From assembly GCA_949282275.1 (NCBI GenBank), contig CASDOO010000036.1, positions 1 to 43,002 on the forward strand: a DNA stretch of 43,002 nucleotides, in the 5' to 3' direction. The DNA comes from an uncultured Bacillota bacterium (GTDB taxonomy: Bacteria > Bacillota_I > Bacilli_A > RFN20 > CAG-288). Below are positions 1 to 43,002 of the stretch, piece by piece. The position numbers were made by a program, and so were the translations under genes. The notes under the pieces are model-generated. The model was not told where the DNA came from. It saw only the letters and a program-made list of their open reading frames with translations, and ran no database searches. Position 1 is the stretch's first letter, and each line of letters starts with the position of its first letter.

Positions 1-113
1 ACCTTGTCGGAACGCTCGACCGCTTCAACAACGCCAAGAAGGCCGAGGTAAACGACCGCGTCAAGCACAACCGCTACTCCGACGCCGGCGTGCTTATCGG
101 CGAGGAAAAGTAG
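1..113 (+). CDS. 3' end of an unrecognised gene (partial)
   Basis: An open frame runs from the window edge (codons starting at position 3) to a TAG at 111-113 and encodes about 36 residues ending in DAGVLIGEEK. The GC-rich, C/G-ending codon use matches the real genes here, and a strong terminator follows 43 bases later, so this is probably the true end of a gene transcribed rightwards. The tail is charged and hydrophilic. Too little is visible to name a family, and I do not assign a function. Confidence 0.6.
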   Translation, partial: LVGTLDRFNNAKKAEVNDRVKHNRYSDAGVLIGEEK

Positions 114-156
114 GAAAACTTCGTTTCCTCCCAACAGAATATTTGCATTTCCATAC

Positions 157-188
157 AAAAAGGTCCCGAATCGTCTCGGGACCTTTTT
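157..188. terminator. bidirectional Rho-independent terminator
   Basis: An 8-bp perfect stem (GGTCCCGA at 162-169 with TCGGGACC at 176-183) encloses a 6-base loop. Five A precede it and five T follow it, so it can act in both directions. It separates the rightward partial gene at 1-113 from the leftward GH3 remnant ending at 201. Confidence 0.9.
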
Positions 189-200
189 CACAGGATGGAA

Positions 201-638
201 TTATTTTTCTTTTTTGCCAACTTTGCCGGCAGCGATGAAGAGACAGACACCCCAGCCGACGATGGCGACGGCAACGACGCACTCGATGACGATCATGACG
301 ATGCCCCAGTTCTCAAGACCATATCCGATGACATCGACGTTGATGGAATTGGAGTTGGCGACGGCATAGAGGATGTTGTGGGAGGCCTGGCGAAGGATCG
401 TCATGTCCTGGACGCTGCTTTCGGAGGCATCGTTCCAGAGAAGGTTGGAAAGCGAGGCAAGGATGAGATCGTTTCCGGCATAGAGCATCTGCCTGGAATC
501 CATGACGGTGTTGTCTGTCTTGTAGTCGCAGATGACGACGCCATCGAATCCCCATTCGTTCCTCAGGATTTCCGTCATCAGGCGATAGTCGCCGCCTGTC
601 CAGCGCGTTCCGACGCGGTTGAAGGAGGACATGATGCC
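201..638 (-). pseudogene. C-terminal remnant of a membrane-anchored GH3 beta-glucosidase-like protein
   Basis: Read leftwards, the frame shows a glycoside hydrolase family 3 TIM-barrel segment: MSSFNRVG, then TEILRNEWGFDGVVICDYK, in which the Asp of the CDY motif corresponds to the GH3 catalytic nucleophile. It ends in a hydrophobic helix of about 25 residues and a basic tail (GKVGKKEK). A TIM barrel placed last and followed by a membrane anchor suggests the permuted GH3 architecture known in gut Firmicutes. Everything upstream of MSSFN is missing. The frame stays open to position 929, but residues encoded beyond about 638 do not look like GH3 and lie antisense to a transposase fragment. No start codon or ribosome binding site belongs to the remnant. 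I read it as a broken gene. The family call is firm; loss of function is inferred. Confidence 0.8.
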
Positions 639-640
639 CG

Positions 641-1095
641 TGGAGCCGAGGAAGAGGGGCATATCCGGGCAGAAGCAGGCGATAGCCGTGGCTGCGAACG
701 ATGCCGGCGAGGTCCGCGCGACGGACGCCGGGCGGGGCAAGCCCGGGGACGAGGCCCTGAGGAAGGCATACGGCAGCATCGTCGGCCCCGGCGCCGAGGT
801 CACGAGGGACGACCCGCACAGGAAGGGACGTCTCGTCCCGGACTCCGCCTCCGAGAGGAAGGTGGCGTCGACGGACCCGGAAGGGGAGGGAGAGCTATCG
901 GCGGTCAACTCGTGGCATTCCAGCCTCAAGTGGTTCCTGAGGAGGCACCGCGGGATCCGCCCCGCCCACCTCCAGTCCTACCTGGCGTGGTGTACGGTGC
1001 TCGCCAACAGGCCGATCCGCAGCGCCCTGGCCTTCGCCGAGACAGTCCTTGGCGTCGAGATCTGGCATCCCTTGAAAACTGCTTACAACACTTAA
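641..1095 (+). mobile_element. 3' fragment of an ISXO2/IS1595-like transposase gene
   Basis: The plus-strand frame encodes RKRGIS, a GRGKPGDEALRKAYGSIVG segment, and then VNSWHSSLKWFLRRHRG followed by a QSYLAWC motif. This is the C-terminal half of the DDE domain of ISXO2-like/IS1595-family transposases, where the order is KRGIS, a GR-P segment, a second acidic residue, and a conserved N-H-LK-F-RG-YL block. The N-terminal zinc-ribbon and first catalytic Asp are absent because the frame abuts the GH3 remnant at about 639-645. Stop TAA is at 1093-1095. No clear terminal inverted repeat was found in the bases after the stop. It cannot encode a working transposase. Confidence 0.8.
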
Positions 1096-1416
1096 CTAGG
1101 ACTTTCTTTAAAACATATTAACGCGGGGAAACGAAAAATCAATTTGTATTTGCCATATTGCATCATTTGTAATTTTAGTAAGACAGGCTATAAAACTCCC
1201 CTTAAAACCAAAGCCAAATGGAAAAAAGGACGTTGATTCTTGAAAGAATCGCCATCTAGCAAAAAGGTTTTCTTACCGCTTTTCAAGCTATATCAAAACC
1301 ATCAGAACGCTAGGGGCGACATTCTTTTAGGAGGGGAAACAAAACAAAAAACGAAGAGGATTTCTTTCAATGCAAGAAAGTTCCTATAACATGGAATTAA
1401 GGTTTATGAACCAATT
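1096..1416. other. non-coding gap downstream of galT and of the transposase fragment
   Basis: This AT-rich stretch of 321 bases has no credible gene. A short inverted repeat, GATTCTTGAAAGAATC, lies at 1235-1250 without a T tract. A weak TTTCTT/AAGAAA hairpin reading leftwards near 1358-1378 could mark the end of the galKT transcript but is not convincing. The right end of the vanished IS should lie in here, but I could not define it. Confidence 0.5.
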
Positions 1417-2925
1417 TTATCTCGAATTGACAAATTCCACGAACCGGAGCAGACCTTTCCTTCCTTCTTCATCCTGCTTGTAGACACCGGCGCATTCCAG
1501 CACCTTCATGAAGGTCTTTCCGATTTCCGTTTCGAGCATGGCCTCGATTTCCTCTTTGGCCATCGTCTTCGGATAATCGACCCGGAAGGAGGAAAGCCAC
1601 TGGGCATGCTTCTTGGTATCCTCGTCTTGAGCGATGTCCTCGCCCTTGAGAAGGTGTTCCGTCATCTTTTCCATCTCCCCTTTCAGACGGGAAGGAAGGA
1701 CAGCCAGGCCCATGACCTCGATCAGGCCGATGTTCTCCTTCTTGATGTTCCAATATTCGGGATGGGGGTGATAGACGCCAAGAGGGAATTCCTCCGTCGT
1801 CAGGTTGTTTCTCAGGGCAAGGTCGATGACGAAATCCTCGCCTTCCCTGTGAACGATCGGCGTGACGGTGTTATGCGGGACGACATCGGTATAGGCAAGG
1901 ACATTCCGGCTTTCGTCGGTATAGTTTCGCCATTTGTCGATGATCTTGCAGGAAAGGTCGATAAGTCTCTTTTTGTCGCTTCCCTTGAGACGGATGACGG
2001 AAAGCGGCCAATAGAGGTGGCTGGCCTTGATGTCCTCGTAACCGGCGAAGGAGAGGGAGGTGACTTCCTTGGCAAGGAACATCGGGAAGGTGTAACGTCC
2101 GCCTTGGTAATGGTCATGGGTAAGGATCGATCCACCGACGATGGGAAGATCGGCATTGGAACCCAGCATATAATGCGGGAACTTTTCGACGAAGGCGAAA
2201 AGATGGCGGATGGCTTTTTCATTGATGACCATCGGAACGTGATTCTTGTTGAAGACGATACAATGCTCGTTGTAATAGGAGTATGGCGAATACTGAAGAT
2301 AGAAATCATCGCCACAAAGTTCCATGGGAAGGGTACGGATCGTCTGGCGAGCCGGGTGATTGACCCTTCCCCGGTAGCCTTCGTTCTCACAGCAGAGCAT
2401 GCACTTGGGATAGCTCGACTGCTTGAGAAGCTTTGCCGCGGCGATGGCCTTGGGGTCCTTTTCCGGCTTACTGAGGTTGATAGTGATGTCCAGCTCCCCA
2501 TAGGGGGTATTGGTCTTCCAGCGGAGGTCCTTCTTGATGCGATAGGCACGGACATAGTCCGTATCCTTGGAGAAGGCATAATACCAATCCGTTGCGGCAA
2601 TAGGACCCTCCTTGGCAAGAAGGGACTGGAATTTGTCGATGACGCTTTGCGGTCTAGGCGTGAAGCAGTTCATGACCCTCGTGTCAAAGAGGTCGCGATA
2701 GACCACGGAATCGTTTTCCAGAAGTCCCTGCTCGGCGGCATAGTCGAGGATTTCCTTCAGCGTCGGCTCAAGCTCGATGTCATGGTAGGTCTCCTCAGGT
2801 TCCACGTACTCGTCCAAGTTCAGGACATCCAAAAGAAGATTGATGGCATAGCAGACTTCCTCTTGCGTGATGAGCTTCTTTTCGAGGGCATAGGTGGCAA
2901 GCTTCTTGATGCTTTGGTATATCAT
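1417..2925 (-). CDS. galT: UTP-hexose-1-phosphate / UDP-glucose-hexose-1-phosphate uridylyltransferase, class II GalT
   Basis: This is the Leloir enzyme that swaps UMP between UDP-glucose and galactose-1-phosphate in the cytosol. At 502 residues it has the length of the class II GalT found in Firmicutes, not the ~350-residue class I form. The active-site region reads GGSILTHDHYQGG, the class II equivalent of the HPH motif. I chose ATG at 2923-2925 (MIYQSIKKLATYAL): an AGGAGG lies about 10 bases upstream inside the end of galK. A further in-frame upstream start would add 14 residues that merely retranslate the galK tail. The galK stop and galT start are separated by one base, so the two are translationally coupled. 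galE, which completes the pathway, lies elsewhere at 18571. Confidence 0.95.
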   Translation of the reverse strand: MIYQSIKKLATYALEKKLITQEEVCYAINLLLDVLNLDEYVEPEETYHDIELEPTLKEILDYAAEQGLLENDSVVYRDLFDTRVMNCFTPRPQSVIDKFQSLLAKEGPIAATDWYYAFSKDTDYVRAYRIKKDLRWKTNTPYGELDITINLSKPEKDPKAIAAAKLLKQSSYPKCMLCCENEGYRGRVNHPARQTIRTLPMELCGDDFYLQYSPYSYYNEHCIVFNKNHVPMVINEKAIRHLFAFVEKFPHYMLGSNADLPIVGGSILTHDHYQGGRYTFPMFLAKEVTSLSFAGYEDIKASHLYWPLSVIRLKGSDKKRLIDLSCKIIDKWRNYTDESRNVLAYTDVVPHNTVTPIVHREGEDFVIDLALRNNLTTEEFPLGVYHPHPEYWNIKKENIGLIEVMGLAVLPSRLKGEMEKMTEHLLKGEDIAQDEDTKKHAQWLSSFRVDYPKTMAKEEIEAMLETEIGKTFMKVLECAGVYKQDEEGRKGLLRFVEFVNSR

Positions 2926-2926
2926 C

Positions 2927-4090
2927 TCAAAAAATCCTCCTGCCGCCTTCTCCCGTCTCAAGCTCATAGATGGAACAGCTCAAGCCCGTCCTCTCCGTAT
3001 AGGCCTTGCTGACGCTCTTCCGGAAATCTGCGATGCAATCCTCCTTGACGATGGAAACGGTATTGCCGCCCCATCCGCCACCGGTCTCCCTGGAGCCATA
3101 GACACCCTTCTGTTTCCTGGCCTCTTCGACAAGGGCATCGATCTCCGGACACGTGGCATCATAGTCGTAGCGGAGGGAATCGCCCGACTCGTTCAGAAGT
3201 CTTCCGAAAGTCACGAGATCGTTTTCCCTCAGGGCAGCGACGGCTTTCTTCGTGCGGTCTTCTTCGTAGACGGCATGCTTGGCACGGGCAAGGCAGACTG
3301 GATCGGAAATGGCGGACTTGACTTCTTCGAAGCGCTCCGGCGTAAGCTCGCACAAGGCCTTGATGTCGACAACCTTCTGCAAGTCTGAAAGGGCCCTTTC
3401 GCATTCCTGCCTTCTTTCGTTGTAATGGGAAGAGACAAGACTATGTGGCTTGTTGGAATTGGCGACAACGATCTTGCACCCTTCGAGCTCCAAAGGAACA
3501 TACTCGTACTCCAAGGTCGCAGTATCGAGGAAGATGGCCTTGCCGGTCTTTCCCATGGCCGAGGCGAACTGGTCCATGATGCCACAGTTCATGCCGATGA
3601 AGCCGTTTTCCGCCCTTTGGCCAAAGAGGGCAATGTCGATGGGCGAGACATCCAAGCCGAAGAAATCCTTGATCATGGTTCCAATGACGACTTCCATCGC
3701 CGCCGAGGAAGAAAGCCCGGATCCTGGAATGTTGCCATAGATGTAGCAATCGAATCCCCTATCGATCGTATATCCCTTCTCCCGCATTGCGAAGATGACG
3801 CCTTTGACATAATTGGTCCAGCTTTCGTTCTTCTTCACCAGCTCGTCAAGGCTTCCCTCCAGAATCCCGAGCCGAGAATAATTGGCAGAGAAAAAACGAA
3901 GCTTATGGTCATCCCTGAGACGAACGACAGCATAGTTTCCCGTGTTCAAGGCACAGGGAAAAACATGCCCACCATTGTAGTCGATATGCTCTCCGATAAG
4001 ATTGACACGACCTGGCGCAAAATAGCCTCGGATATCTCCTCCATCCCCGAAAGCCTTGGCAAAGCCTTCCTTCAATTCCGCATTGTTCAT
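2927..4090 (-). CDS. galK: galactokinase
   Basis: The 387-residue protein is a GHMP-family kinase that phosphorylates galactose with ATP to galactose-1-phosphate. The galactokinase signature GRVNLIGEHIDYN is at residues 27-39, the GHMP ATP-binding loop (PGSGLSSSAA) near residue 120, and the C-terminal GGGWGGNTVSIV glycine-rich motif is present. ATG at 4088-4090 is preceded by AGGAGG seven bases away. It is the first gene of a two-gene galKT operon with a recognisable promoter upstream. Length and motifs are complete, and nothing looks degraded. Confidence 0.96.
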   Translation of the reverse strand: MNNAELKEGFAKAFGDGGDIRGYFAPGRVNLIGEHIDYNGGHVFPCALNTGNYAVVRLRDDHKLRFFSANYSRLGILEGSLDELVKKNESWTNYVKGVIFAMREKGYTIDRGFDCYIYGNIPGSGLSSSAAMEVVIGTMIKDFFGLDVSPIDIALFGQRAENGFIGMNCGIMDQFASAMGKTGKAIFLDTATLEYEYVPLELEGCKIVVANSNKPHSLVSSHYNERRQECERALSDLQKVVDIKALCELTPERFEEVKSAISDPVCLARAKHAVYEEDRTKKAVAALRENDLVTFGRLLNESGDSLRYDYDATCPEIDALVEEARKQKGVYGSRETGGGWGGNTVSIVKEDCIADFRKSVSKAYTERTGLSCSIYELETGEGGRRIF

Positions 4091-4126
4091 CTTTTTCCTC
4101 CTAGGATGAATCTGCTTATCTTGAAA

Positions 4127-4155
4127 ATTATATACTTCTTGTTATCTACTAGCAA
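4127..4155 (-). promoter_or_regulatory. sigma-A type promoter for galKT
   Basis: Reading leftwards, TTGCTA (4155-4150) and TATAAT (4132-4127) are separated by exactly 17 bases. The predicted start near 4120 leaves a short leader of about 30 bases with the galK ribosome binding site. The -10 is a perfect consensus. Confidence 0.8.
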
Positions 4156-4431
4156 AGAAAACAGGCTTTCTTCGACAGGCAATCCGTTCTTGCTTTGCCG
4201 TACTTGGATTCTCTCGCCTTTTCATGATGGAAAAACATTGGCCAATTTTCAGGCTTATCTAATGGAAAAAGACTCGTTTTAGATATATTCTGTTTTGCAT
4301 TTCAAAGATTGCTTCCTTTTTTTATTTTGAATTATAAAGCCAATTTTAATTTTAATTGAATGTAATGATAAAGAATATTTTTTCATTACGTTCCTTTACC
4401 CGATTTTTCGAAACACTTTTCATCGGAAATC
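4156..4431. repeat. AT-rich divergent spacer with two palindromes
   Basis: The spacer between galK and the yitT-like gene has no gene. ATTGGCCAAT at 4237-4246 is a perfect 10-base palindrome about 85 bases upstream of the galK -35. A second inverted repeat pairs GTAATGA (4362-4368) with TCATTAC (4383-4389), extendable by a wobble pair. Either could be a regulator site. I saw no clear cre (CcpA) site. Confidence 0.4.
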
Positions 4432-4460
4432 TTGTTTCTTTTTTTATATATAGCTAGTAT
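4432..4460 (+). promoter_or_regulatory. possible promoter for the yitT-gltX operon
   Basis: TTGTTT (4432-4437) and TAGTAT (4455-4460) are 17 bases apart, 37 bases upstream of the first start codon. TATTAT at 4458-4463 is an alternative -10 at a poorer spacing. Both boxes are imperfect. Confidence 0.45.
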
Positions 4461-4496
4461 TATATTTAGGTTTCTTTGCTTTTGAGGTAAAAATCA

Positions 4497-5549
4497 ATGA
4501 AATGGTTCACCAAGGCGGAAGATGAGACAAACAGCTTCCTCATCGACCACCCTCGCTTCAAGACGTGGTCGATATGGATTGGAAAGTTCTTCCTCGAAGC
4601 CCTCTCCGCCCTGATCTTCGCCTATGGTTTCCGTGCCTTCATGTCTCCTTCCATCAACTGCGTCCAGCATTGGCAGGAAGGGGCCACGACGGTCAACGCC
4701 CTGATATCGGGCGGCGCCTCGGGAATGTCACAGGCGATCATCAAATTCATCGAAATGTTCCCTGGCGTCCATCTCCTTGAAATGGAAACGACCCTTGTCT
4801 CCATCCTCTACTTCGTCATCAACGTTCCGCTCTTTCTTTTGGCTTGGTTCAAGATTTCGAAACAGTTCGCCGTCTTTACCCTAATAAACGTCGCCTTCTT
4901 CTCGCTCTTCAACCAAGTCATTCCCGACGAGTGGATCTACAAGGTCGTCAACATCTACGAGGATTATCTTGCCAGGGCAATCTTCGGTGGCATTGCAACA
5001 GGTCTTTCTTCCGGTTTGGCGCTCATGGTAGGAACCTCTTCCGGCGGATTGGATATCATCTCCCTCTACATATCCGAAAAGAAATCCTCCTCCATCGGCC
5101 AATATTCCGTCATTTCCAACAGCATCACCGTCGGATGCTATGTCCTCTTCTCGGCAATCGGTCTTAGCACGAACCCCGTCAGTGCCGAAGCCAGCACGGA
5201 CATCACGCCGGTCGTCACGATGGCCCTTTACACTCTGGTCTACTTCTTCGTCCAGGGGCGCGTCATCGATCTGCTCAACACGAAGAATCAGAAGCAGGAA
5301 CTTCAGATATTCACAACGAACGAAAACCTTCCTTTGGTGCTTATCCGTGCCTTCCCCCACTCCTGTACCGTCGTCGATAGCAAGGGTGCCTTCACCGGAA
5401 GAAGGAACCTGATGGTCTACATGGTCATCTCCCGCTCCGAAAAGAAGAAAGCCATCCAGATCATCAAGGCGGTCGACAAGCTCGCCTTCATCACCGTCAT
5501 CGACCTCAACCAGGTCTATGGCCGCTTCTTCATCAAGCCAATCGAGTAG
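4497..5549 (+). CDS. YitT family membrane protein (DUF161 plus C-terminal DUF2179)
   Basis: The 350-residue protein has several hydrophobic segments between about residues 25 and 260, including a glycine/serine-rich stretch (ISGGASGMSQAI) and GIATGLSSGLALMVGTSSGG, typical of the YitT family. It ends in a soluble domain of about 80 residues matching DUF2179 (FTTNENLPLVLIRAFPHS onwards, ending VIDLNQVYGRFFIKPIE). YitT proteins are inner-membrane proteins whose transport or signalling role is not settled. ATG at 4497 has GAGGT eight bases upstream. It is the first gene of a long operon, 33 bases before gltX. The family is confident; function is unknown. Confidence 0.88.
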   Translation: MKWFTKAEDETNSFLIDHPRFKTWSIWIGKFFLEALSALIFAYGFRAFMSPSINCVQHWQEGATTVNALISGGASGMSQAIIKFIEMFPGVHLLEMETTLVSILYFVINVPLFLLAWFKISKQFAVFTLINVAFFSLFNQVIPDEWIYKVVNIYEDYLARAIFGGIATGLSSGLALMVGTSSGGLDIISLYISEKKSSSIGQYSVISNSITVGCYVLFSAIGLSTNPVSAEASTDITPVVTMALYTLVYFFVQGRVIDLLNTKNQKQELQIFTTNENLPLVLIRAFPHSCTVVDSKGAFTGRRNLMVYMVISRSEKKKAIQIIKAVDKLAFITVIDLNQVYGRFFIKPIE

Positions 5550-5582
5550 TCACAACCAATTAACGATAACGAGGTAACGAAC

Positions 5583-7253
5583 ATGGCAACGAACAAGGAC
5601 TTAGCCGAACTGATCTTCCCGGACATCCACGAGACGATTAAGGATCTCGAAAAGTGCTATCCCGAGAGAAGCCTACCCGAAGGCGCCGAGGTGACGCGTT
5701 TCGCTCCTTCGCCGACAGGCTTCCTTCATACAGGCTCCCTTTTCACGGCATTGATCGCATGGAAATTCGCCAGGCAGACCAATGGCGTCTATTTCTTCCG
5801 TCTCGAGGACACGGACCAGAAACGCGAAGTCAAGGGGACGGGTATGGATCTCGTCAACCAGCTCGCGAACTTCGGCATCGTCGCCAACGAGGGCTATTTC
5901 GGCGGCCATGACGCGGGAAGCTATGGCCCCTATGAGCAGAGCAAGAGGGCAGACATCTACAAGGTCGTCATAAAGGAGCTGCTCAAGAAAGGAAGGGCCT
6001 ATCCCTGCTTCTGCACGAAGGAAGAGCTTGATGAGCTTCGTCTTGTCCAGGAGGCCAACAAGGTCATTCCCGGCTATTATGGCGAATATGCCAAGTGCCG
6101 CCATTATTCCATCGACGAGGCCATCGACCTCATCAAGAGCGGCAAGCCCTATGTCATCCGCTTCAAGAGCAAGGGAAACCATCTCAACCACGTCCGCGTC
6201 CACGACGAGATTCGCGGCGACATGGATCTGACGGAAAACGACCAGGACATCGTCATCCTCAAGTCCGATGGCCTTCCGACATATCACTTTGCCCACCTTG
6301 TCGACGATCACTTCATGCGCACGACGCTCATCACCCGTGGCGAGGAATGGATTTCCTCCCTGCCCATCCATATCGAGCTCTTCCAGACGATGGGCTGGAA
6401 AGCTCCTAAGTACGCACACCTTCCCGTCATCATGGTCAACGACAAGGAGACGGGAAACCGCCGGAAGCTTTCCAAGAGAAAGGACAAGGAGGCGGCAACG
6501 GCCTTCTTCATCCAGGAAGGCTATCCGAAGAAGGGCATCATCGAATATCTCTTCACCATCGCCAATTCCAACTTCGAGGCCTGGCTGATGGAAAATCCCA
6601 AGGGCAATCTCGATGACTTCCATCTCGCCTTCGACAAGTTCTCCCTCGACGGCGCCCTTTTCGACCTCCCCAAGCTGAGCAACATCTCCAAGGAAGTCCT
6701 CGCCAACATGGACAAGAAGGCCTTTGCCGAGGAATGCCTTGCCTGGGCCAGACAGTTCGACAAGGATGCCGCGGAACGCATCGAGAAGGACCGCGACTAT
6801 TTCGAAAGCATCATCAATATCGAAAGGGAGCAGGAAAAGCCCCGGAAGGACTACGAGAAATTCTCCGATGTCTTCCCGAAGATCCGCTTCTTCTACAGGG
6901 ACGTCTTCGATTCCCTTTTGGAGACGGCCTTCCCCTTCAACCCCCACCTGGACAAGAAGATTATCCGCGAGGTCCTCGAAGACTTCGCAAGCACGCTGGA
7001 TCTCTCCTGTGACGAGTCGACATGGTTCAACGCAATGAAGGAACTCGGAAAGAGGCACAACTTCGCCGATGACCGCAAGGTCTACAAGAAGGATCCCCAG
7101 GCCTACAACGGCTGGTATGCCGACAGCATCGCCATCATCCGCGTCGCCATCAGCGGAAGCACGAACACGCCCAAGCTTTACGATACCCTGAAGATCCTCG
7201 GCGATGAGGAGATCGTCCGACGTGTCCATGCCGTCATCGAAAGGCTTGGATGA
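5583..7253 (+). CDS. gltX: glutamyl-tRNA synthetase
   Basis: A class I aminoacyl-tRNA synthetase that charges tRNA-Glu. The HIGH region reads FAPSPTGFLHTGSL near residues 40-53 and the KMSKS region reads KLSKRKD near residue 298. At 556 residues it is longer than the usual ~480-500, with about 35 extra residues before the catalytic core and a long C-terminal helical anticodon-binding region. Start ATG 5583 has GAGGT seven bases upstream. Its stop overlaps the next start (ATGA). Whether it is discriminating or also charges tRNA-Gln cannot be decided, because no glnS or gatCAB lies in the window. A tRNA-Glu(CUC) gene is at the right edge. Confidence 0.95.
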   Translation: MATNKDLAELIFPDIHETIKDLEKCYPERSLPEGAEVTRFAPSPTGFLHTGSLFTALIAWKFARQTNGVYFFRLEDTDQKREVKGTGMDLVNQLANFGIVANEGYFGGHDAGSYGPYEQSKRADIYKVVIKELLKKGRAYPCFCTKEELDELRLVQEANKVIPGYYGEYAKCRHYSIDEAIDLIKSGKPYVIRFKSKGNHLNHVRVHDEIRGDMDLTENDQDIVILKSDGLPTYHFAHLVDDHFMRTTLITRGEEWISSLPIHIELFQTMGWKAPKYAHLPVIMVNDKETGNRRKLSKRKDKEAATAFFIQEGYPKKGIIEYLFTIANSNFEAWLMENPKGNLDDFHLAFDKFSLDGALFDLPKLSNISKEVLANMDKKAFAEECLAWARQFDKDAAERIEKDRDYFESIINIEREQEKPRKDYEKFSDVFPKIRFFYRDVFDSLLETAFPFNPHLDKKIIREVLEDFASTLDLSCDESTWFNAMKELGKRHNFADDRKVYKKDPQAYNGWYADSIAIIRVAISGSTNTPKLYDTLKILGDEEIVRRVHAVIERLG

Positions 7254-8884
7254 CGACGAGGAAATCCGTCAAGACCATCGTCAAGGTCCTGCTTCTCGTC
7301 CTCGTCACGATCCTTTCGCTCATCTATGTCCTCCATGACGACCCGATCCGGACCTTTTCCCTCATCGGGGAAGTCGCTTTCTTTCCTTTTCTCCTGGCAA
7401 TCCTCCTTGTTCTCGTCCTTCCTTTCCTGGATGCCTTGAGCCTGACTTTCTTCACCAAGCTCTACAACCGGCGCTATCGCTTCGGTCAGGGCCTTGTGAA
7501 CGCTCTCATCGGAAATTTCATCGGCTGCATCTACAAGACGGGTGCCATATTCATCCAAGCCTATACCTTCACGAAGCAGGACGTCAAGGGTGCCCATGCC
7601 GCATCCATCCTGACGATGCAGTTTTTGATGTACCAGATCGTCTTCACGCTCTTCTCCTTCGTCCTCGTCTTCATCGGGTATCCCTATGTCGAGCAAATCC
7701 CGATTGCCTTTCTCGGGAACATCAAGATATTCCCGCTTTCCCTGATTGGCCTTGGGATTTCCCTTCTCATGCTTCTCCTCATCGTCCTTTTGGCCTTCTG
7801 CCGTCCGCTCCATCACTTTTTCATGAATACGGGAATCCAAATCCTTGGCAAGATCCACGTTCTCAAGGATCCCGAGAATTCCAGAAGGAAATGGACGCTC
7901 CAACTTGCGACCTATCGTATCGAATTGAAGCGTCTTGCCCACCATCTGCCCTTGGTCTTGGTCTCCCTTTTGACGAATACGGCAAAGCTTGTCGTGACCT
8001 TCGCCCTTCCCTACCTCATCTTCTGGTCCATCGGCGTCCCGACTTCGTCCCTGGACTTTTTGGAGCTCTTCTCGGGAATGGGCTATCTTCAGTTGATTTC
8101 TTCCTTCATCGTGGTCGGTGCCCCGGAAATCGGCTTCCAGACCATCTTCAGCTACCTTCTCTCGATCCAGGGCGTCGAAAACAGCTACAACGTCGCCGCG
8201 GCGGCAAACCTCCTCTGGCGCGTGCTGACCTTCTATCTGCCCCTCGTCCTCGGGGCACTGTTCTACTTCTTCTACAAGGGCTCGCCAAGGCGCTACGAGC
8301 TTCTTTCCAATACGGCGACGATCTACGACCTGGAAGTCCTCAATCTCCACGAGACGAACGACCGCAAGACACTGGAATTCATCCAGGGAAGGAAGGCCGG
8401 GGATGGAAAAGATGCCCCTGTCCTTCTTTCGAAGAAGGAAGTCCAGGAATCCTTTGCTAAAATAAGGAAGAACATGGAGAAGGAAAGCACCTACGCGATC
8501 CCCGAAGAAGACAAGGACAAGACGATGACCCTGGAAATCCAGAAGAAACAGCTCGCCAGGGCCGTTGCCGAAGCCGAGGAACTAAGAAAGATGTTCCGAC
8601 CCGATCCGGAAATCGAGGAGGAAGTCCATCGCGACCTCAAGGAAAGCCAGCGGCAGCTCATCCACAGGCAGGCCAAAAAGAGGGCCCGGGCGCTAAGAAG
8701 AACAAGAAGAAAGATGGAGAGAGACAAGAAGTTCCTTGAGAAAATGCTTCCCAAGGGAACGAAAATCACCTACGACGACAAAAAAGGAACGGACATCGAC
8801 GGTCCCGTCATCGAAGAGGAAAGGACCTATACGACCAGCGACGAGTCCGAAAGGGAAGACGGACTGGAAGGAGGAAGAAGATGA
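7250..8884 (+). CDS. flippase-like integral membrane protein (LPG synthase TM / UPF0104 family) with long cytoplasmic tail
   Basis: The first ~345 of 544 residues contain about eight hydrophobic helices with the pattern of the lysylphosphatidylglycerol synthase transmembrane family (PF03706, flippase-like). Conserved features include NALIGNFIGCIYKTGA and a late region FIVVGAPEIGFQTIFSYLL. The remaining ~200 residues are very hydrophilic and highly charged, rich in Glu/Lys/Arg and probably coiled coil (for example IHRQAKKRARALRRTRRKM). No aminoacyl-transferase (MprF-type) domain is present, so it is not a full MprF. The ATG at 7250 overlaps the gltX stop by four bases, and the gene's own stop overlaps the following glycosyltransferase in the same way. 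The pairing with a glycolipid synthase suggests a role in lipid or glycolipid transfer; that is inference. Confidence 0.8.
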   Translation: MTTRKSVKTIVKVLLLVLVTILSLIYVLHDDPIRTFSLIGEVAFFPFLLAILLVLVLPFLDALSLTFFTKLYNRRYRFGQGLVNALIGNFIGCIYKTGAIFIQAYTFTKQDVKGAHAASILTMQFLMYQIVFTLFSFVLVFIGYPYVEQIPIAFLGNIKIFPLSLIGLGISLLMLLLIVLLAFCRPLHHFFMNTGIQILGKIHVLKDPENSRRKWTLQLATYRIELKRLAHHLPLVLVSLLTNTAKLVVTFALPYLIFWSIGVPTSSLDFLELFSGMGYLQLISSFIVVGAPEIGFQTIFSYLLSIQGVENSYNVAAAANLLWRVLTFYLPLVLGALFYFFYKGSPRRYELLSNTATIYDLEVLNLHETNDRKTLEFIQGRKAGDGKDAPVLLSKKEVQESFAKIRKNMEKESTYAIPEEDKDKTMTLEIQKKQLARAVAEAEELRKMFRPDPEIEEEVHRDLKESQRQLIHRQAKKRARALRRTRRKMERDKKFLEKMLPKGTKITYDDKKGTDIDGPVIEEERTYTTSDESEREDGLEGGRR

Positions 8885-10059
8885 CAATCGGAATCTTCAC
8901 GGATACTTACTATCCGGACATCAACGGCGTCGCGACCGCGACCAAGATCCAAAGGGACATCCTTCTTTCCCATGGGCACAACGTCATCATCGTCACCACG
9001 GGAGAGAAAGGACAGAAGGAGGAAAGCTTTCAGGACGGCATCCTCCGCATCCCCGGAAAAAGCCTGAAGTCCCTCTACAACTACCGCATGACCTCCTTCT
9101 ACAATCGCCATGCCTACGAAATCCTGAAGAAAATCGACTTCGACGTCATCCATGTCCAGCAGGAGTTCGGCATCTCCCTTTTCGGAAGGCTTTGTGCCAA
9201 GGCAATGGACGTTCCCCTGGTCTATACCTGCCACACTCTCTATGAAAGCTATACGGACTATCTCTCCCACGGAAGGAAGATCCCGGACCGGATTGCCAAG
9301 ATGGCGGTCAAGTCCCTGATACGCCGCATCGGCTTGGCGGAAGGGGAAATCATCGTTCCCTCCCGAAAGGCCATGCGCATGCTCCGCGACTATGGCATCG
9401 ACAAGCATATTGCCGTCATCCCGAACGCCATCGACCTTTCCCGCTTCTATGGTCCCGTCGATCCCGAGGAGAAGAAAGCCTTCCTCAAGGCGCATGGCCT
9501 CGTCGGAAAGAAGATCGTCCTCTGGCTTGGCCGCATCGGCAAGGAAAAGAACCTCGAGGAATCCATCGGGCTCTTCCTGGAATACCTCGCCAAGACAGGA
9601 AGGAAGGATGTCGTCCTCCTTGTCGTCGGGGACGGACCGGAAAAGGAAAGGATCCTCAAGCGCCATGCCGACGAGATCGGAAAGTCCCTTCTCTTCTTTG
9701 GCAAGGTGGAACACGACAAGACCGCCTTCTTCTACAAGATCAGCGACCTCTTCCTCTCCTCCTCGACGACCGAGACGCAAGGCCTGACCTATTCGGAGGC
9801 CATGGCAAGCCAGGTCGTCGTCCTTGCCAAATACGACTTCAACCTCGAATCCTTGATCGTCGACGGGGTGACCGGCTTCCTCTATGACAAGAAGGATTCC
9901 ATGATTGCGAAGCTGGCGATGATACTCGACCTTCCGGAGGAAAGAAGGAAGCAGATCGCGCTCCAGGGATTCAACCGCTGCCTTGCCCTTTTCTCCCAGC
10001 AGAGCTACTACGAAAGGATAATGGAAGTCTATGAAAGAGCCATCCGCCAGGACTTCTGA
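8881..10059 (+). CDS. GT4 glycosyltransferase, probable 1,2-diacylglycerol 3-glucosyltransferase
   Basis: The 392-residue protein has the two Rossmann domains of GT-B, family GT4. The N-terminus MTIGIFTDTYYPDINGVAT carries the nucleotide-sugar glycine loop, and the C-terminal domain shows LWLGRIGKEKNLEESI. The EX7E motif is ETQGLTYSE near residues 298-306. The N-terminal pattern (IGIFTDTYYP..GV) is typical of monoglucosyldiacylglycerol synthases of the alMGS/MgdA type, which build membrane glucolipids in Acholeplasma and other Firmicutes by transferring glucose from UDP-glucose to diacylglycerol. Exact acceptor specificity is inferred. Its start overlaps the flippase-like gene by four bases, which supports a lipid role. 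It would act at the cytoplasmic face of the membrane. Confidence 0.85.
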   Translation: MTIGIFTDTYYPDINGVATATKIQRDILLSHGHNVIIVTTGEKGQKEESFQDGILRIPGKSLKSLYNYRMTSFYNRHAYEILKKIDFDVIHVQQEFGISLFGRLCAKAMDVPLVYTCHTLYESYTDYLSHGRKIPDRIAKMAVKSLIRRIGLAEGEIIVPSRKAMRMLRDYGIDKHIAVIPNAIDLSRFYGPVDPEEKKAFLKAHGLVGKKIVLWLGRIGKEKNLEESIGLFLEYLAKTGRKDVVLLVVGDGPEKERILKRHADEIGKSLLFFGKVEHDKTAFFYKISDLFLSSSTTETQGLTYSEAMASQVVVLAKYDFNLESLIVDGVTGFLYDKKDSMIAKLAMILDLPEERRKQIALQGFNRCLALFSQQSYYERIMEVYERAIRQDF

Positions 10060-10861
10060 AATCCGGGAAATCCGCGTCCACAAGAAAGACATCGAGCTTG
10101 TCCTGGATTCCTTTTCCGTCCGCATCTCCGCCTCCGCCTATAGCGATGGCTTCTACTATCCCGGAAGGAAGCTCGATGCCTCTGAGATCCGTGCCTTGAA
10201 GCAGGCGGGCCGTCTATTCAAGGCGGAAAACTATCTTGCCCGCACCCTTTCCGCACACCGTCTCACGAAAAAGCAGTGCCTGGACCGTCTCTCCCGCCTC
10301 TTGCTTTCGCCCGCGGACATGGAAAGACTACTGGTCCCTTATGTGGAAAGCCATGTCCTTGACGACAGGGCCTATTGCATGGACTTCATCCAGGACAGGA
10401 TCGAAAAGGGATATGGTCCGAAAAGAATTCTCGCCGAACTGAAGAAAAGGGGCATCCCGGAAGTCCTCCTCGAAGACGAGGAAACAAAGGCGATGCTCTT
10501 CGATATCGAAATCCCGGAGCGTCTTCTGATGACGCTGTCCAACAAATACAAGGACAAGACAACGTCCATCAAAAAGGAAAAGATGCTGGAAGGGCTTCTC
10601 CGACGCGGCTTCCCAGGGTCTTCCGCCCATGAGGCCGTGGAAGCCTATCTTTCCGAACACCGGGAAGATCCGAAGAAGGAAATGGAAAAAAGAGCATCCC
10701 TGCTTAGGAAAGAAGCGGAGAAATGCTATAATCTGCTCGTCAAAAGAAAGGCCGATCCCCAGAAGAAGAAGGATGCCTTCCAAAGCCGGCTGAGAAGACT
10801 CGGCTTCACGTGGGAGGAAATCGGCCGCATCCAGGAAGAAAGGCACTACACGTTCAAATGA
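10031..10861 (+). CDS. recX: regulatory protein RecX
   Basis: The 276-residue helical, basic protein matches the RecX family. It has three-helix repeats such as LDRLSRLLLSPADMERLLVP and a central FIQDRIEKGYGPKRILAELK motif diagnostic for RecX, which binds RecA filaments and modulates recombination. The start overlaps the glycosyltransferase by 29 bases. ATG 10031 has GGAAG five bases upstream, and the next in-frame ATGs would cut into the conserved domain. The stop overlaps yhaM (ATGA). recA is not in the window. Confidence 0.9.
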   Translation: MKEPSARTSEIREIRVHKKDIELVLDSFSVRISASAYSDGFYYPGRKLDASEIRALKQAGRLFKAENYLARTLSAHRLTKKQCLDRLSRLLLSPADMERLLVPYVESHVLDDRAYCMDFIQDRIEKGYGPKRILAELKKRGIPEVLLEDEETKAMLFDIEIPERLLMTLSNKYKDKTTSIKKEKMLEGLLRRGFPGSSAHEAVEAYLSEHREDPKKEMEKRASLLRKEAEKCYNLLVKRKADPQKKKDAFQSRLRRLGFTWEEIGRIQEERHYTFK

Positions 10862-11796
10862 TCAAGGATTTGCAGAATTTCGAAGGCCCCATCGATATGG
10901 ACTTCATGGTCAAGCAGTGCACGAAGGCGACAAGCAACAACGGCACGACCTACCTCTCCCTGCTCCTGCAGGACAATTCCGGAACGCTCGACAGCAAGAT
11001 GTGGCAGATCACCGATGCCGACGTCGAGGTCGCGCAGGCCGGAAACATCGTCCGCGTCATCGGCATCATGGGGACCTACAAGGGCCATCCCCAGCTGAAG
11101 ATAAACGAGCTCTATCCCGTCCACGAGGGCGATGTCGACATGTCCCGCTTCATCCCCGTCGCGCCGATTGCCATCGACGAGCTGGAAAGCCGTCTCGAGG
11201 AGGCCCTTGCGAGCATAAAGGACAAGGATCTCCGTCTCCTTGCGAAGGCGATCCTCGACGAGAGGCACGACCGTTTCGTCCACTATCCTGCCGCCGTCAC
11301 CGTCCACCACGCCTACATGGGAGGCCTTCTCTATCATTCGCTCTCCGTCCTTGACCTCTGTCTGAAGGCGGCGGAGAACTATGCCATCCTCCAGAGGGAT
11401 TATCTCATCGCCGGCGCGCTCCTCCACGACATCGGAAAGACGGAGGAACTCTCCGGATACAAGGCCTCCAGCTATACCGTCGCCGGAAACCTCCTTGGCC
11501 ATATTTCCATGGGCGCGATGATCGTCGAGAACGCCGGAAAACGGCTCCACACGCCCGAGGAGAAGCTCTCCTACCTCGTCCACATGATCCTTGCCCACCA
11601 CGGCGAACTGGAATTCGGATCGCCGAAGGTGCCCGCGACGCCGGAAGCCCTCGTCCTCCACTGCATGGATGACGTCGACGCGAAGATGGCCTGCCTTGCC
11701 AACTATCTCGACCAGACGGAGGAAGGCGGCTTCACCGTCAAGATTCCCTGGATGCAGAATGCCCTCTTCTTCAAGGGCCACAAACTGGATTCGTAA
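10858..11796 (+). CDS. yhaM: 3'-5' exoribonuclease YhaM
   Basis: The 312-residue protein matches Bacillus YhaM in size and architecture. An N-terminal OB-fold (about residues 15-95) is followed by an HD phosphohydrolase domain with HHAYMGGLLYHS near residue 150 and HDIGK near residue 191, giving the metal-binding His/Asp set. The family degrades RNA and single-stranded DNA from the 3' end. I chose ATG 10858, which overlaps the recX stop by four bases. An upstream in-frame ATG at 10810 would add 16 residues encoded entirely by recX sequence. It ends the six-gene operon that starts at 4497. Confidence 0.92.
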   Translation: MIKDLQNFEGPIDMDFMVKQCTKATSNNGTTYLSLLLQDNSGTLDSKMWQITDADVEVAQAGNIVRVIGIMGTYKGHPQLKINELYPVHEGDVDMSRFIPVAPIAIDELESRLEEALASIKDKDLRLLAKAILDERHDRFVHYPAAVTVHHAYMGGLLYHSLSVLDLCLKAAENYAILQRDYLIAGALLHDIGKTEELSGYKASSYTVAGNLLGHISMGAMIVENAGKRLHTPEEKLSYLVHMILAHHGELEFGSPKVPATPEALVLHCMDDVDAKMACLANYLDQTEEGGFTVKIPWMQNALFFKGHKLDS

Positions 11797-11859
11797 GCCC
11801 TTTCATCCCAAAGTTGCCCTTTTTCGTCCCTATCCCCTCTCCTTTTTCCTTTTTTCCGA

Positions 11860-11865
11860 TATAAT
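11860..11865 (+). promoter_or_regulatory. -10 box of a promoter for the 281-residue membrane protein
   Basis: A perfect TATAAT lies 33 bases before the start codon in a T/C-rich spacer. No good -35 stands at 16-18 bases, so the strength is uncertain. The sequence downstream (CCTATTTTTTGGAGG) closely resembles that before the next gene. Confidence 0.6.
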
Positions 11866-11897
11866 CTTTGGGAATCCCTATTTTTTGGAGGTCCAAA

Positions 11898-12743
11898 ATG
11901 CCGCAAAACAACGAACAAAAACAGGACGTCTTCGATCCCTCCCGCTTCAAGTTCATTGGCGCCTCTTCCGATGACGAGGTGTTCCAGGAACACGGACCGG
12001 ACATCTTCTCGAAAAGGGAACGCATCGTCTCGATCGTTCTCCATGTCCTCTTCGCCCTTGGCGCCCTTGCCATCGTCATCCTGGGCATCTATTACGGAAC
12101 GGAAACGCAATACCGCTATGAAAGCTGGGGCTTTGGCGCCGTCTTCGGCATCGCCTTTGCCGGAATCGTCTTCCTTGCCACGATCCTCGTCAGCCTCTTC
12201 CACCATGAGCTGAAGAGCCGCGGAAAGGAAAACGACCTCCTGGCCAAGGCCAACGCGGCGATGTACTATGTCGCCTTTGCCGCCTTCTATACGGGCTTTG
12301 CCCTCCTTGTCCTTCGTCCCGAAGTCCTCGAGAAGTACCTTCTCTCCGCGCCCCTGTTCTCCTTCTCTTCCTATTCGGCCTACATCCTCATTGCCATCTG
12401 CTGGGTCCTTGCCATCGGCGGCATTCTCTTCGACAACCTCTTCAAGGACCAATACGTCAAGGAAATCGTCCAAGATGCCTTCCTCGCCCTTTCCCTCTAC
12501 ATTCCCTTCGTCTTCTATTCCGTCATGACGAAGAACTATGTCATTTCCTCGATGAACGATGCCCGTCCCTGGCTCATCCTCGCCCCCATCGTCCTGGATC
12601 TCGGCGTCGTCTTCAAGGCTCTCGGCCGCACGAAGAAGCACTTCCACACGGCCTTCCACTTCTGCGCCTTTGCGGCAATCGCGATGGAGCTTGCGATGCT
12701 TGTCGCCTGCGGATTCGCCCAGATCACGAATCTTCTCGGCTGA
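11898..12743 (+). CDS. unrecognised membrane protein with about seven transmembrane helices
   Basis: The 281-residue protein begins with a hydrophilic ~40-residue cytoplasmic segment (MPQNNEQKQDVFDPSRFKF). Hydrophobic segments follow near residues 45-68, 78-103, 118-140, 158-178, 195-212, 220-240 and 250-275. The family is not recognised. The start is ATG 11898, with GGAGG seven bases upstream; an in-frame ATG ten codons earlier lies before this ribosome binding site and is less likely. It has its own -10 box upstream and a hairpin downstream, so it may be a single-gene unit between yhaM and a second membrane protein. No catalytic motif was seen. Confidence 0.8.
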   Translation: MPQNNEQKQDVFDPSRFKFIGASSDDEVFQEHGPDIFSKRERIVSIVLHVLFALGALAIVILGIYYGTETQYRYESWGFGAVFGIAFAGIVFLATILVSLFHHELKSRGKENDLLAKANAAMYYVAFAAFYTGFALLVLRPEVLEKYLLSAPLFSFSSYSAYILIAICWVLAIGGILFDNLFKDQYVKEIVQDAFLALSLYIPFVFYSVMTKNYVISSMNDARPWLILAPIVLDLGVVFKALGRTKKHFHTAFHFCAFAAIAMELAMLVACGFAQITNLLG

Positions 12744-12807
12744 TTCCCGAAAGGCAATCCCAATCGTCAAGGGAATGGATTTCCATGGGGCTTCCGCATT
12801 GGTCGGA

Positions 12808-12838
12808 GGCCCTTTTCCATTGGAAGGAGGGCCTTTCT
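12808..12838 (+). terminator. possible Rho-independent terminator
   Basis: GGCCCT (12808-12813) pairs with AGGGCC (12828-12833). Inner TTCC/GGAA pairing extends the stem, and TTTCT follows. The T tract is short, so termination may be partial. Confidence 0.5.
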
Positions 12839-12875
12839 GGAAAACGCATTTTGTAAAGAAACTATCTTATGTTTC

Positions 12876-12884
12876 TGCTATAAT
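12876..12884 (+). promoter_or_regulatory. extended -10 promoter for the 481-residue membrane protein and tsa operon
   Basis: TGCTATAAT is an extended -10 (TGN plus perfect TATAAT), 36 bases before the start codon. The closest TTG hexamer upstream (12851) sits at a 22-base spacing, so recognition would rely on the extended -10. Confidence 0.65.
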
Positions 12885-12920
12885 TTCTTTGTCATACCTA
12901 TTTTTGGAGGAATCCCGAAC

Positions 12921-14366
12921 ATGGAAGAAAACAAGGACCTGCGCCAGGACGAGACGACCGTCGAGGAAGGCGTGAAGGAAGAAAATAGCCAAACCGAAGA
13001 AACGAAAGCGGTTGATGAGGCAAAGGCCTCGATCGAGACGGATGCCCATCCCGAGGAAAAGGCCGCGGAAGGAAGCGTACACGACCTAAGCGACGTCAAG
13101 CCGGCGGAGGAAGTCCCGGACCAGATCGATGGCGAATACCACCCCGTCGTCAATCCCGGAATCACGCCCAGCGTCTTCAATCCCATCCAGTACCACAACG
13201 ACATGACCCACACCATCGACGAGGATCTGGAATCCATCCGCAAGGGCTATGCCCAGAAGATCGGCAAGTCCTCGATCTTCAACATCGTCTCGATGGCGGT
13301 CATGCTCGTCTCCTTCGTCGCCGTCCTTGTCGTCTCCCTTGTCAACAACGACGAGAATCTCGCCTGGGTCACATGGGTCGTCTTTGCCATTGCCATCGTC
13401 CTCATCGTCGCCTCCTTCGTGACGAGCCACTTCGTCTACAAGAAGGCCAGCAAGGTCAACATCGAATACCTGACCGTCTACCAGGATGCCCTCTCCGGCT
13501 ATCTTGCCGATCAGCTCGACATCAAGAATCCCGTCTTTTCCGCCGAGGCAAAGCTCGATGACCAGGATGCCATCCAGACGCATTATTTCAAGACCATCAC
13601 CGCCATCAGCAGCCGTTGCGTCCTCCGCGGCGAAAGAAGGGAGCGTCCTGTCGAGACGGGAGAATGCCTCATCATCATGCCCGACAGGACCTTCGAAGAC
13701 TGCAACAAGAGGCCGGAAAGCCTGACTTGCCTTGACGGGACGAAATACGTCCCGGAGGCCGGCGAGCAGACGACTTCCACCCAGGAGCTCCCGGCAACCG
13801 ACATGACGATGATCGACCTCGACCTTTCCGACGAGCTTTCCTCCTCCGACAAGGAAAAGAACAAGAGGGCCAAGGAGCAAAGCCGTGCCAAGAGAGCCGG
13901 ACGGGAGCCGACGGCAACCCGCAACGGCCTCTTCGGACGCCTCTTCGCCTATCGTCTCCGCATCGACCCGGAGGAGAGCTTCATCCTTTCCTTCATGGGC
14001 AACAAGGAGAATACCGTCCTCCCCGACTATGTCGACAACTTCACCCCCGTCCATGTCGACGGCCTGAAGAAGAACGTCGTTGTCTATCTTGCCGATGTCC
14101 GCAAGGGCGGCAAGTTCTTCGACGAGGAGGGCGTCCGCCTGCTCAACGAGATCGCCACCGACAGCGTCGTCCAGTCCCTCTTCCTCTCCGCCAACTCCTA
14201 TGGCGTCAAGGTCGGCATGAACCTTTCCGACGACATCATGGAACTTCCGATGCGCAAGCCGGTGCGCCTGGGTTGCGTCGATACGTTCGTCTCCGCCTCC
14301 AGGAAGGTCTTCGATTTCGTCGATTACGTCGAGACGAAGGCCACGATCCTCGACAATGAAGGCTAG
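12921..14366 (+). CDS. unrecognised two-helix membrane protein with acidic N-terminus
   Basis: Of 481 residues, about the first 90 are acidic, low-complexity and probably disordered (EETKAVDEAKASIETD). Two hydrophobic helices lie near residues 118-141 and 148-171 in a hairpin arrangement. A soluble portion follows with a basic linker (DKEKNKRAKEQSRAKRAGR, near residue 312) and a folded-looking C-terminal region. No known family was recognised. ATG 12921 has GGAGG ten bases upstream. The last 11 bases overlap tsaE, so it is co-transcribed with the t6A genes, but that alone does not give it a function. Confidence 0.8.
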   Translation: MEENKDLRQDETTVEEGVKEENSQTEETKAVDEAKASIETDAHPEEKAAEGSVHDLSDVKPAEEVPDQIDGEYHPVVNPGITPSVFNPIQYHNDMTHTIDEDLESIRKGYAQKIGKSSIFNIVSMAVMLVSFVAVLVVSLVNNDENLAWVTWVVFAIAIVLIVASFVTSHFVYKKASKVNIEYLTVYQDALSGYLADQLDIKNPVFSAEAKLDDQDAIQTHYFKTITAISSRCVLRGERRERPVETGECLIIMPDRTFEDCNKRPESLTCLDGTKYVPEAGEQTTSTQELPATDMTMIDLDLSDELSSSDKEKNKRAKEQSRAKRAGREPTATRNGLFGRLFAYRLRIDPEESFILSFMGNKENTVLPDYVDNFTPVHVDGLKKNVVVYLADVRKGGKFFDEEGVRLLNEIATDSVVQSLFLSANSYGVKVGMNLSDDIMELPMRKPVRLGCVDTFVSASRKVFDFVDYVETKATILDNEG

Positions 14367-14793
14367 CTTCGAATCCGCTTCCCCAAAGGAAACGGCGGAC
14401 ATCGCCGCAAGGCTTGCCGCGACGCTTTCGGGCGGCGAGACAATCCTTGCCGAAGGCGACCTCGGCGCGGGGAAGACGGCCTTCTGCAAGGCGCTCGGAA
14501 AGGAACTTGGCGTCGAGGGGACGATCAACTCCCCGACCTTCAACCTCGTCAAGGTCTACAAGGGAAAGAGACTGACTCTCTACCACGTCGATGCCTACCG
14601 CCTGGAAGGAAAGGGCGGTCATCTGATGGATATCGGCCTGGACGAGATCGTGGGCGAGAAGGACGTCGTGGCCTTTGTCGAATGGCCGGAATTCCTGCCT
14701 GAGCTTGCCGCGATCCATCCCTGCATCCGCATACGTTTCGAGATTCTGGACGACGAAAGGAGGCGGATCGAAATCGATGACGAAAGAAACTGA
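14356..14793 (+). CDS. tsaE: tRNA threonylcarbamoyladenosine synthesis ATPase TsaE
   Basis: A 145-residue P-loop protein with Walker A GDLGAGKT at residues 34-41 and the family motif SPTFNLVKVY followed by HVDAYRLE. TsaE works with TsaB and TsaD to transfer threonylcarbamoyl to A37 of ANN-decoding tRNAs. It starts inside the end of the upstream membrane-protein gene (11-base overlap) and overlaps tsaB by 17 bases, giving a tightly coupled tsaE-tsaB-rimI-tsaD order as in other Firmicutes. Confidence 0.93.
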   Translation: MKASFESASPKETADIAARLAATLSGGETILAEGDLGAGKTAFCKALGKELGVEGTINSPTFNLVKVYKGKRLTLYHVDAYRLEGKGGHLMDIGLDEIVGEKDVVAFVEWPEFLPELAAIHPCIRIRFEILDDERRRIEIDDERN

Positions 14794-15388
14794 GAGAATC
14801 GCCCTGTTCCTCGACACGGCGACGAAGAACCTTGCCGTCGAGATCCTCAAGGGAAGGCAATACTACCGCGTCGACCTCGGCGACCCGAAGAAGAGCCTCG
14901 AGAGGACCCATCTTGCCATCGACATGGCCCTTTCGGCCCTTCAGATCACGCTCAAGGACGTCCAGGCCTGCTATTGCCTATTGGGCCCCGGAAGCAATAC
15001 CGGGATCCGTCTTGGGCTGACGATACCAAGAACGCTCTATGCCTTCGATCCGAAGCTTTCCCTTTATGGCCTTGGGACATTGGAACTGATGCTCCTTGAG
15101 GAAGAAGGGACTCTTGCCGCCCTCTCCGACAGGAACGGGAACCTCTTCGTGGGCGAAAGGAAGGATGGAAAAGTCGAGGAAAGGAAGGTCAGCAAGGAAG
15201 ATTTCCATGCCCTCGAGGACAGGATTTATGTCGTCGAAAGCCAGGACGAAAAGGCCATCGAGGGACTCCTGGGAAAGGATCTTCGCAAGGTCGACGTCCT
15301 CTCCCTGATGGTCAAGCATGCCGAGAGCTTCCGCGACTATTCCGCCAACGAGAAGGCCTTCCTTCCCCACTATGCCTTTGCCATCTGA
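14777..15388 (+). CDS. tsaB: tRNA threonylcarbamoyladenosine synthesis protein TsaB
   Basis: The 203-residue protein has the TsaB/TsaD ASKHA fold. An N-terminal FLDTATKNLAVEIL strand is followed by GPGSNTGIRLGL, the TsaB equivalent of GPGSFTGLRIG. TsaB is the inactive paralogue that dimerises with TsaD. I chose ATG 14777 (MTKETERIAL), just before the tsaE stop, with AGGAGG about 14 bases upstream; an in-frame ATG 34 codons earlier would only add tsaE-overlapping residues. At just over 200 residues it is slightly short for the family but has the expected core. Confidence 0.92.
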   Translation: MTKETERIALFLDTATKNLAVEILKGRQYYRVDLGDPKKSLERTHLAIDMALSALQITLKDVQACYCLLGPGSNTGIRLGLTIPRTLYAFDPKLSLYGLGTLELMLLEEEGTLAALSDRNGNLFVGERKDGKVEERKVSKEDFHALEDRIYVVESQDEKAIEGLLGKDLRKVDVLSLMVKHAESFRDYSANEKAFLPHYAFAI

Positions 15389-15815
15389 CGTCCGTCCTCT
15401 TTCCCGGACGGATTTTCCCTTTGTCCTCGCCCTGTCCAGGGAAAGAATCGCGGATGGATTCCTCGATGAAAAGGAACTGGAAAACTACCTTCTCTCCCCG
15501 CTTCTTGGCGCCCTTGTCCTGCTAGGCGAAGGAAATCCCATCGGCTATGTCCTCTATCGGAAGGACGAGATGGAAGCCGAGATCGACGAAATCGCCATCC
15601 TCGAAAAGGAGGAAGGAAAGAAGAAGGCCTCCCATCTTCTCGATGCGCTTCTGGATACGCTTCGGGACGGAAAGAGAAAGACCTGCTTCCTGGAAGTCCG
15701 GGAAGGAAACGACAAGGCACGAAGGCTTTACGAGAAAAACGGATTCGTCATCTACCGCCGACGGAGAAACTACTATCCCGGCGAGGATGCCCTCTGTTAC
15801 AGAAAGGAGCTTTAG
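15372..15815 (+). CDS. rimI: ribosomal-protein-alanine N-acetyltransferase RimI
   Basis: A 147-residue GNAT acetyltransferase. The acetyl-CoA region reads EIAILEKEEGKKKASHLLDA, and the C-terminal motif LEVREGNDKARRLYEKNGF is followed by RRRNYY, as in RimI enzymes that acetylate the N-terminus of ribosomal protein S18. The usual acetyl-CoA loop (Q/RxxGxG/A) is altered to KEEGKKKA. I chose ATG 15372, overlapping tsaB by 17 bases; an earlier in-frame ATG would add 18 residues read from tsaB sequence. Its place between tsaB and tsaD supports the call. Confidence 0.88.
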   Translation: MPLPSDVRPLSRTDFPFVLALSRERIADGFLDEKELENYLLSPLLGALVLLGEGNPIGYVLYRKDEMEAEIDEIAILEKEEGKKKASHLLDALLDTLRDGKRKTCFLEVREGNDKARRLYEKNGFVIYRRRRNYYPGEDALCYRKEL

Positions 15816-15818
15816 GTC

Positions 15819-16859
15819 ATGAAAGACGAAATCATCCTGGCCATCGAGTCCAGCTGCGACGAAACCGCCGTCAGCCTGCTCAAGAACGGCACGGAACTCC
15901 TGGCCAACAGCGTCAACACCCAAGTCGAGGACCACAAGCGTTTCGGCGGCGTCTATCCGGAGCTGGCAAGCCGGCTTCATCTCGAGAACATCACTTCCGT
16001 CCTCGAATACGTCCTCTCCCTCAAGGGATTCGACTATCGAAGCATCACCCACGTCGCCGTCACCGGAGGCCCCGGACTTCCCGGCGCCCTCCAGATCGGT
16101 GCCATGGCCGCCAAGACGATCTCTCAGTATCTCAACGTCCCCCTCATCGACGTCCACCATCTTGCGGGACACATCTATGCCAACGAATTCGTCCATGACT
16201 TCCGCTATCCGCTTCTTGCCATCGTCGTCTCCGGCGGGAACACGGAACTTGTCTATCTTCCCCGTCCCTTCGAGTTCCACATCCTCGGCGAGACGCAGGA
16301 CGATGCCATCGGCGAGGCCCTCGACAAGGTCGCAAGGGCCATTGGCCTTCCCTATCCGGGTGGCGTCCACATCGACAAGGTCAGCCAGGAGCCCAACATC
16401 CCGACCATCCCCCTTCCCAAGGCAAACGTCGGCGGCTATGACCTCTCCTACTCCGGCCTGAAGAGCCATCTCATCCGCATGATCGAGAAGGAGAAGAAGG
16501 AAAACGGCGGAAGGCTCGATCCGGAAAGGGTCAAGGCCTATGCCCTCTCGACGGAAAAGGCCTTCGTCGAACAGCTTCTGGACAAGGCCGAGCTCCTCAA
16601 GAACGACCATCCGGTGAAGATGATCGTCGTCGGAGGCGGGGTCAGCGCCAACACCTATCTCAGAAGGCGCATCCGGGAAAGATTCGTCAACGGTCCCGAG
16701 ATCGTCATCCCGCCACTGTGGTGCACCACGGACAACGCCGCGATGATCGCCAAGGCGGCACACCACATGATCGAGATGGGCCTCACAAGCCCCCTCTCCT
16801 TCAATACCCGCCCAAACAGGGACATCGAGAAGGAAGGGAAGAAATACCGCATCCAATAG
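15819..16859 (+). CDS. tsaD: tRNA N6-adenosine threonylcarbamoyltransferase TsaD
   Basis: The 346-residue catalytic subunit of t6A synthesis. The N-terminus LAIESSCDETAVSLL and the metal-binding HHLAGH (HxxxH) motif are intact, as are VSGGNTELVYL and GGGVSANTYLRRR. Length and motifs are complete. It starts three bases after the rimI stop with AAGGAG upstream, and is followed 12 bases later by asnS. Confidence 0.96.
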   Translation: MKDEIILAIESSCDETAVSLLKNGTELLANSVNTQVEDHKRFGGVYPELASRLHLENITSVLEYVLSLKGFDYRSITHVAVTGGPGLPGALQIGAMAAKTISQYLNVPLIDVHHLAGHIYANEFVHDFRYPLLAIVVSGGNTELVYLPRPFEFHILGETQDDAIGEALDKVARAIGLPYPGGVHIDKVSQEPNIPTIPLPKANVGGYDLSYSGLKSHLIRMIEKEKKENGGRLDPERVKAYALSTEKAFVEQLLDKAELLKNDHPVKMIVVGGGVSANTYLRRRIRERFVNGPEIVIPPLWCTTDNAAMIAKAAHHMIEMGLTSPLSFNTRPNRDIEKEGKKYRIQ

Positions 16860-16871
16860 GAGGAAAGAACA

Positions 16872-18257
<1,386 letters not shown>

Positions 18258-18260
18258 GCC

Positions 18261-18554
18261 ATGGAAGACAAGGAAAACGAAGTGCCCGGAAGGAAAAGGG
18301 ACCCGAAGCGTCAGCTTGCCCTCGTCCTTCTTTCCGCCCTTGCCATCGGAAGCGTCGTCTATGCCATCTACACCATTGCTTTGGCCTTCCTTTCCCTCTC
18401 CAAGGACGATACGACGGTCGAAGTCATCGGCGATCTGACGACAGGGCAAGAGGAAACATCGGACAAGAATGCAATTGAAATTGCACAAGCCCTTTCCTTT
18501 GCCTATAATGCAGACTGTATGGTAAACGGGCTTTCGTGGCTCGACATGGAATGA
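18261..18554 (+). CDS. small unrecognised single-pass membrane protein
   Basis: The 97-residue frame has a charged N-terminus (MEDKENEVPGRKRDPKRQ), one hydrophobic segment near residues 19-45 and a short polar tail. It starts three bases after asnS, without a strong ribosome binding site of its own (an AAGGA about 16 bases upstream), so it may rely on coupling. The last ~90 bases are markedly more AT-rich and contain a strong promoter and palindrome for galE, so this part of the frame is constrained by, or may only exist because of, regulatory DNA. It may be a real protein with a recently altered end. Function unknown. Confidence 0.55.
   Translation: MEDKENEVPGRKRDPKRQLALVLLSALAIGSVVYAIYTIALAFLSLSKDDTTVEVIGDLTTGQEETSDKNAIEIAQALSFAYNADCMVNGLSWLDME
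18470..18485 (+). promoter_or_regulatory. palindromic operator candidate overlapping the galE -35
   Basis: TGCAATTGAAATTGCA is a perfect 7-base inverted repeat around a central GA. Its right arm overlaps the TTGCAC -35 box at 18481-18486. This is the classic position for a repressor dimer, but no regulator gene is nearby, so the partner is unknown. Confidence 0.5.
18481..18509 (+). promoter_or_regulatory. sigma-A promoter for galE inside the preceding gene
   Basis: TTGCAC (18481-18486) and a perfect TATAAT (18504-18509) are separated by exactly 17 bases. The predicted start near 18516 gives a leader of about 55 bases before galE. It is the best-matching promoter in the interior of the window. 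Confidence 0.75.
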
Positions 18555-18570
18555 TAGGAGGAATGTTTTC

Positions 18571-19704
18571 ATGGAAGAAGGAAAGATCTTGGTGACGGGC
18601 GGTGCCGGATACATCGGTTCCCATGCCGTCCGGCAGCTTTGCAACGCCGGCTATTCAGTCATCGTCCTGGACAATCTCTCGACGGGACATGCCAAGGCGA
18701 TCGACGAAAGGGCGGAAGTCGTGATCGGGGACGTCCGGGACCTGGGACTTCTCGACTCCCTCTTCACAAGGCAGGAGATCGTCGGCGTCATGCAGTTTGC
18801 CGGCAAGATCATCGTCCCGGAATCGGTTAGCCATCCCCTGAGCTATTATGACGACAACTTCACCGCCGTCGTTTCCGTCCTGCGTGCCATGCACGCCCAC
18901 AATTGCCGCAACATCGTCTTCTCTTCCACCGCCGCCGTCTACGGGACGAGCAAGGAACCGGCCATCACCGAGGAGGCTCCGCTCCATCCCGAATCCCCCT
19001 ATGGCTTCTCCAAGCTTGCCGCCGAAAGGCTGATCCGCGACTGCGAGATCGCCTATGGCATCCGTCACTGCATCTTCCGCTACTTCAACGTCGCCGGCGC
19101 AAGCGAGGACGGAACGATCGGCGAGGCCCATCCCGTCGAGACCCACATCATCCCGGTCACGGTCGAGGCTTCCCTCACCGGCAAGCCGATGCAGATCTTC
19201 GGAAACGACTACCAGACGCGCGATGGCACCAACCTCCGCGACTATATCCATGTCCTCGACCTTGCCGATGCGCATGTCCTGGGCATGAAGAGACTGCTCG
19301 AGGGCGGAAGCTCGGCCATCATCAACCTTGGCTCCGACAAGGGCTATACCAACAAGGAAATCGTCGAGACCGTCGGCGAGGTGACCGGCCTTCCCATCCA
19401 CTGGACATATGGTCCCAGAAGGGCCGGCGATGCCGACTCGATCGTCGCCTCCAACGCCAAAGCAAAGGAACTCCTCGGCTGGGCGCCGACAAGGGATCTC
19501 CGCCAGATGATCAGCGACGACGTCCGCTGGCGCCTCAAGCACGACAATCTCTACGGACGTCAGGGAAACAAGCTCCCCGCGGATGTCAAGAAGCGCCTTA
19601 TCGACTACGTCCCCTCCCGTCACTATGCCACCTTCTACGAGGATATCGAGAATGCCGATAGGGATCACCTCAAGAAGATCAAGGCTGTCAACCGCCTTGC
19701 CTGA
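18571..19704 (+). CDS. galE: UDP-glucose 4-epimerase
   Basis: The 377-residue short-chain dehydrogenase-type epimerase has the NAD loop GGAGYIGSH at residues 10-18, SSTAAVYG near 118-125, and the catalytic YxxxK as YGFSK (Tyr144, Lys148). It interconverts UDP-galactose and UDP-glucose. Two small oddities: the usual VMHFA is VMQFAG (Gln75), and the C-terminus carries about 35 residues more than the common ~330-340 length. ATG 18571 follows AGGAGG by about eight bases. It has its own promoter, away from galKT, which fits a second role in supplying UDP-sugars for envelope glycans or glycolipids. Confidence 0.94.
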   Translation: MEEGKILVTGGAGYIGSHAVRQLCNAGYSVIVLDNLSTGHAKAIDERAEVVIGDVRDLGLLDSLFTRQEIVGVMQFAGKIIVPESVSHPLSYYDDNFTAVVSVLRAMHAHNCRNIVFSSTAAVYGTSKEPAITEEAPLHPESPYGFSKLAAERLIRDCEIAYGIRHCIFRYFNVAGASEDGTIGEAHPVETHIIPVTVEASLTGKPMQIFGNDYQTRDGTNLRDYIHVLDLADAHVLGMKRLLEGGSSAIINLGSDKGYTNKEIVETVGEVTGLPIHWTYGPRRAGDADSIVASNAKAKELLGWAPTRDLRQMISDDVRWRLKHDNLYGRQGNKLPADVKKRLIDYVPSRHYATFYEDIENADRDHLKKIKAVNRLA

Positions 19705-20368
19705 CAAGGATAACTTCCGAAAACTTCCGGGATGTCCGCCAAACGGGCGGGCATCCTTTTATCGTAGCCGGAACCTGAATGGCATGGACCAAGGCTTCCA
19801 GGAGAGGATCCTCGCCAGCGGCATAAGAAGCGTCCTGGACCTAAGAGGCGAAAGGGAACGGACGGAAAAGCCGGACGATCTTTTCTTCCTGATCGCAAAC
19901 GGCATCCGCTACAAGGAAGCAGGCATAAGGGACATCCTCCACTATGGCGACATCCGCCTTCTTGATGGAGACCTTTCCAGGGACTACATCGACATGCTTG
20001 TCAACCACAAGGCAGAAATCCGCCTTGCCCTCCTTTCCCTTTCCGCCCTCCCAAAGCCCGTCCTCTTCCATTGCAATGCCGGAAAAGACAGGACAGGCAT
20101 TCTTGCCATGCTGCTTCTTTCGCTTAGCGGCATCGACAAGGAGAGGATCCTAGTGGACTACTGCCAGACGGAAGAAAACCTTGCCGAAATGAAAAGGACA
20201 GGTTCCGCCACCCATCGAGAGGACCTTCCGGAAGCCTTCCTTCATGCCAGAAAAGAAACGATGGAAAGAACTATCGCCTTCCTAGAAAGCCTCGGCGGAA
20301 TCCAGGCCTATCTTCTCGCCATCGGGCTTACAAAGAACGATATCGAGGGACTCTCCCTTTTCAGGTAG
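19697..20368 (+). CDS. tyrosine phosphatase (Y_phosphatase3 / DSP-like family)
   Basis: The frame encodes NFRKLPG near the N-terminus, then FYRSRNL and SVLDLRGERERTEKP, and the signature loop HCNAGKDRTG (His125, Cys126, Arg132). This is the pattern of the tyrosine-protein phosphatase family PF13350 (NFRDLGG..RRG.LYRS). The catalytic Cys and Arg are intact. The start is uncertain. No ATG lies near; TTG at 19697, overlapping the galE stop by eight bases, gives 223 residues and keeps NFRKLPG. The frame continues open upstream through galE, and the first internal ATG (19782) would lose conserved residues. A terminator-like hairpin lies within its first 65 bases, so expression may be low. Substrate (protein tyrosine or lipid phosphate) unknown. 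Confidence 0.8.
   Translation: MPDKDNFRKLPGCPPNGRASFYRSRNLNGMDQGFQERILASGIRSVLDLRGERERTEKPDDLFFLIANGIRYKEAGIRDILHYGDIRLLDGDLSRDYIDMLVNHKAEIRLALLSLSALPKPVLFHCNAGKDRTGILAMLLLSLSGIDKERILVDYCQTEENLAEMKRTGSATHREDLPEAFLHARKETMERTIAFLESLGGIQAYLLAIGLTKNDIEGLSLFR
19730..19760 (+). terminator. strong terminator-shaped hairpin inside the start of the phosphatase gene
   Basis: An 11-bp stem (19730-19740 with 19746-19756, one G-U pair) has a 5-base AAACG loop and is followed by TTTT at 19757-19760. It sits 26 bases after the galE stop and would end galE transcripts. The same bases also encode the conserved N-terminal region of the phosphatase. Confidence 0.75.
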
Positions 20369-20533
20369 ACAGAATTTCCGTCACCACCTGTTATTGTGTG
20401 GCAAGTCGTCTTGACTCTAAAACATTATCTGTCATGGACAATCTTTTCATTGTTTTCAAATGTCTTTTCCTCCCGAGAAGTGTTTAACTAGTCTCAACAT
20501 GCAAACCCCGTCCCGATAGAGAGGCAAGGACAT
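20369..20533 (+). other. spacer upstream of the lipoprotein gene
   Basis: This 165-base AT-richer spacer is expected to hold the lipoprotein promoter. A good -35-like TTGACT at 20412-20417 is not followed by a clear -10 at normal spacing. I see no gene and no strong hairpin. Confidence 0.3.
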
Positions 20534-23506
20534 ATGAAGAAAAAGATCGTTTTCCTGACAGCACTTTCGTGCCTTCTTTCCCTTTCCGCATGCTCCGGCG
20601 ACTTCCCCTTCAAACCGCCGTTTGGTTTTCCGTCAACCACCAATCCCTCCAGCACCACTTCCTCCTCCGACACATCCTTGACAAGTCCGGAGGATTCCTC
20701 GACGACAGGAACGACGGACATCATCTCGTCCATCACGTCTTCCACCGCATCGCCAGACTCTTCTTCCTCCTCGGAAGAGCCCAAAGGGCCTCTGGAGAAC
20801 GGCTATTCCATAAATCGCGGAATCCCGAACCGGGAAGGGGACATCACCGGCATTTTCCTGGCGAATTTCCTGAACGACTTCATCAACGACATGGGCGCGA
20901 AAGGAAACATCGACTACCTGGAAAGGGATGCCAAACTCTTCGATACCCTTCTCGTCCCGATGTTCAACAAGGCCGGCATGACGCAAGAACTGATGACAAG
21001 GTGCCGGGACCTTCTGCTGTCCGTGGACGGCATCAAGGAAGCCTATTATGAAGTCTTCGAATCCGAAGGTCAGGGAACCCAGGTGACGGCGGAATCCCTT
21101 CAGGGAAAGGAGAACTTCCTTGCCCTGACGAAAGGTCTGCAGATCGTCCTTGCCGAGCTTGACGAGGACCAGGCGTCCGTCCTTCTCCCTTACCTTTCTT
21201 GCCTATGGGGAAATAGCCCAATAAGAAGCATGTTCATCTCCAACGTTTCCTACGGACAGACAGGATTCAGAAACCTTGATGAAATCGACGCCTTCATCGA
21301 AAATGCCCCGACAAGCGAAATCCGCGATTTCTTTATGAAACTCAAGGAGAATTCCGTTTTCTCAAGCATTTCCGACCCCTATGGTTACCCGATCATCGAC
21401 ATCGTGGAAGAATCCAAATGGTTCTTCGGACGCTTCCTCTATCACTATCTTTCCAGCTGTTTGGACATCCTTGGCGTCGAAAATGTCAGCGAGATGATAA
21501 GAGGGACTTTGCGTCTCTTCCTCGATCCCGAATTCGTGGATTCCGAAGACCTTCTTCCATGGATCCGCCTTGTCGGCCGTTCCTTCGAGGAATGCTTCAT
21601 GGACAGAGAGTCCCTGAAGGACGCCTTTGCCGTCCTCAAGGAGGACGTGGGAGAAATTCCCGACAAATTGCAGGAGCTTGTCTTAAGCACTGCCAACGAA
21701 AACGGAATCTTCGGTCTTCCCATGGGCTTGAAAGACTTCCTTCAGGATGCCGAGGAAAACGCGGATTCCTTCTTCGACGGGGTTAAGCTCTTCGCACGGA
21801 TGGCAAAGACATTGACGCAAGACGAACTTAACGGCATTTTTGCCTTCAAGGATCTCCTTGAGGAAAAAGGAACGATCGAGGATGTCGATGTCAGCCGGCA
21901 CATGGTCGTCCTTTCCAAGCTCTTCGTTCGCTCGGCAACATCCTTCGGCGTGGACAAGGATCAGGTCGTCGATGGCGTGATGAAGGCAAGCGAGCTCCTT
22001 TCCACCCTTCCAACGTTTGGCGGCAGCTCCTCCAACGAAGATACCTATTTCTTCTCCACGTATCGGATGGAATTCAAGAAGGAGCTCATGGATAGGCTGG
22101 AGAGCGAAATCGATTACGCCTCTGCCCTGAACCCGGACTATATCTCGGAAGCGGACAAAAAACGAATCAACGACTATGTCCAATCTTGTTACGATGACTT
22201 CTACGAACATCGAGGCGCCTTCTCCTATGACTTCAAGATCAAGACCCGCTACAAGACAGGGGAAGAGGCGCAGATTACCATCCTTAGAAAGGATTACAAA
22301 GGACAACAGGAATATACCATCCCGGGCGAAAGCATCTCGGGCTTCTCGACAGAAAGTCCCCGCCGAGGCTATGCCAGCTTCGAATACGATGGCGTGACCT
22401 ATGGATTCAGCTATTGGGTCAGCAACTCGACAAAGCAAATCGAAGAATCCTTCCTGCCCTTCATCGAGGTGAAGGAGGCCTTGGAAGAACGTCCATTGCC
22501 CGATCATGAGACGACAGTCGACAACATCATCGGCTATGGCGAAACCACTCCCGGAAAGCACTATGCCTATCTTCCTCTCGGAGACGGAGAATACTTTGCC
22601 TTCCCCTATGTCGTCTATAGGGAAGAAGACTGCAAGACAACCTATTCCCACTCTTCCAAGCTTTATCAGAATCAGAAGGTCAGTGGACAAATTGGCATTG
22701 ACATGGAGACCATTGTTACCTTTGGTGAGGAGACATATGAGATTCCGCATCCTTCCACTAACGTCGATGTGATTGGAACACTCGACACGACAACACCGGG
22801 TGAACGCACCATGGAAATAACCGCCACGATTTACGACTACGAAAATGACACTGAAACGACCAAGATCATCCCCGTCTTCTACGAGGTCATGCCGACAAAG
22901 TCCGTTAAAGATTATGGCCTCGCACGGATTTACAGCTTCCCGAAAACAAACTACTTTGCCAAGGATTCCGAGCCCTTCCTCAACCCTTCCTACAAGCCGT
23001 CGTTTAACTACGTTATGGACATCGTCCTTCCAAATGAGAAAGAAATCACAGTAACGGACTACATTGACGATAATCTTTCTAACAATTCCCTAGCTGACCT
23101 AGAGCTCGATTTCACCAAAGAAGGAAAATTCTCCAAAGAACTTCCTCAACCCGGAAAAATTCCGACTTATGACAAAAATGGAAAAGAAAATGGCACCTAT
23201 TCCATTCCCTTAAGAGTCGACTATCAAGTCGCGGATATCCCATTCAATATCACAATCGAAGAAACGGAGACTGCCGAAGGAAATGTCTTTTATACTGATG
23301 GATACCTGAGACACCAGAATGATATCCAACTTGTGCTTTCCAGCGGGAAGAGAAGAGAGCAGAATTATATCAATATTCAAGAACTGTGGAATCAGCTCGA
23401 AGACAAAAACATTGGAACCCACACACAGGAAGTCGTAATCGAAAATGGTATCTATCGTATCTCATATGAATTGACCTATACTGTCATCGACTGGGGACAG
23501 GAATAA
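20534..23506 (+). CDS. large surface lipoprotein of unknown function
   Basis: The 990-residue protein has a type II signal peptide (MKKKIVFLTALSCLLSLSAC) with lipobox LSAC and lipidated Cys20. A Ser/Thr/Pro-rich linker follows (about residues 30-85) that would span the outer envelope. The middle (about 90-500) is mostly helical and unfamiliar. Toward the C-terminus, about residues 720-800 resemble a bacterial Ig-like module (VDVIGTLDTTTPGERTMEIT and IIPVFYEV), and a related module may follow. ATG 20534 follows AGGCAAGGACAT. Codon use drifts from GC-rich at the start to clearly AT-rich in the last ~500-800 bases, continuing into the AT-rich island downstream. No enzymatic motif was found. Confidence 0.85.
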   Translation: MKKKIVFLTALSCLLSLSACSGDFPFKPPFGFPSTTNPSSTTSSSDTSLTSPEDSSTTGTTDIISSITSSTASPDSSSSSEEPKGPLENGYSINRGIPNREGDITGIFLANFLNDFINDMGAKGNIDYLERDAKLFDTLLVPMFNKAGMTQELMTRCRDLLLSVDGIKEAYYEVFESEGQGTQVTAESLQGKENFLALTKGLQIVLAELDEDQASVLLPYLSCLWGNSPIRSMFISNVSYGQTGFRNLDEIDAFIENAPTSEIRDFFMKLKENSVFSSISDPYGYPIIDIVEESKWFFGRFLYHYLSSCLDILGVENVSEMIRGTLRLFLDPEFVDSEDLLPWIRLVGRSFEECFMDRESLKDAFAVLKEDVGEIPDKLQELVLSTANENGIFGLPMGLKDFLQDAEENADSFFDGVKLFARMAKTLTQDELNGIFAFKDLLEEKGTIEDVDVSRHMVVLSKLFVRSATSFGVDKDQVVDGVMKASELLSTLPTFGGSSSNEDTYFFSTYRMEFKKELMDRLESEIDYASALNPDYISEADKKRINDYVQSCYDDFYEHRGAFSYDFKIKTRYKTGEEAQITILRKDYKGQQEYTIPGESISGFSTESPRRGYASFEYDGVTYGFSYWVSNSTKQIEESFLPFIEVKEALEERPLPDHETTVDNIIGYGETTPGKHYAYLPLGDGEYFAFPYVVYREEDCKTTYSHSSKLYQNQKVSGQIGIDMETIVTFGEETYEIPHPSTNVDVIGTLDTTTPGERTMEITATIYDYENDTETTKIIPVFYEVMPTKSVKDYGLARIYSFPKTNYFAKDSEPFLNPSYKPSFNYVMDIVLPNEKEITVTDYIDDNLSNNSLADLELDFTKEGKFSKELPQPGKIPTYDKNGKENGTYSIPLRVDYQVADIPFNITIEETETAEGNVFYTDGYLRHQNDIQLVLSSGKRREQNYINIQELWNQLEDKNIGTHTQEVVIENGIYRISYELTYTVIDWGQE

Positions 23507-23842
23507 CTCTTTCCTATTACTAGAATTTCACTTTTGTGTACAAAGAGCAATTTGAGTTTAAAGATTAGGTTTGGTTTTAATACTAATTTTCACATCTTTT
23601 TCTGTTTGTTCGAATTAATTATGAACTAAAACAAAGAACATTTCACTATTTTGAAAAATAATAATAAGTTTTTTAACTGACAAAATATGCATCAATGAAC
23701 TGACAAAATTTGATGCAATGAAATATCAAAATATAGAGCAATGGAATAAATCAAAGGGAGGATGGCGTCTTTGTGGTTCCCATTACAGCATTGAAAGACT
23801 GAAAATGGGAAGCCTCATCTAATAAGATCGTTTTCAACTCTT
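23507..23842. other. AT-rich gap after the lipoprotein gene
   Basis: This 336-base stretch separates the lipoprotein and ATPase genes, which point towards each other. No gene and no clear terminator with a T tract was found. It contains the short tandem repeat described at 23675-23743. Confidence 0.5.
23675..23743. repeat. three degenerate 23-bp tandem repeats
   Basis: Units at 23675-23697, 23698-23720 and 23721-23743 share the pattern AACTGACAAAAT followed by a variable core and CAATG. Units 1 and 2 differ at a few positions; unit 3 keeps the CAAAATAT and GCAATG blocks but is otherwise diverged. No spacers or palindromic repeat arms are present, so it is not a CRISPR array. Confidence 0.6.
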
Positions 23843-25048
23843 TCAGGAGTCCAGAAGAAAATCCAAAATATTGACGATTTTTATCCCCTCGATATTGGTG
23901 GCATAGGTTCTATCCATCGTGAGAATCGTTTTCTCGTAGAAATCATGCGTAGAAAGGAATGGGGCCACTTCCCGCTTTCTTGTTTCCTCTCCCCTTAAAG
24001 ATTCCGTGACTTGGAAATAACGTTTTCCATTTTTGTCTATTGCAACGAAGTCGATTTCCTTTGTTTCATTTTTTCCGACGTAGACATGATAGCCACGGCG
24101 AACAAGTTCAAGATAAACAATGTTTTCCAATGAATGTCCATAATTATCAAGGCCATATCCGGCAACGACATTCTTCAAGCCCATATCGGCAACGTAATAT
24201 TTCTCAAGCGATTTCAAGACGGCCTTGCCTCTTACGTCGTACCGATTCGCACGATAGACAATGAAGGCGTTTTCCAGCATTTCGAGGATATTTCCAATCG
24301 TGGCAGGACGAATCTTCGTATCAAGTTTTGCTTCTTTGGAGATATAGTTGGCAATCTTGTTGGAAGAAGTCATACTGCTCACATTTCCACAGACAAAAGC
24401 AAACACACGCTTTAAAACATCAATGGTCCTTAACTTGTTTCGTTCAAGCACATCTTTAAGAATTATTGTGTCAAAAATACTGGACAAGAAAGATTCTTTC
24501 GTTTGCTCGTTTGGCAAATCGAGAAGCTGTGGCAATCCGCCATATTTCAGGTAATCGTCAAAAAGAGCTTCCCTGCTCTTTCCCATCTCTTGCCAAGCGC
24601 CATAGTATTCTTTGAAGGAGAGAGGGAGTATTTTGATTTCTACATATCTTCCAGATATCAGGGTGGCAAGTTCCGAAGATAGTAAATAGGCATTGGAACC
24701 AGTAACGTAGATATCCACATAGTATTCGAGTGACAGAGAATTTAAGGCTTTTTCCCATCCTTTCACCTGCTGTATCTCATCAAAGAAAAGGTAATTCTTT
24801 TTCTCCTTGACGATTTTCGAAGTAACCAAATTATAAAGAGTCTTGTAGTCGCGCACGTAGTCATATTCCATAAGCTCAAAATTGAAGAACTGAATTTGTG
24901 CTGGCGAAACATCGCCTCGGAGCAACTCATCGCGAAACATTTCAAGAAGAGTCGATTTTCCCGAGCGTCGAAGTCCCGTGACGATCTTGATGACCTTGAC
25001 GTCTTTGAACGCTTTCAAGCGCTCCATGTATTCAGTTCTGTATATCAT
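23843..25048 (-). CDS. AAA ATPase with C-terminal DUF4143 domain
   Basis: The 401-residue protein belongs to the AAA_14/DUF4143 ATPases. Walker A GLRRSGKST is at residues 25-33, Walker B YLFFDEIQ at 86-93, and a sensor-like YVTGSNAYLLSSELATLISG segment follows. The C-terminal DUF4143 region has a PD-(D/E)xK nuclease-like pattern (ENIVYLELVRRGY, then EIDFVA and FQV). The family is common in gut bacteria, often near mobile DNA, and its cellular role is unresolved. The N-terminus MIYRTEYMERL is typical. No strong AGGAGG is seen upstream. Codon use is AT-rich compared with the flanking housekeeping genes. A 10-bp inverted repeat lies about 50 bases upstream. Confidence 0.88.
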   Translation of the reverse strand: MIYRTEYMERLKAFKDVKVIKIVTGLRRSGKSTLLEMFRDELLRGDVSPAQIQFFNFELMEYDYVRDYKTLYNLVTSKIVKEKKNYLFFDEIQQVKGWEKALNSLSLEYYVDIYVTGSNAYLLSSELATLISGRYVEIKILPLSFKEYYGAWQEMGKSREALFDDYLKYGGLPQLLDLPNEQTKESFLSSIFDTIILKDVLERNKLRTIDVLKRVFAFVCGNVSSMTSSNKIANYISKEAKLDTKIRPATIGNILEMLENAFIVYRANRYDVRGKAVLKSLEKYYVADMGLKNVVAGYGLDNYGHSLENIVYLELVRRGYHVYVGKNETKEIDFVAIDKNGKRYFQVTESLRGEETRKREVAPFLSTHDFYEKTILTMDRTYATNIEGIKIVNILDFLLDS

Positions 25049-25098
25049 TAGACGTTCTCTTTTTTGTATTATTTTATGTAAAAAAACATATTAGAAAA

Positions 25099-25124
25099 GA
25101 CTTTTTACGCAAAATCGTAAAAAG
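25099..25124 (-). repeat. 10-bp perfect inverted repeat upstream of the first ATPase gene
   Basis: ACTTTTTACG (25099-25108) and CGTAAAAAGT (25115-25124) flank six bases. It lies about 50 bases before the ATPase start in an AT-rich region with only poor promoter boxes. It could be an operator or an RNA hairpin. Confidence 0.55.
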
Positions 25125-25309
25125 TTATATGTTAGCTATCTTTTTAACGCCTTTTCTTTTCCTCATTGTCATTCACAACACACTAGATTTTGCCTTCGTA
25201 ATATAAATACGTAGTCTTCCTATAGGAAACGGCGTTGGTTTGTCGACCTCAGGAGATTTTTTACTCTCCCCCAATCCACCAAAGGAGGTACTCTCCCAGT
25301 AGATTCATT

Positions 25310-26613
25310 CTAAAGAAGCATCGCCAAGAAGTACGGAAGCGTCAGCTTGCCATCCGTCATCCCTACATTGCCATCGGCGATCTTGTAGGAAATCGAAGGA
25401 TGATAAGAATCAATAAAGCCGTTAAGGGACTTCGTGGCATTGTTCCCGACCTTGACTTCGATTGGTCGGACTTCGCCATCCTTTTCTATAAGAAATTCCA
25501 ATCCCGAATCCTCTTTGGGTTTGTAGTAATGTAGCGAGTATCCCTTCTTGACTAGCATTTCGGCGATGGCATTCTCATAGATGCCCCCTTTGGCTCCTCC
25601 CTTCAAAACATTGCGCATAAAGGCGAGCTTCGTTTCCGTTCCATAGTGGGAGAAGAGGAGGCCCGTATCATGAAGATAAAGTTTGAATTCATTTTCTTTC
25701 TCATTGTAACGAAGGGGAAGGGCAGGAACGCTGACATTGGTACATCTTAGGGCAAGGTTGCTGTCGACAAGCCACTGGATGCTATCGCCGAACTTTCTTG
25801 CCGTCCCCTTCTTCTCCACATCGGCATACTTGAATTTCTTGTTCTCTCTGGCCAGCTGAAAAGGGATACTTTCAAAGCACTGGCGAATCTTGACCTTTTC
25901 GATTCCTTTGGCATGAAGGACAATATCTTCCCTCTCGGATGCAATGATTTTGTCTTGCAAAGCCTGTACCTTCGTGAAGTCATGATCTTCGCAAAAGAAA
26001 AAACCACCTCCGGCATACCCCCAACGATAAGGTACTGCCTAAAAAGATCCTGATAGTGGACAAAAAGGCTCTTTTCCAGAGGTTTCGGTTCCCTGGCATA
26101 GTCTTTCAAGGTGTCCAATCCAGAATATCCAAGCGCCCAAAGGAATTCCTCGAAATCCAAGGAATACATCATAAATGTCGTCTCATAGCCGACAGGTATC
26201 GATATCGGGTTTCCGGATTTCTCCTCATTATAGACAAGTCCTAGCAAGGAGCCCGAGGCAATAACATCGACAGTTCCGGCCTCTGCCAAAAACTTCAGGG
26301 CAGTCCTAGCATTGCCGCAGGCTTGGATTTCATCCAAAAAGAGAAGTGTCTTATGAGGAATGATCTTGGCTTCCTTTAGATACAAGGTAATATTCTGAAG
26401 GATTCTCTCCGAAGAAAGGGCACCAGCGAAGATTGCCTTTTGTTCTGGGTGTTCAAGAAAATTCATTTCGATGAGGGATTCATATTCTTTTCTTCCGAAT
26501 TCCCGAATTGTCGTGGTTTTTCCGACCTGTCTAGCTCCCTTAAGCACAAGGCATTCCTTCTTCTTGCAATTCTTCCATTCGACAAGCTTCTGATAAATTT
26601 TACGGCATAACAT
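25310..26613 (-). pseudogene. second AAA/DUF4143 ATPase, frameshifted
   Basis: Two overlapping frames together make one AAA_14/DUF4143 protein. The first starts at 26613 (GGAGG nine bases upstream) and carries Walker A KGARQVGKT (residues 26-34), Walker B LLFLDEIQ (90-97) and the family motif YLIVGGMPEVV. It then runs into non-family, Arg/Ser-rich sequence. The second frame, ending at 25310, supplies the expected continuation (EDHDFTKVQALQDKI) and the DUF4143 nuclease-like part (GLEFLIEKDGEVRPIEVKV). They join at a run of six A (25998-26003, six T in the coding strand). Adding one base there gives an exact 434-codon frame. This is a decayed gene, a sequencing or assembly homopolymer error, or slippage; I cannot tell which. 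Confidence 0.8.
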
Positions 26614-26696
26614 AATGTCATCCCTCCAAAACGATTATGAATCAAATAGGTTATTCATTTCCCATATTTTTGCATTGTTTCGGATATTCAATTTTA

Positions 26697-26739
26697 GCGT
26701 TTTTGCATATTTTAGGATGCCTAATCCGAACAAAAACGC
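26697..26739. repeat. nested palindrome between the second ATPase and polC
   Basis: Outer arms GCGTTTTTG (26697-26705) and CAAAAACGC (26731-26739) enclose a second inverted repeat, TTAGG-ATG-CCTAA (26712-26724). No T tract follows at the base of the stem. The region 26614-26842 otherwise has no supportable gene. Confidence 0.6.
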
Positions 26740-26842
26740 ATATTTTCCGATATTGTCACCGCTATGATTGAAATTATTCCGGATGGTTATTATGCTATCA
26801 TTCTTTTCCGATTTCTTTTTTAGTCCTAAGATTTCTTTATTC

Positions 26843-26872
26843 AAAATAGGCCATGAACTGAATCATGGCCTA
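26843..26872 (-). terminator. Rho-independent terminator of polC
   Basis: Reading leftwards, a 9-bp perfect stem (TAGGCCATG at 26847-26855 with CATGGCCTA at 26864-26872) has an 8-base loop and is followed by four T. It lies 19 bases after the polC stop. Confidence 0.8.
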
Positions 26873-26890
26873 TCATGGATTTTGAGCCTC

Positions 26891-29800
26891 TTAGAACAGC
26901 GTCAGCTGTTCGGAATCCGGAAGATCGCCAAGGGCACCAAGGCGGCGGAAGACTTCGATGGCCTTGTCGCCGATATGGGCTCTCCTCTTGAGATCGTCGA
27001 TGGAAGTGAAAGGCTGCTGTTCCCTTGCCGAGACAATGGCATCGCCAACGGCGGCACCGATTCCGTCGATGCAGGAAATCGCCGGGATGATCTGCTTCTT
27101 CTCCTTGTCGATGGAGAACTTGGTGGAAAGCGAGCGGTTGACGTCGATCCTGCCGAAGGAATAGCCACGATCATACATCTCGATAGTCTGCTCGTAGGCG
27201 TTGACAAGGGCCGTTTCCTTGGTCGTGACCGTTCTCAGCCGCGTCTTTTCCTTGATTTCGTTGAGCTTTCTGAGGCATGGCTGGAGTCCCTTCATCATCG
27301 TCTCGATATCGTAGGCATCGCAGCGCAAGGTGAAATAGGTCGCATAGTAGCTTAGCGGCTCATGGACCTTGAAGTAGGCACAGCGCATGGCCATCATGAC
27401 ATAGGCGACGGCATGGCCTCTCGGGAAGAGGTACTGGATCTTCTCGCAGGAATGGATATAGTAGTCGGGAACGCCGTGCTCCTGCATCAGCTTCGTGTAC
27501 TTTTCCCGCTTTTCCTCGAAGCCGGGCTTGCAGAAGTTGCCCTTTCGAACCGTCTCCATGATCTGGAAGGAGTCGGAATAATCAATCCCGTATTTTTCGT
27601 GGAGTCCGACCATGATGTCGTCACGGCAGGCGATGACTTCCCTCAAAGTCAGGCCGTCCTTGAGGATGAGGTCCTGGGCATTGCCGGCATAGACATCGGT
27701 ACCATGGGAAAGGCCGGAAATGCGGACAAGGTCGGCAAAGGCCCTCGGCTTGGTCTCAAGAAGGGTCCTTCGTCCAGTCTCGGTTCCGAATTCCGGAAGT
27801 CCCAGGGCTCCCGTCTCCTGCTGAAGGACATTGTTCTTGAGATGAAGGGCATCAGGCGACCAGAAAAGGGACAAGGCCTCGGGATCGTTGACCTTGACGC
27901 GGCTATCGATTTCCTTGAAGGAGATATCGCAGTTGTCGCACATCATCTTCACTGCCTGAGGATCGACATGGCCAAGCATATCGAATTTCAGGACGTTGTC
28001 GTGGATGGCATGGAAATCGTAATGGGTCGTCTTCCAGGAGGAATCGACTTCGTCGGCAGGATACTGGACGGGCGTGAAGTCATAGACCTCCATGTCGTCC
28101 GGGATGACGATGACGCCGCCGGGGTGCTGTCCCGTTGTCCTCTTGACCTCCATGCATCCTTGGGCGATTCGGTCGATTTCGGCATTGCGGACCTGTCCGG
28201 TGTCCTTTCCGAGGGATTCGAAATAGCCAAGGACATAGCCTCTGGCATTCTTTTCCTTCGTCGTCTGGATGGTTCCTGCCTTGAAGACGTTCTTTGCGCC
28301 GAGGATTTCCTTGATGTGCTCGTGTGCAATGGATTGGAAATCGGACGGGAAGTTGAGATCGATGTCCGGAACTTTCTCGGCATGGAATCCCAGGAAGGTC
28401 GCGAAAGGAATGTTCTGTCCGTCCCTGTCCATGGGAATATGGCAATGCGGACATTCCTTTTCGGGAAGATCGAATCCGGATTCATACTGGATGACGTCGC
28501 CCCATTCCAGATGGTGGCACTTGGGACAGACATAGTGCGGCGGAAGCGGATTGACCTCGGTAATGCCCGACATCGTGGCAACGAGGGAAGAACCGACGGA
28601 GCCTCTCGATCCGATCATGTAGCCGCATTCGTTGGACCAGCGGACGAGCTTCGAGGAAATCCAGTAGATGACCGAATAGCCGTTCTCGATGATACCCTTC
28701 AGCTCCGTCTCGAGGCGTTCCTGGATTTCCTTCGGAAGCGGATCGCCATACTTCTTCTTTGCCGTCTCGTAAACAAGGTTCGTTAGCATGTCGTCGCAGC
28801 CCGGGATCGAAGGCGGATAAAGTTTGTCCTTTGTCGGACGGACGCTAGGATCGATCATGTCGTTGATCTTCCACGTGTTGTCGATGACGATTTCCTCGAC
28901 AAGTTTCTTGTCGCCAAGGAAGTCAAAGCATTCGATCATCTCATCCGTCGTCCGGAAATGCTGATCCGGATTGGGGAGGGGATTTCGATACCAGTTCTTC
29001 TTCACTTCCTCCCTGGCAGAGTCATAGGGGGCCAGATTGAGGGGATGCCTGGCGCCATGAAGGGCCTTGGAGGCAATGAAGACATCGCGGTAGATCTTGT
29101 CTTCGGGATTGACATAATGGCAATCGCCGGTGGCGACCACCATCTTTCCGATGTCCTTTGCGGCCTTGACGAGATCCTTGAGAATCTGGTAGACCGAATC
29201 CTTGTCGTGGAGGGATCCGCGGTTGACAAGATAGATATAGTTTGCCGGCGGCTGGACCTCGATATAGTCGTAGAACTTCATCGTCTCCTTGAGGATGTCC
29301 TCACCCTTGTTCATGGCATGCTCGAAGACCTCGCCATTGAGGCAGGCCGATCCCACGAGGAGATTCTCGCGCATCTTGGCAAGAAGGGACTTGGGAACGA
29401 TTGGCGTGCCCGAGGAGGACATGTAGTGGACATGGGACTCGCTGATGATCTTGTAAAGATCCTTCAATCCAGCGGCATTCTTGACAAGGACGGTTGCGTG
29501 GTAAGGGTGCATGGAGACAATCATCTTGTCGCTGACTGGAAGATTGGCAAGGTCTTTATGCCGCATGTCCTTCTTTCCTTCCGTCAACTTTGAAAGCATG
29601 ACTTCAAAGATCTTGGCAAGGGTCGAGGCATCGTAGTTTGCCCTATGGGCGCTTGTCTCGTCGAACTCGATTTGCATCTCCCTGGCAATGGCCCCTTCCG
29701 TATGGCTTCTCTTGTCGGGATAGAGATAACGGGAAATAGGCAAGGTATCGATGACAGGGTTCTTGATCTTTCCCATGCCATTGTTCTTAAGCGCCTCGTT

Positions 29801-31228
29801 GAGGAAGCCATAGTCGAAGGCGACGTTGTGTCCGACCAGGATCGAATCGCCAAAGAACTCGAGAATGTCCGCAAGGGCCCTCTTGATTGGCTTTCCGGAA
29901 TCCGCCTGCTCCTGGCTGATATGGCTCTTCTCGATGGAAAACGGGCTCAGCTTCATGTCCGGACGGACAAAGAAGTCGATCTCGTCGAGAATCTGGCCCG
30001 ACTTGTCGACCTTGACCGCGCCGAACTCGATGATTCGGTCATAGCGGGCGGAAAGGCCGGTCGTCTCAAGGTCGAAGATGACATAGGTCTCTTCGTTGAG
30101 GATGCGATCGGAGGGATTGTAAATAAAGGAAGGCTTGTCGTCGACCATGTAGAGCTCGCTTCCATAAATGATCTTCAAACCGGATTTCTTCCCGGCCTTC
30201 TGGGCTTCCGGATAGTCCTGGGCAACGCCATGATCGGTCACGGCGATGGCCGTGTGCCCGAAGCGCTTTGCCGCCTTGCAATAGTCGGCCATGTTCGCAA
30301 GCCCGTCAAAGGCGGACATCTTGGTATGGAGATGAAGCTCGATGCGTTTCCTAGGATAGGTATCCTCCCTTTCCGGATCGGGCGGGAGGATTTCGATATT
30401 GTCGCAAGCAAGGACCAACTCGCCATGGGCAAACTCGTCATGTTCGGGTCGGCCCTGGACCTTGATCCTGACTCCGACGCCGAACTTGTCCATCTCCTCG
30501 GCAGTCATCCTTTTTCCTTCGAACAATGTCGAGGAAATGGAGTCGGACTGATCGGTGTATTCGATCTTGCGGATTCTTCTCCCCTTCTTCGTGACGCGAT
30601 CCTCGACCTTGAAGATCTTGCCTTCGACCAGGACCTTGCGGAAGTTCTCGATGTCCTTGAGCTTGCAAGGCTGATAGGTGCTGTCGATTTCCTTTTGCCT
30701 TCGGAACTTCTCCTCCGCCTCCTTCGACTTGTTCTCGTAGTCCTTGTCCCTTTCCTGGTAGAAGGCATCGGAAGCGAAGAACTTCTCCTGGGTCAGGACC
30801 TTGTAGGAAGAGGAGACGGAATCCAGGAAATCCTTGAGATGTCGGCATTCCTCCTGGATGGCATTGGCCTCGCCTGCGGAAGGATAGTAGAAAAGGACCT
30901 TGTTTTCTTCCTCGAAGAACTGGACGTCGTTGAGAAGGCTTGTCTTCCTGTCGTGCTTGTAGTCCTCAAGCAAATAGGGAAAGCTCTCCCTCTCGGAATC
31001 GTACTCGAAAGAGAGGGCGATGGAAAAGCCGCCCTGAAGGGTAAAGCTATCGCAGGTATCGAAAAGGCACTTGTAGGCAAGGTAGGGAAGATAGGTGGGA
31101 AGCTTTATCCTGGCGACGATGCGGTTGTTCTCCTTGTCGTTTTCGAGTTTCGAAAAGGATCCCTTCTCATAGGGAGAAAGATCCGGTATACCGATTTTCG
31201 TCAGGAAGCGTCCAAGAAGGTTGTCCAT
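26891..31228 (-). CDS. polC: DNA polymerase III alpha subunit, Gram-positive PolC type
   Basis: The 1445-residue replicative polymerase has the PolC domain order. An N-terminal region and OB-fold (to about 290) precede a PHP domain beginning IELHLHTKMSAFDG (about 293). A DEDD 3'-5' proofreading exonuclease starting VIFDLETTGL (about 381) is inserted in it. A zinc-binding region with CPKC and CPHC (about 900-925) is followed by the polymerase core with PDIDLNFPSD (about 958). These features separate it from DnaE. I chose ATG 31226-31228 (MDNLLGRFLTKIG), preceded by GAGGT; an in-frame start 16 codons earlier precedes the ribosome binding site. It is full length. In Bacillus, polC follows proS and rasP; here hsp20 and an ABC transporter lie between it and rseP. 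Confidence 0.97.
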   Translation of the reverse strand: MDNLLGRFLTKIGIPDLSPYEKGSFSKLENDKENNRIVARIKLPTYLPYLAYKCLFDTCDSFTLQGGFSIALSFEYDSERESFPYLLEDYKHDRKTSLLNDVQFFEEENKVLFYYPSAGEANAIQEECRHLKDFLDSVSSSYKVLTQEKFFASDAFYQERDKDYENKSKEAEEKFRRQKEIDSTYQPCKLKDIENFRKVLVEGKIFKVEDRVTKKGRRIRKIEYTDQSDSISSTLFEGKRMTAEEMDKFGVGVRIKVQGRPEHDEFAHGELVLACDNIEILPPDPEREDTYPRKRIELHLHTKMSAFDGLANMADYCKAAKRFGHTAIAVTDHGVAQDYPEAQKAGKKSGLKIIYGSELYMVDDKPSFIYNPSDRILNEETYVIFDLETTGLSARYDRIIEFGAVKVDKSGQILDEIDFFVRPDMKLSPFSIEKSHISQEQADSGKPIKRALADILEFFGDSILVGHNVAFDYGFLNEALKNNGMGKIKNPVIDTLPISRYLYPDKRSHTEGAIAREMQIEFDETSAHRANYDASTLAKIFEVMLSKLTEGKKDMRHKDLANLPVSDKMIVSMHPYHATVLVKNAAGLKDLYKIISESHVHYMSSSGTPIVPKSLLAKMRENLLVGSACLNGEVFEHAMNKGEDILKETMKFYDYIEVQPPANYIYLVNRGSLHDKDSVYQILKDLVKAAKDIGKMVVATGDCHYVNPEDKIYRDVFIASKALHGARHPLNLAPYDSAREEVKKNWYRNPLPNPDQHFRTTDEMIECFDFLGDKKLVEEIVIDNTWKINDMIDPSVRPTKDKLYPPSIPGCDDMLTNLVYETAKKKYGDPLPKEIQERLETELKGIIENGYSVIYWISSKLVRWSNECGYMIGSRGSVGSSLVATMSGITEVNPLPPHYVCPKCHHLEWGDVIQYESGFDLPEKECPHCHIPMDRDGQNIPFATFLGFHAEKVPDIDLNFPSDFQSIAHEHIKEILGAKNVFKAGTIQTTKEKNARGYVLGYFESLGKDTGQVRNAEIDRIAQGCMEVKRTTGQHPGGVIVIPDDMEVYDFTPVQYPADEVDSSWKTTHYDFHAIHDNVLKFDMLGHVDPQAVKMMCDNCDISFKEIDSRVKVNDPEALSLFWSPDALHLKNNVLQQETGALGLPEFGTETGRRTLLETKPRAFADLVRISGLSHGTDVYAGNAQDLILKDGLTLREVIACRDDIMVGLHEKYGIDYSDSFQIMETVRKGNFCKPGFEEKREKYTKLMQEHGVPDYYIHSCEKIQYLFPRGHAVAYVMMAMRCAYFKVHEPLSYYATYFTLRCDAYDIETMMKGLQPCLRKLNEIKEKTRLRTVTTKETALVNAYEQTIEMYDRGYSFGRIDVNRSLSTKFSIDKEKKQIIPAISCIDGIGAAVGDAIVSAREQQPFTSIDDLKRRAHIGDKAIEVFRRLGALGDLPDSEQLTLF

Positions 31229-31262
31229 GCTTTTCACCTCGCCGATAATCTTATATCCATAA

Positions 31263-31268
31263 ATTATA
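31263..31268 (-). promoter_or_regulatory. -10 box for polC
   Basis: A perfect TATAAT on the minus strand lies about 35 bases upstream of the polC start codon. No convincing -35 lies at normal spacing. Confidence 0.5.
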
Positions 31269-31410
31269 TTCTCCACAAAAGAAAGAGCATATTAAAGACT
31301 TGAAATCCCGATCCTCTTCTGTTTTTTGTGTGAGAGAAGAAATATGAATAATTATTTTTTCCGGAATTTTTCGATAGTTATCGCAATATTTCCGAATCGC
31401 AAATTATTTT

Positions 31411-31437
31411 TTAGCACTTGCGCTTGATTTCTGCTAA
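31411..31437 (+). promoter_or_regulatory. second, degenerate CIRCE-like element
   Basis: TTAGCACTT (31411-31419), nine bases, then TTCTGCTAA (31429-31437). The left arm matches the first nine bases of the main CIRCE exactly, and the right arm keeps TGCTAA. Total length is 27 bases, as for CIRCE. It overlaps the hsp20 -35 region and starts 45 bases before the main box. Confidence 0.55.
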
Positions 31438-31451
31438 TTTTGGCTTATACT
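31424..31451 (+). promoter_or_regulatory. promoter of hsp20
   Basis: TTGATT (31424-31429) and TATACT (31446-31451) are 16 bases apart. TACTAT at 31448-31453 is an alternative -10 at 18 bases. The CIRCE box begins right after the -10, the usual layout for HrcA repression. Confidence 0.65.
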
Positions 31452-31455
31452 ATGA

Positions 31456-31482
31456 TTAGCACTTGAGAACGGAGAGTGCTAA
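31456..31482 (+). promoter_or_regulatory. CIRCE element (HrcA binding site)
   Basis: TTAGCACTT, nine bases, GAGTGCTAA: 17 of the 18 arm positions match the CIRCE consensus TTAGCACTC-N9-GAGTGCTAA. It lies between the hsp20 promoter and start codon. HrcA is the heat-shock repressor that binds CIRCE; its gene is not in the window. Confidence 0.93.
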
Positions 31483-31498
31483 ACAGGAGGCAAACACA

Positions 31499-31975
31499 AT
31501 GACCGAAACAAAGACCAACAATATCGCCAAGAAGACGACTGCAGAGAAGAAGGAAAACCTTTCTCCCAGAAGGGAAGCCTATCGTTCCTTCCTATCCCCG
31601 CTCTTCAATTTCTTCGATGACCTTCCGGACTTCCATGATGGCGACTACAACATCATGAAGACCGACATCAAGGATGCGGATGACCATTATGAGCTTGAGA
31701 TGGAGGTTCCCGGAATCGACAAGAAGGACCTGAAGGTCGCCATAAGGAACGGATACCTTGTCGTCAGCGCCGCATTCAACAAGAAGAGCGACGAGAGCAA
31801 GGGCAAGTACATCCATTACGAGAGAGAATCGGGCAGCTTCACCAGAAGCTTCTACGTCGGAGAAGGCCTGAAGACGAAGGATATCTCCGCCAAGATGGAA
31901 AACGGCGTCCTCGTCATCAATGTCCCCAAGGAATCCCCGGAAGAGGACAAGGACGAATTCGTCGAAGTCCTGTGA
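31499..31975 (+). CDS. Hsp20 family small heat-shock protein
   Basis: The 158-residue protein has an alpha-crystallin domain (about residues 50-140) after a Lys/Glu-rich N-terminal arm. Visible motifs are KTDIKDADDHYELEMEVPGI and, near the end, AKMENGVLVINVPK, the GVL motif of small heat-shock proteins. The C-terminal tail is acidic and lacks an obvious IxI anchor. I chose ATG 31499, six bases after AGGAGGC; an in-frame ATG 12 codons earlier lies within the CIRCE box. Control by HrcA is indicated by the CIRCE element. It would act as an ATP-independent holdase in the cytosol. Confidence 0.93.
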   Translation: MTETKTNNIAKKTTAEKKENLSPRREAYRSFLSPLFNFFDDLPDFHDGDYNIMKTDIKDADDHYELEMEVPGIDKKDLKVAIRNGYLVVSAAFNKKSDESKGKYIHYERESGSFTRSFYVGEGLKTKDISAKMENGVLVINVPKESPEEDKDEFVEVL

Positions 31976-31984
31976 TCGCCATCG

Positions 31985-32013
31985 GCCATGGCCTAAACCG
32001 CCATGGCTTTTTT
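31985..32013 (+). terminator. Rho-independent terminator of hsp20
   Basis: GCCATGGC (31985-31992) and GCCATGGC (32000-32007) form an 8-bp stem with a 7-base loop, followed by six T. It starts ten bases after the hsp20 stop. Confidence 0.88.
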
Positions 32014-32055
32014 CTTTTTTGACCGCTTTCCCTTCTTCTGCGCCATTTTTCCCGA

Positions 32056-32061
32056 TAGAAT
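32056..32061 (+). promoter_or_regulatory. possible -10 box for the ABC transporter gene
   Basis: TAGAAT lies 32 bases upstream of the ABC transporter start codon. There is no -35 at proper spacing, so this is tentative. Confidence 0.3.
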
Positions 32062-32093
32062 ATTAGGAAACGGCGGAGGAAGAAGAGCTGAAA

Positions 32094-34781
32094 ATGATCC
32101 AGATCGAAAGACTCTCAAAGACATATCATACCCGGCAGGAAGAACAGAAGGTCCTCAAGGACATCTCCATTTCCCTGCCTGAGAGAGGTTTCATTGCCAT
32201 TCTTGGCGATTCGGGAAGCGGAAAGACCACGCTTCTCAACATCCTCGGCCTTCTGGATCGGGATTACGAGGGAAAATATCTCTTTGAAGGGCAGGACGTC
32301 TCGACGCTTGAGGAGAAAGACCTCGATTCCTTCCGGAACCAGAGAATCGGATTCGTCTTCCAGGATTTCGTCCTCGTTGAGGAGTTGAGCGTCCGTGACA
32401 ACATCCTCCTTTCCTTCTCCGGCAAAGGAAGAAAGGAAGGCGAGAAAAGGGTCGATGCCCTTCTTTCCTCCATCGGACTGACAAATTTCGGAAAAAGAAA
32501 GGTAAAGAACCTCAGTGGCGGAGAAAAGCAACGCGTTGCCATCCTCCGCGCATTGGTCAATTCTCCACGCGTCATCCTTGCCGACGAGCCGACGGGCGCC
32601 CTCGATATCCGCAACAGCAAAATCGTGGCGGACATCCTGAAGTCCGTTTCGAACGACCGGCTCGTCGTGATGGTCACCCACAACAGGGAACTTGCCGACC
32701 ATTATGCGGACATGATCATCCGAATCGTTGACGGAAAAACGGAAACGGAAAGACAGCCGGCTCCCCAAGTGGACACCTCAAGAGAAGCGAGAGACCATTC
32801 CTTTTCGATGGCCGTCGGCAAAATCCTTTCCCTTGCCTTTTCCTTTCTCTTCTCCAAGAAGGTCAAGACCGTTCTCACCGCCGTCGGTTCCTCCATCTCG
32901 ATTTTTGGCCTTGCCTTGATTCTTGCCATCTACGCAGGCTTCCAGACATATGTCGGAAATCTTGAAGGCCTTGTGCTCAAGGAAGTCCCTCTTGTCATCG
33001 AGGAAATCGCATTGCCTTCCTTCAATCTATCGCCAACCGCATTTGAAAACACGTCCACAAGAGACGACGAGAACGTTTATCTCACGTCCACCTATAATGC
33101 CATGTATCGAACCAATGCCATCACGGATGATTTCGTTGACTATATGGAAAGAATCGATCCTGAATTGATCTCCGACATGAATATGCGCAACGGCCTTGCC
33201 TTCAATCTCGTCTCCACCAGCGACAAGACCGGAAATGTCGTGACCATGAGCAAGGGGAAGGATTCCTTCCTGTCGACGGTCTTCTCCGAGGAAATCAACA
33301 TCAAGGAACTCCCTTCCTTCACCAACGACATCCTTGAGCAATACGACGTCTACGGAAGCTATCCCGATGAAGCCGGCGAGATGATCGTCGTCATCGGCGG
33401 GGACAACACCATTGGCGCCCCCATCCTTTCTACATTGGGCATAGATCAGCCAACGAAGTCGGACGACGGTTCAGAGACTATCGACTTTTCTTCCATCCTC
33501 GACCACAAGATGAAGCTCATCCCCAACGATGACTACTACATTGACATCACCGATCCCTACAATCCCATCGAGACGACAGGCATTTTCCTTAAGAGACAGT
33601 ACGATCTCCAGAATGAGGGTCTCTCGCTGACGAATCTGTTGGACATTGGGCTGAGCGCCGACATGTCCAGAGACGACCTTGACGAAGAGACGATGCAGGA
33701 ACTTCTGAAATACATCGACCTCCCCGAGTACGCCATCGACATCGATACCGTCGACTTCGACAACGAGGACCAGGTCGAGGACTTCTTCCTCTCGCTTTTC
33801 AAGACGAAGGACCTGAAGCTCTATCGGACGATGGACGACAAGGAAAAGAAGGACTATCTCGAGGATCCGGAAAAAGGTCTTGAGGTCCGTTTCTCGGCTA
33901 TCCTCAAGCCGAAGAAGGAAGCCTTCCTCCCCAGTCTTAGAAGCGGCATCTACTACACGTCTTCCTTTGCCGACTACGTGAGGGAGAAGAACTCCCCGGC
34001 CTTCGTCGACGAGAACGGAAACGGGAAAATCGACGCGGAAGAAGACCATCGCTGTGCCATCGCAAAAAGCTATGAGGACAACCTCTACATCACCTTCGAT
34101 GGCACCGGCCATCTTGTCACAAGGCAAATCCTGGACAGCCCGACGGAAGGAAGCAATCCGACGCAATACCTCTCCGACAGGCGCTTCTATGGCGTCGAAA
34201 ATGCTATCTCCTCCATCACCATCTATCCGAAGGATTTCCAGGCAAAGGAGGAGATCGTCGACTACATCGATGCCTACAACGAAAAGCTCTCGGAACAGGG
34301 AAAGCCGACGATTGCCACCACGGACCTTCCCGAGATGATCTTCTCCAATCTTGAGATGGTCCTGGACATCATCTTCCTTATCCTGATCCTGTTTACGTCG
34401 ATTTCCTTGGTCGTCTCGGTCATCCTCATCGCCAGCATCCTCTATTCCAACGTCCTGGAGAAGACACGGGAGATCGGCCTTTTCCGTGCGCTTGGCTTCG
34501 GAAAGAAGCATGTCTTTGCGATTTTCGCCTGCATGAGTGTCATTCTAGGAATGATAAGCGGTGTCCTTGGCGTCCTTCTTGGCTACCTGTCGACCTTTGC
34601 CGTCAATGCCATGGCCGTCCATTTCTTCCCCTATTATGGCGTCGAGCACATCGCGGCGCTTCCGGCATACCAGGGAATTCTCCTCGTCCTTCTTTCTATC
34701 GTCCTGTCCCTTCTCTCCTCCCTTGTCCCAAGCCTTGTCGCCTCAAGAAGGGATCCCGTCCGTTCCCTGCGGGGAAACTAG
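32094..34781 (+). CDS. ABC transporter with fused ATPase and FtsX-type permease (MacB/LolCDE-like superfamily)
   Basis: The 895-residue protein begins with an ATPase domain (about 1-215): Walker A GDSGSGKTT, signature LSGGEKQR, Walker B VILADEPTGALD. A hydrophobic helix lies near residues 260-285 and a large extracytoplasmic region from about 286 to 740. Three helices follow near 755-785, 805-840 and 858-885, the last running into SLLSSLVPSLVASRRDPVRSL, the classic FtsX-permease ending. It is a type VII (mechanotransmission) ABC protein with one half-transporter per chain, so it should dimerise. Substrate unknown: export of peptide or lipoprotein, or envelope-stress or antibiotic defence, are possible. 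Residues 639-650 form an EF-hand-like loop. GGAGG is 14 bases upstream of ATG 32094, a rather long spacing. Confidence 0.9.
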   Translation: MIQIERLSKTYHTRQEEQKVLKDISISLPERGFIAILGDSGSGKTTLLNILGLLDRDYEGKYLFEGQDVSTLEEKDLDSFRNQRIGFVFQDFVLVEELSVRDNILLSFSGKGRKEGEKRVDALLSSIGLTNFGKRKVKNLSGGEKQRVAILRALVNSPRVILADEPTGALDIRNSKIVADILKSVSNDRLVVMVTHNRELADHYADMIIRIVDGKTETERQPAPQVDTSREARDHSFSMAVGKILSLAFSFLFSKKVKTVLTAVGSSISIFGLALILAIYAGFQTYVGNLEGLVLKEVPLVIEEIALPSFNLSPTAFENTSTRDDENVYLTSTYNAMYRTNAITDDFVDYMERIDPELISDMNMRNGLAFNLVSTSDKTGNVVTMSKGKDSFLSTVFSEEINIKELPSFTNDILEQYDVYGSYPDEAGEMIVVIGGDNTIGAPILSTLGIDQPTKSDDGSETIDFSSILDHKMKLIPNDDYYIDITDPYNPIETTGIFLKRQYDLQNEGLSLTNLLDIGLSADMSRDDLDEETMQELLKYIDLPEYAIDIDTVDFDNEDQVEDFFLSLFKTKDLKLYRTMDDKEKKDYLEDPEKGLEVRFSAILKPKKEAFLPSLRSGIYYTSSFADYVREKNSPAFVDENGNGKIDAEEDHRCAIAKSYEDNLYITFDGTGHLVTRQILDSPTEGSNPTQYLSDRRFYGVENAISSITIYPKDFQAKEEIVDYIDAYNEKLSEQGKPTIATTDLPEMIFSNLEMVLDIIFLILILFTSISLVVSVILIASILYSNVLEKTREIGLFRALGFGKKHVFAIFACMSVILGMISGVLGVLLGYLSTFAVNAMAVHFFPYYGVEHIAALPAYQGILLVLLSIVLSLLSSLVPSLVASRRDPVRSLRGN

Positions 34782-34830
34782 ATTCTATTTTCGACGGAGC
34801 ATTTATCATCAACCTGCCTTGCCGGCATCG

Positions 34831-34860
34831 CAACATAAAACCTGCATGTTGTGTCGCTGG
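34831..34860 (+). other. hairpin downstream of the ABC transporter gene
   Basis: An inverted repeat centred on CAACAT and ATGTTG (about 8 bp with a wobble pair) lies some 50 bases after the stop. It has no T tract of its own; the bidirectional terminator lies further on. Confidence 0.4.
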
Positions 34861-34910
34861 TTGGCTTTTCGTGGTCTCATGGACTTCAACGCACAGTATT
34901 TTCGTTCCGG

Positions 34911-34965
34911 AAAAGAAAACCGCAGCATCCGGATTTTGCCCGGGCTTGCTGCGGCTTTCTTTTCT
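34911..34965. terminator. bidirectional terminator between the ABC transporter and rseP genes
   Basis: CCGCAGCA (34920-34927) pairs with TGCTGCGG (34947-34954), with inner CCGG/CCGG pairing. AAAAGAAAA precedes and TTTCTTTTC follows, so T tracts exist in both directions. It separates two convergent genes. Confidence 0.8.
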
Positions 34966-36311
34966 TATCCAATCGGAACAAGGATGTCCTTGACGATGAG
35001 AAGGACGGCAAGGCCCATAAGGAGGACCATGCCGATTGTCCCAAGGATGTTCTTGAACTTGGTCGGACACTTCTTCCTTGTGACCGTCTCGCCCAGGGCG
35101 ATAAGGACATTCCAGCCATCCAAAGGCGGAAGCGGAATCAGGTTGAAGCAGCCAAGATTGAGCGAGATATAGGCCCAGAGACTGAAGAAGTAGGTTCCCG
35201 AGCCCGACTGGACGGCTTGGGTGGAAACGCGATAGATGGAGACGATACCGCCGACGTTCTTCCATCCCTCGGGCGTAAAGAGCTGGCCCAGGGCCTGGTA
35301 GATGCCGACGAACATGCGGGAGAACTGGTAGTTTGCCGTCTGTAGCGCCTCGCCGGCACTCAGCTGGATTTCTTCCCCGATGGCGCTCAGGCTGAAGCCC
35401 TTGAAAGCATAGGAGCCATCCTCCTGCTTTTCGGCAGGAAGAGGGATCGGATCGAGAACGGTCTCCTTGCCATCCCTTTCGTAGGTGACATAGAGGGTTC
35501 TCGTGGAATTCTCCGTGCATTCGATTCTTGCCTTCGTCCCGTTTCCGATATCGACCTCGACGGGATTGGCCGTCAGGTTCATGGCCGCATAGTTGAGGCA
35601 TGTGGGAAGGATGTCGTTGATGGATGTTCCTGTCGTTCCTTCCTTGTATTCGAGGAAGGCAGTGATGGGTTGCTGCTCTTCGATGGCGGGGAAGGTCAAC
35701 GTTTCGATGAAGGTCCCGTCCTCCGTCCGGACATCCTCATAGACCTGGTAGAAGCCGACGATCCTGTCGCCGGTGCGAAGGCCGGCGTCATAGAGCACGT
35801 CCCCTTCCTGGACTTCGACGGCGTTGGAGGAATAGTCGTAGACCGTCTGGGGGAAGCAGGCATAGGCGATGAAGAAGAGAATATAGGCGACAAGGAAGTT
35901 CATCGCGATGCCGGCGAGCATGATGCAGATCTGCTTGAAGTGGTTGACGCCGTTGAGCGTCCTTTCCTTCGGAACCTGGGCAAAGGGGATATCCTCGGGT
36001 TCCTCGTCCTCGCCCGCCATGGCGACATAGCCGCCAAGGGGAATGCAGCGGATGGAATACTCCGTCTCGCCGGGAACGCCATCGATTCCCTTCGTCAGGG
36101 CCTTGAACAGCGGCGTGGCGTTCTTCCTTCTCTTCCTGTCGGCCTTGCTTCGATGCAGGAAGCGATGCTTGCAGATGGCCGGGCCGAAACCAATCGAATA
36201 CTCGAAGCAATAGACGTTGCAGATCTTGGCAACGAAGAGGTGGCCCAGCTCATGGAGACAGACCAGAACGCACAGTCCCACGATAAGGACCAGGATATAG
36301 ACGATAACCAT
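34965..36311 (-). CDS. rseP: site-2 protease, RIP metalloprotease RseP/RasP (M50)
   Basis: The 448-residue membrane protease has HELGH at residues 20-24 in the first helix. The second metal site lies in NLIPLPPLDGW near residue 398, and GGYVAMAGEDEEPED matches the family G-GYV-M-GE loop. A PDZ-like region (EVQEGDVLYDAGLRTGDRI) lies in the middle. It cuts membrane-spanning anti-sigma factors and signal-peptide remnants. It is the last gene of the rpsB-to-rseP cluster, as in Bacillus (rasP). The start has AAGGAG upstream and follows the dxr stop by 18 bases. Confidence 0.94.
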   Translation of the reverse strand: MVIVYILVLIVGLCVLVCLHELGHLFVAKICNVYCFEYSIGFGPAICKHRFLHRSKADRKRRKNATPLFKALTKGIDGVPGETEYSIRCIPLGGYVAMAGEDEEPEDIPFAQVPKERTLNGVNHFKQICIMLAGIAMNFLVAYILFFIAYACFPQTVYDYSSNAVEVQEGDVLYDAGLRTGDRIVGFYQVYEDVRTEDGTFIETLTFPAIEEQQPITAFLEYKEGTTGTSINDILPTCLNYAAMNLTANPVEVDIGNGTKARIECTENSTRTLYVTYERDGKETVLDPIPLPAEKQEDGSYAFKGFSLSAIGEEIQLSAGEALQTANYQFSRMFVGIYQALGQLFTPEGWKNVGGIVSIYRVSTQAVQSGSGTYFFSLWAYISLNLGCFNLIPLPPLDGWNVLIALGETVTRKKCPTKFKNILGTIGMVLLMGLAVLLIVKDILVPIG

Positions 36312-36329
36312 GGTTTTTCTCCTTTGTTT

Positions 36330-37517
36330 TTATCCAATCGTCTCCAGGACAATGGCCTGGGCGATGTCGGAAAGTCTCTTCTCAAGCAAACCGAGTCCTT
36401 CGAGAGTCAATTCCTCCTTCATGCCGTCGAGTCTCTCCCGACAGGTCATGAGTGCCTTATGGATGCCAAGGAAGGACAGCTTGCCTTCCAGGAAGGCCTC
36501 AATGGCTTTCGTGTCGACGAAGTTGTAGAGGATCATGCCGACGTTTCCGTATCGGCGATAGGTATCGACGGTCAGATCATAGAGGGGATAGAAGGAAGGT
36601 TCGATCCTCTGGAAGTGGAGGCGTCGGATGGCTTCTTCGTCTTCGGCGGAATTGACATGGGCCTCAAGCCTTCCCTTCGAAAGGGCGTAGCTGATGGCAA
36701 CCTTCATGTCGCAGGGAGAGTATTCATAAAGATAGCGGACTTCCCCGTCCTTCCGATAGGAGAGCAGGGCATGGACGAGGGATTCCCGGCAGATGATGGC
36801 ATCGATCTTTTCAAGCGGCCAGTCGAAGAGGAAGGAAGCCTCGATCTTCTCGTAGCCCTTGTTGACCATCGTCGCGGAATCGACGGTGATTTTCCCGCCC
36901 ATGGACCAAGTCGGATGGAGGAGGACCTGCTCCGGAGTGACATCCGCAAGTTTTTCCTTGGGAAGGTCACGAAGGGCACCGCCGCTTGCCGTGATGATGA
37001 GCCGATCGATATCCGTCCTTTTTATTCCCATCCTCTCTGCCAGGGAGAGAAGCTTTGCCAAGGCGACATGCTCGCTATCGACGGGATATATCCGTCCCTT
37101 CGAAGTCTTCAGGACCTCCTGCAGGAGAGAAGAGCCGATGACGATGGATTCCTTGTTGGAAAGGAAAAGGTCCCGATCCTCCTTCAGGGCTTCCAGGGAT
37201 GGCAAGAGGCCGACATTGCCCATCAGGGCATTGAAGACGGAGGCTTCCTTGGCAATGCGAACAAGCTCGACATTGCAGGACTCGCCTTCCAGGACGACAT
37301 AGGAGGGATGCCTCTTCCGGAAGGCTTCCGCCGCCATCGGATCGCAGATGGCAACATACCTCAGGCGATCGAAATAGGGCAGGTATTCTTCCAGGACATC
37401 CACCTTGGAATTGAGCGAAACGCCGATCAGGGAGTAGTCAAACGAATACTTGAGGATATCCAGGCACTGTCGCCCGATGCTCCCTGTGGCACCAAGAAGA
37501 AGCAACGGTTCCATCAT
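36330..37517 (-). CDS. dxr: 1-deoxy-D-xylulose 5-phosphate reductoisomerase
   Basis: The 395-residue enzyme makes 2-C-methyl-D-erythritol 4-phosphate in the MEP isoprenoid pathway. The NADPH loop LLLLGATGSIG is at residues 5-15. The metal and substrate motifs VDSEHVAL, SGGALRDLP and HPTWSMGGKITVDSATMVNKG (split as HPTWSMGGK and VDSATMVNKG) are all present. The start is one of two adjacent ATG codons (37517 or 37514); the first overlaps the cdsA stop by four bases. The open frame upstream of this is cdsA read in another frame. Its product feeds UppS, encoded two genes upstream. Confidence 0.95.
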   Translation of the reverse strand: MMEPLLLLGATGSIGRQCLDILKYSFDYSLIGVSLNSKVDVLEEYLPYFDRLRYVAICDPMAAEAFRKRHPSYVVLEGESCNVELVRIAKEASVFNALMGNVGLLPSLEALKEDRDLFLSNKESIVIGSSLLQEVLKTSKGRIYPVDSEHVALAKLLSLAERMGIKRTDIDRLIITASGGALRDLPKEKLADVTPEQVLLHPTWSMGGKITVDSATMVNKGYEKIEASFLFDWPLEKIDAIICRESLVHALLSYRKDGEVRYLYEYSPCDMKVAISYALSKGRLEAHVNSAEDEEAIRRLHFQRIEPSFYPLYDLTVDTYRRYGNVGMILYNFVDTKAIEAFLEGKLSFLGIHKALMTCRERLDGMKEELTLEGLGLLEKRLSDIAQAIVLETIG

Positions 37518-38614
37518 ACAAGAAGGTTCCATCCGTTGGCGGTGATGAGCATGATGATCGAAATCATGATGGAGTTGGTGAGAATGGAGTCGAAGCGATC
37601 GATGACGCCGCCATGGCCAGGGAATATCGTTCCGAAGTCCTTGATTCCGAACTGTCTCTTGACCAGGGAGAAGGTAAAGCCGCCGACATTGCCGACAATG
37701 GGCATCAGGAAGGCGATGCCGACAAGGAAGGGCCAACACACGCCATCCATCGTCCCCGTCGTGGCAAGAAGGGGTGAATCCCGGAACTGAAGGATTCCCG
37801 GGACAAGAGGCGAATCGAAGCAATATTCGCAGATGGCCGCAAAGCCGAGGGAGCAAAGCATCGAGAAGACGAATCCGCCGAAGAAACCTTCCCACGTTTT
37901 GTGGGGCGAGATACGCGGGTTCATGCGATGCTTGCCAAAAAGGACGCCCACGAAGTAGGCACCGACATCTGCGCCCCATGTACCAAGAAGCATGAAGATG
38001 AAGACCAAGCAGGAATTGAACGTCTTGTTAAGCCCCCGGCTGAGATAATACTGGGCAAAATAGTTGCCACAGGTGACATCCTTTCCCCATGGAACCAGGA
38101 CGGCTGTTGACTCAAGATATGTGATTCCTGAGCCATTCGGGAAATAGCGGAGGAAAAGCATCCCTTGGAATCCCAATGCGAAGAAAAGGCCGACGGTAAA
38201 GAGATAGGTCGCATCGGAGAGCTGGAATTTCGCGGTCGAGACCGAAATCAGGAAAAGCACCATCGCATAGAGGACAATGCCGAGAATCGAAACGAAAATG
38301 TTGCTGAGGTAGAACTCCGATGAGCCATTGAAAGGATTGGGCGTATTTGCCCCGACCCAGCTCTTGATGAATGTCCAGTAGATGAAGGAAAGGACAAAGA
38401 CATAAACGACGACTTTCACCAAAAGGGAGTAACGGCCGGATCCCGGCGCCTTGAGAATCTCATGGATGCCGACGAGGGCAAGCAGGATGGAGAGAACGAA
38501 AAAAGGCCAATTGCCAAAGGCAATGCATGGAATCACGATGGCCATCAAAACGATGCCCGTGACGATCCGCTTGAACATCGAGCTCTTTGAAGAGAGCGAA
38601 ATCTTGTTGATCAT
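37514..38614 (-). CDS. cdsA: phosphatidate cytidylyltransferase
   Basis: The 366-residue polytopic membrane protein makes CDP-diacylglycerol from CTP and phosphatidate. The C-terminal CdsA signature reads VKRQFGIKDFGTIFPGHGG followed by DRFDS. It is longer than the usual ~270 residues, with an extra stretch between helices in the middle (PNGSGITYLESTAVLVPW region). The ATG overlaps the uppS stop by four bases. Part of the conserved uppS-cdsA-dxr-rseP order. Confidence 0.94.
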   Translation of the reverse strand: MINKISLSSKSSMFKRIVTGIVLMAIVIPCIAFGNWPFFVLSILLALVGIHEILKAPGSGRYSLLVKVVVYVFVLSFIYWTFIKSWVGANTPNPFNGSSEFYLSNIFVSILGIVLYAMVLFLISVSTAKFQLSDATYLFTVGLFFALGFQGMLFLRYFPNGSGITYLESTAVLVPWGKDVTCGNYFAQYYLSRGLNKTFNSCLVFIFMLLGTWGADVGAYFVGVLFGKHRMNPRISPHKTWEGFFGGFVFSMLCSLGFAAICEYCFDSPLVPGILQFRDSPLLATTGTMDGVCWPFLVGIAFLMPIVGNVGGFTFSLVKRQFGIKDFGTIFPGHGGVIDRFDSILTNSIMISIIMLITANGWNLLV

Positions 38615-39330
38615 TCCTTTATGGCTCCAAAGCGTCTGTTGCGATGATTGTATATGTCAATGCACTTGGCCAGTTCCTTGCGATCGAAATCCGGCCAATA
38701 GGTATCCGTGAAGAGGAATTCCGCATAGGCAATTTGGTAGAGGAGGCAATTGGACAGTCTTTCCTCGCCGGAGGTGCGGACAAGGAGATCGACGTTGCAA
38801 TCCTCTCCATGAGTAAAGAGTGCTGCCTCGAAATCCTTTTCCGTGATGGAATCCGGATCGAGCACGCCTTCCTTTGCCTTTCGGGCAAGACTCTTCGCGG
38901 CAGAAAGTATCTCCTGTCTCCCGCCATAGTTGAAAAGGACGTTGAAGACATGGCTTTGGCATTCCTTTGTCTCCGCCATCGCCTTGACGATGGTCCCACG
39001 CGTATCTTCGGGGATACGTTCATCCTCAAGAAAGCCGAGGACATTGATGCGGACATCCTTCTTCCGGAAGTATTCGATTTCCTCCTCGAAGAAAGTTTTG
39101 AGAAGACGGAAAAGGGTCTTGACCTCATCCTGCGGCCGATTCCAGTTTTCCGTCGAAAAGCAATAGAGGGATACGGTATGAATGCCATATTCCTCAAAAC
39201 AGGCCGTGATGACTTCCTTGATCCGCTTGACACCGGCCCGATGTCCCATGGACCGGGGAAGGAGCCTTTTCTTGGCCCACCTCCCGTTTCCGTCCATGAT
39301 GAAGGCGATGTGACGAAGGTTTTCGCTCAC
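38611..39330 (-). CDS. uppS: undecaprenyl diphosphate synthase (isoprenyl transferase)
   Basis: The 239-residue cis-prenyltransferase begins HIAFIMDGNGRWAKKR with catalytic Asp13. The C-terminal RTSGEERLSNCLLYQ and TDTYWPDF motifs match the family (RTSGE.RLSNFLLWQ). It makes the C55 carrier for wall glycans. The start is GTG at 39328-39330, directly after the frr stop, without a strong ribosome binding site, so translation is probably coupled to frr. Confidence 0.95.
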   Translation of the reverse strand: MSENLRHIAFIMDGNGRWAKKRLLPRSMGHRAGVKRIKEVITACFEEYGIHTVSLYCFSTENWNRPQDEVKTLFRLLKTFFEEEIEYFRKKDVRINVLGFLEDERIPEDTRGTIVKAMAETKECQSHVFNVLFNYGGRQEILSAAKSLARKAKEGVLDPDSITEKDFEAALFTHGEDCNVDLLVRTSGEERLSNCLLYQIAYAEFLFTDTYWPDFDRKELAKCIDIYNHRNRRFGAIKE

Positions 39331-39873
39331 TTAGATGGTCTCGATGTCCTTGATCTTTTCGGCAAGCATCTGGTCGACCTTCTTGGTGTGTTCATCGGTC
39401 GCCTTCTGGATGTCGTCGAGGACATCGTGCTGCTGATCCTCGGAAAGGGTCTCGTCCTTCTTGACCTTGTTGTTGTAGTCCTTGCGGATATTGCGAAGGG
39501 CAACCTTTCCGTCTTCGGCATACTTCTTGCACTGCTTGATGAGTTCCTGTCTCCTGTCTTCGCTGGGAGCGGGGAACTTGAGGACGATTGCGCCGCCATT
39601 GACGACCGGGTTGCAGCCAAGGTCCGCCTTGTTGAGTCCGCCAAGGATATCCTTCGACGTGGAAGGATCGAAAGGCTTGACGACAAGGTCGGTGGCGGAG
39701 GAAACGGTGATGGAAGCGACATGCTTCAGGGGCATGTTGGAATCATAGACATGGACCATGACCTTGTCGAGAAGGGCAGGGGAGACACGTCCGGCGCGAA
39801 GCGTGCCGAAAGAATCCTTGAGAGAAGAAAGCGTCTTGTCCATCTTTTCGATGCATTCATTCAAAATAGCCAT
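39331..39873 (-). CDS. frr: ribosome recycling factor
   Basis: The 180-residue protein has the RRF pattern: LRAGRVSPALLDKVMV near the N-terminus, then SATDLVVKPFDPS and VRN-type NIRKDYNNKVKK near the C-terminal helix. I chose ATG 39873 (MAILNECIEKMD), with GGAGG nine bases upstream; an earlier in-frame ATG adds nine residues across the ribosome binding site. It sits 60 bases after pyrH. Confidence 0.95.
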   Translation of the reverse strand: MAILNECIEKMDKTLSSLKDSFGTLRAGRVSPALLDKVMVHVYDSNMPLKHVASITVSSATDLVVKPFDPSTSKDILGGLNKADLGCNPVVNGGAIVLKFPAPSEDRRQELIKQCKKYAEDGKVALRNIRKDYNNKVKKDETLSEDQQHDVLDDIQKATDEHTKKVDQMLAEKIKDIETI

Positions 39874-39933
39874 TTTTGGAGACCTCCAGTTTGAAAACAA
39901 TAATATTCTACAAGAACAAAATAGGCAAGGAAA

Positions 39934-40647
39934 CTAATTCCGGGAAATCAAGGTTCCGATTTCCTCGCCCTCGATAAGGCGGACGGCATTGTTGGGATCG
40001 GCCATGTTGAAGACGCGGATCTCGATGTTCGTGTCTTCCAAAAGGCCGACGGCGGTATTGTCCATGACCTGAAGGCTGTTGGCGAGGATATCGTGATAGG
40101 TGATCTTCTTGAGTAGCTTGGCCTCGGGATTCTTTCGCGGATCATCGGAATAGACGCCATCGACGCCGTTCTTTCCCATGAAGATGCAATCGGCCATCAT
40201 TTCCTTGGCACGCAAGGCCGTGCAGGTATCCGTCGTGAAATAGGGACTTCCGATACCGGCGGCAAAGATGACCACGCGTTTCTTTTCCAGATGCCTAAGG
40301 GCCTTGCGACGGATATAGGGCTCACAGCAGGCGTTAAGCGGCAAAGCAGAGAGGACACGACAATCCATCCCCCTGTTTTCGAAGAAGGATTGCAGTGCCA
40401 TGGCATTCATCAACGTGGCAAGCATGCCCATGTAGTCGCCCGTCGCCCTATCCACGCCAATGGAACTGGCAACACGCCCGCGGAAGATATTGCCTCCGCC
40501 GACGACAATCATGATTTCGACACCCTTTTCCTGGATCTGATGGACCATGGAATAGATGCTTTCGATGAACTTGGTATTGTAAGGAAGGTGATTTTCCTTA
40601 TCCTCCAAGGCTTCACCGGAAATCTTTATCATGACTCGTTTATACAT
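39934..40647 (-). CDS. pyrH: UMP kinase
   Basis: The 237-residue amino-acid-kinase-fold enzyme phosphorylates UMP. It begins with KRVMIKISGEAL, followed by IMIVVGGGNIFRG, DYMGMLATLMNA and a DGVYSDDPRKNP loop, all diagnostic for PyrH. ATG 40647 follows GGAGG by about seven bases. A terminator separates it from tsf upstream, so it is probably expressed by read-through or from an unseen promoter. Confidence 0.95.
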   Translation of the reverse strand: MYKRVMIKISGEALEDKENHLPYNTKFIESIYSMVHQIQEKGVEIMIVVGGGNIFRGRVASSIGVDRATGDYMGMLATLMNAMALQSFFENRGMDCRVLSALPLNACCEPYIRRKALRHLEKKRVVIFAAGIGSPYFTTDTCTALRAKEMMADCIFMGKNGVDGVYSDDPRKNPEAKLLKKITYHDILANSLQVMDNTAVGLLEDTNIEIRVFNMADPNNAVRLIEGEEIGTLISRN

Positions 40648-40663
40648 ACAAAGCCTCCGTTTT

Positions 40664-40691
40664 CATAAACAAAGGCACCCCGCAGGGTGCC
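40664..40691 (-). terminator. terminator/attenuator between tsf and pyrH
   Basis: Leftwards, GGCACCC (40691-40685) pairs with GGGTGCC (40680-40674) around a 4-base loop, followed by TTTGTTT. It lies seven bases after the tsf stop and 17 bases before the pyrH start. It likely gives partial termination, setting a higher level of rpsB-tsf than of the rest of the cluster. Confidence 0.8.
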
Positions 40692-40697
40692 CTTGCA

Positions 40698-41588
40698 TTA
40701 CATCTTCATCTGGGATTCGACTTCGGCAGCGAAATCGCTCTGCTTCTTCTCGATGCCTTCGCCGACGGCATAGCGGACGAAGGTAACGATCGTGGCATTG
40801 TTTTCCTTGAGGAAGGTGCCGACGGTCTTGGACTCATCGAGAACATAGGGCTGATCGGCAAGGACACCAGCGCAGAGGTTCTTGCGGACGCGGCCTTCGA
40901 TGATCTTCTTCTGGATGGCTTCGGGCTTCTTGCCGAAGGAAGGATCGTTCTTGCTGGCCTCGGTCTCGATTTCCGTTTCCTTGGCGATGACATCGGCAGG
41001 AATCTCGGACTCGTAGACGTAGGAAGGATTGTCGGACGTGACGTTGAGGGCAACGCCATTGGCGACAGCGGCATCACCGCCTTTGAGAACAACGAGGGTT
41101 GCGATCTTTCCGTTCATGTGGACATAGGGGCCGAAGACCTCGTCATCGTTCTTCTCGATGATGGCGAAGCGACGGAAGTCCAGCTTCTCGCCGAGCTTGA
41201 TGGAAGCATCGAGGAAGAGATCCGTGATGGTCTTTCCTTCGGCGGTCTTGCAGGCAACGGCTTCTTCCTTGGTCTTGGGGGAGTTCTCAAGGACGATCTT
41301 GTTGACGGACTTGACAAGGTCACGGAAGGGATCGGAGTTGGCGACGAAGTCCGTCTCGCAGTTGATTTCGATGACGGCAGCCTTGTTTCCTTCGGTGAGG
41401 ACCCAGGCAACGCCCTCGGCGGCAGTCCTGCCAGCCTTCTTCTCCTGCTTGGAGATACCCTTCTCCCTCAGCCAAGTGATGGACTTTTCGATATCGTTAT
41501 CGTTTTCGATGAGAGCCTTCTTGCAATCCATCAATCCGGCGCCGGTCCTATCGCGAAGGACCTTGATCAACTCGATCTGGGAACTCAT
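40698..41588 (-). CDS. tsf: elongation factor Ts
   Basis: The 296-residue guanine nucleotide exchange factor for EF-Tu has the EF-Ts signatures LRDRTGAGLMDCKKAL and AAVIEINCETDFVANSD near the N-terminus. The start codon lies two bases after the rpsB stop, with GAGGAGG provided by the end of rpsB. Full length, no oddities. Confidence 0.96.
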   Translation of the reverse strand: MSSQIELIKVLRDRTGAGLMDCKKALIENDNDIEKSITWLREKGISKQEKKAGRTAAEGVAWVLTEGNKAAVIEINCETDFVANSDPFRDLVKSVNKIVLENSPKTKEEAVACKTAEGKTITDLFLDASIKLGEKLDFRRFAIIEKNDDEVFGPYVHMNGKIATLVVLKGGDAAVANGVALNVTSDNPSYVYESEIPADVIAKETEIETEASKNDPSFGKKPEAIQKKIIEGRVRKNLCAGVLADQPYVLDESKTVGTFLKENNATIVTFVRYAVGEGIEKKQSDFAAEVESQMKM

Positions 41589-41590
41589 TT

Positions 41591-42661
41591 TTACTTGGCC
41601 TCCTCGGTCTTGGTCTCGGTGGCGGCAGGAGCAGCGGCAGGGGCACTGGCAGTGTTGGCGGCAGGGGCCGTTCCTTCCTTGCTGGCGTTGTTGGCCGGCT
41701 TGTTTCCGAAACGACGGAAGTTCTTGACGGGTCTTCTGCGGACTCTGCCCTTGCCGTTCTTTCTCATGGCAATGGCATCATCGCGGAGCTTGGCACGGAT
41801 GGCCTTGATCTGCTCGTTGGGATCGACGCCCTTGAGCATGTCGGCCATGGTGGAAGTGGCAGTGGCGACATCCTTGTAGGCATAGAGAGGCTCGCCGCCC
41901 TTTCCTTCGACGACAGCATCGGCGAAGAGGCCGACGATGATGCGGATGGAAGCCTCGCCATCATCATTGGCAGGGACGAGATAGTCGATCTCGTCGGGAT
42001 TGGTGTTGGTATCGCAAAGGGCGAAGACAGGGATGTGAAGGACTCTGGCTTCGGCGATGGCATTGTGCTCGGCCTTGGGATCGACAACGACGATGGCCTG
42101 AGGAAGCATACGGATTTCCTTGATGCCCTCGAGGTTCTGGCTGAGCTTTGCCTTGAGCTTAAGCTTCTCGGCGATTTCCTTCTTGGGAAGCTTGTCGAGC
42201 TCACCGGAGAGTTCCTGCTGCTCGATTTCCTTGAGAAGTCCGATTCTCTTGCAGATGGTGCGGAAGTTGGTAAGGGTGCCGCCAAGCCATCTGTGGCTGA
42301 CATAGAAGGAACCAGAACGGACGGCTTCTTCCTGGATGGCCTTCTGGGCATAGCTCTTCGTTCCGACAAAGAGGACCTTTCCACCCTTGGAAACGATGTC
42401 CCTAAGGGCCTTGTAGGCCTTCTGCATGCATTCGGCGGACTTGTTGAGGTCAATGATATAAAGGTTGTTCCTGCGGTTGTAGATGTAGGGCTTCATCTTC
42501 GGGTTCCACTGGGAAACGCGATGGCCGAAGTGGCAGCCGGAATCCAAAAGGGTCTTGGCCGTGACAACGGGGTCGTTTTCGCCGTGGACCGTGGTGGCCA
42601 TGACATCCTTCGTCTCTTCCGCAGCAGTCGTCTCTTCGATCTTCTTCTCTTCTTCGCTCAT
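41591..42661 (-). CDS. rpsB: 30S ribosomal protein S2 with N- and C-terminal extensions
   Basis: The S2 core runs from about residue 33 (LLDSGCHFGHRVSQWNPKM) to about 285, with RWLGGTLTNFRT and ADAVVEGKGG. Two additions make it 356 residues instead of about 230-260. An acidic N-terminal arm of about 30 residues precedes the core. A C-terminal tail of about 65 residues has a basic part (MRKNGKGRVRRRPVKNFRR) followed by an Ala/Pro/Thr-rich end. ATG 42661 follows AGGAGG by eight bases. A second in-frame Met at residue 21 is a less likely start, having no such site. First gene of the conserved cluster. Confidence 0.94.
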   Translation of the reverse strand: MSEEEKKIEETTAAEETKDVMATTVHGENDPVVTAKTLLDSGCHFGHRVSQWNPKMKPYIYNRRNNLYIIDLNKSAECMQKAYKALRDIVSKGGKVLFVGTKSYAQKAIQEEAVRSGSFYVSHRWLGGTLTNFRTICKRIGLLKEIEQQELSGELDKLPKKEIAEKLKLKAKLSQNLEGIKEIRMLPQAIVVVDPKAEHNAIAEARVLHIPVFALCDTNTNPDEIDYLVPANDDGEASIRIIVGLFADAVVEGKGGEPLYAYKDVATATSTMADMLKGVDPNEQIKAIRAKLRDDAIAMRKNGKGRVRRRPVKNFRRFGNKPANNASKEGTAPAANTASAPAAAPAATETKTEEAK

Positions 42662-42820
42662 CTTTGGAGCCTCCTTTTTGTTGTGCTTCTAGATGCTTCG
42701 AGATGCCAACCCAATATGCTAAGCATGGCTAGCCAGGACGTGCTAGTTCTGAAGACGGGTGCGGCATAGAGGACTCGTCGGCAAGATCCGCATCTATGGT
42801 TACTTGCGCAAAAAGCGCAA
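42662..42820 (-). promoter_or_regulatory. structured 5' leader of rpsB-tsf
   Basis: About 155 bases precede rpsB and can form several stems: a 17-base hairpin at 42804-42820, CATAGA with TCTATG or alternatively TGCGG with CCGCA, CTAGC with GCTAG, and ATGC/GCAT. Just before the ribosome binding site is a 10-base tandem repeat (TGCTTCTAGA, TGCTTCGAGA at 42684-42703, plus strand). Autoregulatory leaders are common for S2 operons; this one is not matched to a known class by eye. Confidence 0.45.
42804..42820 (-). repeat. TTGCGC inverted repeat near the rpsB transcription start
   Basis: TTGCGC (42804-42809), five A, GCGCAA (42815-42820). It lies just downstream of the putative rpsB -10, so it would be the very 5' end of the transcript or a repressor site. 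Confidence 0.5.
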
Positions 42821-42825
42821 AAGAA

Positions 42826-42854
42826 AATATATCATATATAAGGATAAAAGAAAA
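42826..42854 (-). promoter_or_regulatory. possible promoter of rpsB operon
   Basis: Leftwards, TTTTCT (42854-42849) and TATATT (42831-42826) are 17 bases apart. The -35 is poor. It lies back to back with the tRNA promoter. Confidence 0.45.
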
Positions 42855-42861
42855 GAATTAC

Positions 42862-42890
42862 TTGCATGATTCTCCCAAATACGATATATT
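42862..42890 (+). promoter_or_regulatory. promoter of tRNA-Glu
   Basis: TTGCAT (42862-42867) and TATATT (42885-42890) are separated by 17 bases, and the -10 is 26 bases before the tRNA 5' end. Confidence 0.7.
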
Positions 42891-42916
42891 ATACAGGCTT
42901 CGGCACCAAACTTCTT

Positions 42917-42993
42917 GGCCCTGTCGACAAGCGGCTTAAGTCTCAGCCCTCTCAAGGCTGCATCCACGGGTTCGAATCCCGTCAGGGTCACCA
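42917..42993 (+). tRNA. tRNA-Glu (anticodon CUC), CCA encoded
   Basis: The cloverleaf folds fully. The acceptor stem is GGCCCTG with CAGGGTC (one G-U), the D stem GAC/GTC with an 11-base loop containing GG, the anticodon stem CAGCC/GGCTG with loop CTCTCAA, a 5-base variable loop, and the T arm ACGGG-TTCGAAT-CCCGT. The loop puts CTC at positions 34-36, reading GAG (Glu). The discriminator base is A42990, followed by encoded CCA. The GGCCC 5' end and general sequence match tRNA-Glu. Confidence 0.92.
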
Positions 42994-43002
42994 TATTAGA
43001 AC

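Follow-up and report, generated by a model that had tools for sequence, protein, structure and literature searches.

The hsp20 locus carries two CIRCE boxes on one promoter

In the window, the whole stretch of 43,002 nucleotides that was analysed, a gene encoding a 158-aa Hsp20 protein lies behind an intergenic region bordered on its left by a divergent gene for a PolC-type DNA polymerase III. The features of this region are the following, with the two CIRCE boxes called U (upstream) and D (downstream):

26891-31276, minus strand: PolC-type DNA polymerase III gene (PF07733, PF00929, PF02811), divergent, left border of the intergenic region
31411-31437, plus strand: upstream CIRCE-like box (U box), left arm 31411-31419 and right arm 31429-31437, 4 mismatches in 18 positions, predicted to span -47 to -21
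31424-31429, plus strand: -35-like hexamer TTGATT from the promoter scan, weak when taken alone, inside the U box from its position 14
31446-31451, plus strand: -10-like hexamer TATACT from the promoter scan, after a 16-bp spacer, ending 4 bp before the D box
31456-31482, plus strand: downstream CIRCE (D box), 1 mismatch in 18 positions, starting 4 bp past the -10, predicted to span -2 to +25
31485-31490, plus strand: Shine-Dalgarno sequence AGGAGG, read in the sequence
31499-31975, plus strand: hsp20 gene, 158 aa (PF00011, E 6.6e-23), the controlled gene
31984-32018, plus strand: terminator-like hairpin with a T tail 3' of hsp20, from a consensus scan only (2 such hairpins in the region against 0.9 expected)

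Both boxes are 9-bp inverted repeats with a 9-bp spacer close to the CIRCE consensus TTAGCACTC-N9-GAGTGCTAA, and hsp20 thus has two CIRCE elements on a single promoter. The D box reads TTAGCACTTGAGAACGGAGAGTGCTAA, the U box TTAGCACTTGCGCTTGATTTCTGCTAA. When up to three mismatches are allowed, the D box is the sole site in the 43-kb window (shuffle mean 0.02), and with up to five mismatches the D and U boxes are still the only ones in its entire length. When the 179 bp of intergenic sequence 5' of the D box were dinucleotide-shuffled 5000 times, a site with at most four mismatches arose in 9 of the shuffles. The first-pass annotation, which had reported a near-perfect CIRCE at 31456-31482 preceded 45 bases upstream by a second 27-base element overlapping the -35, was accurate: the 45 bp are a start-to-start distance, equivalent to an edge-to-edge gap of 18 bp, and TTGATT lies entirely within the U box.

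The location of the -35 inside the U box and of the -10 ending 4 bp before the D box follows from the hexamers as placed by the scan. A sigma-70-type scan alone is weak evidence, with 2 promoter-like sites found against 0.9 expected; the promoter call is supported because its geometry is conserved among relatives (see below), not by its score. Consensus matches and conserved geometry together identify the region as the promoter of a heat-shock gene, with one sigma-70-type hexamer within a box and the other between the two, and the transcription start is predicted near 31458, 7 nt past the -10 hexamer.

HrcA and other CIRCE sites in the same genome

The genome to which the window belongs (G000) encodes the CIRCE-binding repressor HrcA (C35:54654-55295, E 2.1e-40), which shows homology to an HrcA of known structure (1stz, E 5.2e-18). 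At up to three mismatches, CIRCE occurs at three places in this genome, before hsp20, a ClpB gene, and hrcA itself. The hrcA promoter contains a U box fused with its -35, TTAGCACTCATTGCTTGAATTTGCTAA, and, by eye, a second, degenerate palindrome whose arms are 8 bp apart, 4 bp past its TATAAT. On the same strand behind hrcA follow a GrpE-like frame (by eye) and then dnaK (Pfam HSP70). The clpB promoter has a single box with TTGAAA inside, and no second box was found there. The first-pass annotation suggested that doubled CIRCE elements be sought before groES and dnaK: the hrcA-dnaK promoter has a U box plus a degenerate D box, and no groES (Cpn10) gene was found in this assembly, which is ~84% complete and may have it in its missing part. 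Of the 14 further genomes in the genus, 12 have a Cpn10 match.

Across the order the U box varies less than the D box

We classified the promoters of hsp20, hrcA, groES, and clpB in a set of 59 genomes that comprises the window's own and its relatives at the level of genus, family, and order; these relatives are non-independent observations and all counts over them share kinship. The hsp20 gene is present in 42 of the 59 genomes in 45 copies, hrcA was represented by 57 upstream stretches from the 57 genomes with a match, and groES by 34 stretches, two of them from one genome (Cpn10 is found in 33 of 59). For clpB, matched in 52 of 59 genomes, 36 stretches entered the analysis; ClpC-like matches missing their N-terminal region were set aside, as were G016, G021, and G040, the contig end limiting the stretch to 40 bases in the last of these. 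The classifier requires a hexamer that begins with TTG and matches at least four of six positions, and its counts are given as script output with the exceptions seen by eye uncorrected: some 'downstream only' calls look like U boxes with a weak -35 (e.g., hrcA of G011 and G017), and hrcA of G006 and groES of G029, labelled 'U only', look like pairs.

Among the hsp20 copies, 35 have the pair, 5 only the U box, and 5 neither, so that the U box was called in 40 of 45. The hrcA stretches comprise 44 pairs, 11 with the U box only, 2 'downstream only', and none without a box. For groES the corresponding numbers are 6, 24, 2, and 2, and for clpB 14, 14, 4, and 4. In total, of 172 promoters 153 were called with the U box and only 99 with the pair; the U box, fused with the -35, is for this reason the standard operator in the order, and the near-perfect D box is the variable one of the two. 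This reverses the first-pass view of the downstream box as the operator and the upstream one as an add-on. Lack of conservation of the upstream box had been named there as half of what would refute the paired arrangement; the box is conserved, with the pair at 35 of the 45 hsp20 copies.

These hsp20 pairs spread over 14 genera. Within the window's own genus (G000-G014) the pair stands at 15 of 16 hsp20 copies, and no groES or clpB promoter of these genomes was classed as a pair. Of the 10 hsp20 copies classed without a pair, 5 lack any box, and 3 of these (G027b, G047, and G055) seem, from their coordinates, to be later operon genes behind a CIRCE-headed gene.

Each box is anchored to the promoter

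We collected 102 pairs from the order using the rule that both boxes have at most four mismatches, that the step between them is 40-56 bp, and that the -35 is sought at U-box positions 10-18, with the strand set by the gene. The first base of the -35 falls on U-box position 15 in 86 pairs, 14 in 11, and 13 in 5, that is, at positions 13-15 in all 102, and a region-wide promoter search with no position limit put it there in 34 of 35 hsp20 pairs. A 16-bp promoter spacer is present in 89 pairs, and in 97 the D box begins after a gap of 4 bp from the -10. With each box anchored to the promoter in this way, the step from U to D follows from it: 46 bp in 73 pairs, 47 in 12, 45 in 11, 44 in 4, and 48 in 2.

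The two boxes depart from the consensus differently. Mismatches in the U box concentrate at position 19 (97 pairs), followed by 9 (54), 21 (48), 7 (20), and 20 (18), and those of the D box at position 9 (75), followed by 7 (26), 19 (17), 27 (14), and 21 (7), with none at position 20. Of the 102 U boxes, 88 have a TTGACA-like hexamer (at least five of six positions) in the -35 register; none of the 102 D boxes does. The U box yields palindrome positions where the -35 needs them. Just 5' of the U box, the 40-bp stretch of the window (31371-31410) fits poorly an A-rich pattern that is visible over the hsp20 pairs, where columns reach up to 1.6 bits and perhaps correspond to an UP element.

CIRCE pairs beyond the order

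Among 392 genomes of the phylum, 146 contain a pair pattern consisting of both 12-letter arm sets with any gap of 8-38 bp, and none matches its letter-reversed control. A scan of named genomes yielded at least 119 stretches with a pair; the matches listed include Lactobacillus, Ligilactobacillus, Erysipelotrichaceae, Clostridia, and Spiroplasma, together with a handful of remote lineages, among them cyanobacteria and Saccharibacteria. Combining these stretches (at least 119) with 30 loci from the phylum pattern gave a wider set of 148 distinct pairs; for gene names and for the steps in Clostridia, a smaller version was used (80 of the at least 119 stretches plus the 30 loci, 109 distinct pairs). 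The wider set is a non-random sample and overlaps the order set in a few records (e.g., L175, which coincides with G001). Among the matches listed, a TTGACA-like hexamer occurs in 127 of 148 first boxes and 4 of 148 second boxes, a contrast to be read with the strand in mind, which was picked by the best promoter score and so favours a -35 in the first box. The steps of these 148 pairs range from 41 to 64 bp, again among the matches listed, most commonly 46 (40 pairs) and 50 (21 pairs); the listed records titled as Clostridia often have steps of 50-53 bp and a longer distance between -10 and D box (e.g., L117-L120).

The genes behind the pairs of the wider set were named by eye from their first residues. 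Among the matches listed, Pfam identified ClpB, Hsp90, trigger factor, Hsp20, GroEL, GrpE, and GroES behind such pairs, and HrcA lies by position behind pairs of the phylum pattern (e.g., G293 and G395). Seven of eight proteins submitted to Pfam fell into the expected chaperone families; the eighth, a cut-off HrcA-like frame (L126), had no Pfam match at 1e-10. Paired CIRCE elements also precede trigger factor in three Solobacterium metagenome-assembled genomes (L159, with Pfam Trigger_N and Trigger_C, and, by eye, L160 and L195) and htpG in five records (L089, with Pfam HSP90, and, by eye, L091, L099, L108, and L177). In Lactobacillus hamsteri (L154, 6866-6940), a pair with a step of 48 bp and a -35-like TTGCAA in its first box precedes an HrcA-like frame (by eye). 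This pair stands against the statement, in the available text of PMC1676014 (2006), that lactic acid bacteria have a single CIRCE save for the dnaK of L. lactis.

As hrcA was detected in 387 of the 392 genomes, there is little contrast for the co-occurrence of hrcA and CIRCE. The strict pair pattern found no pair in the five genomes without a detected hrcA; at up to three mismatches, three of them have no CIRCE and two have CIRCE-like sites. One of these two contains a pair before hsp20 with a step of 46 bp (G258:C21:20663-20735) in a genome that is 97% complete and in which the letter-reversed control also matched once. The gene may have been missed in assemblies without a detected hrcA, and the G258 pair reflects either a missed contig or an orphan pair. 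The HrcA frames of G169, G184, G203, and G376 contain one in-frame TGA each, consistent with TGA encoding tryptophan there.

Probable repression by two operators, and its alternatives

Judging from the two boxes, their geometry and conserved registers, and the presence of hrcA, HrcA likely represses hsp20 through two operators flanking one sigma-A-type promoter. We infer that HrcA would bind both boxes and that repression would operate by occlusion of the promoter: a dimer on the upstream CIRCE, fused with the -35 hexamer, would exclude RNA polymerase, and a second dimer on the downstream CIRCE, which begins 4 bp past the -10 and extends across the predicted start, would exclude it as well. 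Together they would leave almost no core promoter open, and with so little of it accessible basal hsp20 expression is proposed to stay low until heat inactivates or titrates HrcA, two boxes presumably repressing more tightly than one. In Campylobacter jejuni, according to the part of PMC7464140 available, the region occupied by HrcA measures 30-40 bp at the start site, and the protein is proposed to obstruct the polymerase; with a footprint of that size, two dimers 45 bp apart would span nearly the whole core promoter. Some points count against this best explanation: 10 of the 45 hsp20 copies were classed without the pair, CIRCE-like sites occur in two genomes without a detected hrcA, and the available text of PMC5138195 infers a two-mismatch rule for CIRCE, whereas the U box of the window has four, although U boxes with 3-4 mismatches are retained in 48 of 102 pairs.

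Such footprints would also nearly touch each other, so the two dimers might cooperate by direct contact, making the pair a single switch, in line with the cooperative binding suggested in the first-pass annotation. The prevalence of the 46-bp step (73 of 102 pairs) fits this possibility, which we nevertheless regard as unlikely, as the step changes with the promoter, from 44 to 48 bp in the order and from 41 to 64 bp in the wider set among the matches listed. The DNA helix makes one turn in about 10.5 bp, and the 45 bp of the window, about 4.3 turns, do not correspond to a whole number. In this order, the step varies but 97 of 102 pairs keep a 4-bp gap between the -10 and the D box, which means that the boxes follow the promoter and not each other; cooperative contact, though conceivable, is not called for by these observations.

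That only the D box works and the U box is its decayed duplicate is more doubtful still. The mismatch numbers agree with decay (1 in the D box, 4 in the U box), as does the two-mismatch rule in the accessible part of PMC5138195; conservation leads us to reject it. Across the order it is the U box that is kept more often, being called at 153 of 172 promoters, and it is the sole box at 24 of 34 groES and 14 of 36 clpB promoters. The outer six columns of each of its arms have a mean information content of 1.88-1.96 bits (for the left arm, 1.96 at hsp20 and 1.93 at hrcA), compared with 0.59 (hsp20) and 0.44 (hrcA) in the 40 bp upstream. No core promoter element needs the near-invariant columns of the outer left arm, which approach 2 bits, and the U box is hence conserved both beyond chance and beyond its promoter role.

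We consider it very improbable that the D palindrome acts mainly at the RNA level, as a 5' leader hairpin for stability or translation that would leave the U box as the sole operator. The D box does lie in the predicted 5' leader, with a 7-bp stem ending 4 nt before the Shine-Dalgarno sequence, and the 63-nt stretch folds at -8.6 kcal/mol. This fold is, however, ordinary with respect to shuffled sequences (z -1.57; 17 of 200 fold as well), the D box keeps its distance to the -10 while that to the gene is variable, and its letters follow CIRCE beyond what mere pairing would require. Finally, DNA looping between the paired sites, raised in the first-pass annotation and suited to two palindromic operators for one repressor, can practically be dismissed on spacing and phase, since the 18 bp between the boxes are far below the bending length of DNA, the 45-bp step is not a whole number of turns, and the varying steps maintain no fixed helical phase.

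A proposed composite HrcA operator

The hsp20 promoter is close to the known HrcA/CIRCE systems, with which it shares a TTAGCACTC-N9-GAGTGCTAA palindrome before a heat-shock gene and an hrcA in the genome. These are often described with a single CIRCE at the start or immediately behind it, as in Lactobacillus plantarum groESL and dnaK, where it begins at +4 and +3 (PMC1676014, available text); here there are two, one of them fused with the -35. Doubled CIRCE elements are already known. In the text available of PMC1676014, the dnaK operon of Lactococcus lactis is stated to have two CIRCE overlapping its promoter, although gene and lineage are different and the comparison, made via that paper, concerns CIRCE number alone. 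The L. plantarum hrcA operon also has two CIRCE on one promoter according to the accessible text of PMC3842655, likewise compared by number alone, but a CtsR site is described there too; for the L. plantarum dnaK operon, PMC1676014 reports, in the part available, a single CIRCE. The dnaK and clpB promoters of the Mollicute Spiroplasma melliferum, both heat-shock promoters, have two CIRCE each and are described in the available portion of PMC5138195 as degenerating, whereas the pair analysed here is conserved over many genera. What is added here is a sharply defined architecture. We found no description of a fixed fusion of CIRCE and -35 in the literature searched, which consisted of partial texts, most subscription papers being outside its coverage.

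With somewhat more confidence than doubt, we propose that the default HrcA operator in this order, and probably well beyond it, is the composite TTAGCACT-N6-TTGACA-GTGCTAA, with the -35 within CIRCE, in place of a start-site CIRCE, the latter being an optional second lock fixed 4 bp from the -10. Such an operator would give up position 19 and often 21 of the palindrome and gain a promoter, a clear example of a single sequence used by polymerase and, as predicted, by repressor. With the start-site CIRCE optional, genes of one regulon would be graded by the number and quality of their boxes. The isolated pair becomes part of a testable rule: the place of CIRCE relative to the -35, -10, and +1 may set the tightness of repression for each heat-shock gene. 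Moreover, U boxes with 3-4 mismatches occur in 48 of the 102 pairs, where a two-mismatch cut-off would miss them, and HrcA regulons may consequently be under-called.
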